From Flavobacterium faecale (lineage in GTDB: Bacteria; Bacteroidota; Bacteroidia; Flavobacteriales; Flavobacteriaceae), in contig NZ_CP020918.1 of the NCBI RefSeq assembly GCF_003076455.1, forward strand, positions 1,116,001 through 1,180,000: 64,000 nucleotides of DNA. The letters are read 5' to 3'. The position numbers and the translations under genes were made by a program. Positions within the stretch are counted from its first letter, which is position 1. Each line of letters starts with the position of its first letter. A model generated the notes under the pieces. It did not search any database, was not told the DNA's origin, and saw nothing but the letters and a program-made list of their open reading frames with translations. Below, in pieces: positions 1 through 64,000 of the stretch.

Positions 1-125
1 ATAAGTTTTTTGGAGCGTTCCCATGCGCCCAAAAGTTTAAAACCAGGATGTAGTTCAAGAAATGGCGCATGAAAAACTTTACCAGACATTCCGTAGGATA
101 GTAGCGCTGTTTTTATAGTTCGCAT
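1..125 (-). CDS. Gfo/Idh/MocA family oxidoreductase, N-terminal part (runs off the left edge)
   Basis: Reading the minus strand from the ATG at 125-123 gives 41 codons with no stop before the window edge, beginning MRTIKTALLSYGMSGKVFHA. The hydrophobic beta strand followed by G-M-S-G-K-V-F-H-A-P-F is the nucleotide-binding start typical of Gfo/Idh/MocA dehydrogenases, which use NAD(P) to oxidise or reduce sugars and related polyols. Only the first Rossmann strand and helix are visible, so the substrate cannot be named. The stop codon of the old-yellow-enzyme gene lies six bases upstream of this ATG on the same strand, so the two probably form one transcript with this gene second. Confidence 0.7.
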   Translation of the reverse strand, partial: MRTIKTALLSYGMSGKVFHAPFLELHPGFKLLGAWERSKKL

Positions 126-131
126 GGTTTA

Positions 132-1199
132 TTATTTTAATTGAGCACGTTCATATTGTTTTGGCCATTTGATTGTGTCGTCTAGATCGCGAGCAAATTG
201 GAGCGGTAAGTTTGGATTTCTGAGTGATTCACGAGCAAACATTACTAAATCTGCATTTTGATCAGCCAATATTTCTTCTGCTTGTTGCGCTTCGGTAATT
301 AATCCCACAGCACTTGTTAACATACCAGTTTCTTTTTTGATTTTTTCGGCAAAAGGTACTTGGTAGTTTGGCGCTACAGGTATTTGTTGGTAAGGTACCA
401 ATGCTCCCGTAGATACATCAATAAGATCCACACCTTTATCTTTTAAAACTTGACTCAAACGTACGGAATCTTCTAATGTCCATCCGCCTTCGGCCCAGTC
501 GGTTGCAGATATGCGAACAAAAATGGGTAAGTCTGCTGGCCATTCAGTTTGCACAGCAGCCAACGTTTCAAGCGTAAAACGAATGCGGTTTTCAAATGAT
601 CCACCGTACTCATCTGTTCTCAAATTTGATAAAGGAGACAAAAATTGATGTAGCAGGTAGCCGTGCGCGGCATGAAGTTCAAGAACTTCGTATCCTGCTG
701 CTAATGCTCTTTTGGTTGCCGATTTAAACGCTTGAACGATAGTGTCTATTTGTGCTTTGTCAAGTGCTACGGGTGCTGTTTCTTTGTCTGAAAAGGCAAT
801 TGCTGATGGTCCAACTGTTGTCCAGCCACCATCAGACGGTGCTAGTTGTTGGTGACCCAACCACGGTGCGGCATGACTTGCTTTGCGACCTGCGTGTGCC
901 AACTGGATACCAGGTACGCAGTCTTGTGATCGGATGAAGTCTGTGATTTCTTTCAGTTTTTCGATCTGAGCATCGTTCCACAAACCTAAATCTTCGGGAG
1001 AAATACGACCCTCGGGTAAAACTGAGGTAGCTTCTTGAATAATAAGTCCGGCACCACCGCTAGCACGACTGCCCAAGTGTACAAGATGCCAGTTGTTGGC
1101 AAACCCATCAATGGCAGAATACTGGCACATAGGCGAGATAACTATGCGGTTTTTTAAAGTGACTTTTTTGATTTCTATAGGTGAAAATAATATTGACAT
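132..1199 (-). CDS. NADH:flavin oxidoreductase, old yellow enzyme family (YqjM-like)
   Basis: A 355-residue FMN-dependent ene-reductase that would reduce activated C=C bonds of enals, enones or quinones with NAD(P)H in the cytoplasm. The start MSILFSPIEI is chosen because family members begin there; an in-frame ATG 17 codons upstream only adds a low-complexity stretch. Visible family features are N-R-I-V-I-S-P-M-C-Q-Y-S with the redox-tuning Cys at residue 25 (matching the YqjM subclass), the H-A-A-H-G-Y-L-L-H-Q-F-L-S-P motif followed by N-x-R-x-D-x-Y-G-G-S, and the late V-G-L-I-T phosphate-binding region. It precedes and is probably cotranscribed with the Gfo/Idh-type gene. Physiological substrate unknown; stress or xenobiotic detoxification is usual for the family. 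Confidence 0.9.
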   Translation of the reverse strand: MSILFSPIEIKKVTLKNRIVISPMCQYSAIDGFANNWHLVHLGSRASGGAGLIIQEATSVLPEGRISPEDLGLWNDAQIEKLKEITDFIRSQDCVPGIQLAHAGRKASHAAPWLGHQQLAPSDGGWTTVGPSAIAFSDKETAPVALDKAQIDTIVQAFKSATKRALAAGYEVLELHAAHGYLLHQFLSPLSNLRTDEYGGSFENRIRFTLETLAAVQTEWPADLPIFVRISATDWAEGGWTLEDSVRLSQVLKDKGVDLIDVSTGALVPYQQIPVAPNYQVPFAEKIKKETGMLTSAVGLITEAQQAEEILADQNADLVMFARESLRNPNLPLQFARDLDDTIKWPKQYERAQLK

Positions 1200-1363
1200 A
1201 ATAAGGATGTTAACTGTTAATTCTATTTTGTGTTTGTTATGCAATTGCATTAGATAGGTAAAATTAAGCCATCTTCTTTAAATGAATCTTAAATTAAACG
1301 GCAATTAACAAACATTTAAAAGGTTATGCTGTATTATTGTAAAATAAATATAATAGAAAAGCT

Positions 1364-1371
1364 TACTTTTG
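1364..1371 (+). promoter_or_regulatory. Candidate -7 element for rseP
   Basis: TACTTTTG matches the Bacteroidota -7 consensus TAnnTTTG, 30 nt before the rseP start codon. No clear TTTG at the -33 position is visible, so this is a partial match. Confidence 0.4.
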
Positions 1372-1400
1372 TGAGTTGAAAAAAGAATTAAAATTTTAAA

Positions 1401-2744
1401 ATGGAATTATTTATCAAGCTTTCTCAATTTTTATTGAGTCTATCATTACTTATTATCCTTCACGAATTAGGACATTTTATCCCCGCTAAGTTATTCAAAA
1501 CCAGAGTCGAAAAATTTTATTTATTTTTTGATGTGAAATATTCACTATTGAAGAAAAAAATAGGAGAAACAGAATATGGTATCGGATGGTTACCATTGGG
1601 AGGTTATGTAAAAATCTCAGGAATGATTGACGAGAGTATGGACAAGGAACAAATGGCATTGCCACCACAGCCTTGGGAATTTCGTTCAAAACCAGCATGG
1701 CAACGTTTGATCATTATGTTGGGTGGTGTTACTGTAAATTTCATTTTAGCTTTTGTAATCTATATTGGTATGGCATTCACTTATGGTGATACCTATATCG
1801 CAATGGAAGATTTGCAAGATGGTTTATTGATCGAAAATCCAGTTTTGGATAAAATCGGTATTAAAACAGGTGATAAAATCTTGGCAGTAGATGGTGAGAA
1901 AATTGCAAAATTTGATACAGACATTATCATGAAAGTGATTCTGGCAAAAAAGGTTTTGATCGAAAGAAATGGTGCCGAAGCGACAGTTACGATGCCTAAA
2001 GATCTTGTGGATCAATTGTCAAAAGTAGAAAAAGGTAGTTTGATCTCTATACGTATGCCGTTTGTAATTGGTGCTGTTGCTGCAGAATCGAGAAACACCG
2101 CTTTACAACCCAAGGATTTAATCTTGTCTTTGAATGGTCAGAAAATCAAATATTTTGACGAAGCTAAAACTATTTTGGAAGCCAATAAAAGCAAATCGAT
2201 TGCTGCAGTTGTTTTGCGCGATCAAAAAGAGGTACCTGTTTCATTGCAAATTAATGCAGAAGGAAAACTTGGGGTGCAGCTTGGAGGTTTAGGAATGGAC
2301 TCTTTGGAGAAATTAGGTTATTACAAAATACGCAAACAAGAATTCACATTCTTTGAAGCGATTCCAGTTGGAATCGAAAAAGGGAAAGATCAGTTGATCG
2401 GTTACGGAAAACAATTAAAGATGATCTTCAACCCAGATACGGGTGCTTACAAACAAGTAGGTGGTTTTAAAGCAATATTTGATATTTTTCCGAGTACATG
2501 GAGCTGGGAGGTTTTTTGGAGACTGACTGCTTTGTTATCAATTATGCTTGGAGTTATGAACTTATTACCTATTCCGGCCTTAGATGGTGGGCATGTTATG
2601 TTTTTACTTTATGAAATTGTAAGTGGTAAAAAACCATCAGATAAATTCTTAGAAAATGCACAAATGGTTGGTTTTGTTTTACTTATCTCATTGCTTTTAT
2701 TTGCTAACGGAAATGATATTTATAAGGCTATAATTGGCAAGTAA
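1401..2744 (+). CDS. rseP: RIP metalloprotease RseP (site-2 protease, M50)
   Basis: A 447-residue inner-membrane zinc protease that cuts membrane-embedded substrates after a first periplasmic cleavage; in proteobacteria it releases sigma-E from RseA. The first transmembrane helix carries the zinc-binding H-E-L-G-H at residues 21-25, and the third zinc ligand is in the C-terminal motif N-L-L-P-I-P-A-L-D-G-G-H (Asp about 395). Between them lie two PDZ-like segments (roughly 130-215 and 225-310), each with the G-x-K/L-x-x-D-x-I-L-x-(V/L)-(D/N)-G signature. Further hydrophobic helices are near residues 105-125, 370-390 and 425-440. The gene stands alone between the OYE gene and the tRNA array. 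Its local substrate is not evident from the window. Confidence 0.95.
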   Translation: MELFIKLSQFLLSLSLLIILHELGHFIPAKLFKTRVEKFYLFFDVKYSLLKKKIGETEYGIGWLPLGGYVKISGMIDESMDKEQMALPPQPWEFRSKPAWQRLIIMLGGVTVNFILAFVIYIGMAFTYGDTYIAMEDLQDGLLIENPVLDKIGIKTGDKILAVDGEKIAKFDTDIIMKVILAKKVLIERNGAEATVTMPKDLVDQLSKVEKGSLISIRMPFVIGAVAAESRNTALQPKDLILSLNGQKIKYFDEAKTILEANKSKSIAAVVLRDQKEVPVSLQINAEGKLGVQLGGLGMDSLEKLGYYKIRKQEFTFFEAIPVGIEKGKDQLIGYGKQLKMIFNPDTGAYKQVGGFKAIFDIFPSTWSWEVFWRLTALLSIMLGVMNLLPIPALDGGHVMFLLYEIVSGKKPSDKFLENAQMVGFVLLISLLLFANGNDIYKAIIGK

Positions 2745-2767
2745 AAAAAAGTAAATTTTTTTTATTT

Positions 2768-2802
2768 TTTGCTTGCAAATATTAAATTTAGCTCTATCTT
2801 TG
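2768..2802 (+). promoter_or_regulatory. Promoter of the tRNA-Asn array
   Basis: TTTG at 2768-2771 and TATCTTTG at 2795-2802 fit the Bacteroidota -33/-7 pair with a 23-nt spacer. Transcription would start near 2808, giving a leader of about 70 nt before the first tRNA. Confidence 0.65.
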
Positions 2803-2877
2803 CAACCGCTTAGACAAACAAATACAACGTTCTTACTAAGTGCATTAATATACCTGTACGCAATACAATATACAGTT

Positions 2878-2951
2878 TCCTTCTTAGCTCAGTTGGTTAG
2901 AGCATCTGACTGTTAATCAGAGGGTCCTTGGTTCGAGCCCAAGAGAGGGAG
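2878..2951 (+). tRNA. tRNA-Asn (anticodon GTT), copy A
   Basis: A 74-nt cloverleaf can be drawn in full. The acceptor stem TCCTTCT pairs with AGAGGGA (one G-T pair), the D stem is GCTC/GAGC, and the anticodon stem TCTGA/TCAGA encloses the loop C-T-G-T-T-A-A with anticodon GTT at 2912-2914. The T stem CTTGG/CCAAG has loop TTCGAGC, and the discriminator base is G. CCA is not encoded. This is the first member of a tandem array of tRNA-Asn-like units. Confidence 0.95.
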
Positions 2952-2955
2952 CTAC

Positions 2956-2986
2956 AAAAAATCCAGTTTCTGAAACTGGATTTTTT
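2956..2986 (+). terminator. Intrinsic terminator after tRNA-Asn copy A
   Basis: AAAAAATCCAGTT pairs with AACTGGATTTTTT around a short loop and ends in six T. A similar hairpin follows copies B, C, D and F. Confidence 0.8.
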
Positions 2987-3031
2987 AATTTTTATGGAGA
3001 CGTATATCTCCTTTGTTGTACATATATAGTT

Positions 3032-3105
3032 TCCTTCTTAGCTCAGTTGGTTAGAGCATCTGACTGTTAATCAGAGGGTCCTTGGTTCGAGCCCAAGAGA
3101 GGGAG
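3032..3105 (+). tRNA. tRNA-Asn (anticodon GTT), copy B
   Basis: Identical over all 74 nt to copy A, with the same cloverleaf and anticodon GTT at 3066-3068. It begins 154 nt after copy A. No separate good promoter is visible, so it may depend on read-through past the copy A terminator or on a weak promoter in the 80-nt spacer. Confidence 0.95.
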
Positions 3106-3106
3106 C

Positions 3107-3139
3107 AAAAAAAATCCAGTTTTACGACTGGATTTTTTG
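3107..3139 (+). terminator. Intrinsic terminator after tRNA-Asn copy B
   Basis: AAAAAATCCAGT at 3109-3120 pairs with ACTGGATTTTTT at 3127-3138 across a TTTACG loop. The same hairpin recurs after decayed copies C (3263-3295), D (3432-3464) and F (4008-4040), showing that tRNA plus terminator was amplified as a unit. Confidence 0.8.
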
Positions 3140-3174
3140 TTTTTAATTCAAATTGGTTTTTTTTCTCAGTGGTA

Positions 3175-3261
3175 TATCTCTTAGCTCAGTTGGTTAAAAC
3201 ATCTGACTGTTAATCAGAGTCCCGATAGCTATCGGGATTGGTTCGAGCCCAAGAGAGGGAG
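3175..3261 (+). pseudogene. tRNA-Asn-like copy C with palindromic insert in the variable region
   Basis: An 87-nt relative of copies A and B. The anticodon arm with GTT is intact. The acceptor 5' strand is now TATCTCT, leaving one A-G mismatch and one wobble; the D stem is broken (GCTC against AAAC); and the variable region is replaced by the palindrome TCCCGATAGCTATCGGGA. The T arm is kept apart from its first base. The extra hairpin would protrude as a long variable arm. Non-function is inferred from the lost D stem. The usual terminator follows at 3263-3295. Confidence 0.75.
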
Positions 3262-3330
3262 CAAAAAAAATCCAGTTTTACGACTGGATTTTTTGTTTTT
3301 AATTCAAATTGGTTTTTTTTCTCAGTGGTA

Positions 3331-3430
3331 TATCTCTTAGCTCAGTTGGTTAGAGCATCTGACTGTTAATGATCCCGATTGCTATCGGGGCGAATAGCTA
3401 TCGGGATTGGTTCGAGCCCAAGAGAGGGAG
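3331..3430 (+). pseudogene. tRNA-Asn-like copy D with longer hairpin insert
   Basis: 100 nt. The 5' half through the GTT anticodon loop matches the intact genes, with a restored D stem, but the 3' strand of the anticodon stem is lost. It is followed by a hairpin (about 3372-3408) whose arms ATCCCGATTGCTAT and ATAGCTATCGGGAT differ by one base around a CGGGGCGA loop. The T arm and 3' acceptor strand follow intact, then the shared terminator at 3432-3464. Confidence 0.75.
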
Positions 3431-3500
3431 CAAAAAAAATCCAGTTTTACGACTGGATTTTTTGTTTTTAATTCAAATTGGTTTTTTTTTCTCAGTAGTA

Positions 3501-3600
3501 TATCTCTTGGCTCAGTTGGTTAGAGTATCTGATTGTTAATCATCCCGATTGCTATCGGGGCGAATAGCTATCGGGATTGGTTCGAGCCCAAGAGAGGGAG
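3501..3600 (+). pseudogene. tRNA-Asn-like copy E with hairpin insert
   Basis: Same 100-nt design as copy D, with further substitutions (TTGGCTC at the start of the D arm, GAGTAT after it, GATTGTTAAT in the anticodon arm). Its 3' end abuts a different terminator and then a GIY-YIG ORF instead of the terminator seen after the other copies. Confidence 0.75.
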
Positions 3601-3608
3601 CAAATTAG

Positions 3609-3636
3609 AAAAGCCTGACAGTGATGTTGGGCTTTT
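3609..3636 (+). terminator. Terminator between tRNA-like copy E and the GIY-YIG gene
   Basis: AAAAGCCTGACA and TGTTGGGCTTTT can pair around GTGA. The same segment downstream of copy G is split by the IS1182-like element. Confidence 0.6.
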
Positions 3637-3657
3637 TGCATTTCTAAAAAGATATTT

Positions 3658-3945
3658 ATGAATATAGTCTACATTCTTTTTTCAGAAAAACTAAATAAGT
3701 TCTATACTGGGTTTACGGAGAATCTACAGGAAAGATTGCTATTTCATCAAAATGCTGAATCTAGGAAGTTCACTTATAATGCAGATGATTGGTCTGTGTT
3801 CTTAACAATTGAATGTGTTTCAAAATCACAAGGTTTAAAGATTGAAGCTCAGATAAAATCAATGAAAAGTCAGGTTTACATTCGAAATTTAAAACTATAT
3901 CCTGAAATGATTGAAAAACTACATCAAAAATATTCTGACTGTTAG
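3658..3945 (+). CDS. Small GIY-YIG nuclease-family protein, copy 1 (3' end fused to a tRNA fragment)
   Basis: 95 residues, essentially one GIY-YIG domain: V-Y-I-L at 4-7 with Tyr5, F-Y-T-G at 16-19 with Tyr17, Arg26 in L-Q-E-R-L, His30, and the metal-binding Glu63 in K-I-E-A-Q-I-K. These are the expected catalytic positions of UPF0213-type GIY-YIG proteins, whose cellular role is mostly unknown. The last codons (Y-S-D-C-stop) are written by the anticodon arm of a tRNA-Asn-like fragment; the paralogue at 7467-7760 instead ends Y-S-D-F-Q-S. Before that break the two copies differ by six synonymous and three non-synonymous changes, suggesting selection on the protein. No promoter is obvious. Confidence 0.8.
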   Translation: MNIVYILFSEKLNKFYTGFTENLQERLLFHQNAESRKFTYNADDWSVFLTIECVSKSQGLKIEAQIKSMKSQVYIRNLKLYPEMIEKLHQKYSDC

Positions 3946-4006
3946 TCATCCTGATTGCTATCGGGGCGAATAGCTATCGGGATTGGTTCGAGCCCAAGAG
4001 AGGGAG
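3934..4006 (+). pseudogene. tRNA-Asn-like 3' fragment F overlapping the GIY-YIG stop
   Basis: Starts at TCTGACTGTTAG, equivalent to the anticodon arm, and continues through the hairpin insert, T arm and 3' acceptor strand, ending at G4006. The 5' half of the tRNA is missing and is replaced by the GIY-YIG coding region. The shared terminator follows at 4008-4040. Confidence 0.7.
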
Positions 4007-4075
4007 CAAAAAAAATCCAGTTTTACGACTGGATTTTTTGTTTTAATTCAAATTGGTTTTTTTTTCTCAGTGGTA

Positions 4076-4163
4076 TATCTCTTAGCTCAGTTGGTTAGAG
4101 CATCTGACTGTTAGTCATCCCGATTACTATCGGGGCGAATAGCTATCGGGATTGGTTCGAGCC
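4076..4163 (+). pseudogene. tRNA-Asn-like copy G, 5' part, interrupted by the IS4-like element
   Basis: Contains the acceptor 5' strand, D arm, GTT-like anticodon loop and hairpin insert, then stops inside the T arm at GGTTCGAGCC, where the insertion sequence begins. Its 3' remainder lies at 5627-5648. Confidence 0.75.
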
Positions 4164-5626
4164 CAATGTCATTAAGTTAAGGTTTTACATAGCTGATTAA
4201 TAGTTATTTAATTGGTTTTAAAATATCAATTCTATAGTATTTTTCGTATATTTATACTGTAAAATATATAGTTTTGAATATGCCAAAGAACTCAATTGCG
4301 ATAGTTGAAATACTAAAAGAAGTGATATTTAGTGATAAAATAAGAATTGAATTTAAAATGAATGATAAAGATTTTAGTCGAAAACGTAAACAGCCTTTTG
4401 GAGAAGTTTTACTTTTCATGTTCAATTTGTTGAGAAAAAGTTTGGCAATAGAAATTGATAGTTTTATAAATCATCTTAATTCAAAACTCGAATCCAAGCC
4501 TATTAAAAATTTCACTAAAAGTGCTTTTGTTCAGAAAAGACAAAAGATAAATCCAGCGGTTTTTAAATATTTATCGAGAGTAATTATGGAAAACACTTAT
4601 GTTGAAAGAAATATAAATGTCCAACTATTTTATGGTTATAGACTCCTTGCAGTTGATGGTTCTATGATTACTCTACCCTATACAGAGAATTTAAAAAATG
4701 TATTTGGAGTATCAAAAAACAACACTAAAACAGTTCTAGTGCAAGGAAGAGCTTCTGTTTTGTATGACGTACTGAATCGTCTCGCATTGGATTCTTCGTT
4801 GAATAATTCAGCATTGGGAGAAAGACAATTGGCATTGAAACATTCCGATTATTGGGCCAAGAACGATTTGATTATATATGATAGAGGCTACGTGGGTTAT
4901 GATTTTCAGTATGAACATTTTAAAAAGAATATAGATTATTTAATCAGAACAAGTCTTACCCATAGTGACCTAATAAAAGATTTTGTAAAAACCAAGAAAC
5001 AATCAGCCATAGTTGATTTATTTCCAAATCAAAAACACGCTATAGTTGATAAGCAATACACAAAAGAGACATCGCTAAAAGTTCGATTAATTAGAATCGT
5101 TTTGTCTAATGGAGAAATTGAAGTTTTGATGACATCTTTATTGGATAGTCAAATTTTTCCAGCCAGTATATTTAAAGAATTATACTTTTTGAGATGGGGG
5201 ATTGAAACATTTTACGACGAGTTGAAAAACAAACTCAAATTGGAATACTTCACGGGTTATTCCAAAGCAAGTATAGAACAGGACTTTTTCTGCACGATAT
5301 TCATAAGTAATTTGCAATCGACCATTGTAAATGACTTACAAGATGACTTAAAATTAAAGAACAAAAACACAAAACTGGATTACAAGATCAACACAAACTT
5401 GTCTTACGGTTTTTTAAAAAATAGAATACTAGAGTTGCTTTTTAAAGAAGCTCCTTTAGATGAAGTATTCGAAGAATTAGAAAATCTATTTCTTAAAAAT
5501 ACAGTTCCAATTAGATTAAATCGGAATAACAAACGAAAAGTAGGTAAATATCTCAATCGAAAAAGACCTTTAGTACTTAAAAATCAGAAAGATGCAATAT
5601 GAAAATTGCTTAACTTAATGACATTG
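4164..5626 (+). mobile_element. IS4-family insertion sequence, complete
   Basis: A 1463-bp element bounded by perfect 18-bp inverted repeats: CAATGTCATTAAGTTAAG at 4164-4181 and its complement at 5609-5626. It is flanked by a 10-bp direct repeat GGTTCGAGCC (4154-4163 and 5627-5636), consistent with target-site duplication. The duplicated target is the T arm of a tRNA-Asn-like copy. One intact transposase ORF fills the element. Intact ends, ORF and duplication point to a recent insertion. Confidence 0.9.
4280..5602 (+). CDS. IS4-family transposase (DDE)
   Basis: 440 residues from the ATG at 4280. The DDE catalytic core is visible: first Asp in L-L-A-V-D-G-S-M, second Asp in L-I-I-Y-D-R-G-Y-V-G-Y-D, and the glutamate in L-Y-F-L-R-W-G-I-E-T-F-Y-D-E-L-K, which exactly fits the IS4 signature Y-(2)-R-(3)-E-(6)-K. 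It catalyses cut-and-paste transposition of its own element by binding the 18-bp ends. The frame is open from just inside the left end to just before the right end, with no internal stop or frameshift, so it is probably active. Expression most likely uses a promoter in the 98 bp between the left repeat and the ATG. Confidence 0.92.
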   Translation: MPKNSIAIVEILKEVIFSDKIRIEFKMNDKDFSRKRKQPFGEVLLFMFNLLRKSLAIEIDSFINHLNSKLESKPIKNFTKSAFVQKRQKINPAVFKYLSRVIMENTYVERNINVQLFYGYRLLAVDGSMITLPYTENLKNVFGVSKNNTKTVLVQGRASVLYDVLNRLALDSSLNNSALGERQLALKHSDYWAKNDLIIYDRGYVGYDFQYEHFKKNIDYLIRTSLTHSDLIKDFVKTKKQSAIVDLFPNQKHAIVDKQYTKETSLKVRLIRIVLSNGEIEVLMTSLLDSQIFPASIFKELYFLRWGIETFYDELKNKLKLEYFTGYSKASIEQDFFCTIFISNLQSTIVNDLQDDLKLKNKNTKLDYKINTNLSYGFLKNRILELLFKEAPLDEVFEELENLFLKNTVPIRLNRNNKRKVGKYLNRKRPLVLKNQKDAI

Positions 5627-5648
5627 GGTTCGAGCCCAAGAGAGGGAG
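5627..5648 (+). pseudogene. tRNA-Asn-like copy G, 3' remainder
   Basis: GGTTCGAGCC plus the 3' acceptor strand and discriminator G, continuing the copy interrupted at 4163. The first ten bases are the target-site duplication. Confidence 0.75.
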
Positions 5649-5729
5649 CAAATTAGAAAAGCCTGACAGTGATGGAGGGCACTGAAAAACATCGCATATT
5701 TTGATTATCATCGTTTTTTAGACAATAAA

Positions 5730-5773
5730 AAAACGCTTGTAACAGGAGTTATATAATCCGTTGCAAGCGTTTT
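5730..5773 (-). terminator. Hairpin downstream of the IS1182-like transposase
   Basis: AAAACGCTTGTAAC at 5730-5743 pairs with GTTGCAAGCGTTTT at 5760-5773, with one mismatch. It lies inside the IS, just past the transposase stop on the minus strand. Confidence 0.55.
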
Positions 5774-5867
5774 CCTTTTTAATCTTGATTTTTAATGTTG
5801 GTTCAATAAGGCTATTTTGAGTTTAGCTAGAGTCATTTTGAGTAATGCAGCAGTAGCTTTCATTTTT

Positions 5868-7316
5868 CTACATTAATTTGAGTATTCTTTTTAAGTTGAC
5901 TGCGAAAATTGCTATTGCACCTTGCATTTGCATATTGGTAATGCCATATGATATTGCTCTATCATAACCATGTACATTTTTCAACTCACTATTTTTCGCT
6001 TCTATTTTATATCGATGTTTTGCTTTTTCTTTGTAATAGTCAGTTTCTTGAAAGCTGATTTGTTCTTGGTGTAAGTCCGATTTTATCGACACCGAATATG
6101 TTTTTGTCTTGGATCCTTCTTTATAACAACCCTCTTTTAAAGAGCAGGTCTTACATTTTTCCACATCAAAATAGTAGGTTTGTATTTGATTGGTTCCAAC
6201 ATTTTTTTTACCTTGGCGAGCCTTTCGTATGGCCATATGACCAGCAGTGCAAACAAATCTATCGGCATCTTTATTATAGTCAAATTTATCTTCGTCTTTT
6301 CTAGCTCCTTGTGCTATTGTAACATTTAGTCTGGCTACCACTTTAATATTTTGCTCCCTTGTGAGTTTGAGATTTTCTTTTCCTGTATAAGCTCCATCCC
6401 CAATAATAGTATCAACATCAATTCCGTTTTTTTGACTAATCGCTAAAAGTCTAGGTAATTCTGGTCCATCCCCTTTTTCACCTGATGTGACTACAGCCGC
6501 TGTAATGATGCGCTCCTCGGTCATAGCTAAGTGAGTCTTATATCCAAAGAAAGAACTATCAGCAGATTTATGACCCGTTTTAGCATCTGCATCTTTTGAT
6601 AAGGTAAAATTTTCTTGAGTGTCTTCTACAGTTTCTTTGAGTAGATTTAATTTCTCTTTCACAGCTGGAATCGAACTTATTGACGGCTCATTTTCAATGC
6701 GTTTTTCCAACTCTTTACAATAAGCAAGTTCCTTCTCTAAGTCATTGTCTGTATTTTTTTCAGGCATATGTTCTTTGAATTCCTGCTCAAAGCTGTATAC
6801 TGTTTTTCGCAGTAGCTTGGAACGTTCTCTCAATACATCGATGGCTAAAAATGGATTGGATCTTGATAAAGTATGTGTGGCATCAACGATGATAGACTTC
6901 GAACGAATAATACCTTTTTCGATAGCAATGGTGACTGTTTTGTTTATCAACAGATTTAATAGGTCGGTATCCTTTAAACGTAGTTTTCTAAATTTTGTTA
7001 ACGAACTCGGATTGATAACATCGTCTTCTGGATTCATATCCAAAAAATATTTGAAGGACATATCGTATTGAGAACGCTCCACGACATCAATATCGGAAAC
7101 AGTATAGATTGTTTTAAGTAGTAAATACTTAAACATACGAACGGGACTTTCTGCCATTCGCCCATTATTGGGACAGTACTTATTTAACAACTCATCGTAA
7201 ATGAATGAAAAATCAATCAAATCATTAATTTTTCTTAATAGATTTTCTTTTGGAACTATTAAATCATACAACGAAGAATACTCGCTGAATTGTATTGTTT
7301 GTTGTTGTACTAACAT
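5868..7316 (-). CDS. IS1182-family transposase
   Basis: 482 residues, the usual length for the family. The N-terminal part (about 15-115) has the DUF772-like block with R-M-F-K-Y-L-L-L-K and D-V-I-N-P-S-S-L-T-K-F-R. The catalytic region has the first Asp in S-I-I-V-D-A-T-H and the second in D-T-I-I-G-D-G-A-Y-T-G-K, then a Cys-containing insert (V-E-K-C-K-T-C-S-L-K-E-G-C), and a C-terminal A-K-N-S-E-L-K-N-V-H-G-Y with the glutamate. No stop or frameshift interrupts it, so the element is probably competent. The plus-strand reading frames inside this region are shadows. Confidence 0.92.
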   Translation of the reverse strand: MLVQQQTIQFSEYSSLYDLIVPKENLLRKINDLIDFSFIYDELLNKYCPNNGRMAESPVRMFKYLLLKTIYTVSDIDVVERSQYDMSFKYFLDMNPEDDVINPSSLTKFRKLRLKDTDLLNLLINKTVTIAIEKGIIRSKSIIVDATHTLSRSNPFLAIDVLRERSKLLRKTVYSFEQEFKEHMPEKNTDNDLEKELAYCKELEKRIENEPSISSIPAVKEKLNLLKETVEDTQENFTLSKDADAKTGHKSADSSFFGYKTHLAMTEERIITAAVVTSGEKGDGPELPRLLAISQKNGIDVDTIIGDGAYTGKENLKLTREQNIKVVARLNVTIAQGARKDEDKFDYNKDADRFVCTAGHMAIRKARQGKKNVGTNQIQTYYFDVEKCKTCSLKEGCYKEGSKTKTYSVSIKSDLHQEQISFQETDYYKEKAKHRYKIEAKNSELKNVHGYDRAISYGITNMQMQGAIAIFAVNLKRILKLM

Positions 7317-7351
7317 CTAAAAAACACTTATAATTAGATTTAAATATAAGA

Positions 7352-7389
7352 AAAAAGGAGTAGAAATCCATAGATATCTACTCCTTTTT
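7352..7389. terminator. Hairpin upstream of the IS1182-like transposase, inside the IS end
   Basis: AAAAAGGAGTAGA and TCTACTCCTTTTT form a perfect 13-bp stem between the right IS end and the transposase start. It could stop outside transcription from entering the element, a common IS safeguard; this role is inference. Confidence 0.55.
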
Positions 7390-7466
7390 ATGTGTCAATT
7401 TATTAGAAAGACTTTTTCAGTGCCCTCCAGTGATGTCGGGCTTTTTGCATCTGTAAAAAAATATTT

Positions 7467-7760
7467 ATGAATATAGTCTACATTCTTTTTTCAGAAAAAC
7501 TAAATAAGTTTTATACTGGGTTCACGGAGAATCTACAGGAAAGATTGTTATTTCATCAAAATGCTGAATCTAGGAAGTTCACTTATAATGCAGATGATTG
7601 GTCTGTGTTCTTAACCATTGAATGTGTCTCAAAATCACAAGGTTTAAAGATTGAAGCTCACATAAAATCAATGAAAAGTCAGGTTTACATTCGAAATTTA
7701 AAACTATACCCTGAAATGATTGAAAAACTACAAAAAAAATATTCTGACTTTCAGTCTTAA
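7467..7760 (+). CDS. Small GIY-YIG nuclease-family protein, copy 2
   Basis: 97 residues, almost identical to the copy at 3658-3945, with the same GIY-YIG residues Tyr5, Tyr17, Arg26, His30 and Glu63. It appears to keep the original C-terminus (K-K-Y-S-D-F-Q-S) followed at once by a strong terminator. Upstream sequence back to the IS end also matches that of copy 1, so [tRNA-like unit - terminator - GIY-YIG] was duplicated as a block before the IS elements landed. The biological role of such stand-alone GIY-YIG proteins is unknown; a DNA-nicking function is only an inference from the family. Confidence 0.82.
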   Translation: MNIVYILFSEKLNKFYTGFTENLQERLLFHQNAESRKFTYNADDWSVFLTIECVSKSQGLKIEAHIKSMKSQVYIRNLKLYPEMIEKLQKKYSDFQS

Positions 7761-7800
7761 CGAAAAAAGCCATTCAATTTCTTGAATGGCTTTTTTCGTT
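7759..7800 (+). terminator. Strong terminator after GIY-YIG copy 2
   Basis: A perfect 19-bp stem (7759-7777 with 7782-7800) around a TTTC loop, with A and T tracts on both sides, so it could work in both directions. Confidence 0.85.
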
Positions 7801-7835
7801 ATAATCAGTTATAAATGTAATTTAGAATTTCGGTT

Positions 7836-8237
7836 TTACTGGTGCAGCACAATCCATTTTTTGTCACTGTTTAGTTGAAAAGTACCTAGGTGCTCTTTAT
7901 TCCACTCCGTAGGTCCAATTAGTGATAAAAAATTGACACCCTTATCATCTCTGTATAAATGATAAATTTCGCCTACAATCGGTTCAAACGAAAATTTTGC
8001 ATTATAAACCAATTCGTTCCATTCATACTCCTCGATTAGTTTTTGATATTGCATTTTGAGTTCGGCAAATTTGCTTTCAAATTCTTTATTTACATTGCTC
8101 ACACCTCTGCTCTTCCACGACACAATATCATCTACCCTTATCACAGGCGCACCTACATTGGTTGCGTACGGTAGTAGATTAGCGTTATATCCTTCCTCGT
8201 CTGAAAACACAATGTTATCGGGTTTTTTACTTTCCAT
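7836..8237 (-). CDS. DUF2452 domain-containing protein
   Basis: 133 residues from MESKKPDNIV. The longer frame to 8351 adds 38 residues unlike the family, so the internal ATG is preferred. The sequence K-P-D-N-I-V-F-S-D-E-E-G-Y-N-A followed by L-L-P-Y-A-T-N-V-G-A-P matches the DUF2452 family of small, probably cytoplasmic Bacteroidota proteins. The middle is a charged helix (about 55-80), and the end is beta-rich with S-L-I-G-P-T-E-W. No signal peptide or membrane segment is seen. Function unknown; neighbours give no clear hint. Confidence 0.75.
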   Translation of the reverse strand: MESKKPDNIVFSDEEGYNANLLPYATNVGAPVIRVDDIVSWKSRGVSNVNKEFESKFAELKMQYQKLIEEYEWNELVYNAKFSFEPIVGEIYHLYRDDKGVNFLSLIGPTEWNKEHLGTFQLNSDKKWIVLHQ

Positions 8238-8426
8238 GGTAATTATTTTATAAAACTGCGCTACTTGATCACCTTCAAAAAATTTGTATTGTACAGATGA
8301 AAAGCAAAATCTTAGTTTTTTGTTTATTGTTTTTACCACAAAGTTAAACAAAAAAGAGAATCATCCGCATGTTGACACCATATTTCAGTTTTTTATGATA
8401 TAAATTTAAGCTTTTTCCAAAAATAA

Positions 8427-8462
8427 CCCCACAACAATCCTATTGTTAGAACTGTTGTGGGG
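8427..8462. terminator. Hairpin between DinB-like and DUF2452 genes
   Basis: CCCCACAAC at 8427-8435 pairs with GTTGTGGGG at 8454-8462. It lies just past the DinB-like stop on the minus strand. Confidence 0.5.
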
Positions 8463-8483
8463 CCGTAGATTGAAAAATTCTGC

Positions 8484-8939
8484 TTATACCAATTTCTTCA
8501 AGCGCATCATAATTCCTATGTGCATCCCTTCGTGAAAAACATTGAAACTAAAAGCATCAGCAATATCTTTGATCACAAAACCCGTTGAGGTTGGATATTC
8601 ATCATAGTTAGCAAACAATCCGTTAGCAAAGTCTATTTCAGTTTGTGCAAGTGTGCTGGTAAGCAAACTTTTAATTTCAGCAACCTCTTCGGCCGTAGCA
8701 GGAGCAGTAACTTCAGTCCCTTTTTTATATCGTTCTACCAACGCATCAGAAACCAATATTGGTACGCCAGCAAATTTATAAACCAACAATTGTTGTGTAA
8801 CCACCATGTGTGCAATATTCCAAATTAAATTATTGCGATATCCGTCTGGAATCGCGTTTAATTGCTCCAGCGTAAAATGATCCATAAACTGTCCGGCTAA
8901 ATTTCGTTGTATTTTAGAAACTTCAAATATTGATTCCAT
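8484..8939 (-). CDS. DinB-family protein
   Basis: 151 residues forming the four-helix DinB/YfiT-like fold. The metal-ligand pattern is present: His near residue 44 in W-N-I-A-H-M, and H-E-G-M-H near 136-140 in the last helix. Family members bind a divalent metal, and several are thiol-dependent S-transferases (bacillithiol, mycothiol), while many remain uncharacterised. No export signal is seen, so it should act in the cytoplasm. It stands alone, convergent with nothing close and divergent from the ArsC-like gene 75 bp away. Confidence 0.8.
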   Translation of the reverse strand: MESIFEVSKIQRNLAGQFMDHFTLEQLNAIPDGYRNNLIWNIAHMVVTQQLLVYKFAGVPILVSDALVERYKKGTEVTAPATAEEVAEIKSLLTSTLAQTEIDFANGLFANYDEYPTSTGFVIKDIADAFSFNVFHEGMHIGIMMRLKKLV

Positions 8940-9014
8940 CTTTTTAATTTTTTGCTAAAAATACACAATTTGCGCCTGAAATAAAGTTACTTTGCATCTA
9001 GAAATTATACCATC

Positions 9015-9371
9015 ATGAACAAAATATACTATTTAGCTAGTTGCGACACTTGTAGAAAAATCATCAAAGCCCTACCAAAAAACCTTGAATTGGCTTACCA
9101 TGACATCAAACAAGATCCAATAACCGAGGTAGAGTTAGAGCAATTGCACCAATTAGCAGGCAGCTACGAAGCCCTTTTTAGTAAAAAAGCAGTTTTATAC
9201 AAAACTTTAAACCTAAAGGACAAAACCCTAACCGAAGAAGATTATAAAAAGTACCTCTTAGAACATTATACCTTTTTGAGTCGTCCGGTTTTTGTCATCG
9301 GTGACGAAATTTTCATAGGCAACACGCAACCAAACATCCTGAAATTGCACAAAAAATTAGGATTAGTATAG
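9015..9371 (+). CDS. ArsC/Spx-family thioredoxin-fold protein
   Basis: 118 residues with N-terminal C-D-T-C at 10-13, followed by R-K, the helix pattern of arsenate reductase-like (ArsC/YffB/Spx) proteins, and a late F-L-S-R-P-V-F-V-I-G-D segment holding the cis-Pro and Arg typical of this fold. Family members reduce arsenate with glutathione or glutaredoxin or act as redox-sensing regulators. There is no arsenic resistance gene nearby, so the arsenate role is not supported by context and a general thiol-redox role is as likely. Divergent from the DinB-like gene. Confidence 0.8.
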   Translation: MNKIYYLASCDTCRKIIKALPKNLELAYHDIKQDPITEVELEQLHQLAGSYEALFSKKAVLYKTLNLKDKTLTEEDYKKYLLEHYTFLSRPVFVIGDEIFIGNTQPNILKLHKKLGLV

Positions 9372-9390
9372 TCAAGCATTATCTTTATTA

Positions 9391-9505
9391 GGGCGTGTCA
9401 GCAGTAAAAAAAGGGGCTTTATCTTGCATGCGCTCATAAAGCCCCTTTTCCTACTGCTGTCAGGCTATCCATGCTACTTCGGTAGCTTATTCCTATCCTT
9501 CACGC
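9391..9505 (+). ncRNA. Structured intergenic element, copy 1 (GGGCGTG...CACGC)
   Basis: Starts GGGCGTG and ends CACGC, which pair to close the element. Inside are CAGCAGT/ACTGCTG extended by GGGGCTTTAT/ATAAAGCCCC, and a second hairpin GCTAC-TTCG-GTAGC. Three further copies occur at 28673-28774, 34410-34524 and 36506-36616, with conserved ends but changed arms. It may be the Bacteroidota Flavo-1 RNA or a mobile palindromic repeat; I cannot confirm which. Confidence 0.5.
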
Positions 9506-9517
9506 GAAACTTCAATC

Positions 9518-9870
9518 GTGAGAAATATTTTTGATTTAAAATCAACGATTAACGATTTCAGATTTTACAGGATTAACAAAACGATTTCGGTAAAGAACAT
9601 CGTTAATCAAAAATCTAAAATCATTTTTTCCTCCAACACTTATATGAGCTTACATATTTATATGTTTTTAACTTTTATGTACTTTAGCATAGGAAAAACT
9701 TATATGGCTTATATGGTGAAAAAATGCTGGGCACAGTTTCTAAATAACATTTAAAGTTATTTTCGATTAAAGACCAACAATTAACGATTTCAGATTTGTT
9801 GGAAACAGAAAAACGATTATCGTACACAACATCGTTAATCAAAAATCGTTAATCAAAAATCTTAAATTTC
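9518..9870. repeat. AT-rich repeat region with inverted GATTAACGAT arms (no gene seen)
   Basis: Two related units, about 9538-9626 and 9764-9870. Each contains ATTAACGATTTCAGATTT followed about 50 bases later by ATCGTTAATCAAAAATC, so each can fold on itself. A weaker relative is at about 47070-47160. The 671-bp gap between the ArsC-like gene and yicC holds only this, the structured element above and the yicC promoter. The open frame across it has no coding character. Confidence 0.5.
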
Positions 9871-10015
9871 CTTTTTTTCCAATGCTTATATGTTCTTTCA
9901 TTTCTTATCTGTTTTAAAAATTCAGCGCTAGTGCAATAAACAATACTTAAATGGTTAATAAACTCCCCGTTTCCTCTCAGAATCTCTTGATAACCATTCA
10001 AAAAAACTTTTTCCG

Positions 10016-10023
10016 TATATTTG
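10016..10023 (+). promoter_or_regulatory. Candidate -7 element for yicC
   Basis: TATATTTG fits TAnnTTTG, 20 nt before the yicC ATG. The upstream -33 partner is unclear, so the match is partial. Confidence 0.4.
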
Positions 10024-10042
10024 ACCATTCTTAGAAAATAGT

Positions 10043-10903
10043 ATGATACAATCAATGACGGGTTTTGGTAAAGCAACTTTGCAATTACCAACCAAAAAAG
10101 TTACCGTAGAGGTAAAATCACTTAATAGCAAAGGCCTAGACCTAAACACTCGAATGCCTTCTTTATATCGCGAAATGGAATTGGGCCTTCGTACCCAACT
10201 AGCGACAAAACTGGAAAGAGGAAAAGTAGATTTTTCTATTTTTATCGAAAGTACTGCTGAACAAACATCGACTAAAGTTAACGTACCAATTGTAAAAGCT
10301 TATATCGGTCAATTACGTGAAGTATATCCTGAGGCTGACGAAACCGAATTGATGAAGATGGCTGTGCGCATGCCTGACACCATGAAAACGGAAAGAGAAG
10401 AAATTGACCCAACCGAATGGTCGAAAATTCAGGTTGTCATTGAAGAGGCAGTTCAAAATATTTTGAATTTCCGACAAGATGAAGGAATGTCATTAGAAAG
10501 AGAATTTCAATTGCGAATTGGAAACATTCGTCAGTATATGGAAGAGGCGCTAGCGTTGGAGCCAGAAAGAGTACAAGCGATCAAAGACCGTTTACAAACT
10601 GCTATTGCAGAACTAAAAGTGAATGTAGACGAAAATCGTTTTGAACAAGAACTTATTTATTACCTAGAGAAACTAGATATTACTGAAGAAAAGGTTCGTT
10701 TGACCAACCACTTGGATTATTTTTTAGAAACTATTAAAGGAACTGAAGCCAATGGTAGAAAACTAGGTTTCATTACCCAAGAAATGGGAAGAGAAATCAA
10801 TACCATGGGGTCTAAATCCAACCACGCACAAATGCAAAAGTTGGTCGTACAGATGAAAGACGAATTGGAAAAAATTAAAGAACAGGTATTAAACGTATTG
10901 TAA
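10043..10903 (+). CDS. YicC/YloC-family endoribonuclease
   Basis: 286 residues, full length for the family. It opens with M-I-Q-S-M-T-G-F-G-K, the hallmark of YicC proteins, then V-E-V-K-S-L-N-S-K-G-L-D. The C-terminal half carries E-K-L-D-I-T-E-E-K-V-R-L-x-x-H-L and the final G-R-K-L-G-F-I-T-Q-E-M-G-R-E-I-N-T-M-G-S-K motif (DUF1732). E. coli YicC is a metal-dependent endoribonuclease implicated in sRNA decay. It is followed 97 bp later by gmk on the same strand, an arrangement common in many bacteria, so the two may be cotranscribed. Confidence 0.92.
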   Translation: MIQSMTGFGKATLQLPTKKVTVEVKSLNSKGLDLNTRMPSLYREMELGLRTQLATKLERGKVDFSIFIESTAEQTSTKVNVPIVKAYIGQLREVYPEADETELMKMAVRMPDTMKTEREEIDPTEWSKIQVVIEEAVQNILNFRQDEGMSLEREFQLRIGNIRQYMEEALALEPERVQAIKDRLQTAIAELKVNVDENRFEQELIYYLEKLDITEEKVRLTNHLDYFLETIKGTEANGRKLGFITQEMGREINTMGSKSNHAQMQKLVVQMKDELEKIKEQVLNVL

Positions 10904-11000
10904 TCCTCAAAAATGCCGAAAGCAAATTTGGAGGAGAATAAACTGAATTATTTTTTTAACACAAATACATGTCTCTCGTTTGGGGAGGCTAGAAGGGACT

Positions 11001-11573
11001 ATGAAAACAGGAAAATTGATCGTATTCTCAGCACCATCAGGGTCTGGAAAAACCACTATTGTTAGACATTTATTAAAACAAGAGGAACTAAATCTTGAAT
11101 TTTCGATCTCAGCAGCCACACGTGAAGCACGCGGGGAAGAGGTGAGCGGAAAAGATTATTATTTCATGTCTCTAGACCAGTTCAAAACCCATATCAAAGG
11201 TGAGGACTTTGTAGAATGGGAAGAGGTATACCGCGATAATTTTTACGGAACCTTAAAAAGTGAAGTTGAGCGTATCTGGGCATTAGGAAAAAACGTGATT
11301 TTTGATATAGATGTTGCGGGCGGATTAAGAATTAAATCTAAATTTCCTGAAGAAACGCTTGCTGTTTTTGTAAAACCACCAAGTGTTGACGAATTGAAAC
11401 GAAGACTTAAAGAACGCTCTACCGAAAGTGATGACAAAATCAATATGCGTATCGCCAAAGCACACGTAGAGCTTGCCACGGCACCACAATTTGATGTCGT
11501 AATCAAAAATTATGATTTAAGCGAAGCCTTAATTGAGGCACATCAATTGGTAAAAGATTTTATTTCAAAATAA
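11001..11573 (+). CDS. gmk: Guanylate kinase
   Basis: 190 residues from MKTGKLIVFS; an ATG seven codons upstream is in frame, but the family starts here. It phosphorylates GMP to GDP with ATP in the cytoplasm. The P-loop S-A-P-S-G-S-G-K-T-T is at 10-19. The GMP-binding region S-A-A-T-R-E-A-R-G-E-E-V-S-G-K-D-Y-Y-F follows, then F-V-E-W-E-E-V-Y-x-x-x-Y/F-Y-G-T-L and the second nucleotide-site strand N-V-I-F-D-I-D-V-A-G-G. It lies between yicC and nadD on the same strand. Confidence 0.96.
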   Translation: MKTGKLIVFSAPSGSGKTTIVRHLLKQEELNLEFSISAATREARGEEVSGKDYYFMSLDQFKTHIKGEDFVEWEEVYRDNFYGTLKSEVERIWALGKNVIFDIDVAGGLRIKSKFPEETLAVFVKPPSVDELKRRLKERSTESDDKINMRIAKAHVELATAPQFDVVIKNYDLSEALIEAHQLVKDFISK

Positions 11574-11900
11574 ACATCAAACTTGCTAGGAGCTACCTTT
11601 TTGAAGGTTTTAGTGCTTTTTCATAGAGTTGTTTTTTAACTTTGGATGGTGGTTTTGTTATATTTCGATTCAAAATAAGGTGAAACTAGCCATGTTATTC
11701 GCAAAAACGTTACATAAAAAATTTCGTAATCGCTTTTTAACAGATGATTTTTTATAAGTTTGATATTAATGAGTTGTTGATCTCAGAAAAGTCAACTGTC
11801 AGAAAACCTAAAATTATATTTTAAGTAAATTTGCACACAACTTTAGAGTAGTTTAAAACTTGCCTCAGAACACTGTAATCTTAACCAAAAGTAAATCACA
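11574..11900. other. Intergenic stretch between gmk and nadD
   Basis: 327 bp without a gene. It holds a small hairpin (ACCTT-TTTG-AAGGT at 11595-11608) after gmk, the 11-mer TGCTAGGAGCT at about 11584, which recurs after nadD near 12598, and a -7-like TAAATTTG at 11826-11833 that may drive nadD. Nothing else is evident. Confidence 0.5.
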
Positions 11901-12512
11901 ATGAAAATAGGACTTTATTTCGGAACCTTCAATCCCATTCACGCAGGACATTTGATCATTGCCAACCACATGGTAGAGCATACAGATTTGGATCAAGTAT
12001 GGATGGTAGTTACGCCACACAATCCTTTAAAGAAAAAATCTTCGTTGCTTGACGATTACCACCGTTTACACATGGTGCATTTGGCAACCGAAAATTATCC
12101 AAAATTAAAAGCTTCAGATATTGAGTTCAAACTTCCACAGCCCAATTATACTACACATACATTAACGTACCTAGAGGAGAAGTATGCAAACTATGAGTTT
12201 GCACTAATCATGGGTGAAGACAATCTTAACTCTTTGCATAAGTGGAAAAATTATGAAGTAATTCTTAAAAATTACTCTTTATACGTTTACCCTAGATTAG
12301 AAACCAAAGACGTGGTTGCAGATGGTGTGGTAAATGGTACTGATAAGTTTGACTATAAAAATAACCCGAAAATTAAAATGATTGACGCTCCGGTTGTAGA
12401 GATTTCTTCAACTTTTATTCGAGAAAACATCAAAAGCAATAAAAACGTTCAACCACTTTTATCTCCAAAAGTTTGGGAGTACATTGATCATAATCTGTTT
12501 TATAAAAAGTAG
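11901..12512 (+). CDS. nadD: Nicotinate-nucleotide adenylyltransferase
   Basis: 203 residues. It adenylates nicotinate mononucleotide to deamido-NAD in NAD synthesis. The nucleotidyltransferase signature G-T-F-N-P-I-H-A-G-H is at 8-17, followed by the substrate-site segment V-V-T-P-H-N-P-L-K-K-K. The late motif V-E-I-S-S-T-F-I-R replaces the usual I-S-S-T-x-I-R. No fusion partner is present and the length is normal. Same strand as gmk, separated by 327 bp that include a possible promoter, so it need not share the gmk transcript. Confidence 0.95.
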   Translation: MKIGLYFGTFNPIHAGHLIIANHMVEHTDLDQVWMVVTPHNPLKKKSSLLDDYHRLHMVHLATENYPKLKASDIEFKLPQPNYTTHTLTYLEEKYANYEFALIMGEDNLNSLHKWKNYEVILKNYSLYVYPRLETKDVVADGVVNGTDKFDYKNNPKIKMIDAPVVEISSTFIRENIKSNKNVQPLLSPKVWEYIDHNLFYKK

Positions 12513-12621
12513 GTAGTTTTGTAGTTCGAACTATTTTTTGTACGTTTAACGTAGTTGTTTCCAAAAACAGTACCCATTTCATGTGAAATTTTGATCTGCT
12601 AGGAGCTTTATGTGATCTTCA

Positions 12622-12648
12622 ATTAAGAGCATTAAGAGCATTAATAGC
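12622..12648. repeat. Three tandem 9-bp repeats upstream of the PAS-LuxR gene
   Basis: ATTAAGAGC, ATTAAGAGC, ATTAATAGC in direct succession, about 97 bp before the start codon. Confidence 0.7.
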
Positions 12649-12744
12649 GGTGACTTTATTTTATGCTATTCAATCTTACTTTTATAAAAGTGTTAGATTA
12701 TAGTTAAGGATTTGAGGGACAACGAAACTTATAGATATTTCGCT

Positions 12745-13521
12745 ATGGAACTTTTACAATACGACGACATGAAAAAAACTTGGCACGAACTCGCCAAGTA
12801 TACAGACGAAGAAATGGATTCTGATTTTAAATTGGAACTATATCGCAAACTACAAAACATTTTTCACGTAGGAGATTTTTACTATTACATTATAAACTTT
12901 GGAACTGTTCAAGTAGAATGGATAAGTACTGATGTTACACGTGTATTGGGTGTAGCGCATAAAGAAGATTTTAATTTAGAATTCCTTTTCGAAAATATCC
13001 ATCCAGATGACAAAGATCGTTTTGTAACCTATGAACGAAAAGCAATCAGCTTTTTTAATGATTTAGAACCATCAAAGGTTTTGAATTATAAATTAAGTTA
13101 TGATTATCGCGTACAAAAAGCAGATGGGACTTATATCTGGATATTGATGCAATGTGTTCCTATTCAAAGCAATGATGAAGGAGATTTGATTCGTGTTCTA
13201 GACATCCATACAGATATTTCACACCTCAAAACAGACAACCAACCTTCGGGATTGTCATTTTTAGGTTTAAACGGCGAACCCTCTTTTATCAATGTTTCTG
13301 TTGAAGATACTTTTTTTCAAGTCTCAAAACAACTGTTCACACCACGTGAAAAAGAAGTTATCAAACTCACCATAGAGGGGAACAAAAGTCCAAAAGTTGC
13401 GGATATATTAATGATTTCGATTCATACGGTACACACGCACCGTAAAAACATTATGAAGAAATCTAATTGTAAAAACTGGGTCGAATTTTCGTCTAAGGCA
13501 ATTGCAAACGGATGGGTGTAG
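12745..13521 (+). CDS. LuxR-family regulator with an N-terminal PAS domain
   Basis: 258 residues from MELLQYDDMK; a TTG start 11 codons upstream is possible but less likely. Residues about 45-160 form a PAS fold with the PAS_3 features N-I-H-P-D-D-K-x-R-F and the closing D-G-T-Y-I-W-I-L-M-Q-C-V-P-I-Q. The last 65 residues are a LuxR/GerE helix-turn-helix: F-T-P-R-E-K-E-V-I-K-L, then I-S-I-H-T-V-H-T-H-R-K-N-I-M-K-K. It should bind DNA in response to a cytoplasmic signal sensed by the PAS domain. No receiver or membrane segment is present, so it is not a classical response regulator. Ligand and targets are unknown. Confidence 0.85.
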   Translation: MELLQYDDMKKTWHELAKYTDEEMDSDFKLELYRKLQNIFHVGDFYYYIINFGTVQVEWISTDVTRVLGVAHKEDFNLEFLFENIHPDDKDRFVTYERKAISFFNDLEPSKVLNYKLSYDYRVQKADGTYIWILMQCVPIQSNDEGDLIRVLDIHTDISHLKTDNQPSGLSFLGLNGEPSFINVSVEDTFFQVSKQLFTPREKEVIKLTIEGNKSPKVADILMISIHTVHTHRKNIMKKSNCKNWVEFSSKAIANGWV

Positions 13522-13554
13522 CCACAAAATAAGTATTTGTCAAAGTTTATGCTC

Positions 13555-14454
13555 TTAGTTTGCTACTATTTGCTGCACCGTTGCTGTGATTTCATCCAAT
13601 AAGCCATCAAAATTGTTGTTCTTTCTGCTCATAACATAAACAGGAGTTTCTGGCATTTTTTGGCTGTCCCATAATAATTGAACCTTTTTCTCTTCCAAAT
13701 ACGATTTTGCATTGCAACTCCAAGTAATTCCTACGCCACTGTTCTTAGCCAACGATGCAACCATTTCAGACTCTGACGGAATAATGTAATTTGCAATAAT
13801 GGTAGGTCTCTTTTTATCGAAAACATACAACCAAAAAAGCTTTACATGCGGGATGCGTGCATCATAGGTGAACCAGCGTTGCTCGTTTAGCCATGCTTCT
13901 ATAGCATTATCATCTTTATTATGTATGTGTTTTTGAATGATTGTGAGGTCAATGTCGTTTGAGGCGATAATCACAGGTTTTATAGTACCTGCTAGTTGGT
14001 GGATGGTATCAAAGGTGTCCACTTTTTTGGTCATAATAGCAAAGTCTATTTTTTTTGAATTTACCAATTCAAATAGCGTGTCGTCCTCTTCAAAATGGAA
14101 ATCAATATAGTCAAATTGTTGAATTAATGCGCTACCTATACTGTTGTAAAGGTGTTTTGATATCCCGAGGGATATCAAACGTATAGCATTAAAGGCTTTC
14201 GATCTAAAATTGTTTTCTACATTTTCTAATCGATCCAAGGCTTCAATGATAAGATTATTGAGCATGTTGGCATACTCTGTAGGATCAACCCCTTTCGATT
14301 TACGATTAAATAATTTGTAACCAACATGCGCTTCTAGCATGCCAATTTGCTGGCTAACTGCTGGTTGACTGATAAACAGTTCTTTGGCTGCCAAAGAGAA
14401 GTTTCTGTTTTTATAAACCGACTTAAATGTACGGTACCATTCTAAATTGACCAT
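13555..14454 (-). CDS. LysR-family transcriptional regulator
   Basis: 299 residues. The N-terminal winged helix-turn-helix (about 4-61) shows F-S-L-A-A-K-E-L-F-I-S-Q-P-A-V-S-Q-Q-I and L-E-x-x-V-G-Y-K-L-F-N-R, followed by the linker helix and a periplasmic-binding-protein-like effector domain from about residue 90. It is transcribed divergently from the DJ-1/PfpI and YqhD-like genes across a 178-bp gap, the standard arrangement for LysR proteins controlling the neighbouring operon. The likely role, regulation of an aldehyde or redox stress response, is inferred only from these neighbours. Confidence 0.9.
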   Translation of the reverse strand: MVNLEWYRTFKSVYKNRNFSLAAKELFISQPAVSQQIGMLEAHVGYKLFNRKSKGVDPTEYANMLNNLIIEALDRLENVENNFRSKAFNAIRLISLGISKHLYNSIGSALIQQFDYIDFHFEEDDTLFELVNSKKIDFAIMTKKVDTFDTIHQLAGTIKPVIIASNDIDLTIIQKHIHNKDDNAIEAWLNEQRWFTYDARIPHVKLFWLYVFDKKRPTIIANYIIPSESEMVASLAKNSGVGITWSCNAKSYLEEKKVQLLWDSQKMPETPVYVMSRKNNNFDGLLDEITATVQQIVAN

Positions 14455-14474
14455 GATATAAATTTACTTATCAC

Positions 14475-14524
14475 AAACATAATTTAAATTATTTTAACTA
14501 ATAACACAAATTGCGTAAATTTGT
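14475..14524. promoter_or_regulatory. Divergent promoters of lysR and the DJ-1/YqhD operon
   Basis: TAAATTTG at 14517-14524 on the plus strand and TATGTTTG (complement of 14475-14482) on the minus strand both match TAnnTTTG. They face away from each other, toward the DJ-1 gene and the LysR gene. The 34 bp between them is the natural place for LysR binding. Confidence 0.5.
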
Positions 14525-14632
14525 ATCATCAATTAGAAACAAGTGTCAAAAAAGCGAAAGTTTGGTCGCGCACACTGAGGAAGCTTTTACTTGTTTTTAT
14601 TGATGATTGAAAACAATTACAGAATAAATAAA

Positions 14633-15403
14633 ATGAAAAAAATAAAATTAGTTGCCATCGTTTTAGTAATGGCAAGTTCATTAAGTCTAACTGCTCAAAA
14701 AGCAAAAAATAAAAACATGAAAAAAGTATTATTCGTTTTAACTAGTCATTCAGATTTAGGAAACACAGGAGAAAAAACAGGATTTTGGGTTGAAGAGTTT
14801 GCAGCACCGTATTATGAATTAGCAGACAAAGGAGTAGAAATTGAAATCGCTACACCATTAGGAGGTCAACCACCAATTGATCCAAAAAGTGCTGATGCAT
14901 CATTTGCTACAGAAGACACAAAAAGATTTGACAAAGACACTGCATTGCAAACTAAATTAAGCAAAACGCATAAATTGGCAGATGTAAAAGAGTCTGATTA
15001 TGACGCAGTATTTTATCCAGGTGGTCACGGTCCATTATGGGATTTAGCTACAGATAAAAATTCAAGCGCATTAATTGAATCTTTCTACACAAATAATAAA
15101 CCAGTTGCATTTGTATGTCACTCACCAGCAGTGTTGAAAGATGTAAAAGTAAAGGGTGAATTTTTGGTGAAAGGTAAAAAAGTTACTGGTTTCTCAAACA
15201 CGGAAGAAGCTGCTGTTGGATTGACAGATGTGGTTCCTTTTTTATTAGAAGATGCTTTACAAGCAAATGGAGCAACTTATTCTAAAGGTGAAGATTGGAA
15301 TCCTTATGCTGTTGTAGACGGTTTATTAATCACAGGTCAAAACCCAGCTTCGTCAAAATTAGTTGCTGAGAAATTATTAGACCAATTAAACGCAAAAAAA
15401 TAA
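14633..15403 (+). CDS. DJ-1/PfpI-family protein with a predicted signal peptide
   Basis: 256 residues from MKKIKLVAIV, giving a clear Sec signal peptide (hydrophobic core 5-20, probable cleavage near T-A-Q). The mature part is a DJ-1/PfpI domain of the Hsp31 type: V-L-F-V-L-T-S-H, G-F-W-V-E-E-F with the active-site Glu, D-A-V-F-Y-P-G-G-H-G and the nucleophile elbow A-F-V-C-H-S-P-A-V-L with the reactive Cys. Family members act as glyoxalases, deglycases or chaperones. A second Met at residue 29 (M-K-K-V-L-F-V-L) is exactly where cytoplasmic relatives begin, so a shorter cytoplasmic form is possible. The YqhD-like gene starts one base after this stop codon. Confidence 0.85.
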   Translation: MKKIKLVAIVLVMASSLSLTAQKAKNKNMKKVLFVLTSHSDLGNTGEKTGFWVEEFAAPYYELADKGVEIEIATPLGGQPPIDPKSADASFATEDTKRFDKDTALQTKLSKTHKLADVKESDYDAVFYPGGHGPLWDLATDKNSSALIESFYTNNKPVAFVCHSPAVLKDVKVKGEFLVKGKKVTGFSNTEEAAVGLTDVVPFLLEDALQANGATYSKGEDWNPYAVVDGLLITGQNPASSKLVAEKLLDQLNAKK

Positions 15404-15404
15404 G

Positions 15405-16568
15405 ATGTTAAATTTTCAATATTACAATCCTACCAATTATGTTTTTGGTAAGGGACAAATAGAACAGTTAACAAAACTAGTTCCTGCTGGAGCAAAAGTA
15501 ATGTTGGCGTATGGTGGAGGAAGTATCTTTAAGAACGGAATTCATCAGCAAGTTACTGAGGCTTTGAAAGGTTTCGAAATTGTTGAGTTTAGTGGTATTG
15601 AACCAAACCCACATTTTGAAACATTGATGAAAGCTGTTGCAATCATCAAAGAGCAAAAAATAGATTTTATTCTTGCAGTAGGTGGTGGATCTGTGATTGA
15701 CGGTGTCAAATTTATTTCTGGTGCTGTTAACTATGAAGGAGATCCTGCTGAGATTTTAAGAAAAAGAATCTTAATTACTGATGTTAGCAAAGTGATACCG
15801 TTTGGAACGGTATTGACATTGCCGGCTACAGGAAGTGAAATGAACTCTGGTGCAGTGGTTACTATCGCCGAAACACAAGAAAAATTGGCTTTTGGCGGTA
15901 GTGCCTTGTTTCCTAAGTTTTCTATCTGTGATCCTACCGTAATTGAGTCTTTACCAAAAAGACAATTGCAAAATGGAGTGGTAGATGCTTACACGCACGT
16001 ATTGGAGCAGTACCTTACCTATGTACACGAAGGGTTTTTACAAGATCGTATTGCTGAAGGAATTTTGCATACTTTGATCGAAATAGGACCAAAAGTAGTA
16101 GACAACCCAAGTGATTATGCTTTGGCATCTAACTTTATGTGGTCTTGTACAATGGCATTGAACGGCTTAATTCAAAAAGGGGTTCCAAATGACTGGGCTA
16201 CGCACATGATCGGACACGAGTTGACGGCTATGTATGGTATTGATCATGCAAGAACGTTGGCAGTTGTAGGTCCGAACTTGTATCGTGCTTTGTTTGATAC
16301 TAAGAAAGATAAATTGGCTCAGTATGGTCGTCGTATCTTTAATCTAAATGGTACAGATGAAGAAGTTGCTCACGAAGCAATAGAGCAAACAGTTGCATTT
16401 TTCCATACTATGGGAATGCAAACTAAGCTTTCTGATTATGTGAAAGATTATGATCATACAGCTACAACAATTGCAAAAAGATTTGAGGATAGAGGATGGC
16501 TTGGCTTAGGCGAAAGACAAAATGTAACCTTAGAAAAAGTAAAAGAAATTGTTGAAATGAGTTACTAA
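15405..16568 (+). CDS. Iron-containing alcohol dehydrogenase, YqhD-like aldehyde reductase
   Basis: 387 residues, family length. The Rossmann part has Y-G-G-G-S-I at 36-41 and A-V-G-G-G-S-V-I-D-G-V-K, the NAD(P)-binding motif of the iron-containing ADH superfamily. Metal ligands are visible as D-A-Y-T-H-V-L-E, H-M-I-G-H-E-L and I-D-H-A-R-T. YqhD-type enzymes reduce short-chain aldehydes, including lipid-peroxidation products, with NADPH and a divalent metal in the cytoplasm. It is tightly coupled to the upstream DJ-1/PfpI gene, and the pair faces a LysR regulator, which suggests an aldehyde-detoxification operon (inference). Confidence 0.9.
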   Translation: MLNFQYYNPTNYVFGKGQIEQLTKLVPAGAKVMLAYGGGSIFKNGIHQQVTEALKGFEIVEFSGIEPNPHFETLMKAVAIIKEQKIDFILAVGGGSVIDGVKFISGAVNYEGDPAEILRKRILITDVSKVIPFGTVLTLPATGSEMNSGAVVTIAETQEKLAFGGSALFPKFSICDPTVIESLPKRQLQNGVVDAYTHVLEQYLTYVHEGFLQDRIAEGILHTLIEIGPKVVDNPSDYALASNFMWSCTMALNGLIQKGVPNDWATHMIGHELTAMYGIDHARTLAVVGPNLYRALFDTKKDKLAQYGRRIFNLNGTDEEVAHEAIEQTVAFFHTMGMQTKLSDYVKDYDHTATTIAKRFEDRGWLGLGERQNVTLEKVKEIVEMSY

Positions 16569-16596
16569 TTCAAAATACCGAGCAATCGGATGAGTA

Positions 16597-16637
16597 AAAG
16601 GCGTTTTGGTGTATCCAAAGCGCCTTTCTTATTTTTT
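16597..16637 (+). terminator. Terminator after the YqhD-like gene
   Basis: AAAGGCG and CGCCTTT enclose a further TTTGG/CCAAA pairing and are followed by a T-rich run to 16637. Confidence 0.75.
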
Positions 16638-16800
16638 GCAAATTTAGCAAAACATTCATTATTACTATTTTAAGAAGATTTCAGGGTGTTTATTTTGTCA
16701 AACTAAAAGTATAAAAGCGTTTTTTTATCAAATTCTAAAAAAAAGATGTAAAAAACCAGTTAGAAAGTCTGGTTTTTTTTTCTGGTTTGCCAATTTTAAG

Positions 16801-16808
16801 TACTTTTG
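16801..16808 (+). promoter_or_regulatory. Candidate -7 element for gpsA
   Basis: TACTTTTG fits TAnnTTTG, 19 nt before the gpsA ATG. A hairpin AAACCAG/CTGGTTT followed by T lies just upstream, at about 16752-16780. Confidence 0.4.
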
Positions 16809-16827
16809 ATGAATATATTATTTGAAG

Positions 16828-17823
16828 ATGAGCGAAATTAAAAAGTTTGCAGTTATAGGTGGCGGTAGCTGGGCTACTGCAATTACCAAAATGCTATGTA
16901 ACAATGTAACCGAGTTGACTTGGTACATGCGCAATGAAGGAGCAATAGAACATATAAAGGAGTTCAAACACAATCCGAACTATTTGAGTTCTGTGGAGTT
17001 TGATACCAAAAAACTAATATTGACAAGCGATATCAATGAAGCGGTAAATAATGCCGACTATATTATATTTGCTATACCATCTGCTTTTTTGGATGCTGAG
17101 TTGAAAAACTTGACGGCTTCACTTGAAAACAAAGTTATTTTCTCAGCAATAAAAGGAATTGTGCCAGAGACGAGTTTGATAGTTGGAGAACATTTTCACT
17201 ATACCTACGATATTCCTTATTACAATATTGGTGTGATTACGGGACCTTGCCATGCAGAAGAAGTAGCTTTGGAACGTTTGTCTTATTTGACGATTGCTTG
17301 TGGTGATCCTGCAAAAGCAAAAATTGTTGCCAAGAATTTATCTAGCAACTACATAAAAACCAAAATAACAGATGATATTATTGGTACCGAATATGCAGCC
17401 ATGCTTAAGAATATCTACGCCATTGCGGCAGGTATTGCACATGGTTTGGGTTATGGTGATAATTTTCAATCGGTTTTGATGAGTAATGGTATTCGCGAAA
17501 TGAAGAAATTTATTCGAAAAGTCCATAAAATGAAGCGTAACATTAATGACTCTGCTTATCTAGGCGATTTGTTGGTTACGGGTTACTCTGTTTTTTCGAG
17601 AAATAGAATGTTCGGAAATATGATTGGAAAAGGATACACGGTCAAAAGTGCCATGATGGAAATGAGTATGGTCTCTGAAGGATATTATGCTACCAAAAGT
17701 GCTTACAAGCTTAACCAAACGTACGGTGCAAAAACTCCAATTATTGATGCTGTTTATGCTATTTTGTATGAGGGTCAAAATGCAAAGAAAACATTCAAAG
17801 CGTTGACTGATAAGTTGGATTAG
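16828..17823 (+). CDS. gpsA: Glycerol-3-phosphate dehydrogenase [NAD(P)+]
   Basis: 331 residues from the ATG at 16828; a TTG two codons earlier is in frame. It reduces dihydroxyacetone phosphate to sn-glycerol-3-phosphate for phospholipid synthesis. Seen are the N-terminal nucleotide-binding G-G-G-S-W-A-T-A-I, the I-F-A-I-P-S-A-F-L segment, the catalytic-domain lysines in S-A-I-K-G-I and M-L-K-N-I-Y-A-I-A-A-G-I-A-H-G, and the C-terminal R-N-R-M-F-G. The gene is monocistronic, with its own upstream element and a downstream terminator. Confidence 0.94.
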   Translation: MSEIKKFAVIGGGSWATAITKMLCNNVTELTWYMRNEGAIEHIKEFKHNPNYLSSVEFDTKKLILTSDINEAVNNADYIIFAIPSAFLDAELKNLTASLENKVIFSAIKGIVPETSLIVGEHFHYTYDIPYYNIGVITGPCHAEEVALERLSYLTIACGDPAKAKIVAKNLSSNYIKTKITDDIIGTEYAAMLKNIYAIAAGIAHGLGYGDNFQSVLMSNGIREMKKFIRKVHKMKRNINDSAYLGDLLVTGYSVFSRNRMFGNMIGKGYTVKSAMMEMSMVSEGYYATKSAYKLNQTYGAKTPIIDAVYAILYEGQNAKKTFKALTDKLD

Positions 17824-17845
17824 GTTCAAATTTATACTACATATG

Positions 17846-17884
17846 GGGTTGCTTTCATTTATTTGGAAGTAACCCTTTTTTTTA
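17846..17884 (+). terminator. Terminator after gpsA
   Basis: GGGTTGCTTTC pairs imperfectly with GAAGTAACCC around ATTTATTTG, then eight T. Confidence 0.75.
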
Positions 17885-18044
17885 TTTTTAAAGTACTGTA
17901 TTGTAGTTGTTTAAGTTTTTATTTGCTTTTGGTTTAGAAAAAAATAACGGGAAATTTACATCATAATTTATTGTTTTTCAGTAAAAAGGGTGTATATTAC
18001 AAAAAACGGATTATAAATCAATTTAATTATTTTAAACAAAAAAC

Positions 18045-18908
18045 ATGGAGAATATGGAAGGTACAATTACTACGGCAACTGCAGAAACATCGAATTTACT
18101 AGATAAAATATCAATAGAAAATTTACTAGGAATAGTTGAAAAATATGGGTTTCCTGTTTTGTATGCGATACTTATCTATTTAATTGGTTCGTGGGTAATC
18201 AAGCGTATTACTAAGGTTTTAAAAAATGTAATGGCTAAGAATGATTATGACGAATCTCTTCAGGTATTCTTATTTAATCTTGTTACTTGGGCTTTAAAAA
18301 TATTTTTAATCATTACGGTTATTTCTACACTAGGAGTAGAGACAACAAGTTTGGCGGCGGTGATCGCTGCTGCAGGTTTGGCAATAGGTTTGGCTTTGCA
18401 AGGATCGCTATCTAATTTTGCGGGTGGAGTTTTAATCATCATATTCAAACCTTATAAAATTGGAGATTTAATTGAGGCTCAAGGGGTTTTAGGTGTGGTG
18501 AAACAAATTGAAATTTTTACAACAAAATTGGTTACACCTCAAAATAAGTTAGCTATCGTTCCTAATGGAGCTATGGCAAATGGAAATGTTATCAATTATA
18601 CAGCCGAAGGAAAAATGAGAGTAGACTTAACCATAGGCGTAGGTTATGGAGAGGACATTAAAAAAACAAAAGAAGTGCTACTAGCAGTTTTAACCTCAAA
18701 TCCAAAAGTTTTGAAGGAGCCAGCTCCATCTGTTAATGTGTCTGAGTTGGCTGATAGTTCAATAAATTTTGCTGTGAGACCATTTGCTACTCCCGAAGAT
18801 TACTGGGATGTGTACTTTGCTACTCTTGAAAATTGTAAAATTGCTCTTGATAAAGAAGGAATTGAAATTCCATATCCACATCGTGTAAATATAAGTAAAC
18901 AAGCGTAG
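18045..18908 (+). CDS. Small-conductance mechanosensitive channel (MscS family)
   Basis: 287 residues, close to E. coli MscS in length. Three membrane helices are visible (about 35-55, 75-100, 105-130). The third, pore-lining helix is rich in Gly and Ala (A-A-V-I-A-A-A-G-L-A-I-G-L-A-L-Q-G-S-L-S-N-F-A), as required for gating. The beta domain follows, with F-K-P-Y-K-I-G-D-L-I-E-A and the P-N-G-A-M-A-N-G-N-V-I-N-Y loop, then the alpha/beta cage. It opens under membrane tension to release solutes during hypo-osmotic shock. Monocistronic, with its own terminator. Confidence 0.93.
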   Translation: MENMEGTITTATAETSNLLDKISIENLLGIVEKYGFPVLYAILIYLIGSWVIKRITKVLKNVMAKNDYDESLQVFLFNLVTWALKIFLIITVISTLGVETTSLAAVIAAAGLAIGLALQGSLSNFAGGVLIIIFKPYKIGDLIEAQGVLGVVKQIEIFTTKLVTPQNKLAIVPNGAMANGNVINYTAEGKMRVDLTIGVGYGEDIKKTKEVLLAVLTSNPKVLKEPAPSVNVSELADSSINFAVRPFATPEDYWDVYFATLENCKIALDKEGIEIPYPHRVNISKQA

Positions 18909-18934
18909 TGCTAGGTTTTGTTAACGATACAAAT

Positions 18935-18967
18935 AAAAGCTATCTTTTTAATGAGATAGCTTTTTTG
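18935..18967 (+). terminator. Terminator after the MscS gene
   Basis: AAAAGCTATCT pairs with AGATAGCTTTT around TTTTAATG and ends in a T run. Confidence 0.8.
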
Positions 18968-19123
18968 TTTTATAGAGTAGCAACGCAATTAGTTCAAGTA
19001 GGTTTCTTTTTTGTCAGTATTAGTATACTGTTCTTTTTGTCAAAAGTTTAAACTAAGTTAATTTTTTTGCTTATCGTATATTTACGGTTATCTTTAAACT
19101 TTTTACAATTAAATTACATTTTG

Positions 19124-20140
19124 ATGGAGCCGTTATACGATGCAATTATTTCTTTAAAACAAATTAGTACGCTTTCTAAGCATGAACAGTTGGTACAAGG
19201 AATTGTAGAATGCATTGAGAACGAAACTTTGGTTGTGGGTGATCAATTGCCTTCGATCAATCAAATGGTCGAGAATATTGGCTATGCTAGAAAAACCATC
19301 GTTAAGGCTTATGAAGAACTTAAAGATCGTGGTCTTGTTGAATCGGTAAAAATAAAAGGCTATTTTATTCTCAGCACAAAAACAGATGTAGTTTTAAAGG
19401 TGGCTTTACTTTTGTATTCTTTTCATCGATTTCAAGAAGAGTTTTATAATACTTTTCGAAAAGAATTAGGAGACCGTTACCAAATTGATATCTATGTACA
19501 CCATAATAACTTGGAGGCATTCGAAAATATAATTTCAAGTATCTATGGAAAATATGGAGCTTATGTAGTAGCTCCAATCGAAAACCCTCTTGTTCGTCCC
19601 TTATTAGAAACTATCGAGCCGAGTAAGTTATTGATCGTCGATCGTTATTTGGACCTTGGCTATAATTACTCGTATATAGCACAAGAATTCGAGCATTCTA
19701 CGCATGATCGTTTGACTGAGATCTTGGATGTGATTAAAAAGTATGACAAAATTATTTTATATTTTCGAAAAGATGTCGATTATCCAATTGGCGTATTAAA
19801 TGGTTTTCAACGTTTTGTTGAGGAAAACGAACTTATAGGTGAAATAGAAAAAAATTACCAACCCAATTCAGTTCAAAAAGGTGTCTTGTATTTCTTTATC
19901 GACGACACTGATTTGTGGGAGCTGTTTAGAGACAGTCTCAAAATGGGATTGGTGATAGGTAAAGATATAGGGTTGTTATCTCATAACGATCATATCATTA
20001 AAGAAATCATGTCGGGGGGTATTGCTACCATTTCTACAGATTTTAATGAGATGGCTGTCAAAGCCGCTAACTTTGTTAAAAACGGACAATTGATTCATGA
20101 AATTGTACCATCCTATTTTATCCCTCGTAACTCTTTATAA
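19124..20140 (+). CDS. GntR-family regulator with a LacI-like sugar-binding domain
   Basis: 338 residues from MEPLYDAIIS; the upstream in-frame extension to 19067 looks non-coding. Residues about 15-85 are a GntR winged helix (G-D-Q-L-P-S-I-N-Q-M-V-E-N-I-G-Y-A-R-K-T-I-V-K-A-Y-E-E-L). The rest resembles a periplasmic-binding-protein/LacI effector domain (Y-V-V-A-P-I-E-N, L-L-I-V-D-R-Y, I-G-L-L-S-H-N-D). This fusion is common in Bacteroidota beside SusCD loci and senses sugars in the cytoplasm. It lies 366 bp upstream of the susC-like gene on the same strand and most likely controls that locus, possibly through the direct repeats at its promoter. Confidence 0.85.
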   Translation: MEPLYDAIISLKQISTLSKHEQLVQGIVECIENETLVVGDQLPSINQMVENIGYARKTIVKAYEELKDRGLVESVKIKGYFILSTKTDVVLKVALLLYSFHRFQEEFYNTFRKELGDRYQIDIYVHHNNLEAFENIISSIYGKYGAYVVAPIENPLVRPLLETIEPSKLLIVDRYLDLGYNYSYIAQEFEHSTHDRLTEILDVIKKYDKIILYFRKDVDYPIGVLNGFQRFVEENELIGEIEKNYQPNSVQKGVLYFFIDDTDLWELFRDSLKMGLVIGKDIGLLSHNDHIIKEIMSGGIATISTDFNEMAVKAANFVKNGQLIHEIVPSYFIPRNSL

Positions 20141-20377
20141 TTTAACGGTTTATTTAAACATTTTTTAAAACGAAAAGCATTTTTAGGCTTTTTGTTGTCC
20201 TGCTTTTGGTGTCTTTTTTAAAAATAGTAAGATAAAACTTTTTAAAATATTCTTAAAAATATTAAAACTTCAAATTTATTTTTCTATAATACTTTTGATC
20301 TTGTCAGTAAACATATGCGTTTTCTGTTTATTTAAAGCTATTTCAATACATATACCATAAAAATAAGCTATTATTAT

Positions 20378-20422
20378 TTTGATATTAAAAAAAATAGCAT
20401 AGATTTGTATTTGTAGCATAGA
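20378..20422 (+). promoter_or_regulatory. Promoter of the first SusCD locus with AGCATAGA direct repeats
   Basis: TTTG at 20378-20381 and TAGATTTG at 20400-20407 form a -33/-7 pair with an 18-nt spacer. AGCATAGA occurs at 20396-20403, overlapping the -7 element, and again at 20415-20422, 19 bp on (about two helical turns). The second copy runs into the small palindrome ATAGACTAT. The 366-bp gap from 20141 to 20506 shows nothing else clear apart from A/T tracts. Confidence 0.6.
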
Positions 20423-20506
20423 CTATCATAGTGTATTGATTCAATCAAGTAATTATGTTAAATCTATCAAACTATCCAATACAAAAAAACAACCAATTTA
20501 AAACTT

Positions 20507-23500
20507 ATGAAAAAACAAACACTAAAAAAATTGATGGGTTTTGCGATTATGCTTTGCAGCTTTAGTCTCTTTGCACAGACAATTAAAGTTACGGGTGTAG
20601 TCACAGAAGACGGGATGCCTGTTCCGGGTATCAATGTAGCAATCAAGGGTGAGGCAAAAGGCACCACTACAGATTTTGACGGTAAATATGCTATTGGAGG
20701 TGTTTCTTCAAAAGCAGTATTAGTATTTAGTTATTTAGGTTTAAAAACACAAGAAGTTGCCGTTAACGGAAGAGCGGTTGTAGATGTAGCAATGCTTGCT
20801 GACTCACAAACCTTAGACGAGGTAGTAGTTGTAGGTTACGGTACCTCTAGCAAAAGAGAACTTACAGGATCTGTAGCTTCTATTAGTTCAAAAGAGTTAA
20901 CCAAATCGGTTGCAAGTAATCCTACTACTTTATTACAAGGTAAAATGTCGGGTATTCAGGTAGAAAGCTCAGGTGGACAACCAGGTGGTAGTGCCAACGT
21001 ATTCATTCGTGGAGTAAACTCTTTGAGTAATGCTAGTCCTTTATATATAGTAGATGGTGTTATTGTACAAAACATGGATTATGTAAATCCAAGTGATATC
21101 CTTGATATTTCGGTTTTGAAAGATGCTGCGACTGCTGCTATTTATGGTGCTAGAGCTGCCAATGGAGTAATTTTGATTAAAACCAATCATGGTAGAAAAA
21201 ACCAAGAGATGGAAGTAAGGTATAATGCTCGTATTGGTTTTGATACACCAAGTAAATATTTAGATTTTCTTGATGGTGAACAATACACATCTTATTTGAA
21301 CCAACGTTTTGCAAATGACGGAAGTGCAGAGAGAGTAACTTATAATGGTGTAAGTACCGATTGGCAAAAGAAAAATTTAAAATCGGGATTGATTCAAGAT
21401 CATGGTTTGTCGCTACAAGGTGGAGGTGAAACTGCTTCTTATTTTGCATCGGTTAATTATTTCAAACAAGATGGTATCTTGATTGGATCTGGATTTAAAA
21501 GATTAAATGCAAGATTGAATAGTGAGTATAATTTTAGAAAATTAAAGATCACACAAACATTAGGTATTACTGAAGCTACTATTCAAGAAAATAACTGGTA
21601 TGGTTTTGATGGAACAACTTCTCCAACAGTTGCCCTTAGTAATGCTGCAAACGCAGGTGGTTACGAAGCGCCATCAACAGCGATTCAAGGTCCTGGTGGG
21701 GTTAACCAATTTGCATTGGCTAGCTTAGAAGAAAATTCAAAGAAAACTAGAACATTATTTGGTGGCCTTAAATTTGACTATAAAATTACAGACAATTTAA
21801 GTGCAGGAATTAACTTTGGTTTGGATTACAAAAACCTAAATTCTTTTCAATTTACACCTACCTACTTCATGAGTACAGTAGATGCAGTACGTAACGTTAA
21901 TGATAAAAATGATTTAACTGAGTACAACAAAACAACTGTAAACTTATTAGTTGAGCCAACATTATCATATGATACAAAATTTGGTAAAAATAAAATAGCA
22001 GCGGTTGCGGGTTATACTTATTATAAAGAAAACCAACAAAGTAGTGGTATTTATGGTCAAGGTACACCGTCAAACAGTATTAAAGTAGTTGGTGCATTGC
22101 CATCAAACAGCCAATTGATTTTGTTGGGTGAAAATAATACGGCAGGTTTGATCTCTTATTTTGGTCGTTTGAACTACAATTATGATGATCGTTATTTATT
22201 ATCTGGAACGATTAGACGTGATGCTTCTTCTCGTTTTGCAGCGGACAATCAATCAGGTTATTTTCCATCTATCTCTGGAGCGTGGAATATTAGTAAAGAA
22301 TCTTTCTGGAAATCAGATGTGATTGATTATTTCAAATTGAGAACATCTTACGGAGTTTTAGGATCTTATCCTGATACCTTCTACCCAACACAAGCGGTAT
22401 ATCTTGCAAACCAATCAAACACTTCGTTTGGAGGAGCAAATGCTACTGGTTTGGCTCAAACAACTTTGGCAGATCCAAATTTATCTTGGGAAACTACAAA
22501 AACATTTGACATCGGGGTTGATTTAACTTTCTTGAATAACAAAATGAATTTTACAGCTGATTATTATTCGAAAAACATCAATGATGTATTGGTTGCAATC
22601 AACATTCCTTCTACAGCAGGTGTAAGTTTGCCAGTAACAAGAAACGCAGGTACTTTGGTAAACAAAGGATTTGAATTTGATATGAGTTACCAAAAGACTG
22701 ACGGTGATTTTCATTACAAAGTGGGTACAAACTTCTCCTTTAATTTGGTTGCAAAAGCAGGAAATGTTCCAGCTCCAATCTTAGGGCCATCAATTGATGA
22801 GGATTTAAGAGTTGTAAACCGTACTGTAGCAGGACAGCCTATTGGATCATTCTACGGATATAAAGTAGAAGACAAAGTAAATCCATTAACGGGAGATTTT
22901 GTTAGAGTAGATGTTAATAAAGACGGTGTAATCGACGAAAAAGATATTACAAACATTGGTAATCCTACTCCAGATTTCACTTATGGTTTAACTTTTAGTG
23001 GTGATTACAAAAATTTTGATTTCAGTTTAGCTTTCACAGGTGTACAAGGAAACGAAATTTATAATGTTGGTAAATATTACAATATGTTATGGCAAGATGG
23101 AGGTAAATTCACATCAGTGTTGAACTCTTGGACGCCAACAAATACAGATACTAATATCCCAAAAGCATCTATTACTGATGCAGCAGGTAACAAAGAACCT
23201 TCTTCATTTTTTGTTGAAGATGGATCTTACTTAAGATTGAAAAACATTGAGATTGGATACAACTTGCCTATCAAAACTTTAGGTATGGATGCTTTCAAAA
23301 GCTTGAGAGTTTCTTTCAATGTTCAAAACGCATTTGTGATTACAAAATACAGCGGATATGATCCAGATGTAGCTTCTACAAATGGTGGTAGAGCAAACCT
23401 TAATGCGGGTGTACCAGGTGTAAGACCTACAGTAAACCCATTGTTGGGTAGAGGATTGGATGCAAGAACGTATCCTAACGCACGTACTTTTATGCTTGGA

Positions 23501-23518
23501 TTACAAGCTACTTTTTAA
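20507..23518 (+). CDS. SusC/RagA-family TonB-linked outer membrane protein
   Basis: 1003 residues with an N-terminal signal peptide ending F-A-Q. A carboxypeptidase-regulatory-like domain follows (about 24-100: V-T-G-V-V-T-E-D-G-x-P-V-P-G-I-N-V, T-T-D-F-D-G-K-Y), then the plug domain with L-D-E-V-V-V-V-G-Y-G and the SusC signature D-A-A-T-A-A-I-Y-G-A-R-A-A-N-G-V. A long beta-barrel ends in an aromatic-rich final strand (F-M-L-G-L-Q-A-T-F). It imports oligosaccharides across the outer membrane in complex with the SusD lipoprotein encoded 16 bp downstream. The substrate is not readable from the sequence; the neighbouring GH36-like enzyme hints at an alpha-galactoside-type sugar. Confidence 0.95.
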   Translation: MKKQTLKKLMGFAIMLCSFSLFAQTIKVTGVVTEDGMPVPGINVAIKGEAKGTTTDFDGKYAIGGVSSKAVLVFSYLGLKTQEVAVNGRAVVDVAMLADSQTLDEVVVVGYGTSSKRELTGSVASISSKELTKSVASNPTTLLQGKMSGIQVESSGGQPGGSANVFIRGVNSLSNASPLYIVDGVIVQNMDYVNPSDILDISVLKDAATAAIYGARAANGVILIKTNHGRKNQEMEVRYNARIGFDTPSKYLDFLDGEQYTSYLNQRFANDGSAERVTYNGVSTDWQKKNLKSGLIQDHGLSLQGGGETASYFASVNYFKQDGILIGSGFKRLNARLNSEYNFRKLKITQTLGITEATIQENNWYGFDGTTSPTVALSNAANAGGYEAPSTAIQGPGGVNQFALASLEENSKKTRTLFGGLKFDYKITDNLSAGINFGLDYKNLNSFQFTPTYFMSTVDAVRNVNDKNDLTEYNKTTVNLLVEPTLSYDTKFGKNKIAAVAGYTYYKENQQSSGIYGQGTPSNSIKVVGALPSNSQLILLGENNTAGLISYFGRLNYNYDDRYLLSGTIRRDASSRFAADNQSGYFPSISGAWNISKESFWKSDVIDYFKLRTSYGVLGSYPDTFYPTQAVYLANQSNTSFGGANATGLAQTTLADPNLSWETTKTFDIGVDLTFLNNKMNFTADYYSKNINDVLVAINIPSTAGVSLPVTRNAGTLVNKGFEFDMSYQKTDGDFHYKVGTNFSFNLVAKAGNVPAPILGPSIDEDLRVVNRTVAGQPIGSFYGYKVEDKVNPLTGDFVRVDVNKDGVIDEKDITNIGNPTPDFTYGLTFSGDYKNFDFSLAFTGVQGNEIYNVGKYYNMLWQDGGKFTSVLNSWTPTNTDTNIPKASITDAAGNKEPSSFFVEDGSYLRLKNIEIGYNLPIKTLGMDAFKSLRVSFNVQNAFVITKYSGYDPDVASTNGGRANLNAGVPGVRPTVNPLLGRGLDARTYPNARTFMLGLQATF

Positions 23519-23534
23519 TCTAAAAAATAGTAAA

Positions 23535-25103
23535 ATGAAAAAATTTATATATACAAAATCAATCGTCTTGGCCACATTGGGTGTAGCGGCATTGTCTAGC
23601 TCATGTACCAAAGATTTATTAAGCCAACAAAATGACAATGCTACTTCTACAGCCAACTTTGGTTCATCTGTAGAGCAAGTGGAGTCGGCAGTAAACGGAG
23701 CTTTTCACCCAATTACAGGAACTTTTTTCTGGGGGCGTATCGTGCATTCAGGTGCGATCCTAAGATCAGATGAGTTCAATGTTTTTCCTTTTGGAAGTAA
23801 TACTGCAATGTCTACTTTCTTAGGTAAACCTGGAGATCGTTGGGCTACAGAGCCTTGGCAAGAACTTTACAAATCTATTGCTCGTTGTAACAATGTGATC
23901 AATAACGTAAACAAAGCAGGAATTGACAATGACGAAGTTAGAAATAGCTTGGTAGGTCAAGCCTATTTCTTGAGAGCTTTTGATTACTGGTATTTAGTAA
24001 ACCTTTATGGTAATGTGCCTTTGGTGCTAGAGGTACCAGATTTAAATAACTTATTGGTGAAACAAGCAGAAAAACAAGCCGTTTGGGATCAAATTGTTGC
24101 CGATTTGGCAAAAGCAGAAACAATGCTTCCAGAAAAATGGACAGGTGCAAACTTAGGAAGACCAACTTCTGGTGCTGCAACTGCCTTGAAAGGGAAAAGT
24201 TATTTATACCAAAAGAAATGGAAATTGGCTCATGAAACATTCATCAAATTAGTAGGTAAATATTCGTTACTACCTGCAGCACAATTTGGAGATAACTTTA
24301 CTGAGACTAATGAAAACAATGCAGAATCAGTATTTGAATTGCAATTTTTAGGACAACAAACATTTGTGTGGGGTTCTGATATACCTGGAACTGGGACTAT
24401 GGGGAATTTTCATATCGATTATGCTCCACCAGCCAAAACGCCAGACAAAGGACATGTCGTAAATCCTTGGTTGAAAACTTTATTTGAAGCGAACGGAGAT
24501 ACTTTTAGAAGAAACCAAACGCTTGCTTACAACTATGTAGGTGCTACAGGATACGGTGGAACACCTTATTTAACAGACTTTGTCGAAGATATCAAAATTG
24601 CAAATGCTGCTGGAGTTGAGCCTATTTTCTCAAAAAAATATGCGGGTATGGACATTGGTGTAAGAAGCCAAGTTGATTTCTTAGGTACAAATGTTGGGAC
24701 TAACTGGAGAATAATTCGTTATTCGGATGTGTTGTTAATGCTTGCTGAAGCTCTAAACGAAGATGATAAAACATCTCAAGCTGGACCATATGTAGATATG
24801 GTTCGTCAACGTGCTGGATCTGGACTTGCGGCTCTTTTGCCAACAGTAAAAGCAGATAAAGTGTTGTTGAGAAATGCAATTATAAACGAAAGAGCAATGG
24901 AACTAGCAGGTGAAGGACACCGTTTCTTCGACCTTGTACGTTGGGGACTTGCAGACAAATATTTAGGAGCGTCTTCTGCTCATGGAAAAAATCCAAAATC
25001 GTTAAGTGGCGGAATATTCAAAACAGGAAAAGACGAACTGGTTTGGATTCCAAATACTGAAATCGATTCAAACCCGAATTTGAAACAAAATCCGGGATAT
25101 TAA
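23535..25103 (+). CDS. SusD/RagB-family nutrient-binding lipoprotein
   Basis: 522 residues from MKKFIYTKSI; the longer in-frame start overlaps susC and is unlikely. The lipobox L-S-S-S-C puts the acylated Cys at residue 24, so it is anchored at the outer membrane. The SusD fold is seen in the TPR-like motif Q-A-Y-F-L-R-A-F-D-Y-W-Y-L-V-N-L-Y-G-N-V-P-L and the C-terminal R-A-M-E-L-A-G-E-G-H-R-F-F-D-L-V-R-W-G, ending with N-P-N-L-K-Q-N-P-G-Y. It binds the glycan and forms the lid on the SusC channel. Confidence 0.95.
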   Translation: MKKFIYTKSIVLATLGVAALSSSCTKDLLSQQNDNATSTANFGSSVEQVESAVNGAFHPITGTFFWGRIVHSGAILRSDEFNVFPFGSNTAMSTFLGKPGDRWATEPWQELYKSIARCNNVINNVNKAGIDNDEVRNSLVGQAYFLRAFDYWYLVNLYGNVPLVLEVPDLNNLLVKQAEKQAVWDQIVADLAKAETMLPEKWTGANLGRPTSGAATALKGKSYLYQKKWKLAHETFIKLVGKYSLLPAAQFGDNFTETNENNAESVFELQFLGQQTFVWGSDIPGTGTMGNFHIDYAPPAKTPDKGHVVNPWLKTLFEANGDTFRRNQTLAYNYVGATGYGGTPYLTDFVEDIKIANAAGVEPIFSKKYAGMDIGVRSQVDFLGTNVGTNWRIIRYSDVLLMLAEALNEDDKTSQAGPYVDMVRQRAGSGLAALLPTVKADKVLLRNAIINERAMELAGEGHRFFDLVRWGLADKYLGASSAHGKNPKSLSGGIFKTGKDELVWIPNTEIDSNPNLKQNPGY

Positions 25104-25226
25104 GAAGTAATTAGGTTGTCGTAGTTTATGTGGGGCCATGCGTAGTTGCTTGGCTCCTTTAAACTAATAAAAAAGGAGTTTCAGGAAGACTTTTGTCTTT
25201 TTATCAATATTTAAAAATTTTAATCA

Positions 25227-26969
25227 ATGGATCTAATAGTATTAGAAAATAGAGGAAATCTAGATGTTTCTATCAATTCCATTTTCAATCACAACGGAGT
25301 ACAAATTTTTGATGTAAGCATCAAATCTGATGAGGCCATTGTGCCAAGTCCAGTAACTATACAATGGAAAATCCCAGCTCACAATATAAAAGGAGTTTGG
25401 AAACCAACAACAGATTTTGAAAAACGTATTCAAGCCGACTGGGAATTAGAACATTTGGAATCTCGTATTTCTATTGATGCTCCAATTATCAGTTTATTTG
25501 GTAATGATGATACCAATGTGCATACTTTTGCTTGTTCAAATGCTATCAATAAATTAGAATTAAACGCTAGAATCAGGGAAGAAGATGATAGTTTTTATTG
25601 CCACATTACATTCCTTTCTGAGCGCTTGTCGCCTGTGAAGGAGTTTAATGCACAAATAAGAATTGACTCTGCTCCCAAACATTTTTCAACTGCGTTGAAT
25701 GAAGTTGCCGCTTGGTGGGAAACATTTGATAATTTAAAACCAGCATTCGTTCCACAAATTGCAAAGACACCTTTGTATTCTACTTGGTATAATTTTCATC
25801 AAAATTTGGAGGTTGAAAAATTATTGGCTGAATGTAGAATAGCTTATAGTTTAGGATATAAAGTGATTATCATTGATGACGGTTGGCAGACTAATGATAC
25901 CAACAGAGGATATGATTACACAGGAGATTGGACACCAGACCGTATTTCAAAAACCAAAGAGTTTGTAGATGCTGTTCACGAAATCGGAATGAAAGTTGGG
26001 TTTTGGTATTCTGTTCCTTTTTGTGGTGTAAAATCAAGAGCTTACAAGGTTTTCGAAAATAAAATGTTGACCAAAACCCATCGTTGGGCACCAGTATTTG
26101 ACCCTCGTTTTCCAGAGGTAAGGGAATATTTGATCAATATTTATAAAAATGCATTGCAAGAATGGGGTCTTGACGGTTTCAAATTGGACTTTATTGATGA
26201 CTTTAGATTGTATGACGAAACAGTTCTTACAGATGCTGATGGTCGTGATTATAGTTCTATAAATGAGGCAGTTGATCGTTTGTTGTCTGATGTAATGACA
26301 GAATTAAAAGCAATCAATCCTGATATTTTTATCGAATTTAGACAAAGATATACAGGTCCTGCAATGCGTAAATTTGGTAACATGATGCGTGCCTTTGACT
26401 GTCCTGGTGACGGAACGATGAACAGAATTCGTATTGCCGATATCAGAATGTTATGTGGTGATACTGCTGTACACGCAGATATGTTGACATGGCATAAAGA
26501 CGAAAAAGTAGAAGTTGCTGCTTTACAAGTGGTGAATACATTGTTTGGAGTGCCACAATTATCTGTAATGTTACAAGATATGCCTCAGGATCATATTGAC
26601 ATGATTCAGTTTTATACTAAATATTGGAATGACAATGCAAATGTATTGATGCAAGGAAAATTTGTTCCTTCAAAACCGTTGGCAAACTATCCAATTCAAG
26701 AAGTTGTAAAGGGAGACCATCAAATCATTGGTTTATATGATGAATATGTGGTAAGTTTAACAAATACTAAAAACAAATTTGACATCATCAACGGTCAATT
26801 GGCGACTTCGGTTGTTCTTGATGTAGCGGCTGATTTTGGAATCTATGATTGTAAAGTCTACGATTGTATGGGAGTTGTTTTTGCCGAAAAAGAAATTTCG
26901 CTTAACCAAGGATTATACAAAATAGAAGTGCCAGCTTGCGGATTAATTCAACTTACTCTAAAAAACTAG
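25227..26969 (+). CDS. Glycoside hydrolase, GH36-like (clan GH-D)
   Basis: 580 residues without a signal peptide, so probably cytoplasmic. After a beta-rich N-terminal domain (to about 180) comes a TIM barrel with I-I-I-D-D-G-W-Q, G-D-W-T-P-D, G-F-W-Y-S-V-P and the nucleophile strand L-D-G-F-K-L-D-F (Asp321). A beta-sandwich closes the C-terminus. This pattern matches GH36-related alpha-galactosidases and alpha-glycosidases. The exact sugar cleaved is uncertain because the acid/base region (C-P-G-D-G, C-G-D-T-A-V-H-A-D) differs from classical enzymes. The sodium symporter gene starts four bases after the stop, which fits import of an oligosaccharide followed by cytoplasmic cleavage. Confidence 0.8.
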   Translation: MDLIVLENRGNLDVSINSIFNHNGVQIFDVSIKSDEAIVPSPVTIQWKIPAHNIKGVWKPTTDFEKRIQADWELEHLESRISIDAPIISLFGNDDTNVHTFACSNAINKLELNARIREEDDSFYCHITFLSERLSPVKEFNAQIRIDSAPKHFSTALNEVAAWWETFDNLKPAFVPQIAKTPLYSTWYNFHQNLEVEKLLAECRIAYSLGYKVIIIDDGWQTNDTNRGYDYTGDWTPDRISKTKEFVDAVHEIGMKVGFWYSVPFCGVKSRAYKVFENKMLTKTHRWAPVFDPRFPEVREYLINIYKNALQEWGLDGFKLDFIDDFRLYDETVLTDADGRDYSSINEAVDRLLSDVMTELKAINPDIFIEFRQRYTGPAMRKFGNMMRAFDCPGDGTMNRIRIADIRMLCGDTAVHADMLTWHKDEKVEVAALQVVNTLFGVPQLSVMLQDMPQDHIDMIQFYTKYWNDNANVLMQGKFVPSKPLANYPIQEVVKGDHQIIGLYDEYVVSLTNTKNKFDIINGQLATSVVLDVAADFGIYDCKVYDCMGVVFAEKEISLNQGLYKIEVPACGLIQLTLKN

Positions 26970-26972
26970 ATT

Positions 26973-28628
26973 ATGGACATGCTAACCATTATTTCATTTG
27001 TTGGTTTTACAATATTTGTAGCCGTTGTGTCATGGTATGCCACACGCAATACAGATGAATCTTCGTCCGAAGGATATTTCCTTGGAGGTCGAAGCCTTGG
27101 TGCAGTAACCATTGCAGGTTCTTTATTATTAACCAATCTTTCGGCAGAACAAATCGTTGGGTTAAACGGGCAAGCTTTTACCGAAGGAATCTTGGTTATG
27201 GCATGGGAAACCTTGGCGGCAATCGCCATGATTGTAACTGCTATATTCTTGGTGCCAAAGTATATGTCTCGAGGGGTTACAACTATTCCGGAGTTTATAG
27301 AATACCGTTTTGACCATCAAACCAAAGCTATTATTTCAGGTTTGTTTCTTACGGGCTATGTGGTGGTAATTATTCCATCGGTTTTGTATTCTGGGTCGTT
27401 GGCCTTTAGTACTATGTTCGATCTTCCTGCTGTTTTGGGTATTTCGCATACAGCATCAATATGGTTGTGTGTTTGGAGTATTGGTCTTATCGGAATGATT
27501 TATGCCGTTTTTGGTGGATTGAAAGCCGTAGCAGTTTCCGATTTAATTAACGCTATTGGTTTATTGATTGGAGGAATTTTAATTCCAGTCTTCGGATTAA
27601 TGGCTATTGGCGAAGGAAGCGTAATGACGGGTATTAGTACTTTATACACAGAGAATCCTGAGAAATTCAACGTAGTAGGTGAGGTAGATAATTCTATTCC
27701 GTTTGGAACAATTTTTACCGGAATGATGTTGGTACAAATGTTTTATTGGGGAACCAACCAAGCAATACTACAACGTGTCTTTGCTGCTAGAAACTTAAAA
27801 GAAGGACAAAAAGGAATGATCTTGGCCGCTTTGGTGAAGTTTTTAATTCCGCTTATTGTGGTACTTCCTGGGGTTATTGCTTATCATTTGTTTCAAGGTA
27901 ATTTATCCAATCCAGATCAAGCCTATCCTACTTTGGTACGTACGGTTTTGCCAGCGACTTTCATGGGCTTTTTTGCCGCTGTGTTGTTTGGTGCTGTATT
28001 GAGTTCGTTCAACAGTATCCTTAATAGTAGTGCAACCTTGTTTGGTTTTGATTTATACAAACAATATTTTAATAAAACAGCTACTGAGCATCAGATTGTA
28101 AAAGCGAGTAAGATCTTTGGATTGGTTCTAGGACTTTTAGGAATGTCGGTTGCGCCCTTAATTGCAAATGCTCCAAACGGATTGTTTGCTTGGTTGCAAG
28201 AAGCAAATGGATGTTATAGTATTCCGATTCTAACAGTTGTAATCATTGGTTTTTTTACCAAAAGAGTTCCTGCTCTTGCGGCAAAAATCGGAATTGCATC
28301 AGGTGTGATTTTGTATTCGATCAGTCAATTTATCGTTAAACCTTATTTTGTTGATAGTGCAATGGCCAAAGCTGCTGCGGACGGAATTACAAATGCAAAA
28401 GCATTAAGTGTGATTCAAGCAGAAGCGTATCCGCACTTTCTACACGTAATGGCGATATTGTTTGTATTGAATATCGGAATCATGTTATTGGTTGGAAAAA
28501 TGTATCCTATGGCGCATGATCACGTTGTGAGATCAAATGATAAGGTAGATATCACACCATGGAAACATGCTGTAGTGACTGGAATATTGATTACAATTTT
28601 AGTTCTTAGTACGTATTTTATTTTTTAG
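26973..28628 (+). CDS. Sodium:solute symporter (SSS family, sugar-type)
   Basis: 551 residues with about 14 hydrophobic segments. The SSS signature is present early (G-Y-F-L-G-G-R-S-L-G-A-V-T-I-A-G-S-L-L-L-T-N-L-S-A-E-Q-I-V-G-L-N-G) and at the central G-A-V-L-S-S-F-N-S-I-L-N-S-S-A-T-L-F. The similarity is to SGLT/YidK-type sugar carriers. It should import a mono- or oligosaccharide across the inner membrane with Na+. Nearly overlapping the GH36-like gene, it completes an outer-membrane to cytoplasm path with SusCD. The structured element at 28673 follows the stop. Confidence 0.88.
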   Translation: MDMLTIISFVGFTIFVAVVSWYATRNTDESSSEGYFLGGRSLGAVTIAGSLLLTNLSAEQIVGLNGQAFTEGILVMAWETLAAIAMIVTAIFLVPKYMSRGVTTIPEFIEYRFDHQTKAIISGLFLTGYVVVIIPSVLYSGSLAFSTMFDLPAVLGISHTASIWLCVWSIGLIGMIYAVFGGLKAVAVSDLINAIGLLIGGILIPVFGLMAIGEGSVMTGISTLYTENPEKFNVVGEVDNSIPFGTIFTGMMLVQMFYWGTNQAILQRVFAARNLKEGQKGMILAALVKFLIPLIVVLPGVIAYHLFQGNLSNPDQAYPTLVRTVLPATFMGFFAAVLFGAVLSSFNSILNSSATLFGFDLYKQYFNKTATEHQIVKASKIFGLVLGLLGMSVAPLIANAPNGLFAWLQEANGCYSIPILTVVIIGFFTKRVPALAAKIGIASGVILYSISQFIVKPYFVDSAMAKAAADGITNAKALSVIQAEAYPHFLHVMAILFVLNIGIMLLVGKMYPMAHDHVVRSNDKVDITPWKHAVVTGILITILVLSTYFIF

Positions 28629-28672
28629 TTAATTATAATTTGAAATTGCAAAGGTGAGGTTGATACTGGTTT

Positions 28673-28774
28673 GCGTGAGGGATAGTAGTAAAAATCCTTT
28701 TTTGGGGTTTTTTCTGACCCAAAAAAGATTGAAACAAATAGCCCGACCAGTAGTTTTTACGGAGGGTCACGCCC
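28673..28774 (-). ncRNA. Structured intergenic element, copy 3 (minus orientation)
   Basis: On the minus strand it begins GGGCGTG (from 28774) and ends CACGC (at 28673). The inner stem is TTTTTTGGGTC/GACCCAAAAAA-like, and the AGCCCGAC block is conserved with the other copies. It sits antisense between the symporter and the VCBS gene. Confidence 0.45.
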
Positions 28775-28831
28775 AAAGTATGAATAACTAAGTTGAATAC
28801 ACCCAATAGGAACAGGTAAAATGATTTTGAA

Positions 28832-31800
28832 ATGAAAAAGAATCTCTTAACAATAGTGTTTGGTTTGCTGTCTTCATTGACTTTGACTTTTTGTTCAAAG
28901 GACAATGAGGCGACAAAGATTTTTACCAAATTGGAAGCTGCTGATACCGGAATCGAGTTTAGCAACAACCTTGTGGAGAATGATTCACTGAATTATTTTA
29001 CCTATTCTTATTTATACATGGGTGGTGGTGTTGCCGTGGGTGACATTAATAATGATGGATTACAAGATATTTATTTTACAGGAAATCAAGTTTCGAATAA
29101 ATTATATTTGAACAAAGGGAACCTAAAATTTGAAGATATTACTGCCAAAGCAGGAGTGTCTGGAGACAAAAGATGGTACACTGGAGTTACGATGGCCGAT
29201 GTAAACAACGATGGTTTCTTGGATATTTATTGCTCAGTAAGTGGAAAATTTGGTTCGAAAGAAAACCAATTATTCATCAACAAAGGCAACGGAACATTTG
29301 AAGAAAAAGCGGCTGCGTATGGATTGAATGATATAGGAAGTAGCGTGCAGTCGACCTTTTTTGATTATGACAAAGATGGTGATCTAGATTTGTTTGTGGC
29401 CAATTATCCGCCAACGCCTTTTAATGCTGCCGTATCTTCGTACGTGTACATGATGGAAGGATTGAAGGATGAAGAGTCAGGGCATTTGTACCGCAATGAT
29501 GGCGACATCTTTACCGATGTGACCAAAGAGGCAGGTGTTCGAAAGTTTAGTTTATCACTTAGTGCAACTATTGGAGATTTGAACAATGACTCCTGGCCAG
29601 ATATTTATGTGTCAAGTGATTTTTGTGCGCCAGATTATATGTACATCAACAATCAAGATGGTACGTTTAGAGAAGTAGTTAAAGATGCAACTTCCAACAC
29701 GGCTTTTTACGGAATGGGAGTAGATATTGCCGATTTTAACAACGACGGAAACTTGGATATTTTTCAGGTAGACATGGATGCTAAGTCCAACAGACGTAAA
29801 AAGGCCAATATGGCGAGTATGAATCCGATGCTTTTTTGGGATACTGTAAATGCTGGTTTTCATTACCAATACATGCAAAATTGTATGCAAGTGAACTCAG
29901 GTGTAATGACAGATGGGATTCCGCATTTTTCAAATGTATCGCGCATTACAGGAACTTCTTCTACCGATTGGAGTTGGGGACCGCTTTTTGCCGATTTTGA
30001 TAATGATGGTTTGAAAGATTTATTCATAACCAATGGATCAAGAAGAGAAGTAAACAACAATGATTATTTCAATCATTTAAAAGATGAAAATATAACCCCA
30101 GAAAGTTATTTGGAGCGAAGCCTTAAAATTCCTTCTGAAAAAATAGATAATTTTATTTTTAAGAACAAAGGGAATTTAGATTTCGAACAAGCAAATAAAA
30201 TTTGGGGAATTGAATACAAAGGTTTTTCGAATGGTGTAGCCTATGCCGATTTGGACAACGATGGAGATTTAGAAATTATAACCAATAATATTGATGACAA
30301 GGCTTCAGTTTTTGAAAACACAAGTGCTTCGATCAACAATCATATTACGGTTCAGTTTAATGGTGATGTTAAAAACAAATTTGGATTAGGCGCACGTGTA
30401 TATGTGACTACACCTGAATTTACGCAGATGCAAGAGCTTACGCTCACACGAGGATTTCAATCGTCTGTAGCACCAGAATTGCATTTTGGATTGCATAAAA
30501 ACAAAAAAATAACCGAACTAAAAGTTGTTTGGCCTGATGGGAAAACGCAAATTTTGAAAGAGGTTGCGGTCAATCAAAAATTGATTTTAAAGTATTTAGA
30601 TGCCGTTGTGGCTAATAAAGTGGCAACTGCAAAAGTAAATACCCTTTTTGGACCTGCTCCAAAAGGAATGTTTCCAGATTTCATGGTGGTCGAAAATAGT
30701 TTTGATGATTTTAATTTTCAAGTATTACTACCGCATAAAATGTCCGCTTTGGGTCCAGCAATTGCTGTTGGAGATTTGAATGGTGATGGATTGGAAGATT
30801 ATTTTGTTGGTGGTTCTTTTAATACTGTAGGACAGTTGTTTTTTCAGACCCAAAGCGGCTTTATAAAGCAAAACACCGCTGCTTTTGAAGCTGATAAATT
30901 ATCAGAAGACACAGGTGCTTTAATTTTTGATGCAGATAATGATGGTGACAATGATTTGTATGTGGTAAGCGGTGGTTACGAGTTTGCACCCAATTCGCCC
31001 TACTTGCAAGATCGCTTGTACGTGAACAATGGGAAAGGTCTTTTTTCGAAAGCAAAAAGCAACGCCATACCAAGCATGATCACAAGTGGATCCAAAGCCT
31101 ATGCAGCCGATTTTGACAAAGATGGTAAACAAGATCTTTTGGTACTTGGTCGTCAAGTGCCGGGCAGTTATCCAGCAGCAGCAGACAGTTATATTTTGAT
31201 GAACAAAAGCACCAAAGACAATATCAAGTTTGTCAACGAAACGGCTTCAAAAGCCAAAGAGTTAACCAAATTAGGAATGGCAACTAGTGCTGTAATCACC
31301 GATTACAACAATGATGGTTGGATGGATTTTATTGTAGTGGGCGAGTGGATGCCGATTCGTGTTTTCGAAAATACTAAAACAGGTTTCAAAGAAGTTTCAA
31401 AAAATTTGGGCTTGACCAAAGATACCGCTGGATGGTGGTGGAGCATTAGTCAAGGTGACTTTGACAACGACGGCGATATGGATTATGTTTTGGGTAACAA
31501 CGGTCTCAATTACAAGTACAAAGCATCAGACAAAGAAACATTTGATATCTATTCGTCTGACTTTGATCAAAATAAGAAAAGTGATATTGTATTGAGTTAT
31601 TACAACGAAGGAAAGCAATATCCTGTGCGAGGTCGAGGTTGCTCATCGCAACAAATTCCAGGTATTAAAGAGAAGTTCAAGAATTATGAAAGTTTCTCTG
31701 AGGCAACTCTTGAAGATGTGTATAGCAAGAAATCATTGGACAAAGCGTTGCATTATCAAGTGAAATCGTTTGCAAGTGTGTACCTAGAAAATAAAAACGG

Positions 31801-32134
31801 AAAGTTTGTTATCCATCATTTGCCAATAGAAGCGCAAGTATCTGGAATTAACAAAATCTTGGTCAAAGATTATGACAAAGACGGCTTTTTGGATATTTTA
31901 GTTGCCGGAAATTTATTCATGTCGGAGGTAGAAACACCAAGAAACGACGCAGGACACGGACTGTTTTTGAAAGGAAATAACAAAGGGAAGTTCAAACCCT
32001 ACACGCCATTACAAAGTGGTTTCTTCACGCCAGGAGATGTAAAAGATATGGCATTGATTACCGTAAAAGGCAAGTCATATGTTATCACAGCAAAGAATAA
32101 TGATAAACTACAATTTACAGCATTAAACAAATAA
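28832..32134 (+). CDS. VCBS/FG-GAP repeat lipoprotein with an ASPIC/UnbV domain
   Basis: 1100 residues with a lipobox L-T-F-C (Cys21), so a lipoprotein, probably surface-exposed. At least eight calcium-binding blade motifs of the form D-x-N-x-D-G-x-x-D-I-Y are visible across two propeller-like halves (about 60-500 and 650-1080), for example D-I-N-N-D-G-L-Q-D-I-Y and D-K-D-G-F-L-D-I-L. Between them lies an ASPIC/UnbV-like domain (about 500-600: G-A-R-V-Y-V-T-T, L-T-R-G-F-Q-S-S, H-F-G-L, W-P-D-G-K). Such proteins often accompany SusCD loci; a glycan-binding or adhesion role is only inferred. Confidence 0.85.
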   Translation: MKKNLLTIVFGLLSSLTLTFCSKDNEATKIFTKLEAADTGIEFSNNLVENDSLNYFTYSYLYMGGGVAVGDINNDGLQDIYFTGNQVSNKLYLNKGNLKFEDITAKAGVSGDKRWYTGVTMADVNNDGFLDIYCSVSGKFGSKENQLFINKGNGTFEEKAAAYGLNDIGSSVQSTFFDYDKDGDLDLFVANYPPTPFNAAVSSYVYMMEGLKDEESGHLYRNDGDIFTDVTKEAGVRKFSLSLSATIGDLNNDSWPDIYVSSDFCAPDYMYINNQDGTFREVVKDATSNTAFYGMGVDIADFNNDGNLDIFQVDMDAKSNRRKKANMASMNPMLFWDTVNAGFHYQYMQNCMQVNSGVMTDGIPHFSNVSRITGTSSTDWSWGPLFADFDNDGLKDLFITNGSRREVNNNDYFNHLKDENITPESYLERSLKIPSEKIDNFIFKNKGNLDFEQANKIWGIEYKGFSNGVAYADLDNDGDLEIITNNIDDKASVFENTSASINNHITVQFNGDVKNKFGLGARVYVTTPEFTQMQELTLTRGFQSSVAPELHFGLHKNKKITELKVVWPDGKTQILKEVAVNQKLILKYLDAVVANKVATAKVNTLFGPAPKGMFPDFMVVENSFDDFNFQVLLPHKMSALGPAIAVGDLNGDGLEDYFVGGSFNTVGQLFFQTQSGFIKQNTAAFEADKLSEDTGALIFDADNDGDNDLYVVSGGYEFAPNSPYLQDRLYVNNGKGLFSKAKSNAIPSMITSGSKAYAADFDKDGKQDLLVLGRQVPGSYPAAADSYILMNKSTKDNIKFVNETASKAKELTKLGMATSAVITDYNNDGWMDFIVVGEWMPIRVFENTKTGFKEVSKNLGLTKDTAGWWWSISQGDFDNDGDMDYVLGNNGLNYKYKASDKETFDIYSSDFDQNKKSDIVLSYYNEGKQYPVRGRGCSSQQIPGIKEKFKNYESFSEATLEDVYSKKSLDKALHYQVKSFASVYLENKNGKFVIHHLPIEAQVSGINKILVKDYDKDGFLDILVAGNLFMSEVETPRNDAGHGLFLKGNNKGKFKPYTPLQSGFFTPGDVKDMALITVKGKSYVITAKNNDKLQFTALNK

Positions 32135-32260
32135 GAGCAGTTATTTAAAAATATTTAAGATGGTTTTTTAGTTGAGAAAGTAAAACTTAGATTCGTTCGG
32201 TTTTACTTTTTTTTTGGTCAAAATCCAAAGTTTTTTGCTATTGTAGAAAGTTGAATCTAT

Positions 32261-32300
32261 AAAAAAAGGCTATCTCGAAATTTTCAAGACAGCCTTTTTT
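32261..32300. terminator. Bidirectional terminator between the VCBS gene and the minus-strand gene
   Basis: AAAAAAGGCT at the left arm and AGCCTTTTTT at the right arm enclose a loosely paired middle. It lies between convergent genes. Confidence 0.75.
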
Positions 32301-32320
32301 ATATATTTTTAAACGAATAA

Positions 32321-32728
32321 TTACCTCACAATCACACCATCAATAAACAAAATCGGAACTTCTTCAACATCTGTTGCGTTGATAGAATTTGCTTTGAAGA
32401 TGAATTTTTTGTCATAGAGTTTGTTGTCCATAAAGTAGGTCAACATAAACTCGTTATTGAGTGTTAATACATCGTCTTGTACCATTTCGACTTTCACCAC
32501 AGAAACTGCAGGAACATGAGGAAAAGCATGTCTTAATAGTGATGTTTTCTTCATTTCGCCATCAATAGTTCCAAAAGCTTTAGATACGACCATTACGCTG
32601 TCAATATCAAAATCGCTATCGTTCACCACATAGATGTACCACATTTTGGCCATAAAATCGTCACTCCATTCCTGGACTGCCGCCATAAATACATTTTCAA
32701 CTTCGGGTACGGTAATATCAGCTTTCAT
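32321..32728 (-). CDS. Conserved hypothetical protein downstream of pheS
   Basis: 135 residues; I do not recognise a named domain. There is no signal peptide or membrane helix. The sequence alternates beta-like segments (M-W-Y-I-Y-V-V-N-D-S-D-F-D-I-D-S-V-M-V-V and P-I-L-F-I-D-G-V-I-V at the end), suggesting a small cytoplasmic beta-sandwich. It follows pheS on the same strand by 88 bp and may share its transcript. Codon use and composition are like its neighbours. Confidence 0.65.
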   Translation of the reverse strand: MKADITVPEVENVFMAAVQEWSDDFMAKMWYIYVVNDSDFDIDSVMVVSKAFGTIDGEMKKTSLLRHAFPHVPAVSVVKVEMVQDDVLTLNNEFMLTYFMDNKLYDKKFIFKANSINATDVEEVPILFIDGVIVR

Positions 32729-32816
32729 AGTGGTTGTATTATGGAATAACTATTTTTGAGTTCAGCGATACAGCTGAAATCAATCCCTACATGTCGGGAA
32801 TTTAGTCTTAAATCTT

Positions 32817-33836
32817 TTAAATATTTGCTTTAAACTGCTCCAAGAAACGAACATCGTTTTCATAAAACATTCTAATATCACCAATTTGGTACAACAACAT
32901 TGCGATACGCTCTACACCCATTCCAAAGGCAAAACCGTTGTATTCATCAGGGTTGATGCCACAGTTTTTAAGAACATTAGGGTCTACCATTCCGCAACCA
33001 CCAATTTCCAACCAACCCGTTCCTTTAGTGATACGGTAATCGGTTTCGGTTTTTAAGCCCCAATAAATATCAATTTCGGCACTTGGTTCTGTAAATGGAA
33101 AATAAGACGGACGTAAACGGATTTTTGACTTCCCGAACATCTCTTTGGTAAAATATAAAAGTGTTTGTTTCAAATCGGCAAACGAAACATCTTTGTCAAT
33201 ATACAAACCTTCCACTTGGTGAAAAATACAGTGCGAACGCGCTGATACCGCTTCGTTTCTGAAAACTCTCCCGGGAGAAATCGTTCTAATCGGCGGTTTG
33301 TTTTCTTCCATGTAACGCACCTGTACAGATGATGTATGTGTACGCAACAAAATATCAGGATTGGTTTGGATAAAAAACGTATCCTGCATATCACGAGCCG
33401 GATGGTATTCTGGCAAGTTCAAGGCAGTAAAATTATGCCAATCATCCTCAATTTCTGGACCTTCAGAAACGTTGAATCCAACCGTTGAGAAAATATCGAT
33501 AATTTGGTTTTTCACAATCGAAATCGGATGACGAGAACCTATGATAACAGGCTCTGCCGTACGAGTCAAATCGCCGTAAATCCCCTTAGCTTCCTCTTTG
33601 CTCTCCAAAGATTCTTGAATGCTTTTTACTTTTTCTTCCGCAGTAGTTTTTAGCAAGTTAATCACCTGACCAAATTCCTTTTTTTGATCGTTAGGTACAT
33701 TTTTAAATTCCGCAAAAAGCTCTTTCAAAAGGCCTTTGCTTCCAATAAATTTGATACGAAACGCTTCTAATTCTGCTGGATTTTGTGTTGAAAAAGCGTT
33801 AGCCTCGCCAATATATTCTTTTATCTTGTCTATCAT
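32817..33836 (-). CDS. pheS: Phenylalanine--tRNA ligase alpha subunit
   Basis: 339 residues from MIDKIKEYIG; an ATG two codons upstream is equally possible. It forms the catalytic half of the alpha2-beta2 enzyme that charges tRNA-Phe. Seen are the N-terminal coiled coil (about 1-90), class II motif 2 (L-L-R-T-H-T-S-S-V-Q-V-R), the G-R-V-F-R-N-E-A-V-S-A-R-S-H motif, and motif 3 (F-A-F-G-M-G-V-E-R-I-A-M-L-L-Y). The beta subunit gene (pheT) is not in the window, so the two subunits are unlinked at this scale. Confidence 0.96.
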   Translation of the reverse strand: MIDKIKEYIGEANAFSTQNPAELEAFRIKFIGSKGLLKELFAEFKNVPNDQKKEFGQVINLLKTTAEEKVKSIQESLESKEEAKGIYGDLTRTAEPVIIGSRHPISIVKNQIIDIFSTVGFNVSEGPEIEDDWHNFTALNLPEYHPARDMQDTFFIQTNPDILLRTHTSSVQVRYMEENKPPIRTISPGRVFRNEAVSARSHCIFHQVEGLYIDKDVSFADLKQTLLYFTKEMFGKSKIRLRPSYFPFTEPSAEIDIYWGLKTETDYRITKGTGWLEIGGCGMVDPNVLKNCGINPDEYNGFAFGMGVERIAMLLYQIGDIRMFYENDVRFLEQFKANI

Positions 33837-33937
33837 TTTCATTCAATAATTGAGTGGGCAAAAATAAGTAAAAGTTTTCAGTTTTCAGTCTCAGATTACA
33901 GTAGATTTCATCTGATAAGGGAGACTGCTACTGTAAA

Positions 33938-34294
33938 CTAAGCTATAAGTTCCTTTTCCAAGAAATAATTCACAATCGCTTCTTTCATCAAAACCGATTG
34001 TTCACCCGCTTTCAAAGGAGGTAATTCCTCTTTTACTCTAAAATGCGGCCATCCTTCTTCGTCAAAATAATCAAATTCATAGTATCCATAAGGCTCTAAC
34101 AAGCGACAAATAGCAATATGCATTAAGTTCAGTTTTTCGTCTTTTTTGAATTCACGGTGCAATTTCCCTAGCTCTTGCACGCCAATTAAATAAATTATGG
34201 CATCCAAATCCAAGTCTTCCCCTTGCGAGAATTGGTCCGAAAGTATCGTTACAAGCTGTTCCCAGCGTTCTTTAAGTTGTGTGTCTCTTGACAT
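33938..34294 (-). CDS. Conserved hypothetical protein upstream of pheS
   Basis: 118 residues, no named domain recognised. Acidic, with predicted helices (L-K-E-R-W-E-Q-L-V-T-I-L and L-N-L-M-H-I-A-I-C-R-L-L-E), an aromatic-rich patch (Y-G-Y-Y-E-F-D-Y-F-D-E-E-G-W-P-H-F) and no export signal. It precedes pheS on the same strand by 101 bp containing a degenerate CAGT-rich repeat, so a shared transcript is possible. Likely cytoplasmic. Confidence 0.65.
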   Translation of the reverse strand: MSRDTQLKERWEQLVTILSDQFSQGEDLDLDAIIYLIGVQELGKLHREFKKDEKLNLMHIAICRLLEPYGYYEFDYFDEEGWPHFRVKEELPPLKAGEQSVLMKEAIVNYFLEKELIA

Positions 34295-34409
34295 TTTTGT
34301 AAGTTATGAGTAATGCCACATGAGTTATTAATTCAGTCAGGCATAAAATTATTTTAGCAAAGATAAGAACTAAACCAGCATTCATTTTATAATCGAAAGT
34401 TTATTTTCT

Positions 34410-34524
34410 GGGCGTGCCACCACCAAACAAAGGGGCTTACTTCAGTTTGCGCTTAAGTAGCCCCTTTGTCTGGAGCTGTCGGGCTTTCCGCGCTACTTCG
34501 GTAGCGAGCTGCAATCCCTCACGC
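34410..34524 (+). ncRNA. Structured intergenic element, copy 2
   Basis: GGGCGTG at the start and CACGC at the end, with AAAGGGGCTTAC/GTAGCCCCTTT as the long inner stem and GCTAC-TTCG-GTAGC as the second hairpin, matching copy 1. It ends 50 bp before the cvpA start codon, so if transcribed on this strand it would lie in the cvpA leader. Confidence 0.5.
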
Positions 34525-34574
34525 AAAACGCACAAAAGGTATTATATTTGCGTTTTATTGTAAACACAGACAAA

Positions 34575-35105
34575 ATGAGTTTTTTAGATATTGTTTTAGG
34601 CGGATTGCTATTGTACGGTTTAATCAAAGGAATCAAAAACGGACTGTTTACCGAGTTGGCTTCTTTTTTGTCCTTGATAGTGGGGATTTATTTGGCCATT
34701 AAGTTTTCGTCAGTAGTGAGTGAAGTGGTTGGTCAAGTAGTTTCTTGGTCACCAAAAACCGTTGCTATAACTGCCTTTGCATTAACTTTTATTGCAGTGG
34801 TATTAGGAATTATGCTATTAGCTAAAGTTTTTACCGAAATGATGAGTTTTGCTTATTTAGGTTGGGTTAACCGCTTAGCAGGTGGTTTTTTTAGCATCCT
34901 GAAAATGGTTCTGATTTTAAGTGTGGTTTTCAATCTTTTCCAGAAAATCAATTTCAATAACTGGTTGGTCAAAGAAGAAACTTTTAACCAATCCATGTTT
35001 TACAATCCTATTCAAAAAGTATCGCAACTGGTTTTCCCAAAACTAGAAACTTGGTATGAAGATTTTAAGACTAAAACCGTGAAGAGTCAAGAGGCGAAGG
35101 TGTAG
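34575..35105 (+). CDS. CvpA-family membrane protein
   Basis: 176 residues from MSFLDIVLGG; nine extra upstream codons are in frame but unlike the family. Four hydrophobic helices (about 5-22, 25-45, 60-90, 100-120) and the opening F-L-D-I-V-L-G-G-L-L-L-Y-G-L-I-K-G-I-K-N-G-L match CvpA. In E. coli the protein is needed for colicin V production and envelope homeostasis. Its stop codon lies inside a 268-bp tandem duplication that fills the next 430 bp, so the last codons (K-V-stop) are copied downstream. Confidence 0.88.
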   Translation: MSFLDIVLGGLLLYGLIKGIKNGLFTELASFLSLIVGIYLAIKFSSVVSEVVGQVVSWSPKTVAITAFALTFIAVVLGIMLLAKVFTEMMSFAYLGWVNRLAGGFFSILKMVLILSVVFNLFQKINFNNWLVKEETFNQSMFYNPIQKVSQLVFPKLETWYEDFKTKTVKSQEAKV

Positions 35106-35530
35106 TTGGATTTGTAGTCAAGTAGTTACTGTACAGTAGACAAAGGCTAGCGCGAGCATCTTGCTCGTGCGCGCAAAGTAATTCCATCTAGTTTTTGGCT
35201 ATTTTTAATTGGATGATGCTGAGATTTAGATTGTGTTCATGAGCGGGACGCTTGCGCCAGCTTGGGCCCACAAAGAAATTCTATCTAGTTTTTGGCTATT
35301 TTTAAATGGATTATGCTGAGATTTTGATTGTGTTCACGAGCGGGACGCTCGCCCCAGCATGGGGAAGGTGTAGTTGGATTTGTAGTCAAGTATTTCAGGA
35401 CAAGACAAAAGGCTAGCGCAAGCATCTTGCTCGTGCCCATAAAGATTTTCAATCTAGTTTTGGCTATTTTTAATTGGATTATGCTGTGATTTAGATTGTG
35501 CTCAAGAGCGGGATGCGTGCGCCAGAATGG
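35096..35530. repeat. 268-bp tandem duplication downstream of cvpA, with a 97-bp sub-repeat
   Basis: GAAGGTGTAGTTGGATTTG begins at 35096 (the end of cvpA) and again at 35364. Within each unit are a hairpin-forming GGCTAGCGC-GAGCATCTTGCTC block and a TCTAGTTTTTGGCTATTTTT block. The latter occurs three times (near 35187, 35284 and 35453). No gene is seen in this 437-bp gap. Confidence 0.8.
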
Positions 35531-35542
35531 GGGTAGTTCTTT

Positions 35543-36334
35543 TCATTCGTCAGGTACGTGTCGAGCTTGATTAATTATTATTTTAATTCTATTTGGAAAC
35601 TCTTCAAGATTAAATTTTTCAATAATGATATCTTTTACTCTTTCTACTTGCCAATGAGTTTCTACAATAATTCCGAGTAGGTGTTCAATTGAATAGTCAA
35701 CTCTTATGTCATTTATAACTTTATTATATTCTTTTTTTTGCGCAATATCATCTCCAACTAAAAAATATGGAATATATTCCTCTCTTACTATTTTTCTCCA
35801 TTCTCGCTCCATTCCATATGGATAGTTTTTAGCTCTTAAGATTTTATTACGGACAAGAATTCCATCATAGTTTTTTGAGTGAGCAAAAATCTTTATTTGC
35901 TGTTTAGTCAAAAGACTTTTGTGATCAGTCATATAGCCATTTAAAGCATTTTCTAAATTATCTTTAGATGTTGTAGTTATATTTTTGAAATTATTAATAA
36001 TATCATTAGTCAAATCCGACTTTCTTTCCAAATATAGAACAGGATTAAAGTCGTTTTCTTCTCCCCATTTTTTATTCAAAATTATCCCCAATGTACCGTA
36101 TGATTTTTGATAAGCAATTGCAAAGTCAGGGGTGACATTTGAAGTACTAATCATAGGAAAGCAGGCTTCTTTGTTTTCCGTGTCATTGGTTATGTTTTCG
36201 ACACAATAACTTGGTTTTAGTCCTTGAATTAATATTAATTCAAGGGTTTCCCAATTTTGAGTCATATGTATTAAAGGGAAAGAATCTCTTTCACCAGGTT
36301 CATAATATCTATTCGTATCGACCCAATAATTCAT
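35543..36334 (-). CDS. AbiGi-type abortive-infection protein (antitoxin family), orphan
   Basis: 263 residues. Features resembling the AbiGi family: an opening H-M-T-Q-N-W-E-T-L-E-L-I-L-I-Q-G-L-K-P-S-Y-C, P-M-I-S-T-S-N-V, then Y-G-T-L-G-I-I-L-N-K-K-W-G-E-E-N-D-F-N-P-V-L-Y-L, and a late E-R-E-W-R-K-I before Y-S-I-E-H-L-L-G-I-I-V. AbiGi is the antitoxin of the type IV AbiG toxin-antitoxin pair of lactococcal phage defence. The expected partner AbiGii, a nucleotidyltransferase-type toxin, is not next to it. It looks AT-richer than its neighbours, and with repeats on both sides it may have been acquired. DUF2971-like proteins are the main alternative. Confidence 0.6.
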   Translation of the reverse strand: MNYWVDTNRYYEPGERDSFPLIHMTQNWETLELILIQGLKPSYCVENITNDTENKEACFPMISTSNVTPDFAIAYQKSYGTLGIILNKKWGEENDFNPVLYLERKSDLTNDIINNFKNITTTSKDNLENALNGYMTDHKSLLTKQQIKIFAHSKNYDGILVRNKILRAKNYPYGMEREWRKIVREEYIPYFLVGDDIAQKKEYNKVINDIRVDYSIEHLLGIIVETHWQVERVKDIIIEKFNLEEFPNRIKIIINQARHVPDE

Positions 36335-36505
36335 GTTTTCCTCATATTAATATTCATTTTCCGTGCATTGTTAGAATTACAGCTCACTAGTAAATATACG
36401 CAAGTTTGTGCGTTTTAGTAGTTTAAAATAAATAATGGTTAGGTAAAATCTTTCTTTGAATAATCACAAAATCGTTTCAAAAAATCAACACAATCCCACT
36501 TCTCC

Positions 36506-36616
36506 GCGTGAGGGATTGAAGTGGAAATCCTTTTTTGTCCGCCGCGGCGGACAAAAAAGATTGCAACGTAAAGCCCGACCCGCAATCCCTACCTTTCGGG
36601 ATTGCGGGTCACGCCC
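36506..36616 (-). ncRNA. Structured intergenic element, copy 4 (minus orientation)
   Basis: On the minus strand GGGCGTG (from 36616) and CACGC (ending at 36506) close the element. The inner hairpins are TTTTTTGTCCGCC/GGCGGACAAAAAA and ATCCCGAAAG/CTTTCGGGAT. It begins nine bases past the batE stop, so it would lie in the 3' end of the bat transcript. Confidence 0.5.
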
Positions 36617-36625
36617 AAATACTTT

Positions 36626-37372
36626 TTATTTTACTTCTTTGATGTTGTTGCTTTGTAGCCAACCTTCGGTGCCATCTGTCAGCTGAATTTTTTTCCAGTT
36701 GGAAACGGTTTCTAGGACGTAGACTTTGGTTCCTTCGTGGAGTACGAGGGTGGTGGTGCTTGCTTTTTGTGGTTCGCTGTATACCTCCGCAATGTCGGCA
36801 AAAATGATGGCTGGTTTTTCGTTATCAAAATGACTTTTTTCGAATAATGCTGCCGCCACACTGACCACAACACAGAGTAAGAAAACAAACATTCCGTAGA
36901 AAAAGGCTCTTTTGGTAAGCGTTAATTGGGAGAAATAGTAGCCCAAAAAGCACAACAAAAAGAAGAAGGCAAAGCTCACGCCCATCCAAGCCCAGGTGTT
37001 GAAATGGTAAATACCTGTGAAATCACGTAGCATTTTGGCAAAACCTACTTTGGGAACGACTTTGATTTCGTCAATGGTTTTCTTTTGGGCAAATTTCAAG
37101 TTATTGGTAATATCGGCATCATCGGGATTGAGTACCAGTGCTTTTTCGTAATTGTAAATCGCGGGTGCTACTTGGTTCAATTTGTAATAGCAATTTCCCA
37201 AGTTATAATACAGTTCTGCCGATTGTTGGTTGCCTTTTAAAACACTTTCATAAGCGGCAGCGGCTTCTTTGTACTTTCCTTTTTGATACAAGTCATTGCC
37301 TTTGTCGAAATTACTTTGCGCAAAGAATAATTGACTGATGAATAAGAGGAGTAGGGATAAATAATTTTTCAT
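36626..37372 (-). CDS. batE: BatE: TPR and SH3-domain membrane protein
   Basis: 248 residues from MKNYLSLLLL, with a signal peptide ending F-F-A-Q. Two to three TPR units (about 20-115: N-L-G-N-C-Y-Y-K-L-N-Q, A-I-Y-N-Y-E-K-A-L-V-L-N-P-D-D-A) are followed by two membrane helices (about 135-155 and 165-185) and a bacterial SH3-like domain at the C-terminus (V-Y-S-E-P, G-T-K-V-Y-V-L-E-T, G-W-L-Q). It is the last gene of the bat operon. Bat proteins are linked to oxygen tolerance in Bacteroides and to envelope stress; their exact mechanism is not settled. Confidence 0.88.
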   Translation of the reverse strand: MKNYLSLLLLFISQLFFAQSNFDKGNDLYQKGKYKEAAAAYESVLKGNQQSAELYYNLGNCYYKLNQVAPAIYNYEKALVLNPDDADITNNLKFAQKKTIDEIKVVPKVGFAKMLRDFTGIYHFNTWAWMGVSFAFFFLLCFLGYYFSQLTLTKRAFFYGMFVFLLCVVVSVAAALFEKSHFDNEKPAIIFADIAEVYSEPQKASTTTLVLHEGTKVYVLETVSNWKKIQLTDGTEGWLQSNNIKEVK

Positions 37373-37518
37373 AGATAGAAGTTTAACCACTAAGACCACA
37401 AGGGAAGCACAGAGCTCACGACCTAGGTTCTATTCTTAGTTTTATATTTCAGTTGCTATTATTTTATAATTTGTTTAAAAACACTGTGCACTTAGTGCTT
37501 TCTTCGTGCACTTTGTAT

Positions 37519-39297
37519 TTAGACTTTTCTGCTCATTTGTTTTTCGAGTACGGAGATAATCATTACCGCCTTGTCAAAATCTTCCTGAATGGTAGCGCTT
37601 GATGCTGGTGCGTAACGTGCAAACTCGCAGTTCTCGGTCAGGTTGATGAAGTCGGCTACAACGGTTGGTTCGGCACCTTTGTTCAATAACAGTTCTTGAA
37701 TATTTTCTTTACTCATTTCGGAGGTTTCGATATGCAATTTGGCTTTCAAGAAATTGTGCATGGCTTTTTCTAGCGCCACGTAAAACGGTTCTTTGTTGGC
37801 CAGTTGTTTTTTGGCTTCAGATAAATATTTCTTGGCCAGTTTGTTGTTGGCTTTGATTCGGTTTCCAAAAACGTCACTGTCAATGGCTTCTTTTTTCTTT
37901 TTGGCCAAGATAATGATTGGCAACAATAGGAATGGCGCAAATAAAAGACCGTAGAACAAATTAGATCCCAAGAAATTGTCTTCGTTTATTGCTGTCAACT
38001 CTGTTTTTGTTTTCACATACTTAAACTGACTTTGGGCAATTACCTTTTGTTTGTTGCCACCAATAGAATCTGCTCTAGTGTCTGTTGGACCTTCGAGGAC
38101 GTCAATCATAATTTCGGGAGAACTGATTGTTTTGTAGCTTTTGGAGCCCAAATCAAAATAGCTAAACTGAATTGGTTTGACTGGATAACTACCTTTGTAT
38201 TGTGGTACAATGGTGTAACTGTCAGAGATGCTACCGGTCATGCCTGAAAGTGGTGTTTCTACATTATCTGTGTGTACGGCATCGTACATTTCGAGTGCGT
38301 TAGGTACAACTGGCTTTGGTAAGGTAAATAATTTTAAATTTCCTTTTCCGGATACGCTTACAAGTAAATCTAAGCTTTCGCCGTTTTTCAGACTTGTTTT
38401 AGAAGAGGTTACTTTGAAATCAAATTTACCTACAGCTCCTGAAAAGTCAGCTGGTTTTCCTGCTTCGGGTAATGCCTTTACATTGATAGTTTTGCTACCT
38501 GCAGAGACGCGTTTGTTTCCATCAGTAACTTGCATGCGGCCATAAATATCATATCGATTGGTTGGCAACTGTACATCGATGTCTAAGGATAGGGGTTCGA
38601 TATCTAGTTTTCCTGATTTTTGAGGATATAGAACAGTTTTTCGCAATACTACGTAGCGGTACTTTTGACCTTTGAACTGTCCTTCTTCTGCTACTAATTT
38701 TTTGATGTCAATATTTTGACTCCAAAAATCGTTGTATTTTGGTTTGTTCAACTCTCTCCAATTTGTTATTCCGATGTTATAACTGAAATAGAGTTTGTAA
38801 ACTACCGTAATGGGTTCGTTGATATATGGGTTTCCGTTTGAAATATCGGCTACCAAATAGATGTTATTGTCTGCAGAGACTGCTGGTTGATTTGGGTCGC
38901 CATATTGTTGCTGTTGCCCTTGCTGTGGTTGTTGAACAGCATCTGTAACATTAATTTTTACATTGGATGTTTTGTAAACTTTACCATCGTACTCAATAGT
39001 GGCCGACTTGATAACTATATTTCCCTTGTGATTGGGAACCAAATAATAAGAGTACATTTTTTCGAAAGAGCTTCGACCATTTACCCATGACTGACTCACT
39101 TGTTGGCTTGGGCCGGCAATAACTCTAAACCCATCAAAGTTGGGTTCGCTGAAATTATCACCATCAAAATTCATGTAGAAATCGATGCGCAGTCTCTCGT
39201 TTATTCCAAGCGTGTTTTTGCTTACCCTAGCCTCAAACTGAATTTGTGCCATGACTGCTTGCGAAATTAAAAACACTACTAATATTAATCGTTTCAT
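37519..39297 (-). CDS. batD: BatD-family protein
   Basis: 592 residues from MKRLILVVFL with a cleavable signal peptide (A-V-M-A-Q). The long extracytoplasmic part holds repeated immunoglobulin-like beta domains of the BatD family (F-E-A-R-V-S-K-N-T-L-G-I-N-E-R-L-R-I-D-F at the start). A membrane helix at about 450-470 (L-F-Y-G-L-L-F-A-P-F-L-L-L-P-I-I-I-L) is followed by a helical cytoplasmic tail with K-A-M-H-N-F-L-K-A-K-L. It sits between batC and batE and probably acts in the inner-membrane Bat complex. Confidence 0.9.
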   Translation of the reverse strand: MKRLILVVFLISQAVMAQIQFEARVSKNTLGINERLRIDFYMNFDGDNFSEPNFDGFRVIAGPSQQVSQSWVNGRSSFEKMYSYYLVPNHKGNIVIKSATIEYDGKVYKTSNVKINVTDAVQQPQQGQQQQYGDPNQPAVSADNNIYLVADISNGNPYINEPITVVYKLYFSYNIGITNWRELNKPKYNDFWSQNIDIKKLVAEEGQFKGQKYRYVVLRKTVLYPQKSGKLDIEPLSLDIDVQLPTNRYDIYGRMQVTDGNKRVSAGSKTINVKALPEAGKPADFSGAVGKFDFKVTSSKTSLKNGESLDLLVSVSGKGNLKLFTLPKPVVPNALEMYDAVHTDNVETPLSGMTGSISDSYTIVPQYKGSYPVKPIQFSYFDLGSKSYKTISSPEIMIDVLEGPTDTRADSIGGNKQKVIAQSQFKYVKTKTELTAINEDNFLGSNLFYGLLFAPFLLLPIIILAKKKKEAIDSDVFGNRIKANNKLAKKYLSEAKKQLANKEPFYVALEKAMHNFLKAKLHIETSEMSKENIQELLLNKGAEPTVVADFINLTENCEFARYAPASSATIQEDFDKAVMIISVLEKQMSRKV

Positions 39298-39472
39298 TTT
39301 ACTATTTAATCGTTTATGCTTTTTTTTTAAGGAAAGACTTTTTGAAGAGCACTTCGACAAGCTCAGTGTGACAAATTTTAGTTTAAAATCGAATTAAGAT
39401 GTCGGTAAACAAAGTCAATAAAGTTCTAGTATTGTTTTTTGACATTTGAACTTTGACATTTGATTTTGCTCT

Positions 39473-40246
39473 CTACCAATCTTTATCTGTGTCAACTGGT
39501 TTCCCTTTGACTTTGTTGGCATTGACTTTACCTTGAATTTTTTTCTCCTCGTTGTTTACTGCATCAAGTAGGTTTTCAAGTCTTTGTTTGGATATTCCCC
39601 CAGGATTTGGTTTTGGTTGACCATCATCTTTTGGATTGTCACCTTTGTTTGGATCTTTTTTGTCCTTATCACCATCCTTTTTATCCTTGTCTTTGTCGCC
39701 TTTATCGTCTTTCTTATCTTTATCCTTATCCTTATTTTTGTCCTTATCCTTATCCTTGTCCTTATCCTTGTCCTTGTCTTTGTTTTTATCTTTATTATCG
39801 TTTTTAGGAGGATTTTCTTTTAGCATTTTCTTAGCCAAGGCATAGTTGTAACGGGTTTCGTCATCGGCAGGATTGTTACGTAAGGCGTTTTTGTAGGCTT
39901 CTACCGCTTGCGTATAATCTTTCTCTTTCATGAACACATTTCCAAGGTTATGAAAGGCTTTGTGTTTTTGGCTTCTAGTTTTTGCTTTTTCTATGGCAGT
40001 TGCAAAAGCAAATTTTGATTCGGCAGCTTGATTTTGTCTGTAAATTGCATTCCCTAAGTTGTAGTTTGCTGCAGCTTTATTATTTGACTTAGCACCCGAA
40101 ATTCTATAATCTGCTTCAGCATCTACAAATTTGCTAGCAGCGTATTCTTCATTTCCTTGTGGTAGGGCATCATCTTTTTGTTGGGCATGTCCTGCTAGCC
40201 CCAAAAATGGGAACAGCGCTAAACCTATTTTATAAATTACTTTCAT
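39473..40246 (-). CDS. batC: BatC: TPR protein with a Lys/Asp low-complexity tract
   Basis: 257 residues with a signal peptide (G-L-A-G-H-A-Q). Three TPR units span about 30-145 (A-A-N-Y-N-L-G-N-A-I-Y-R-Q, A-F-H-N-L-G-N-V-F-M-K-E-K-D-Y, A-V-E-A-Y-K-N-A-L-R-N-N-P). Residues about 150-215 are an almost pure K-D repeat written by a 6-bp tandem (TCCTTA/TCCTTG-type units on the plus strand at about 39660-39790). It should be periplasmic. The repeat tract is likely to vary in length between strains. Confidence 0.88.
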   Translation of the reverse strand: MKVIYKIGLALFPFLGLAGHAQQKDDALPQGNEEYAASKFVDAEADYRISGAKSNNKAAANYNLGNAIYRQNQAAESKFAFATAIEKAKTRSQKHKAFHNLGNVFMKEKDYTQAVEAYKNALRNNPADDETRYNYALAKKMLKENPPKNDNKDKNKDKDKDKDKDKDKDKNKDKDKDKKDDKGDKDKDKKDGDKDKKDPNKGDNPKDDGQPKPNPGGISKQRLENLLDAVNNEEKKIQGKVNANKVKGKPVDTDKDW

Positions 40247-40276
40247 TTTTTACTATTTTATGACCCGCTTTGGGGT

Positions 40277-41311
40277 TTATGGGGTTTCATTAAATAAATT
40301 CAACTTCTTCACCCAACTTGTTTTTCTTTCTAACAAGAAGATATCTGCAAACAATAATAGAAAAGCAAAACCTAAAAACCATTGAAATTGCGATTGAAAA
40401 TCGGCCATTTGTGTGGCTTCAAATTCGGTTTTCTGAATGTTGTCTAAGGTGTTTTTGATGTATTCCATCACTTCCTTAGTATTATTTCCATTGATGTAAC
40501 CACCTTTAGTTGCTTTTGCAATCGTTTCAAGACTAGCTTGATTTAATTTGGTTACAACGACTTCTCCATTTTTATCTCTTTGGTAGCTTTCGACCACACC
40601 ATTTTTTTTCAATGGAATTGTAGCTCCTTTTTCAGTACCAACTCCAATTGTGATGATGCGCATGCCTTGTTTGTTTGCTTCTTCGGCTGCTGCCAAAGCA
40701 CCATCAGAATGGTCTTCACCATCTGAAATCAAAATTAACAGCTTGCTGGTTTTACTTTTGTCATCAAAATAAGTGGCTGATAATTTTATTGCTTCATCTA
40801 GGGATGTTCCTTTGGACGAAACCATATCTGGGCTCATACTTTGCAAGAACATTTTGGCAACGCTATAATCTGTGGTAATTGGTAAAACAGGAAAAGCACT
40901 ACCGGCATACGCCACGATTCCGATTCGGTCATTGCCTAAACGACTGATGATTTGCGAAACTAGTTGCTTGCTTTTTTCTAGTCTACTTGGAGCAATATCT
41001 TCTGCAAGCATACTTTTTGAAACGTCCATTGCAAAAACGATATCGATTCCTTCTCGCTTTACAGTTTCCATCTTAGTTCCGATTTTCGGGTTTACCAAAC
41101 CAAATATCAGGCCTAGTAATGCCAATAACATCACAATTAATTTTAGAACAGGTTTAAAAACCGAACGTTCAGGGCTCAATTGATTGATGGCATCGATGGA
41201 TCCAAATTCTTTTTGCTTTTTCTTTTTCCAATACATATTGAAAAAGAAAACGGCTACCAATAATGGCAACAAGAAAAGTAAGTATAAATAATTGCGTTCG
41301 TCTAATTCCAT
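40277..41311 (-). CDS. batB: BatB: VWA-domain membrane protein
   Basis: 344 residues. Two N-terminal membrane helices (about 8-28 and 55-75) precede a von Willebrand factor A domain with the MIDAS motif D-V-S-K-S-M and the downstream T-S-L-D-E and L-I-S-D-G-E-D-H-S-D-G. A C-terminal membrane helix is at about 312-332. It is a paralogue of BatA, with which it lies in one operon; the A domain probably contacts BatC, BatD or envelope ligands through a bound metal. Confidence 0.92.
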   Translation of the reverse strand: MELDERNYLYLLFLLPLLVAVFFFNMYWKKKKQKEFGSIDAINQLSPERSVFKPVLKLIVMLLALLGLIFGLVNPKIGTKMETVKREGIDIVFAMDVSKSMLAEDIAPSRLEKSKQLVSQIISRLGNDRIGIVAYAGSAFPVLPITTDYSVAKMFLQSMSPDMVSSKGTSLDEAIKLSATYFDDKSKTSKLLILISDGEDHSDGALAAAEEANKQGMRIITIGVGTEKGATIPLKKNGVVESYQRDKNGEVVVTKLNQASLETIAKATKGGYINGNNTKEVMEYIKNTLDNIQKTEFEATQMADFQSQFQWFLGFAFLLLFADIFLLERKTSWVKKLNLFNETP

Positions 41312-41345
41312 TTTTTTTAATTCTCTGTTCCCAGGTTTCAGTCTC

Positions 41346-41395
41346 AGTCTCAGTGTTCAGTCTCGGTTTGCGTACAGGTACTGAACACTGAGACT
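41346..41395. repeat. Perfect 16-bp inverted repeat between batA and batB
   Basis: AGTCTCAGTGTTCAGT at 41346-41361 and its exact complement at 41380-41395, separated by 18 nt. It could form a strong hairpin in the bat mRNA; no T run follows, so termination is not implied. Confidence 0.7.
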
Positions 41396-41408
41396 ATCAA
41401 CTGTATAC

Positions 41409-42410
41409 TTAAATAAAGCTTCTATACACTGTGTTTCTTAATCCAACTTCTATCAACAACAACAATCCTGCAAAAAGAACAAAGCCTCTAAATTTTTCGT
41501 CATAATCATAGAACTTCAATTCTTCGATTTCTGTAGTTTCGAGTTTGTTTATTTCGTTATAAATTTCGGCTAATTTGTCGTTGCTCGTTGCTCTAAAGTA
41601 TTTACCATCCGTCTTTTTGGCGATAGACTGCATAAGTTTCTCATCAATTTCGACCTTCATTCTTTGAAACAAAATTTCTCCGTTTGGCGCTTGTGCATAC
41701 GGGAACTCGGCCATTCCGTTGGTTCCAATTCCAATTGTGTACACTTTTATTCCGTATTGTTTGGCGATGTCTGCTGCGGTTTCTGGTTCGATAAAACCGG
41801 CATTGTTTACCCCATCAGTCAATAAAATAATCACTTTGCTTTTGGCTTTACTATCCTTCAAACGGTTTACGGCAGTTGCCAATCCCATTCCGATTCCGGT
41901 ACCGTCTTGCAAAACTTGATCGTATTTAATGCTTTTTATCGCTTCGAGTACAACAGCCTTATCACTTGTAACAGGCGTTTTGGTATAGGCCTCAGAAGCA
42001 TAAACTACTAATCCAATTCGGTCGTTTGGTCTTTCAGAGGCGAAGTTTGCGGCAACTTCTTTCAAACCTTCCATACGGTTAGGTTTTAAATCTTTGGCCA
42101 ACATACTACCCGAAACATCGACTGCCATGACAATATCAATTCCTTTGGTTGTTTTTGTCTTATTACTAATATCGACTGTTCTTGGTCGTGCGAGCGCTAT
42201 GATCAAAGAGCATAAAGCGACAATGCGTAAAACTCCCAAATAGGGTTTGAATTTTACTAAGAATGAAGTTGAGGCTTTAAATCCTTTGGTCGAACTAATT
42301 TTTAAGGTCGGTGTTTGGTGTTTTCTTTTCCAAAATAACCAAGCTATAGCAAATGGAATTAGAAGAAACAACCAAAAAAATTGGGGGTTTAAGAATGTTA
42401 TCTGTTCCAT
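41409..42410 (-). CDS. batA: BatA: VWA-domain membrane protein
   Basis: 333 residues with N-terminal membrane helices (about 8-25 and 55-75), a VWA domain (MIDAS D-V-S-G-S-M; L-L-T-D-G-V-N-N-A-G) and a C-terminal helix at about 305-325. Its ATG overlaps the stop codon of the preceding gene by one base, so the two are translationally coupled. Paralogue of BatB. Together with the MoxR ATPase and DUF58 protein it forms the conserved core of these operons. Confidence 0.92.
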   Translation of the reverse strand: MEQITFLNPQFFWLFLLIPFAIAWLFWKRKHQTPTLKISSTKGFKASTSFLVKFKPYLGVLRIVALCSLIIALARPRTVDISNKTKTTKGIDIVMAVDVSGSMLAKDLKPNRMEGLKEVAANFASERPNDRIGLVVYASEAYTKTPVTSDKAVVLEAIKSIKYDQVLQDGTGIGMGLATAVNRLKDSKAKSKVIILLTDGVNNAGFIEPETAADIAKQYGIKVYTIGIGTNGMAEFPYAQAPNGEILFQRMKVEIDEKLMQSIAKKTDGKYFRATSNDKLAEIYNEINKLETTEIEELKFYDYDEKFRGFVLFAGLLLLIEVGLRNTVYRSFI

Positions 42411-44041
42411 TAGTTTTTAAGTTGTTTTAATTCTACAGAGCTCAATACTCGGTTTACAATATCGTTGGCATAATGATCACCCTCTTCATGTAAAATCAAG
42501 ATTTGTTGCAATCCGCCATCTTGACCAAAGAGTAGTATTTCATAAAATATTTTTTGACTCGTATTGGTTAGCCCATTTAGTTTTACAAAAGTTCCGTAGG
42601 CTTTCACTCCTTTCACTCCTTCTGGAGTTTCGAAGTCTTCCTGTTTCACGATCATATTTTGTGCTCCTTGTGATTCGATAGATTGAACGGTAACCTCGAC
42701 TGCTTTGTTCAGATCGGTTTGCGTATCTTGTTTGTATTTCATGGTAGAAACCATCAAGTAAAAATCACCTACAAAACTACCATACGCAAAAGACTGCATT
42801 TCTTTGACCAAAGCTAGACCTTCTTTTGGTAACGACTTTTTCAAATCAATTCGCTTTAAAACCTTTGGAGTTTCAATTATAACAGAAGGATTTCCGTATT
42901 CGCTTTTGATCCATTCACCTTCTAGTAATTCTTTAGTTTCATGACCAAGAATAGTGTCTTTTACATTTTCGAAACCTCTAGTAACAATAAAGAATGCTAG
43001 GACTGCGGTAATTACAAACCCTACTGCTGCAATGGCAATTTGAATACGTTTTTTGCGTTGTTTTGCCAATTGAATTTGCACCTGTTTTTGACGTTGCATC
43101 TCATTAAGAAGTTGTTCCTCTTCTGCAGGTACATCAACGGGTATAGCGCTATCGAGCACTACAATTGCTTTTTGAATTTTATTACGATCCTCTGTAATTT
43201 CAAATTCCATTGGTTTTGATTTGGCAAACTTTACCAAATCGGCTTGTTTTAAAACGCGCTCTAAATTATCAATGGTTTCTTGAGTAATCTTCATTTTCTT
43301 CTTCATTGATGCAGCTTTCAAGCCAGTAATCAATTCAGAGGTAGTGCTTTCCATGGCCGGAATTTCGATTGCTTCTTCGATATAATTTCGAGCAATATCG
43401 GTCAATTCACTATAGTATTCTTTGATTTCGCCTTTTTGCCATAACTCTTTTTGCTCCAAAGAGTTCATTAAGATAGTAGCTCTTTCAATAGGTGTTTTAT
43501 AAACTTCTTCTTCAATTTTTTTCTTTTGGTACTTTTTTGTGTACCAATATACTGCCGCAGCAATACCTACCAAAAGTAGAAAACCCAAAAGCCATTTCCA
43601 CCAATTACCAATAGGATTATCCACAGCAACAACATCTTTGATGTCGTACATTTTTTGTTTAAGAGTGTCAACTTGTACCGGTGCTACTTCGACTGCTATT
43701 GAGTCAGTCAAAAAAGCTTTGTTGTTTATAATGACTTTGATACTCGGAATCACATAGCGTCCTGAATCAAATTGTGTCAGGCCGTATCTTTTAATTAATT
43801 CGTATCGGTCATTATTTTTTACCGTATCAATCGGATAGGAGCGAATCACTTCGAGCGCACCAAAATTCTTTACATTAGGAAATTTAACTTTCGATAATGT
43901 ATCAACAGAAGTTTTTAGAGTCAGTTTGAACTCAGCTCCAATCTTATTTTTGGTAGTATCTATGCTTGTTTCAACACGTTTTTGTTGTCCAAAAACGAAG
44001 GCTGAAAAAAGAAGTAGAGATATGTAGAATGCGTTTTTCAT
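42410..44041 (-). CDS. BatD-like / DUF4381-like membrane protein in the bat operon
   Basis: 543 residues with a signal peptide (F-V-F-G-Q-Q). An extracytoplasmic beta-rich domain (about 20-130) resembles the start of BatD. It is followed by a membrane helix (about 147-166), a cytoplasmic helical region (V-Y-K-T-P-I-E-R-A-T, I-A-R-N-Y-I-E-E-A) like the DUF4381 proteins of other MoxR operons, a second membrane helix at about 335-356 and another folded domain of some 170 residues. It fills the slot between DUF58 and batA that a DUF4381 protein occupies elsewhere; the extra C-terminal domain is unrecognised. Confidence 0.75.
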   Translation of the reverse strand: MKNAFYISLLLFSAFVFGQQKRVETSIDTTKNKIGAEFKLTLKTSVDTLSKVKFPNVKNFGALEVIRSYPIDTVKNNDRYELIKRYGLTQFDSGRYVIPSIKVIINNKAFLTDSIAVEVAPVQVDTLKQKMYDIKDVVAVDNPIGNWWKWLLGFLLLVGIAAAVYWYTKKYQKKKIEEEVYKTPIERATILMNSLEQKELWQKGEIKEYYSELTDIARNYIEEAIEIPAMESTTSELITGLKAASMKKKMKITQETIDNLERVLKQADLVKFAKSKPMEFEITEDRNKIQKAIVVLDSAIPVDVPAEEEQLLNEMQRQKQVQIQLAKQRKKRIQIAIAAVGFVITAVLAFFIVTRGFENVKDTILGHETKELLEGEWIKSEYGNPSVIIETPKVLKRIDLKKSLPKEGLALVKEMQSFAYGSFVGDFYLMVSTMKYKQDTQTDLNKAVEVTVQSIESQGAQNMIVKQEDFETPEGVKGVKAYGTFVKLNGLTNTSQKIFYEILLFGQDGGLQQILILHEEGDHYANDIVNRVLSSVELKQLKN

Positions 44042-44101
44042 TTATTTTTTCAACTTTTATAAGTTTTGGCTCCTCCCTTTTGGGGAGGTTGGGAGGGGAT
44101 T

Positions 44102-44965
44102 TTATCTCGACTTAAAATACCCCAACAATTTCGTTACATAACTTTCGTCAACTCTAGTATTCACAACACCTGATCCCGATTTTCTGAACGTGTCTTTAAA
44201 GTAGTTCAATTGTTCTTGATAATGCTTTTCATAACCCATTCGAACTGCTTTTGAGCTCGTATCGACTAGTATTGTCTCACCAGTTTCTGCATCAGTCATT
44301 TCGACCATTCCTAAATTTGGCATTTTTTCTTCTCGAGGGTCATATACACGTATGCCTGTGATGTCGTGTTTTTTTCCGGCTATTTTTAAGGTATGTTCAT
44401 AGTCAGAAACCATAAAATCAGACATCAAGAAAACGATTGCTTTCTTCTTCTGTGTACTTGATAAAAATTTTAAAGCTTGTGCCAAATCTGTCTTCTGACT
44501 TTTTGGCTCAAATTCGATTAATTCACGTATGATACGCAATACGTGCGAGCGTCCTTTTTTTGGCGGAATGTACAATTCGATTTGATCAGAGAACAATATC
44601 AGTCCAATTTTGTCGTTATTTTGAGTAGCAGAGAAAGCCATTGTTGCCGAAATCTCCGTAATAATATCTTTCTTAAATGCTTTGGTAGAACCAAAACCTT
44701 CAGAGCCAGAGATATCCACCATTAACATCATGGTTAATTCTCTTTCTTCTTCAAAAACCTTGACGTGCGCCTCGTTGTATCGTGCAGTTACATTCCAGTC
44801 AATAGCACGTATATCGTCGCCATATTGGTATTGTCGTACTTCACTAAAAGTCATACCACGTCCTTTAAAAGACGTATGATATTCACCCGAAAAGATATGA
44901 TCACTCAATCTTCGGGTCTTGATTTCTATTTTTCGTACTTTTTTTAAAAGGTCTTTTGTATCCAT
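44102..44965 (-). CDS. DUF58 domain-containing protein
   Basis: 287 residues. The family signature Y-Q-Y-G-D-D-I-R-A-I-D-W-N-V-T-A-R-Y is at about 47-64, followed by a VWA-like fold with D-I-S-G-S at about 98-102. No signal peptide or membrane helix is seen. DUF58 proteins are the usual partners of MoxR ATPases and are thought to help assemble or activate the VWA proteins encoded next to them. It is second in the operon, after moxR. Confidence 0.92.
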   Translation of the reverse strand: MDTKDLLKKVRKIEIKTRRLSDHIFSGEYHTSFKGRGMTFSEVRQYQYGDDIRAIDWNVTARYNEAHVKVFEEERELTMMLMVDISGSEGFGSTKAFKKDIITEISATMAFSATQNNDKIGLILFSDQIELYIPPKKGRSHVLRIIRELIEFEPKSQKTDLAQALKFLSSTQKKKAIVFLMSDFMVSDYEHTLKIAGKKHDITGIRVYDPREEKMPNLGMVEMTDAETGETILVDTSSKAVRMGYEKHYQEQLNYFKDTFRKSGSGVVNTRVDESYVTKLLGYFKSR

Positions 44966-44969
44966 TTTT

Positions 44970-45070
44970 CCCCACCTAGCCTCCCCGAAGGGGAGGAATT
45001 ATTGCCGACAAAATTTATTTGCTAATTTAACACTCCAACAAAGCCCCTCCTTTGGAGGGGTTGGGGAGGA
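44970..45070. repeat. Pair of inverted C/G-rich elements between moxR and the DUF58 gene
   Basis: CCTCCCCGAAGGGGAGG at 44980-44996 with CCCCACC in front, and CCCCTCCTTTGGAGGGG at 45044-45060 with TTGGGGAGG behind, are the same element in opposite orientation. A third copy (CTCCCTTTTGGGGAGGTTGG) lies after the DUF58 gene at about 44072-44091. Confidence 0.7.
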
Positions 45071-46075
45071 TTAAGGTACTTCTACTTCGTTTATAATTTT
45101 GTTGATGATGTCAACTGAAGTTATGTTTTCTGCTTCTGCTTCGTAAGTGATTCCAATTCTGTGGCGTAGTACATCATGTACAATAGCACGCACATCTTCA
45201 GGAATTACATATCCACGACGTTTGATAAAAGCATAACATTTTGCTGCATTAGCCAAGTTAATACTTCCACGAGGTGAAGATCCAAAACTAATTAGCGGTT
45301 TTAATTCGGCTAACTTGTATTTTTCTGGGTATCTCGTAGCAAAAACGATGTCAAGAATGTATTTCTCGATTTTTTCATCCATGTATACTTCGCGAACTGC
45401 TTCTTGAGCGCGCAAAATTTGTTCTACAGAGACTACTGCGTTTACTTTTTCGTATGAACCTTTAAGGTTTTGGCGAATTACCAAGCGCTCTTCGTCCATT
45501 TTTGGGTAATCAATTACCGTTTTTAGCATAAAACGATCGACTTGTGCTTCAGGTAATTGGTAAGTACCTTCTTGTTCCACCGGGTTTTGAGTTGCCAAAA
45601 CCAAGAATGGTCTTTCTAGCTTGAAAGTAGTATCACCAATAGTTACTTGTTTCTCTTGCATCGCCTCTAACAAAGCAGATTGTACTTTGGCAGGAGCACG
45701 GTTAATCTCATCTGCAAGCACGAAGTTGGCAAAAATTGGCCCTTTTTTTATCGAAAATTCATTTGATTTAATGTTGTAAATCATAGTACCAACAACGTCG
45801 GCAGGTAATAAATCTGGAGTAAACTGGATTCTACTGAACGAACCTTGGATGGCTTGTGATAGTGTGTTGATTGCTAGTGTTTTTGCCAAACCAGGAACCC
45901 CTTCCAAAAGGATGTGTCCTTGTCCCAAAAGACCAATAAGCAAACGTTCTACCATGTGCTTTTGTCCCACAATCACTTTGTTCATCTCCATTGTAAGAAG
46001 GTCTATAAAAGCACTTTCTCTTTCAATTTTTTCATTGATCGCTCTAATGTCTAAAGTCGCAGTATTTTCTTCCAT
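45071..46075 (-). CDS. MoxR-family AAA+ ATPase
   Basis: 334 residues from MEENTATLDI; an ATG two codons upstream (46081) is also possible. The AAA_3 core has Walker A G-V-P-G-L-A-K-T, Walker B F-V-L-A-D-E-I-N-R, sensor A-T-Q-N-P-V-E-Q-E-G and the C-terminal lid. MoxR ATPases act as chaperones that mature metal- or VWA-containing complexes, here presumably BatA and BatB. It is the first gene of the eight-gene operon, with a -7-like element about 110 nt upstream. Confidence 0.93.
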   Translation of the reverse strand: MEENTATLDIRAINEKIERESAFIDLLTMEMNKVIVGQKHMVERLLIGLLGQGHILLEGVPGLAKTLAINTLSQAIQGSFSRIQFTPDLLPADVVGTMIYNIKSNEFSIKKGPIFANFVLADEINRAPAKVQSALLEAMQEKQVTIGDTTFKLERPFLVLATQNPVEQEGTYQLPEAQVDRFMLKTVIDYPKMDEERLVIRQNLKGSYEKVNAVVSVEQILRAQEAVREVYMDEKIEKYILDIVFATRYPEKYKLAELKPLISFGSSPRGSINLANAAKCYAFIKRRGYVIPEDVRAIVHDVLRHRIGITYEAEAENITSVDIINKIINEVEVP

Positions 46076-46185
46076 TATCATTTTATTTAAAACCGTATGA
46101 TTAGCCCAATTGTTTTGGTAGTGCAAATTGAATTTTTTTTTAGAGGAAAGATGTTAATAAATGGTTAAAACTTCTGTGAATCCTC

Positions 46186-46193
46186 CAAATTTA
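46186..46193 (-). promoter_or_regulatory. Candidate -7 element of the moxR-bat operon
   Basis: On the minus strand the sequence is TAAATTTG, matching TAnnTTTG. An ATTG rather than TTTG occupies the -33 region. Confidence 0.4.
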
Positions 46194-46289
46194 AGGTCGA
46201 ATTGTGATACAATTTTCATATTTTTAAGATCTTGAATTTAATTCGAGATAAATTACAAAATCAATATTTTTAGGACCTTAAAGTAACAA

Positions 46290-47045
46290 ATGAATAAAAC
46301 AGTTTTAATAACAGGAGCGACTAGTGGCATCGGTAAGGCAACTGCCACAGTATTAGCGCAGCAGCAGTATAAAGTAATTATTTGTGGTCGAAGAATGGAG
46401 TTGCTTCAGGAGTTGTATGAGGAACTTTCGAAACAGACCGAAGTACATATATTGTGTTTTGATGTAAGTGATAAGGTGGCTGTTTTTGATCAGATTCAAA
46501 GTTTACCAGAAGCTTTTTCGAAAATTGATATTTTGATCAATAATGCAGGTAATGCACATGGACTTGATCCTATTCAGACAGGAAGTATCGATGATTGGGA
46601 CCTGATGATTGATAGCAACCTAAAGGGACTTTTGTATGTCTCGAAAGCAATTATCCCACAAATGGTGGAGCGAAAGTCTGGTCATATTATCAACATTGGT
46701 TCTACTGCAGCCAAAGAAGTGTATCCAAATGGGAATGTGTATTGCGCTACCAAACATGCGGTTGATGCACTTAATCAAGCCATGCGCATGGATTTGAATC
46801 CGTTTAATATTAGGGTAGGAGCAATTCATCCAGGAATGGTTGAAACCACTTTTAGTGCCGTTCGTTTTAAAGGTGACGAGGATCGTGCTGCCAATGTTTA
46901 CAAAGGTTTTGATCCGCTTCAAGCGGCTGATATTGCTGATATTATTCAGTTTGTCATTTCGAGACCTTATCATGTGAACATTGCCGACTTGGTCGTAATG
47001 AGTACTGCGCAAGCAAGTTCTACTATTGTGAATAGAAAAGGGTGA
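46290..47045 (+). CDS. SDR-family NAD(P)-dependent oxidoreductase (YdfG-like)
   Basis: 251 residues of a classical short-chain dehydrogenase: T-G-A-T-S-G-I-G cofactor motif at 8-15, N-N-A-G-N at about 90-94, catalytic Ser in I-N-I-G-S-T-A and the Y-x-x-x-K pair in V-Y-C-A-T-K-H. The closing I-R-V-G-A-I-H-P-G-M-V-E-T-T-F-S matches the YdfG/3-hydroxy acid dehydrogenase group (L-serine or related beta-hydroxy acids with NADP). Cytoplasmic. Divergent from moxR and unrelated to it in function. Confidence 0.88.
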   Translation: MNKTVLITGATSGIGKATATVLAQQQYKVIICGRRMELLQELYEELSKQTEVHILCFDVSDKVAVFDQIQSLPEAFSKIDILINNAGNAHGLDPIQTGSIDDWDLMIDSNLKGLLYVSKAIIPQMVERKSGHIINIGSTAAKEVYPNGNVYCATKHAVDALNQAMRMDLNPFNIRVGAIHPGMVETTFSAVRFKGDEDRAANVYKGFDPLQAADIADIIQFVISRPYHVNIADLVVMSTAQASSTIVNRKG

Positions 47046-47229
47046 TTTTTGATTTTGTAGCGATCTTTTAAAAATTAACGATTGGTGATTAACGTCCCTA
47101 AGCGTCGGGAACGATTTTTGATTTTGTTGGAACTTATATAGGATTAACGAACTTAGATTCTTGAAGCTTGACATTTGCTTTTTGAAATTCCTACATACCA
47201 CTATTTACAGCAATAAACCAGATTATCAA

Positions 47230-48372
47230 ATGATTAATAAAAGGCTCTTGATCAAAAACTTACTTGCTCACAATGATGAGAGCAGTTTCTATGACAAAAA
47301 GCGCCAATTAAATCTTCATACTCGTGAGGGCAAAGCCAAATTTTTGAAACATATTTGTGCTTTGTCCAATTCGAATCCTGCTAACAACTCTTATATCGTA
47401 GTTGGGGTAGAAGATGCTGAAAACGAAATTGTAGGTGATGACTTTTTTGATGATAGTCGGATTCAAAATCTTGTAAATGCCTATCTCGAGCATCCGCCAA
47501 AGATTCAATATGAAAATGTTCCTTTCCCGAATTTACCCAAAGATAAGGTGGTAGGACTTGTGACTATTAAACCCAAAAAGAATGTTTCATCCTTCAAGAA
47601 AGGAATTTATACCATTGCAGTTGGCAGTGTTTTTATTCGAATAGGAAGCAATACCACACCCACAGAAGAGAAGGTTGAAAAGAATTTTCAAAATACGGAG
47701 ACCGTCATCGGCATCGAAAATCAATCACGAAATAATATACAGCATACTCTTGATGGAGTTTTCGACTTTATCAATAGTCGTCACAAGGATATGTCGCCTA
47801 AGTACAAAGTCTTCAAAGAACTGTTTGTCATTTGTTGGGCAGGCGTGCCTAAGGTAGTGCGCAACGTGGTTTACCTATCACGTGTAGATATCGAGTTGAT
47901 TAATGAGCAAATTAAATTGTTCTATTCTGCTCAAGATGTCGTCACAATTACCTTTGACGAGCACTCGTTTACAATTATCGAATACATTCCGTTGGGGTTA
48001 AACGATCAAACGAGTTACTATCCTTTGGAGCAACAAAAAATCTATTTTTATGAAAATGGATATTACAAAATAGAAAGTGAAATGCTGTTTCACCCTCCAG
48101 AATTCAACAAAAAGATGTTGTTTCATATTTACAACGCGAATATTGCTTTACTCAGTAAATTAGAAAAAAGGACGATACTAAGCATTCGAGAAAAAAAGGA
48201 TTTAGAAAATTTACCTTCTACTTTTATGATCTGTTACCTCAATGGTTTTGACGAGGCAAAAGATCGCTTGATTGCCGCCAAACTATTATTAAAACCTTTC
48301 CCGAAAATATATTTGTCGTTTAAAGAAGCTTTGCGAGTTTTACGAAAAATGAAGTACAATATAAAGGAATAA
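47230..48372 (+). CDS. AlbA_2 (Schlafen-type) domain protein
   Basis: 380 residues from MINKRLLIKN; the frame is open back to 47161, but that part lies in an intergenic repeat. The N-terminal 150 residues resemble the AlbA_2 putative nucleic-acid-binding domain: K-A-K-F-L-K-H-I-C-A-L-S-N, then N-S-Y-I-V-V-G-V-E-D and F-I-R-I-G-S-N-T-T-P. The C-terminal 230 residues are unrecognised and contain no helicase motifs. AlbA_2 proteins are often annotated as ATP-binding proteins; some sit in defence islands, but no such neighbours are seen here. Confidence 0.7.
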   Translation: MINKRLLIKNLLAHNDESSFYDKKRQLNLHTREGKAKFLKHICALSNSNPANNSYIVVGVEDAENEIVGDDFFDDSRIQNLVNAYLEHPPKIQYENVPFPNLPKDKVVGLVTIKPKKNVSSFKKGIYTIAVGSVFIRIGSNTTPTEEKVEKNFQNTETVIGIENQSRNNIQHTLDGVFDFINSRHKDMSPKYKVFKELFVICWAGVPKVVRNVVYLSRVDIELINEQIKLFYSAQDVVTITFDEHSFTIIEYIPLGLNDQTSYYPLEQQKIYFYENGYYKIESEMLFHPPEFNKKMLFHIYNANIALLSKLEKRTILSIREKKDLENLPSTFMICYLNGFDEAKDRLIAAKLLLKPFPKIYLSFKEALRVLRKMKYNIKE

Positions 48373-48379
48373 AAAAGTA

Positions 48380-48416
48380 GGTAGCCACAGATCCCAATGT
48401 GTTTTCTGTGGCTACC
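48380..48416. terminator. Bidirectional hairpin between the AlbA_2 gene and susA
   Basis: GGTAGCCACAGA and TCTGTGGCTACC form a perfect 12-bp stem between the two convergent genes. Confidence 0.65.
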
Positions 48417-48437
48417 AGTTTTCCAGTTCAAGTGGAT

Positions 48438-50291
48438 TTATTTTTCTAATTCGAATATCATTGCAGTTTGCGGCGCTACCGTGATTTCGTTTTCTACATT
48501 GAAAACGGTACCCGTGAGGATTTCTTTTCCGTTTTTAAAACCGAGAATGTTTTCATGGAAGCGATCTGTTTTTATTTTTTTCGAAAGTAAATTGTTGTTC
48601 ACTATAACCATCACCGTTTTTTTGTTGGTGTATCGAAAGTAAACATACACATTATCAATCGGAAGGTAATGAGTCGTTTTACCGAAATGTACCGCTTCGT
48701 TGGTTTTGCGCCATTGAAATAATTTCGAACTAAAATCAAAAAACAGTTGCTGTTCTTGCGTTCGTCCTGTTTGTGTGAAAGCATTGTTGGTGTCAGTTTG
48801 CCATCCACCCGGAAAATCTTGTCGAATAGCACCATCTCCTTTGCTTTTGTCTCCCGCCATACCAACTTCAGAACCGTAATAAAGCTGCGGTATTCCGCGT
48901 ACTGTTGCCAAAATACTCATCGCCATGGCATATTTTTTAAAGTCTTTTTTATAGATTTCGTTAAAGCGCTCGGTATCGTGATTTTCAACAAAAGTAAGTA
49001 GGTTGTTGGGATTAGGGTACAAAAAGTCGTTGGCAAAATTCTCATACAACTTAATCAATCCATTGTTCCAGCTTGCTTCATTTTCATCAAAAACCTTGGC
49101 TGCTGCATCCATAAACGTGAAGTCCATAACGCTTGGCAAATAGGAATTGTAGTTTTGAATCGCAGCAATTTTACTGTCTTTTTGCCAATAGGCCATTTGT
49201 GCTTGGTCTTGCATCCAAACTTCACCGACAATATTAAAGTTGGGATATTCATCTGTAATCGCTTTGGTCCATTTTGCAATGCTTTTTTTGTCATTGTACG
49301 AATAGGTATCTACTCGAAAACCATCCAAGTTGGCCGACTCAATCCACCAAATTGCGTTTTGTGTCAAATAGGTCAGCACCAAAGGATGCGACTGATTCAG
49401 ATCGGGCATCGATTGTACAAACCAACCATCGGCACAGAGTCGAGCATCAATTTTGGACGCATTGGGGTCGAACTGTGTCGTCATGCGGTAATTGGTTTGC
49501 GCATAGCCCGGAAATTGATGAATCCAATTGTAGGTTGGCAAATCTTTAATCATCCAATGTTCGGCACCCCAATGGTTGGTCACATAATCCATGACCAATT
49601 TCATGTCTTTTTTGTGTAACTCATTTGACAGCCTTAAATAGTCATCATTGGTCCCATAACGTGGGTCAATTTGGTACACATCCGATTGTCCGTAGCCGTG
49701 ATACGATCCTCTCGGGTCATTGTCTACGCACAACGGCGTGCACCAAACTGTCGTGGCTCCCAGTTCTTGGATATAATTTAAATGCTGAATAATTCCTTCG
49801 ATATCTCCTCCATGTCTGCCGTTTTCGGCTGTTCTATTGGCTTTTTCGGTTACCGATTTGTCGTTGTCATTCTTTGGATTTCCATTTGCAAAGCGATCTG
49901 GCATCAATAGGTACATTACATCTGCACTCGAATAGCTTTCGCGTAAAGCGGAATTTGCTCTACGTCCTTTCAAAAGATAGTGTTGTGTGAACTGCTTCTT
50001 TTTATTTTTCGAAAAAGAAAAAACAATCTCTTGCGGCAAAAGACCTTTTGTGTCAATGGTCACAAAGAGATAATTTGGATTTTCAGTTTTTGAGACCTCC
50101 AGAATCGGAATTCCAGTAGGAGCAGTTACCTCATTTTCTGCGATATTTGGACCGTAAAACACAATTTGCAGTGAGCTGTTTTTCATTCCTGCATACCAGT
50201 AAGGCGGTTCTATTTTTTGAACCTGAGCCTGTGTGGCAAAAAATAAGAAGGAGATCAATAGCAGTAAATAGTTTTTCTTTAAGGTGTTCAA
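48438..50291 (-). CDS. susA: SusA-like neopullulanase (GH13), periplasmic
   Basis: 617 residues with a signal peptide (F-F-A-T-Q-A-Q) and no lipobox, so periplasmic. An N-terminal beta domain of the cyclomaltodextrinase type (about 25-115) precedes the GH13 barrel. The catalytic residues are Asp328 (G-F-R-V-D-T), Glu357 (I-V-G-E-V-W) and Asp439 (V-E-N-H-D-T-E). It cuts alpha-1,4 bonds of imported maltodextrins (and possibly pullulan). Last gene of the starch locus, 11 bp after the exported amylase gene. Confidence 0.9.
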   Translation of the reverse strand: MNTLKKNYLLLLISFLFFATQAQVQKIEPPYWYAGMKNSSLQIVFYGPNIAENEVTAPTGIPILEVSKTENPNYLFVTIDTKGLLPQEIVFSFSKNKKKQFTQHYLLKGRRANSALRESYSSADVMYLLMPDRFANGNPKNDNDKSVTEKANRTAENGRHGGDIEGIIQHLNYIQELGATTVWCTPLCVDNDPRGSYHGYGQSDVYQIDPRYGTNDDYLRLSNELHKKDMKLVMDYVTNHWGAEHWMIKDLPTYNWIHQFPGYAQTNYRMTTQFDPNASKIDARLCADGWFVQSMPDLNQSHPLVLTYLTQNAIWWIESANLDGFRVDTYSYNDKKSIAKWTKAITDEYPNFNIVGEVWMQDQAQMAYWQKDSKIAAIQNYNSYLPSVMDFTFMDAAAKVFDENEASWNNGLIKLYENFANDFLYPNPNNLLTFVENHDTERFNEIYKKDFKKYAMAMSILATVRGIPQLYYGSEVGMAGDKSKGDGAIRQDFPGGWQTDTNNAFTQTGRTQEQQLFFDFSSKLFQWRKTNEAVHFGKTTHYLPIDNVYVYFRYTNKKTVMVIVNNNLLSKKIKTDRFHENILGFKNGKEILTGTVFNVENEITVAPQTAMIFELEK

Positions 50292-50302
50292 AATGTTGTT
50301 TT

Positions 50303-53158
50303 TTAGTTTTTTATCAGTTTAACGATACTTGTCTGCCCTAATGAATTGCTCGTTTTTACCAAATAGATTCCTGATCTAAGGGTAGCAATCGAAAACTCAT
50401 GTTGTGACTCGAATGTACCTTCAAATAGTAATACTCTTTTACCCGTTAGATCATACACTTCTACAAAATTTACAGCTTTGTTCAATTTGAAAGTGGCATG
50501 AGCGGGGTTGGGGTAAACACTCAAATCATTGTCTGAAACGAAATTTGGATTGCTTAATGGGCTAGCATTTTTGTTCCCGAATACTTTGAACTGACCTGCG
50601 GCAATCGTGATCGGTCCAGAAGTATTTGTTACATTGATTGTGGTGTTGTCCATCAAATTGTACCAAGTTCCCGCATACGGAAAGTTAGCAGTAATGTTTT
50701 GAGAACTTACATCAAAATTGGCTAAGATAACCACGTCTTTAAGCTGTGTAGCCATCAAATTGGGATTGGTGATTTTAATATTTTGAGTTAAAGACGCACT
50801 GTTGCTAATGGTTGCTGTACCTAAAAAAACAGGTTCGGTTGTTTTTAAAGCAATCATTTTTGCCCAATCGTTATAAATAGTAACTCTTGAATTTGTTGTT
50901 AACCAATTATTTATCCATTGTGGCTGTGGTTTGTTGTCTAGTTTACAATCGCCAGCAGTTGTATCTGAGGCAGTATTGACTGTACCATTATTACAAGAAA
51001 AAATAGAATTCTCCATTCCTAATTCGCCAAAATGCCAAATCATTTTTGGTCCCGGTACTAAAAGTGAAACTGCTCCAATTGCCGACATTCTAGACAATGC
51101 AATATCTAAATTTTTGACATTGTGTGTTGCACTAGCACTGTTTCCATATTGCAGGTTTTTATACATTAAACGTTCTTCATCATGACTCTCAGCATACCCC
51201 ATTAATCGATTGGCCGTAAAGCCGCGACTACTGCTCGTAATTCCGGAGATGTTGCCAGGATAACCCATAGAAAGTTCGTTGTAATTGTCGGTCATTTTAC
51301 CCCACATCATAATTCCCTTGCTTGGTGACTCATTGATTTTGTAGTTGGCCCACTGTTGCTCCTCTAGATTTGTACCCAAATGCTCAAAAATAGTATAATG
51401 TGTAGGGTCTAAGCTCCACGAATAATCTGCATATTTTTTTAATACATCTACACGGTCTTGTTGGTAGGCATTGGTGCAGGCTTCGTCACCAGCAGTACAA
51501 TTTTGTGTAAACCCCTTGGTTAAATCCCAACGGAAGCCATCAATTTTATATTCCTGAATCCATTGTTTGATAACTCTCTCGACATAATATTGGGTTTTGG
51601 TAGACTGATGTTTAAAGTCTTCTCCCACACTGTAACTGTGTTTGGCAACAGTATTAAAAAACGGATTTTCGGTTGTTGGTGATCCCCAACCGTCGCCATC
51701 AGGATCGTTCATCCACATGCGCACCATCGGGTTGCGACCAAAAGCGTGGTTCAAAGCCACATCAAGAATAACTGCGATTCCGTTTTGATGGCATAAATCG
51801 ATAAATTCTTTGAACTTGTTGGCTGTACCATAATATTTGTCCAATGCCATGTGGAAGGAGGTGTTGTAACCCCAGCTTTCGTTACCTTCAAATTCCATAA
51901 CAGGTAATAATTCGATTGCATTGATTTTTAAATTCTTAAAGTAATCCATCTTATTAATCAAGTCTTGAAAATTTCGATTCGAATCAAAATCACGCACCAA
52001 AACTTCATAAACGATTAGGTTTTCTTTTTGAGGTTTTACAAAATTGGTGGTAGCCGTGCTCCAAGCGTATGCTGTTTGTCCCGTTTGCAAAACCGTTACT
52101 TCACGCTCTTGCCCTTGTGGATAAGCGGGCAGGTTTGGGTATGAAGCAGCAGGAATGCTTGGGTCATCAAACGGCGATAGTACTAAGGTAGAATAAGGAT
52201 CGGCGGTCTTGACCATTGCTGGTGAATTGGCTATAGGTGTTGTTTCGCCTACCCAATATTGATAGGTATAGGCTGTACCCGAAGTTAATCCTGATACTGT
52301 TATCCAAAATTTACCCGTGGTAGGATCTTTCTTCATGGCATAAGCAGCAGTTGGTTGGTAGTTGTTGAAACTTCCTGCAACGTATACAAAATCTTTTAAA
52401 GGAGCATCCAAGACCAACGTGGCTTGCGTAGCATTTGTGTTCGAATAATTTATTCCGTCTTCCAGACCAGCCGGCATGGTTTCGCTACTAGCTCCAGGGT
52501 TTACAATAGTTGCAAATTTTTTGGTAATAGTCGTGCTCCCATTCGAAACAACTAATTCATAATTTTGATTAGAAAGCAAATTGCTGTGGGTGTAACTGTA
52601 ATTTGTAGTCGCTGTATTAGAATGGATGGTTGCTCCATTTGATTTTAAAACATAACTAGAATTTCCGCCTGTGTTGGATGCCGAAATAGTAAAGTTGCTT
52701 CCAGAATTGATTATGGTTGTGCTGTTTTCTGCGGGAGTGTTTAAGGTCAGTTGAAAAGCACCGACATTAAAAAAAGTATCTGCAGTTTGTTGGTTTCCGG
52801 CGCTATTGCGAATTACGACACAAATGGCTGTTATGGTGCTTGTTGCAGGAACTCCAAATGAGGTGTATAAATCGGGAGCAAGATCTAGTTTGTAGTTTGT
52901 GCCAGAAACTAGTGTTAGTGCTGGTTGTGTGCTGTTGTTTCCCCAGCTTCCTTTTACGTTTTGCCATGGCGCTCCATTGACCGTTAAGCCAATATGAGCA
53001 TATAATGTTCCCGTATCTGTGGCCAAAGGTGTGCCTGCTTTATTAAAATTTAAAGTAACCGCTGTGTTCGCGAGAGCAGGAGAGGGCGTAGTGGTAAATT
53101 GTGCCCAACCCAAGGTACTGCATAAAAACAAAATTGATATAAGTATAGTATTCTTCAT
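50303..53158 (-). CDS. Secreted GH13 alpha-amylase with T9SS sorting domain (SusG position)
   Basis: 951 residues. A signal peptide (L-G-W-A-Q) is followed by two beta domains (about 20-225), a CBM48/isoamylase-N-like domain (about 232-325: V-Y-V-A-G-S-F-N-N-Y-Q-P, Y-T-Y-Q-Y-W-V-G), and a GH13 barrel with Asp546 (G-F-R-W-D), Glu592 (I-F-E-H-L-G) and Asp660 (E-S-H-D-E-E). The last about 75 residues are a type A T9SS sorting domain (V-Y-P-N-P-A-H, V-Y-D-L-T-G-K, L-R-S-G-I-Y-L-V-K). It is therefore exported by type IX secretion to the cell surface or medium, where it cuts starch for SusCDE. Confidence 0.9.
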   Translation of the reverse strand: MKNTILISILFLCSTLGWAQFTTTPSPALANTAVTLNFNKAGTPLATDTGTLYAHIGLTVNGAPWQNVKGSWGNNSTQPALTLVSGTNYKLDLAPDLYTSFGVPATSTITAICVVIRNSAGNQQTADTFFNVGAFQLTLNTPAENSTTIINSGSNFTISASNTGGNSSYVLKSNGATIHSNTATTNYSYTHSNLLSNQNYELVVSNGSTTITKKFATIVNPGASSETMPAGLEDGINYSNTNATQATLVLDAPLKDFVYVAGSFNNYQPTAAYAMKKDPTTGKFWITVSGLTSGTAYTYQYWVGETTPIANSPAMVKTADPYSTLVLSPFDDPSIPAASYPNLPAYPQGQEREVTVLQTGQTAYAWSTATTNFVKPQKENLIVYEVLVRDFDSNRNFQDLINKMDYFKNLKINAIELLPVMEFEGNESWGYNTSFHMALDKYYGTANKFKEFIDLCHQNGIAVILDVALNHAFGRNPMVRMWMNDPDGDGWGSPTTENPFFNTVAKHSYSVGEDFKHQSTKTQYYVERVIKQWIQEYKIDGFRWDLTKGFTQNCTAGDEACTNAYQQDRVDVLKKYADYSWSLDPTHYTIFEHLGTNLEEQQWANYKINESPSKGIMMWGKMTDNYNELSMGYPGNISGITSSSRGFTANRLMGYAESHDEERLMYKNLQYGNSASATHNVKNLDIALSRMSAIGAVSLLVPGPKMIWHFGELGMENSIFSCNNGTVNTASDTTAGDCKLDNKPQPQWINNWLTTNSRVTIYNDWAKMIALKTTEPVFLGTATISNSASLTQNIKITNPNLMATQLKDVVILANFDVSSQNITANFPYAGTWYNLMDNTTINVTNTSGPITIAAGQFKVFGNKNASPLSNPNFVSDNDLSVYPNPAHATFKLNKAVNFVEVYDLTGKRVLLFEGTFESQHEFSIATLRSGIYLVKTSNSLGQTSIVKLIKN

Positions 53159-53225
53159 GGTTTTTTGGTTTTAAAAGAAAGGGCTATCCAATAGTAGATA
53201 GCCCTTAAATAGTTGTACTAATTGA

Positions 53226-54347
53226 TTATTCTTGGTTAGGGAACATCATATAACTGCCATCTAAATCATTAAATAAGACTTTGTATTTTGAACGTGCTAC
53301 TGGAATATCACCTCCGCTAGCGCCTTGCGTAGGGAAAGCTGCAAAGGCTGTATCGCCACCCCAACTTTTGTCCCAAGCATTGTTGGCTCTAAATTTTCCT
53401 TTACCATCAAATAGTGTGATGGTTAAGGTCCATAAGTGCGTATCAAAAGTAGATTTGACCATCGGTGTGTCATCTCCAGACCATCCTGCATCTGTTCCTG
53501 TTCTTGATGAACCTATGAAACCAATACGAGTATAGCTTGTTGCTGCGGTTGCATTGTACGGCACCAAAGTATATTTTAAGGTTTCAGTATTCATGGTAAA
53601 AGTGTAATATCCTGCAGTTGCAATTTCAAAACTTGCTGGATCTGGATCGGCATCTTTGGCTCTAGACACGATTGTACCCGCATCACCTTTACCATACATT
53701 GGCGCCCATTGTCCCAAAGTAGAAATTAGTTTGAAATAACCCGCTTTGAAATAACCTGTGAATCTGTATTCTTTTGGGTTTGTTCCTCCTCTAAAAAGTA
53801 CTTGATTTTTATTGTTATTATCCCAACCAGCCACTGTAGCGTCTCCAACCAAATACCAATCTGTAAATGGGTAAGCGATTAATCCTGAATACGTATTGAT
53901 GCTAATGGTAATCACTTTTGCCGATTCGGTAGGAACTCCACCAGAAACCGTAGCCATTACTTTGACATCAAATTGTTTTGGTGTGCCAGGTACAGCGCCC
54001 AATTCAATTGCTGCTTGGTTCAATGCTTTTACGGATACCGATGCTTGGGTAACGCTACTTGTTTTTACTAGTGTTTGTGCTTTGGTAAAATCTCCACCAG
54101 AAACATCCATCATCAAAGAATATTGAACCACCACTGATTCTGTATATTGAGCGGCAGTCCATACAAAACGGTCGGCATCGCTGCTTGCATTCACTTCTTT
54201 CAGAACATATTGTTTGGCTGTTGTTGGTGCAGTCATTTCAGGTGTTGCAATTTTGGAAACAACTGGTCGGTTTTCAACATCGTCAGCAGTACATGATACC
54301 GCTAGTACGCTTATAAAAGCGAACAAAAATTGGTTAATTTTTTTCAT
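53226..54347 (-). CDS. SusE-like starch-binding lipoprotein
   Basis: 373 residues with lipobox L-A-V-S-C (Cys19). The N-terminal domain resembles the SusE immunoglobulin-like domain (W-T-A-A-Q-Y, Y-S-L-M-M-D), and two following modules (about 160-265 and 270-373) resemble the SusE/SusF carbohydrate-binding repeats (D-W-Y-L-V-G-D-A-T-V-A-G-W-D, and I-G-F-I-G-S-S-R-T). It binds starch at the cell surface next to SusC/SusD. No separate susF is present, which is common outside Bacteroides. Confidence 0.88.
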   Translation of the reverse strand: MKKINQFLFAFISVLAVSCTADDVENRPVVSKIATPEMTAPTTAKQYVLKEVNASSDADRFVWTAAQYTESVVVQYSLMMDVSGGDFTKAQTLVKTSSVTQASVSVKALNQAAIELGAVPGTPKQFDVKVMATVSGGVPTESAKVITISINTYSGLIAYPFTDWYLVGDATVAGWDNNNKNQVLFRGGTNPKEYRFTGYFKAGYFKLISTLGQWAPMYGKGDAGTIVSRAKDADPDPASFEIATAGYYTFTMNTETLKYTLVPYNATAATSYTRIGFIGSSRTGTDAGWSGDDTPMVKSTFDTHLWTLTITLFDGKGKFRANNAWDKSWGGDTAFAAFPTQGASGGDIPVARSKYKVLFNDLDGSYMMFPNQE

Positions 54348-54373
54348 TTTATGGTTTTTTAAAAGTGGTTAGT

Positions 54374-55981
54374 TTAGTATCCAGGATTTTGTTTCAACGT
54401 AGGGTTTGCTTGGATTGTTTTGGCAGGAATTGGCATTAAATCTCTAAAGCTTGCTGTCGCAGCACCATTTTGAGTGCCACCTTTCCATTCCCAAATTTTG
54501 TCTCCACCGGTGAATTTTCCAAAACGAATCAAATCAGTTCTACGGTGACATTCCCAGAATAGTTCACGTCCTCTTTCGTCCAAAATAAAATTAAGCGTTA
54601 GATTTGCCGTTGTTACAGGACTAGCATTTGCTCTCGTTCTCAGTTTATTGATGTAGCCTAGCGCCGTAGTCATGTCTGTACCTGCCGCGCCACGTACTGC
54701 ACATTCTGCATACATTAAATACACATCTGATAGGCGGAACATAGGAAAGTCAGTATCAGGAATATCATTACGCTGTGCTGCAGTTCCATCAGAGTTAACA
54801 TTAGTGTACTTTGTAACTGCGTAACCATTTGTAAAGGTTCCAACATTGGCAATACTTAATGTTTGACCATTAGTATAGAAAGTTCCTCTTTTGTCTGCAG
54901 TAGCAGTAGCATCAGGAAACAAAGCAACAAACTCTTTGCGAGTTCTGATTCCTTGCCATCCACCATTCATTCCTTGAGCAGCAGCATCCATAGACCCACC
55001 GATAGACGCATGAAGAATAAAACTCATACCTCCACCTGTTGCACGAATTGCATTTCCGTCACTTACTACAGGAAAAATCACTTCACTTTGTGAACCGTTA
55101 CGATTGTTGTCTGCAGAGAATAAAAATTTGTAAGGTACGTTTGCAAACGTATAACCAGAGGTTGCAATAATGTCTGAGCTTAGTTTTGCTGCATCATTAA
55201 ATCTCTCAGTTCCGGTATAAACTTTAGCATTCAAATATATTTTTGCTAATAAAAATTTAGCAGCCGTTTTATCAATTCGTCCGTATTCGTTTGTTTTTGT
55301 TGCGACCAAGCTATTGTCAAGGTCTTTCAATTCACTTTCGATAAAAGCAAAAACTTCAGCTCTTGATTTTTGCTCTGGATAAAAGAAACCTACTGGATCT
55401 TTTTCTGTTGTAATTGGCACATTACCAAACAAGTCCATCAAGTTCACATAAGAGAAAGCTCTTAAAAAACGTGCTTCGGCTCTAAAGTTGGCGATTTGCG
55501 CTTTTAGATTTGCATCTACACCACGAGAGGTCAATTTATCATCAGACGTTTGTCTCAAAAATTCGTTAGCCAAACTTATTTCGTAAAAAGCTCTAGAGTA
55601 TGTTCCGTACAAAAACTCATTGGCAGGTGCCCAAGTTTGCGTGTTTAAGGTTGGTAAAGTTCCATCAGCCCAAGCAATGATAGCTTCGTCTGTAGTGAAT
55701 TCTTGCATTACAAAAAGCAAACGCAAGTAACTACTAAAGTCGCCACCAATACCAGCAATATCCGGTTTGTTGTCTCCGTCATTTCCTCCTACATACAATC
55801 CAGAATATAATTTGGCTAGCACTTGTTTGTAAGATGCAGGATCTTGAAAAAAGGTTTCTGACAGAAATTCATCGTCATCTTTTGGAGTCACGTCTAGGTC
55901 GCTCGTACAAGAGCTAAGTGTCAAATTCAATCCCAAAATCATTAGGAAGAAATAAGATATATATTTAAATGATGTTTTCAT
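54374..55981 (-). CDS. susD: SusD-family starch-binding lipoprotein
   Basis: 535 residues with lipobox L-T-L-S-S-C (Cys25). SusD fold marks: A-R-F-L-R-A-F-S-Y-V-N-L-M-D-L-F-G-N-V-P, Y-L-M-Y-A-E-C-A-V-R-G and the C-terminal L-D-E-R-G-R-E-L-F-W-E-C-H-R-R-T-D-L-I-R-F-G-K-F with N-P-T-L-K-Q-N-P-G-Y. It forms the binding lid of the SusC transporter encoded just upstream. The pairing with GH97 and GH13 enzymes points to maltooligosaccharides as ligand. Confidence 0.95.
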   Translation of the reverse strand: MKTSFKYISYFFLMILGLNLTLSSCTSDLDVTPKDDDEFLSETFFQDPASYKQVLAKLYSGLYVGGNDGDNKPDIAGIGGDFSSYLRLLFVMQEFTTDEAIIAWADGTLPTLNTQTWAPANEFLYGTYSRAFYEISLANEFLRQTSDDKLTSRGVDANLKAQIANFRAEARFLRAFSYVNLMDLFGNVPITTEKDPVGFFYPEQKSRAEVFAFIESELKDLDNSLVATKTNEYGRIDKTAAKFLLAKIYLNAKVYTGTERFNDAAKLSSDIIATSGYTFANVPYKFLFSADNNRNGSQSEVIFPVVSDGNAIRATGGGMSFILHASIGGSMDAAAQGMNGGWQGIRTRKEFVALFPDATATADKRGTFYTNGQTLSIANVGTFTNGYAVTKYTNVNSDGTAAQRNDIPDTDFPMFRLSDVYLMYAECAVRGAAGTDMTTALGYINKLRTRANASPVTTANLTLNFILDERGRELFWECHRRTDLIRFGKFTGGDKIWEWKGGTQNGAATASFRDLMPIPAKTIQANPTLKQNPGY

Positions 55982-56021
55982 CTTTTGTGTTTTTTAAATT
56001 AATGGTTTCAACCTGATGTAT

Positions 56022-59000
56022 CTAGAAATTTGCATTTACTCCAAACAAGAATGTTCTTGCTCTTGGGTATACATTTCCGTCAATTCCGCTAAAACGTTCT
56101 GGATCAATTCCGTTGTATTTGGTCAAAGTCAATACATTTTGAACGCCCAAGGTAAATCGCAACGTAGCCACTTTCAACAATGATTTGTCAAAGGTGTAGC
56201 CAACTGTTACATTGTCTAGTTTGATAAAAGAAGCATCTTTTACAAAATAATTAGATAAGTAACGTTGTGTTCCATTGTCTTCAGCAGTAAATCTGGTGTT
56301 GAGGTAGTCTGAGCTTACGTTTGATAAATCAGTATCTCTTCTTAAACCAGCAAGTAGGTATCCTTTGTCTGAACTCACATTATCAAAAATATAGTTCCCC
56401 ATACTCGCTCTCCAGTTCATTGTGAAATCAAATTTTTTGTAATTCACAGTAGAGAACAATCCAAAAGTATAATCGGGTGCTGCTTTGTGAAATTTGTAAC
56501 GATCCCCATCATCAATTTTTCCGTCTTGGTTACGATCTACATACGCCCCTTGAATAGGTCTTTTGTTGGCATCATACAATTGTTCGAAAACAAAGAAAGA
56601 GTTTGGAGACGATCCTACAGAGTTAATCTGGATTTTGTTTCCTTGTCCACCCGAGATGTCTCCTACAGCATATCCTGTAAATCCAGGAACAGTTGCTCCC
56701 AAATCGGTGATCTTCTGGTTGATGTAGGTTGTGTTGAAAGCTACATTCCAACGTAGGTTATCAGTTTTAACGATATCTGATTCGATACTAAATTCAAGTC
56801 CTTTTGTGCTTAAACTACCAATGTTGTTGAAACCTTGATTTCTTAAATTTGCTCCATCAGGAACAAGAACGTCTGCTAGTAAGTCGCTTGATTTTTTATC
56901 GAAATAGTTAATAGATCCCGTAATTCGGTTGTTGAAGAAACCATAATCCAAACCTACGTTCATCTCTGATAATTCTTCCCATTTGATGTTTTGGTTGTAT
57001 CCTTCAGGACGAGCAGTTGCATAAACCGTGTTTCCAAAAACATATTGTGTATTAATCGACCCAAGTGTTACTCTTCTTAAATAATCATACGATGCAGAGA
57101 TATCTTGTTGACCAGTGGTACCATATCCTACTCTCAATTTCAAGCCAGAAACAGTATTGTTGTCTTTCAAGAAAGATTCTTCAGCAATATTCCATGCAAA
57201 AGCAGCTCCAGCAAAGTTACCCCATCTGTTTTCTTTCGAGAAACGAGAAGTACCATCTCTTCTATAATTTAAAGTCAATAAATATCGGCTTTCATATCCT
57301 AAATTTAAACGACCAAAAAACGATTGTAAATTAATGTCTGGGTCTGTAGTAACATCTTCATTTGGTGTAGGCTGTCTTGTTTCTCCAGACTCATATTTCA
57401 CCTTTTGAAACAATTGGTAGTTGTATCCTGCTGTAGCATCAACATTCAATCCCCCAACCTTTTTGGTATAATTCAAATAGGTATTCAAGTTTTTATTTTG
57501 AAGCGCATCAGTATAGTTCGAATAATTTCCTACGTTGGTCCAGTTTCCTGAGCTAAAAGCAGCAGCTTGGTATCCGTTAGCACTTAAATTGCTTACTTGA
57601 GTATATCCATTGCTATCAAATCTATCAATTCCTGCTTCGGCTACCACTCTCATATCTTCAAAGAAATGTAGTTTGTAATCCAAACGCACATTACCCCATT
57701 TTCTAGTAGAGGTAGATCTGCTTTCGTTTTGATTCAATCTAGCTACCGGATTTTTAGCTGGTAACAAAGCTAGGTTTCCGTTAGGCTCCAACCATTCAAA
57801 GTATCCTCCGTAACGCGAACCTGCTTGGTAAACGGATTGTGTTGGATCAAATCCAATAGCACTACCAATTACAGCGTTTTCGTCTTGAAAACGATTTTTA
57901 CCAAAAGATAAATTTCCGCTGATGTCAATTTTTAAGTGGTTGTCAAACAAAACAGGATTAATAGCTATCGATGTCGTTGTTCTTTCAAAACTTGTATTTT
58001 TCAAGATACCAGGATTGTCTACATTACCCACAGACAAACGTACAGGTACTTTGTCAAACAAGGCGCCACTTACAGATATGTTGTTGTTTACAGTCAAAGC
58101 AGTTCTGAAAATTTCATCTTGCCAGTTGGTATTTGCAGTCCCTAGTAATGCTTTTTGAGCAGCTGATCCTTTGTCGTTTACCAAAGCTCTATATTGGTCT
58201 GCACTCAAAACATCAACCGTATTAGCAACCGTGTTCACACCCACTTGGGAGCTGAAGTTTACTTTTATACGACCTTTTGTACCTTTCTTGGTAGTAATCA
58301 CAATTACTCCATTGGCAGCGCGAGAACCATAAATTGCGGCAGCAGATGCATCTTTCAAAACGGTAAAAGATTCAATATCGTTTGGGTCAATAGTGGATAA
58401 GATACTTGTTGATCCAGATGGTACTGCGTTACTCAATGGTAATCCGTCCAAGATAATTAAGGGATCGTTGGATGCATTTAATGATGATCCTCCACGTATA
58501 CGTATATCTGCCTTGGCACCTGGCGCTCCTCCACCGGTTACGTTCACACCTGATATACGACCGCTTATCAAACTTTCTGGTGTTACGTTTTGACCTTTGT
58601 TAAAGTCTTTGGCTGCGATTTGAGATACAGATCCTGTTGCGTCTTTTTTCTTCACGGTACCGTATCCAACTTGAACAACGACCTCTTTAAGTTCGTTCGA
58701 GTTTTCGATCAAAACAATTTTTGAACTCTGTGCAGCTGGTACTTCTTTGGTTTCAAAACCGACAAAAGACACCGCGATAATAGCTGATTTGCCACTTACT
58801 GGCAACGTAAATTTTCCGTTAACATCTGTAATAGTTCCAATACTTGTGCCTTTGATAGCGACACTAGCCCCTATTAAGGTTTCTCCTTTTTGATCCATGA
58901 CAACTCCCGTGACTGTCTTTGATGCAATTTGGGCAATTGTACTTGGCATAATAAATAGTATGCTGCATAAAAGAAGAATGCAATGCAAACTTTTTTTCAT
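56022..59000 (-). CDS. susC: SusC-family TonB-dependent maltooligosaccharide transporter
   Basis: 992 residues from MKKSLHCILL; three further codons upstream are in frame. After the signal peptide come a carboxypeptidase-regulatory-like domain (V-T-G-V-V-M-D-Q-K-G-E-T-L-I-G-A-S-V), a plug with V-V-V-Q-V-G-Y-G and the signature D-A-S-A-A-A-I-Y-G-S-R-A-A-N-G-V-I, and a barrel ending R-A-R-T-F-L-F-G-V-N-A-N-F. It imports maltooligosaccharides with SusD using TonB energy. The 367-bp upstream region carries GTAGTG-type repeats and probably the locus operator. Confidence 0.95.
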   Translation of the reverse strand: MKKSLHCILLLCSILFIMPSTIAQIASKTVTGVVMDQKGETLIGASVAIKGTSIGTITDVNGKFTLPVSGKSAIIAVSFVGFETKEVPAAQSSKIVLIENSNELKEVVVQVGYGTVKKKDATGSVSQIAAKDFNKGQNVTPESLISGRISGVNVTGGGAPGAKADIRIRGGSSLNASNDPLIILDGLPLSNAVPSGSTSILSTIDPNDIESFTVLKDASAAAIYGSRAANGVIVITTKKGTKGRIKVNFSSQVGVNTVANTVDVLSADQYRALVNDKGSAAQKALLGTANTNWQDEIFRTALTVNNNISVSGALFDKVPVRLSVGNVDNPGILKNTSFERTTTSIAINPVLFDNHLKIDISGNLSFGKNRFQDENAVIGSAIGFDPTQSVYQAGSRYGGYFEWLEPNGNLALLPAKNPVARLNQNESRSTSTRKWGNVRLDYKLHFFEDMRVVAEAGIDRFDSNGYTQVSNLSANGYQAAAFSSGNWTNVGNYSNYTDALQNKNLNTYLNYTKKVGGLNVDATAGYNYQLFQKVKYESGETRQPTPNEDVTTDPDINLQSFFGRLNLGYESRYLLTLNYRRDGTSRFSKENRWGNFAGAAFAWNIAEESFLKDNNTVSGLKLRVGYGTTGQQDISASYDYLRRVTLGSINTQYVFGNTVYATARPEGYNQNIKWEELSEMNVGLDYGFFNNRITGSINYFDKKSSDLLADVLVPDGANLRNQGFNNIGSLSTKGLEFSIESDIVKTDNLRWNVAFNTTYINQKITDLGATVPGFTGYAVGDISGGQGNKIQINSVGSSPNSFFVFEQLYDANKRPIQGAYVDRNQDGKIDDGDRYKFHKAAPDYTFGLFSTVNYKKFDFTMNWRASMGNYIFDNVSSDKGYLLAGLRRDTDLSNVSSDYLNTRFTAEDNGTQRYLSNYFVKDASFIKLDNVTVGYTFDKSLLKVATLRFTLGVQNVLTLTKYNGIDPERFSGIDGNVYPRARTFLFGVNANF

Positions 59001-59219
59001 TTGTACCATAATTTCTGGTTTTTTTTGGTTTGTTAAAGTTTAGTTTTTTGGGAAATCAGTTTAGTTTTTTCTAACTGTGGTTTCAACTATATCGATTTCT
59101 TAAAGTAAAGATATTTTGCTTATAGCCTGACTATAGTTGTAACAATTAAAAAGTAGTTGATTTTGTTCTTTTTCGAAAATAAAATACTGATTTATAGTGT
59201 TTTACCTATTTCGTTAGAT

Positions 59220-59274
59220 GAAAAATAGTAGTGGTTGTGTAGGTTTAAAAGCCAATATTTCACTACTATTTTTC
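59220..59274 (-). promoter_or_regulatory. Candidate operator in front of susC: 14-bp perfect inverted repeat
   Basis: GAAAAATAGTAGTG at 59220-59233 and its exact complement at 59261-59274, 27 nt apart and about 220 bp upstream of the susC start. A related AAAAAGTAGTTG lies at 59149-59159. A -7-like TATAGTTG (one mismatch to consensus, complement of 59084-59091) is the best promoter candidate. No gene is seen in 59001-59367. Confidence 0.5.
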
Positions 59275-59367
59275 GAATAAAGAACTGCAATCCTATCAAA
59301 AAAACAATTTTTAAGACTGCTACATCAATTTAAACATTTCTCCCTAAATAATTTAGTTTCTGTGTAT

Positions 59368-61488
<2,121 letters not shown>

Positions 61489-61588
61489 TTAGTTAATGTA
61501 TTTGTAAATTGCTTTAGAAATCTTTAATAACCCAAAATTAAGATGATTTAGCCTTGACTAAATTCAATATTCCAAAATGGTAGTAAAT

Positions 61589-61661
61589 GTAGTGAGCGAC
61601 TCTTTGTAAAGCCTTGCTAATAAAGGATTTTTTATTTTTGTTAACACAAAAAAAGTAGTGA
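61589..61661 (-). promoter_or_regulatory. Two GTAGTGA motifs upstream of susB
   Basis: GTAGTGA at 61589-61595 and 61655-61661, each followed by (GCG)ACTCT, 66 bp apart. The second, in the context AAAAAAAGTAGTGA, resembles the arms of the inverted repeat in front of susC. Downstream, TAATTTTG (complement of 61533-61540) fits the -7 consensus with a TTTA 18 nt away. Confidence 0.4.
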
Positions 61662-61670
61662 CTCTGTAGC

Positions 61671-61715
61671 AAAAAAACACCTTTTTTATGTCAAAAAACA
61701 GCATAAAAGAGGTGT
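61671..61715 (-). terminator. Terminator after the SusR-like gene
   Basis: On the minus strand ACACCTCTTTTATG pairs with CATAAAAAAGGTGT and is followed by a T run, 20 bp past the regulator stop. It separates the regulator from the susB transcript. Confidence 0.75.
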
Positions 61716-61734
61716 CTAGGTATGATTTTAAAAA

Positions 61735-63378
61735 TTATTTATTGGTGCCAATGCGCATTACGTTGGCCTCAAATTCGTCTCTTGGTCCAGCGGCTTTGTT
61801 ACGCAATTTGGTGCGATAATTATAAATGGTAGATAAGGAATAGCGAAGAAATTCAGATATTTTCACACTATCTGAAATCCCTAAACGTATCAAAGCAAAG
61901 ATGCGAAGTTCCGTATTCATCAGTTCACCCGATTTTAATTTGATATCATCTTTGTCGGTTAACAATCGGCTGAAATCTTCAATAAAGTTAGGGAAGAGTA
62001 GCAAGAATGTTTTGTCAAAATTATTATAGAAATCTTTCAATTCTTCATCAATAAATTCTTTGGATTTGATGGCACGTACTAGTTCCTCTTTTTTACCACT
62101 AGTGACAATTACGTTCAATTTTCTACGATAACCATCAAGTTTACTAATGTATACCGAACATTGATCCATGTAACGACCAATATAAATTTCCTTTACCAAA
62201 TTGGCTTCTTTCAAAGTGGTATTGGTTTCATTCAGTTTTTCGTTAAAAACTTTTAACTCTTCATTTAGTGCTAGTGATTGCTTGTTGGCAATGCTAATTT
62301 CTCTTTTCGCTTTGGCTAATTTTTTCATTTGTTTGAAAAGTAAAAACAAAATCACTAGCAATATCAAAGACAAGACTGTTGCACTGACCAAAAAGTAAAC
62401 CAATTGGTTGTGGTTGGTCTCGTTTTGCTTCTCGTAGGCTTTATTAATGATGGGCATCATTTTCGAAATCTCATACGTACGCAAGCGAGCATTGCAAAAT
62501 AGCGCATCCTCGAGCGAGCGCTTTATGTAGGTGTAGGAGCGATCAATGTCTCCTTCCTGGTATAATAGGAAAGCCAATGCACGTAACGAAATGTATTCTT
62601 TTTTCTCTAGCCTCAAATCAGATATAGCCGATTTGATGAGCCATTCTTTTTCGAGTTCAAACTCTTTTTTTTGATGGTACGTTTGAGAGATCAAATAAGC
62701 AACAACGGCTTGGTCGGTATCTGAATCCTTTAATTTAGGATAATAATTCAGTAATAAATCTAGGTTTTCTTGGTATTTTCCGCTTTCCAGTAATTGGTTT
62801 GAAGTAGTAAATAAATGTGATTTTGATTGCGTGGGATAGAATTTTAAAATAGAATCGCTATATTTTTTTCGAAGAGAAATATAGTTGCTTTTTTCTTCCG
62901 CCGATGCAGCATAATTAGACATCGAAAGATATAAGGAGCTGCTTACCCCAAAATAATTTCCCTTTTTCTCGGGAGTGGCTTGGATGTCAATTTTATTTAA
63001 AATTTCGGTAGCTTCCTTGTACATGCCCAAGGTTTCCATGATGGAGGCTAAGTTGAGCTTGGCGTTATTGGTTTTTTTAATATCGTCTAATTGGTGTGCG
63101 ATTTTTAGGCTTTTTCGAGCATAACTTAGCGCCGAATCTGATTGATACCATCTGTATTTACCATATAGCTTATCATAAATCTCATATTTTTGAGTGGTGC
63201 TAGAGGTATATTTTAAAAGGTCGTTCAGTTTGTCAATCTCCGCTTCTTTTTTAGTTTTGTATTGTTGGTTGTTAGCAATGGTGCGGTCCAACTCAGTAAG
63301 AAGTGAGTTAATGTCTGTTTGAGAATAGATACATACTGGAAAAATAAGTAGTACCAAAAACGTCCAAAATTTATGCAT
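61735..63378 (-). CDS. SusR-like transmembrane sensor-regulator (DUF6377-like)
   Basis: 547 residues. A signal peptide (C-I-Y-S-Q) and a long helical TPR-like periplasmic domain (about 20-320) precede a single membrane helix at 326-349. A coiled coil (about 352-395) and a cytoplasmic part follow, ending in a helix-turn-helix (about 495-525: L-G-I-S-D-S-V-K-I-S-E-F-L-R-Y-S-L-S-T-I-Y-N-Y-R-T-K-L). This is the architecture of Bacteroides SusR, which senses maltose in the periplasm and activates sus genes. It lies upstream of susB on the same strand with its own terminator, so it is probably made constitutively. Confidence 0.85.
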   Translation of the reverse strand: MHKFWTFLVLLIFPVCIYSQTDINSLLTELDRTIANNQQYKTKKEAEIDKLNDLLKYTSSTTQKYEIYDKLYGKYRWYQSDSALSYARKSLKIAHQLDDIKKTNNAKLNLASIMETLGMYKEATEILNKIDIQATPEKKGNYFGVSSSLYLSMSNYAASAEEKSNYISLRKKYSDSILKFYPTQSKSHLFTTSNQLLESGKYQENLDLLLNYYPKLKDSDTDQAVVAYLISQTYHQKKEFELEKEWLIKSAISDLRLEKKEYISLRALAFLLYQEGDIDRSYTYIKRSLEDALFCNARLRTYEISKMMPIINKAYEKQNETNHNQLVYFLVSATVLSLILLVILFLLFKQMKKLAKAKREISIANKQSLALNEELKVFNEKLNETNTTLKEANLVKEIYIGRYMDQCSVYISKLDGYRRKLNVIVTSGKKEELVRAIKSKEFIDEELKDFYNNFDKTFLLLFPNFIEDFSRLLTDKDDIKLKSGELMNTELRIFALIRLGISDSVKISEFLRYSLSTIYNYRTKLRNKAAGPRDEFEANVMRIGTNK

Positions 63379-63498
63379 TGTAGGCTATTTTAATTAAGGC
63401 TAATTTAATTAAAATTTAACATTTTCGCATAAAAAGGGTATTTAAATAAAGAAATATTTATCTAAAACGGAAGTAATATTCGAAAGCTCAGAGATAGA

Positions 63499-63687
63499 TT
63501 AGTGCTTGATAGGTTGAGTGATAAGATGGCAAAGGTACCCAAAAGCAAATACGGATAGAAAAAGTCCCAATCGAAATTCACCAGAATATTGACTAAATTT
63601 ATGGATTGGTTTTAAAATAACATTCAATAAGGTTAAGATAAAATAGATACTCATCAAAAGACTAAAATAAAGGGCTGCTTTTTTCAT
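63499..63687 (-). CDS. Small membrane protein, paralogue 1
   Basis: 62 residues from MKKAALYFSL; an ATG three codons earlier is in frame. Two hydrophobic helices (about 5-24 and 40-56) with a short polar loop holding H-K-F-S-Q-Y. No known domain. It resembles the next gene in length, layout and N-terminus (M-K-K-x-A-x-Y-x-S-L), so the two arose by tandem duplication. Function unknown. Confidence 0.55.
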   Translation of the reverse strand: MKKAALYFSLLMSIYFILTLLNVILKPIHKFSQYSGEFRLGLFLSVFAFGYLCHLITQPIKH

Positions 63688-63799
63688 AATCAACATGTTA
63701 TGGATTCGTAATCAGTATTGTTGGGTACAAAGGTAGCCGTAATTTTAACAGTTGTCAATCACTAAAAGTGGGTATATTATACGGTTGTTTGAATTATTG

Positions 63800-64000
63800 C
63801 TAAAACTGCAATTTTTCGCTATTATTTTTTTTAAATCTGTAGGTGAGGTAGGTAAAAAATAACAATAGTATCGATTGACCTGCCAAAAAACCATATCCAT
63901 ACTGATTTAATTTGTCAATATGATACAGAAAAATATTAGAAATTGTGAAAACGAGATACAAGCTGATGAACAAGCTAAGGTAAAATGCTATTTTTTTCAT
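63800..64000 (-). CDS. Small membrane protein, paralogue 2 (start at the right edge)
   Basis: 66 residues; the ATG is the last codon of the window (64000-63998), so a longer N-terminus cannot be excluded. Two hydrophobic helices (about 5-26 and 38-54) are joined by H-I-D-K-L-N-Q-Y-G-Y-G, and the tail is basic. Same layout as the gene at 63499-63687. Function unknown. Confidence 0.5.
   Translation of the reverse strand: MKKIAFYLSLFISLYLVFTISNIFLYHIDKLNQYGYGFLAGQSILLLFFTYLTYRFKKNNSEKLQF

What the first reader, a model, noticed from the sequence alone, without database searches (positions are those of the whole stretch)
3501..7800. GIY-YIG ORF physically tied to tRNA-Asn-like units, one copy fused to a tRNA anticodon arm
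The block [tRNA-like unit, terminator, GIY-YIG ORF] occurs twice. In the first, the reading frame ends inside the next tRNA-like fragment: Y-S-D-C-stop is read from TCTGACTGTTAG. In the second, the ORF has its own C-terminus and terminator. The junction falls at TCTGACT, shared by the ORF end and the tRNA anticodon arm, which suggests recombination at microhomology. Six synonymous against three non-synonymous differences suggest a selected protein. A stand-alone nuclease that travels with tRNA 3' ends would be a candidate for a homing-like or tRNA-array-amplifying element (inference).
Basis: partly seen in the sequence, partly recalled or inferred. Interest (0 to 1): 0.75.

Follow-up and report, generated by a model that had tools for sequence, protein, structure and literature searches.

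The report
tRNA-gene-linked nuclease elements of Bacteroidota
Small nuclease genes sit right behind tRNA genes in many bacteria of one phylum, each protein branch mostly keeping to one kind of tRNA and usually followed by a spare tRNA end with a stretch swapped for another hairpin, which looks like an undescribed kind of minimal selfish DNA element.

Summary
The window (unnamed, Flavobacterium-like genome) holds two intact tRNA-Asn genes, a series of damaged tRNA-Asn copies and two copies of a 95-97 aa GIY-YIG nuclease gene, interrupted by two insertion sequences. Profile searches by protein alone matched 54 of 61 genomes of the genus and 228 of 394 of the phylum. An intact tRNA lies upstream on the same strand in 24 of 29 best-hit genus loci and 55 of 70 phylum loci (1-189 bp); none lay on the other strand. 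Chance is about 0.65% within 1.5 kb. Protein clades track tRNA isotype (10 changes; minimum 8; shuffled 74). Behind most such ORFs lies a tRNA 3' part with a stretch replaced by a foreign hairpin, often TCCCG...CGGGA. dN/dS medians are 0.11-0.21. An orthologous tRNA site can be empty, or filled by different nuclease clades. Best reading: chromosomal, free-standing homing-endonuclease-like elements that use tRNA genes as sites and leave them whole, like phage SegB but isotype-matched. Cleavage and movement are inferred.

The parts
2878..2952 (+). intact tRNA-Asn (gtt) 1
   Evidence: ARAGORN; Rfam RF00005 66.8 bits
3032..3106 (+). intact tRNA-Asn (gtt) 2 (tandem copy)
3175..3262 (+). tRNA-Asn copy with hairpin TCCCGATAGCTATCGGGA (3220-3237) in the variable-loop/T-stem region
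3333..3430 (+). degenerate tRNA-Asn unit with hairpins (approximate limits)
3503..3602 (+). degenerate tRNA-Asn unit directly before ORF 1 (approximate limits)
3603..3641 (+). terminator-like AGAAAAGCCTGACAGTGATGTTGGGCTTTTT before ORF 1 (read by eye; not in the list)
   Evidence: sequence
3658..3945 (+). GIY-YIG nuclease ORF 1, stop codon inside the next tRNA-derived unit
3934..4007 (+). displaced tRNA-Asn part with hairpins, overlapping the ORF 1 end
4010..4039 (+). terminator-like hairpin
4164..5626 (+). IS4-family insertion sequence (CDS 4274-5602) inside a tRNA-like unit; duplication GGTTCGAGCC at 4154-4163 and 5627-5636
5627..5649 (+). tRNA-Asn 3' fragment that belongs to block 2
5675..7427 (-). 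IS1182-family insertion sequence (CDS 5868-7316) in the terminator of block 2; duplication CAGTGATG at 5667-5674 and 7428-7435
7467..7760 (+). GIY-YIG nuclease ORF 2, with its own C-terminus
7761..7798 (+). terminator-like hairpin after ORF 2 (read by eye; not in the list)
   Evidence: sequence

Best explanation
A family of minimal chromosomal selfish elements that use tRNA genes as sites. Unit (shown by anatomy): intact tRNA, terminator, GIY-YIG ORF, then in most loci a second tRNA 3' part in which a stretch has been replaced by a hairpin foreign to the tRNA. Inferred: the nuclease breaks a tRNA gene of its own isotype; repair from an element copy leaves a whole tRNA upstream and pushes the old tRNA 3' part downstream, so the host keeps its tRNA. 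The swapped stretch would mark the place of action and make the displaced copy unlike the target. Exchange between the repeated tRNA 3' parts would give tandem arrays and ORF-less units. It works like a free-standing homing endonuclease of the SegB kind. Cutting, target and transfer were not shown.
For: Same-strand tRNA just upstream: 24/29 best-hit genus loci; 46/94 genus loci fetched, all within 341 bp, with 8 more holding fragments only and the other 40 nearly all in a separate unlinked clade; 55/70 phylum loci, 68/70 counting fragments, 0/70 antisense. Chance 0.16% within 300 bp, 0.65% within 1.5 kb in the own genome. Isotype tracks clade: 10 changes, minimum 8, shuffled 74.4; phylum-wide 29, minimum 13, shuffled 131.4. 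Independent filling: two Asn subclades at the rseP/tRNA-Asn site and two Pro clades at the trxB/tRNA-Pro site, which are empty in other relatives. Swapped stretch at places typical of the isotype; hairpin excess. Tandem units, e.g. 5.1 copies of 350 bp at 99% and 6.1 of 358 bp. Purifying selection. Y5, Y16, R26, H30, E63 invariant in 16 of 16 rows (their catalytic role is recalled). SegB precedent.
Against: No cleavage, homing or transfer was observed. The upstream tRNA keeps the presumed target, so self-protection is unexplained. The model shows a bare catalytic fold with no DNA-binding domain. No sign of a phage vehicle: no tblastn match in 50,697 phage records for 2 proteins; in viral contigs 3 proteins gave one 34% match. 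Isotype clustering could partly reflect vertical inheritance at each tRNA locus, and 29 changes against a minimum of 13 mean real switches. 10 of 103 first-unit loci show no tRNA match downstream; 70 of 139 linked junctions lack TCCCG..CGGGA.
Confidence: 0.6

Rival explanations
1. An RNA-level pair: the nuclease cuts its cognate tRNA and the tRNA-like RNA downstream, with its swapped stretch, is an uncleavable decoy that restrains it, as in a type III toxin-antitoxin system.
For: Isotype-matched clades; tRNA-like part kept with a stretch replaced; tandem repeats of such parts, e.g. the Pro array.
Against: GIY-YIG enzymes named by the fold search (SLX1, UvrC, I-TevI) act on DNA (recalled). The acceptor 5' strand is kept in only 0-8% of 93 loci, so a full tRNA fold is unlikely. 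Terminators lie between repeats. No expression data.
Confidence: 0.12
2. A host-adapted function, such as repair at hairpin-prone tRNA loci or defence, inherited mainly vertically and lost often.
For: Purifying selection; SLX1-like fold; wide spread; PADLOC candidate-defence model PDC-S14 matches 7 of 16 members (best E 2e-6), UzuA 3 and JetB 1.
Against: Patchy presence at orthologous loci and filling of one site by different clades; tandem growth and ORF-less relics. The window copy itself has no PADLOC match at E 0.01.
Confidence: 0.15
3. Passenger genes at recombination-prone tRNA ends: ordinary tandem duplication spreads a neutral ORF together with tRNA 3' ends.
For: Direct repeats and array growth.
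Against: dN/dS medians 0.11-0.21; isotype-clade match; downstream and same-strand placement; recurring hairpin form.
Confidence: 0.05

Closest known systems
Phage T4/T6 SegB, free-standing GIY-YIG homing endonuclease (PMC13096335; abstract and sections 9, 10, 12 read)
   Same: Stand-alone GIY-YIG nuclease next to tRNA genes; reported to cut inside tRNA genes and to drive tandem amplification of a tRNA together with its own C-terminally truncated gene.
   Different: SegB is phage-borne and the paper reports no isotype preference. Here: chromosomal, phylum-wide, clades mostly matched to one isotype, a protein of about 80-100 aa, a displaced tRNA part with a swapped stretch. Cleavage not tested here.
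Integrative elements that use tRNA 3' ends as attachment sites (recalled)
   Same: tRNA 3' part repeated on both sides of the insert and an intact tRNA kept upstream; in some loci (read by eye: Met loci, L062, L242) one terminator follows the tRNA and a different one follows the displaced part.
   Different: About 350 bp and no integrase; a GIY-YIG nuclease instead, and the displaced part carries a foreign hairpin.
UPF0213 / SLX1 / I-TevI catalytic domains
   Same: Profile matches 1zg2 E 6.9e-13 and SLX1 E 3e-4; Foldseek ranks 1zg2, SLX1, 1ywl and I-TevI first, all with E above 1e-3.
   Different: UPF0213 entries are called hypothetical; SLX1 works with a partner and I-TevI has a DNA-binding tail (both recalled), absent here.
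REP elements with RAYT transposases (recalled)
   Same: A small nuclease gene beside short palindromes.
   Different: GIY-YIG instead of a Y1 HUH enzyme; palindromes mostly tied to tRNA parts: in the own genome 15 of 24 CCCGAT..ATCGGG sites lie in two arrays, 1 between tRNAs and 8 elsewhere.

Membership tests
Free-standing homing endonuclease gene (SegB kind) | GIY-YIG catalytic domain with intact catalytic residues | tested here: met
   PF01541; Y5, Y16, R26, H30, E63 invariant in 16 of 16 rows
Free-standing homing endonuclease gene (SegB kind) | presence/absence at one conserved site among relatives | tested here: met
   rseP/tRNA-Asn and trxB/tRNA-Pro loci
Free-standing homing endonuclease gene (SegB kind) | cleaves the allele that lacks the gene | not testable with these tools
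   needs protein and DNA substrates
Free-standing homing endonuclease gene (SegB kind) | own allele protected from cleavage | tested here: inconclusive
   displaced copy has a swapped stretch but the upstream tRNA is intact
Free-standing homing endonuclease gene (SegB kind) | sequence membership in a homing endonuclease family | tested here: inconclusive
   TIGR01453 matches 10 of 16 rows at E 0.01, the window copy far under its cut-off (18 of 56 bits); phrog_314 in 2 of 16, window copy none
tRNA-site integrative element | direct repeat of tRNA 3' end flanking the insert, tRNA kept whole | tested here: met
tRNA-site integrative element | tyrosine or serine integrase on the element | tested here: not met
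   the 350-bp unit of L062 has room for the GIY-YIG ORF only; no separate integrase search was made
Type III toxin-antitoxin | RNA repeats neutralise a toxic nuclease | not testable with these tools
   no expression data
REP/RAYT | Y1 HUH transposase | tested here: not met
   Pfam scan of both window ORFs gives GIY-YIG only

The most novel reading that the evidence does not exclude
A previously undescribed class of minimal mobile element: one 80-100 aa GIY-YIG nuclease, one terminator and one terminal hairpin that replaces a specific arm of a tRNA gene, with separate nuclease lineages for many tRNA isotypes, moving between tRNA genes of the same isotype across the phylum by hairpin-for-hairpin exchange while rebuilding the host tRNA.
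Probability: 0.35. Interest if true: 0.92.

Novelty: new variant of a known kind. Interest (0 to 1): 0.8.

Why it matters
If right, many Bacteroidota (228 of 394 sampled genomes match the profile, though linkage was checked at 70 loci only) carry tiny selfish elements that live off tRNA genes without breaking them. The isotype-matched nuclease clades are a natural panel for asking how a protein of about 90 residues tells tRNA genes apart, and the hairpin-bearing relics may record where it acts. It would explain damaged tRNA series in such genomes and extend SegB-like tRNA amplification from phages to chromosomes.

Tried and rejected
Dispersed REP family: palindromes of this type are few outside the arrays in the own genome. 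Phage-borne element: phage records and viral contigs gave almost nothing. Plasmids: 8 distant matches with one protein, each under 60% identity. Microhomology origin of the fused ORF end: rejected. My one genome-contig scan used a single protein and found only 5 loci. A strict test that the stop codon lies in an 8-mer shared with a same-isotype tRNA was met in 31 of 147 linked ORFs against 1 of 42 labelled 'none', so a stop inside the tRNA part is not general. Arm pairing of anchored inserts is only mildly above permuted partners (4.29 against mean 3.82, maximum 4.16 of 200 permutations; 22 of 49 distinct inserts pair all six end bases), since many hairpins share TCCCG/CGGGA. Literature: eight full-text searches of the PMC library showed in their listings no account of tRNA-linked chromosomal GIY-YIG genes in Bacteroidota; one paper was opened (PMC13096335). 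Most subscription papers and all preprints are missing there.

Known weaknesses: isotype labels were given by hand for 20 loci (18 with rows in the tree) and for 15 more loci, one further locus being left out; L133 was relabelled Asp (tRNA-Asp 216 bp upstream); L027 stayed 'none'. Rows with a domain under 65 aa were dropped from the trees (136 ORFs, 124 rows, which also left out L088 as a repeat; one row per new locus). Of the 70 phylum loci 30 were the tool's best per genome and 40 were picked by me from the listed places, mainly from other families, before seeing their surroundings; 10 of the 70 are from the own genus, among them the window copy itself, leaving 48 of 60 with an upstream tRNA outside the genus. 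A2 was built from linked members only; the searches used protein alone. Some longest stems are terminator hairpins. dN/dS pairs are not independent (3 to 47 pairs an isotype). Trees rest on 92 and 86 columns, quick search. That the phylum is Bacteroidota and the genus Flavobacterium is inferred from the named records.
Full report
What is in the window. Positions 2878-7800 hold two intact tRNA-Asn genes, a run of damaged tRNA-Asn units and two copies of a small GIY-YIG ORF. Damaged units keep the tRNA 3' part but carry palindromes such as TCCCGATAGCTATCGGGA. The range is interrupted by an IS4-family and an IS1182-family element, whose target duplications I read from the sequence: one in the T-arm of a damaged unit, the other in the terminator before ORF 2.

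The own genome. A protein search finds 9 copies of the small gene: two in the Asn array, two behind two tRNA-Phe genes, two behind two tRNA-Met genes, one in a tRNA-Pro array, one that ends in a tRNA-like fragment which I take for tRNA-Arg, and one without tRNA. The Pro array has an intact tRNA-Pro followed by repeats of its 3' part plus terminator; the spacer of the ORF-less repeats keeps sequence like the first codons of the ORF, so they look like internal deletions of the full unit (read by eye).

Other genomes of the genus. A profile of the own copies matched 54 of 61 genomes, own included. Of 29 best-per-genome loci outside the own genome, 24 have an intact tRNA upstream on the same strand in the fetched stretch; L034, L043, L053, L058 and L059 have none. 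Over the 94 genus loci examined (some overlapping), 46 have a same-strand tRNA upstream at 36-341 bp, 8 have fragments only and 40 have neither. In the tree 41 rows without tRNA form one clade (SH-aLRT 95), which holds nearly all of those 40 loci and serves as a natural control. No antisense tRNA was found in the fetched stretches of any of the 136 ORFs tabulated.

The phylum. A2, built from linked copies, matches 228 of 394 genomes and 117 of 171 genera at E <= 1e-12. In 70 loci (30 best, 40 picked by me; 10 of the own genus), 55 have an intact same-strand tRNA upstream at 1-189 bp, 68 have one or a fragment, none has an antisense tRNA; the two without are the window's copy 2 (L163) and L216. 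In several loci (L186, L194, L208, L210, L212, L215, L220) a tRNA call lies directly or closely behind the ORF. Chance by position in the own genome is 0.16% within 300 bp and 0.65% within 1.5 kb.

Isotype and protein clade. In the genus tree Met (14 rows), Phe (8), Ala (7) and Arg (2) are each one side of a supported branch (98-100); Asn, Asp, Val and Pro need two changes each; nine labels need 10 changes against a minimum of 8 and a shuffled mean of 74.4. Phylum-wide 14 labels need 29 changes (minimum 13, shuffled 131.4, none of 200 as low). So there are real switches, but Phe, Gly and Ser (2 rows) are single and Met needs 3. Near-copies add to clustering. Of the own genome's copies, Asn, Phe and Met lie in different clades, Pro and Arg in neighbouring ones.

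The displaced tRNA part. Of 103 first-unit loci with an intact tRNA, 93 show tRNA words behind the ORF and 10 do not. Sampled every third position, the acceptor 5' strand is kept in 0-8%, the anticodon arm in 17-34%, the T-arm and acceptor 3' strand in 72-81% of the 93. In 57 loci that could be anchored on both sides the replaced stretch is typical of the isotype: mostly about positions 28-45 (anticodon arm) in Ala, Arg and Val; starting at 46 in 6 of 9 Asn; about 38-49 in 4 of 5 Met; reaching into the T-arm in 4 of 4 Gly; Pro varies. Around the ORF end, 139 linked junctions have a median longest stem of 7 against 4.7 shuffled; stems of 6 or more occur in 125 of 139 linked and 36 of 86 other junctions, some of them terminators. 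TCCCG-N0-22-CGGGA occurs in 69 of 139 linked junctions, 2 of 32 with a fragment upstream only and 0 of 54 unlinked; inside the ORFs it occurs in 0 of 139, 2 of 32 and 2 of 54; in shuffles of the linked junctions in 19 of 13,900.

Tandem growth. Of 10 arrays or suspected arrays examined, 8 have a Tandem Repeats Finder period of 350-394 bp (e.g. 5.1 copies of 350 bp at 99%, 6.1 of 358 bp); L067, an unlinked copy, has a 101-bp array and L066 none.

Gain and loss. Of 16 loci read at the best match to the rseP/tRNA-Asn region of relatives (L233-L248), 11 show tRNA and terminator without the ORF in the stretch printed (L240 and L245 are cut short by a contig end), 3 are filled (L238, L246 with a broken frame, L248), L242 has a hairpin-bearing tRNA part without ORF, and L247 shows no tRNA. 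Beside an rseP gene of 68-100% identity the main Asn subclade occurs in own, L046 and L166 and the other subclade in L118 and L120; six further Asn loci have rseP matches of only 32-42%, which I do not count. Upstream of trxB, tRNA-Pro is followed directly by trxB in six loci (L077, L082, L084, L096, L097, L100); the same arrangement holds one Pro clade in own and L049 and an unrelated Pro clade in L063; the latter clade also occurs where trxB points away (L062, L079, L126, L130, L139). This suggests repeated independent filling.

Selection. Within-isotype median dN/dS is 0.11-0.21 in the seven isotypes with enough pairs, 0.36 in the unlinked clade; no pair with dS 0.05-1.5 reaches 1, the highest linked one being 0.80 in Pro.

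What the protein is. Profile matches: UPF0213 structures 1zg2 and 1ywl, then SLX1. The model (mean pLDDT 88) is closest to the same folds and the I-TevI catalytic domain, with no Foldseek match under 1e-3. It is a bare catalytic domain.

Comparison with print. SegB of phage T6, a free-standing GIY-YIG homing endonuclease, is reported to cut within tRNA genes, to be enriched near tRNAs in phages without isotype preference, and to drive tandem amplification of tRNA-Tyr with its own truncated gene (PMC13096335; abstract and three sections read). The present family resembles this in anatomy. It differs in being chromosomal, matched to isotype and carrying the swapped stretch. I file it as a new variant, with cleavage untested.

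Open points. Why the intact upstream tRNA is not destroyed; whether the hairpin matters as DNA or RNA; how a bare domain distinguishes isotypes.

Noticed in passing
window 4164-5626 and 5675-7427: IS4-family and IS1182-family insertion sequences have both landed in tRNA-array sequence (T-arm; terminator stem).
   Followed up: partly
L014 4700-6500, L059 around 1500: The unlinked small GIY-YIG clade lies, in these two loci, beside CTTCGACAAGCTCAG-type palindromes rather than tRNAs; it may be a second palindrome-linked branch.
   Followed up: partly
L050 1501-1843: The GIY-YIG frame runs on into sequence of a tRNA-Val fragment and is longer than its relatives.
   Followed up: no
own genome, 8 sites outside the arrays: Scattered CCCGAT..ATCGGG palindromes away from tRNA arrays; origin unknown.
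   Followed up: no
L060 1256-1860: Behind a tRNA-Asp the repeated sequence that flanks the ORF does not look like a tRNA to the eye, yet also carries a hairpin.
   Followed up: no
L074, L095: tRNA-Pro loci beside trxB with a second tRNA 3' end about 170-180 bp downstream and no ORF in between: likely relics.
   Followed up: no
window 28664-28752 and 36498-36584: Two Flavo-1 RNAs (RF01705).
   Followed up: no
L028, L029: Asn-clade copies in MAG records named Crocinitomicaceae and Chitinophaga are 65-66% identical to the window copy, closer than the two named Flavobacterium records (58-61%); transfer or MAG mis-binning.
   Followed up: partly
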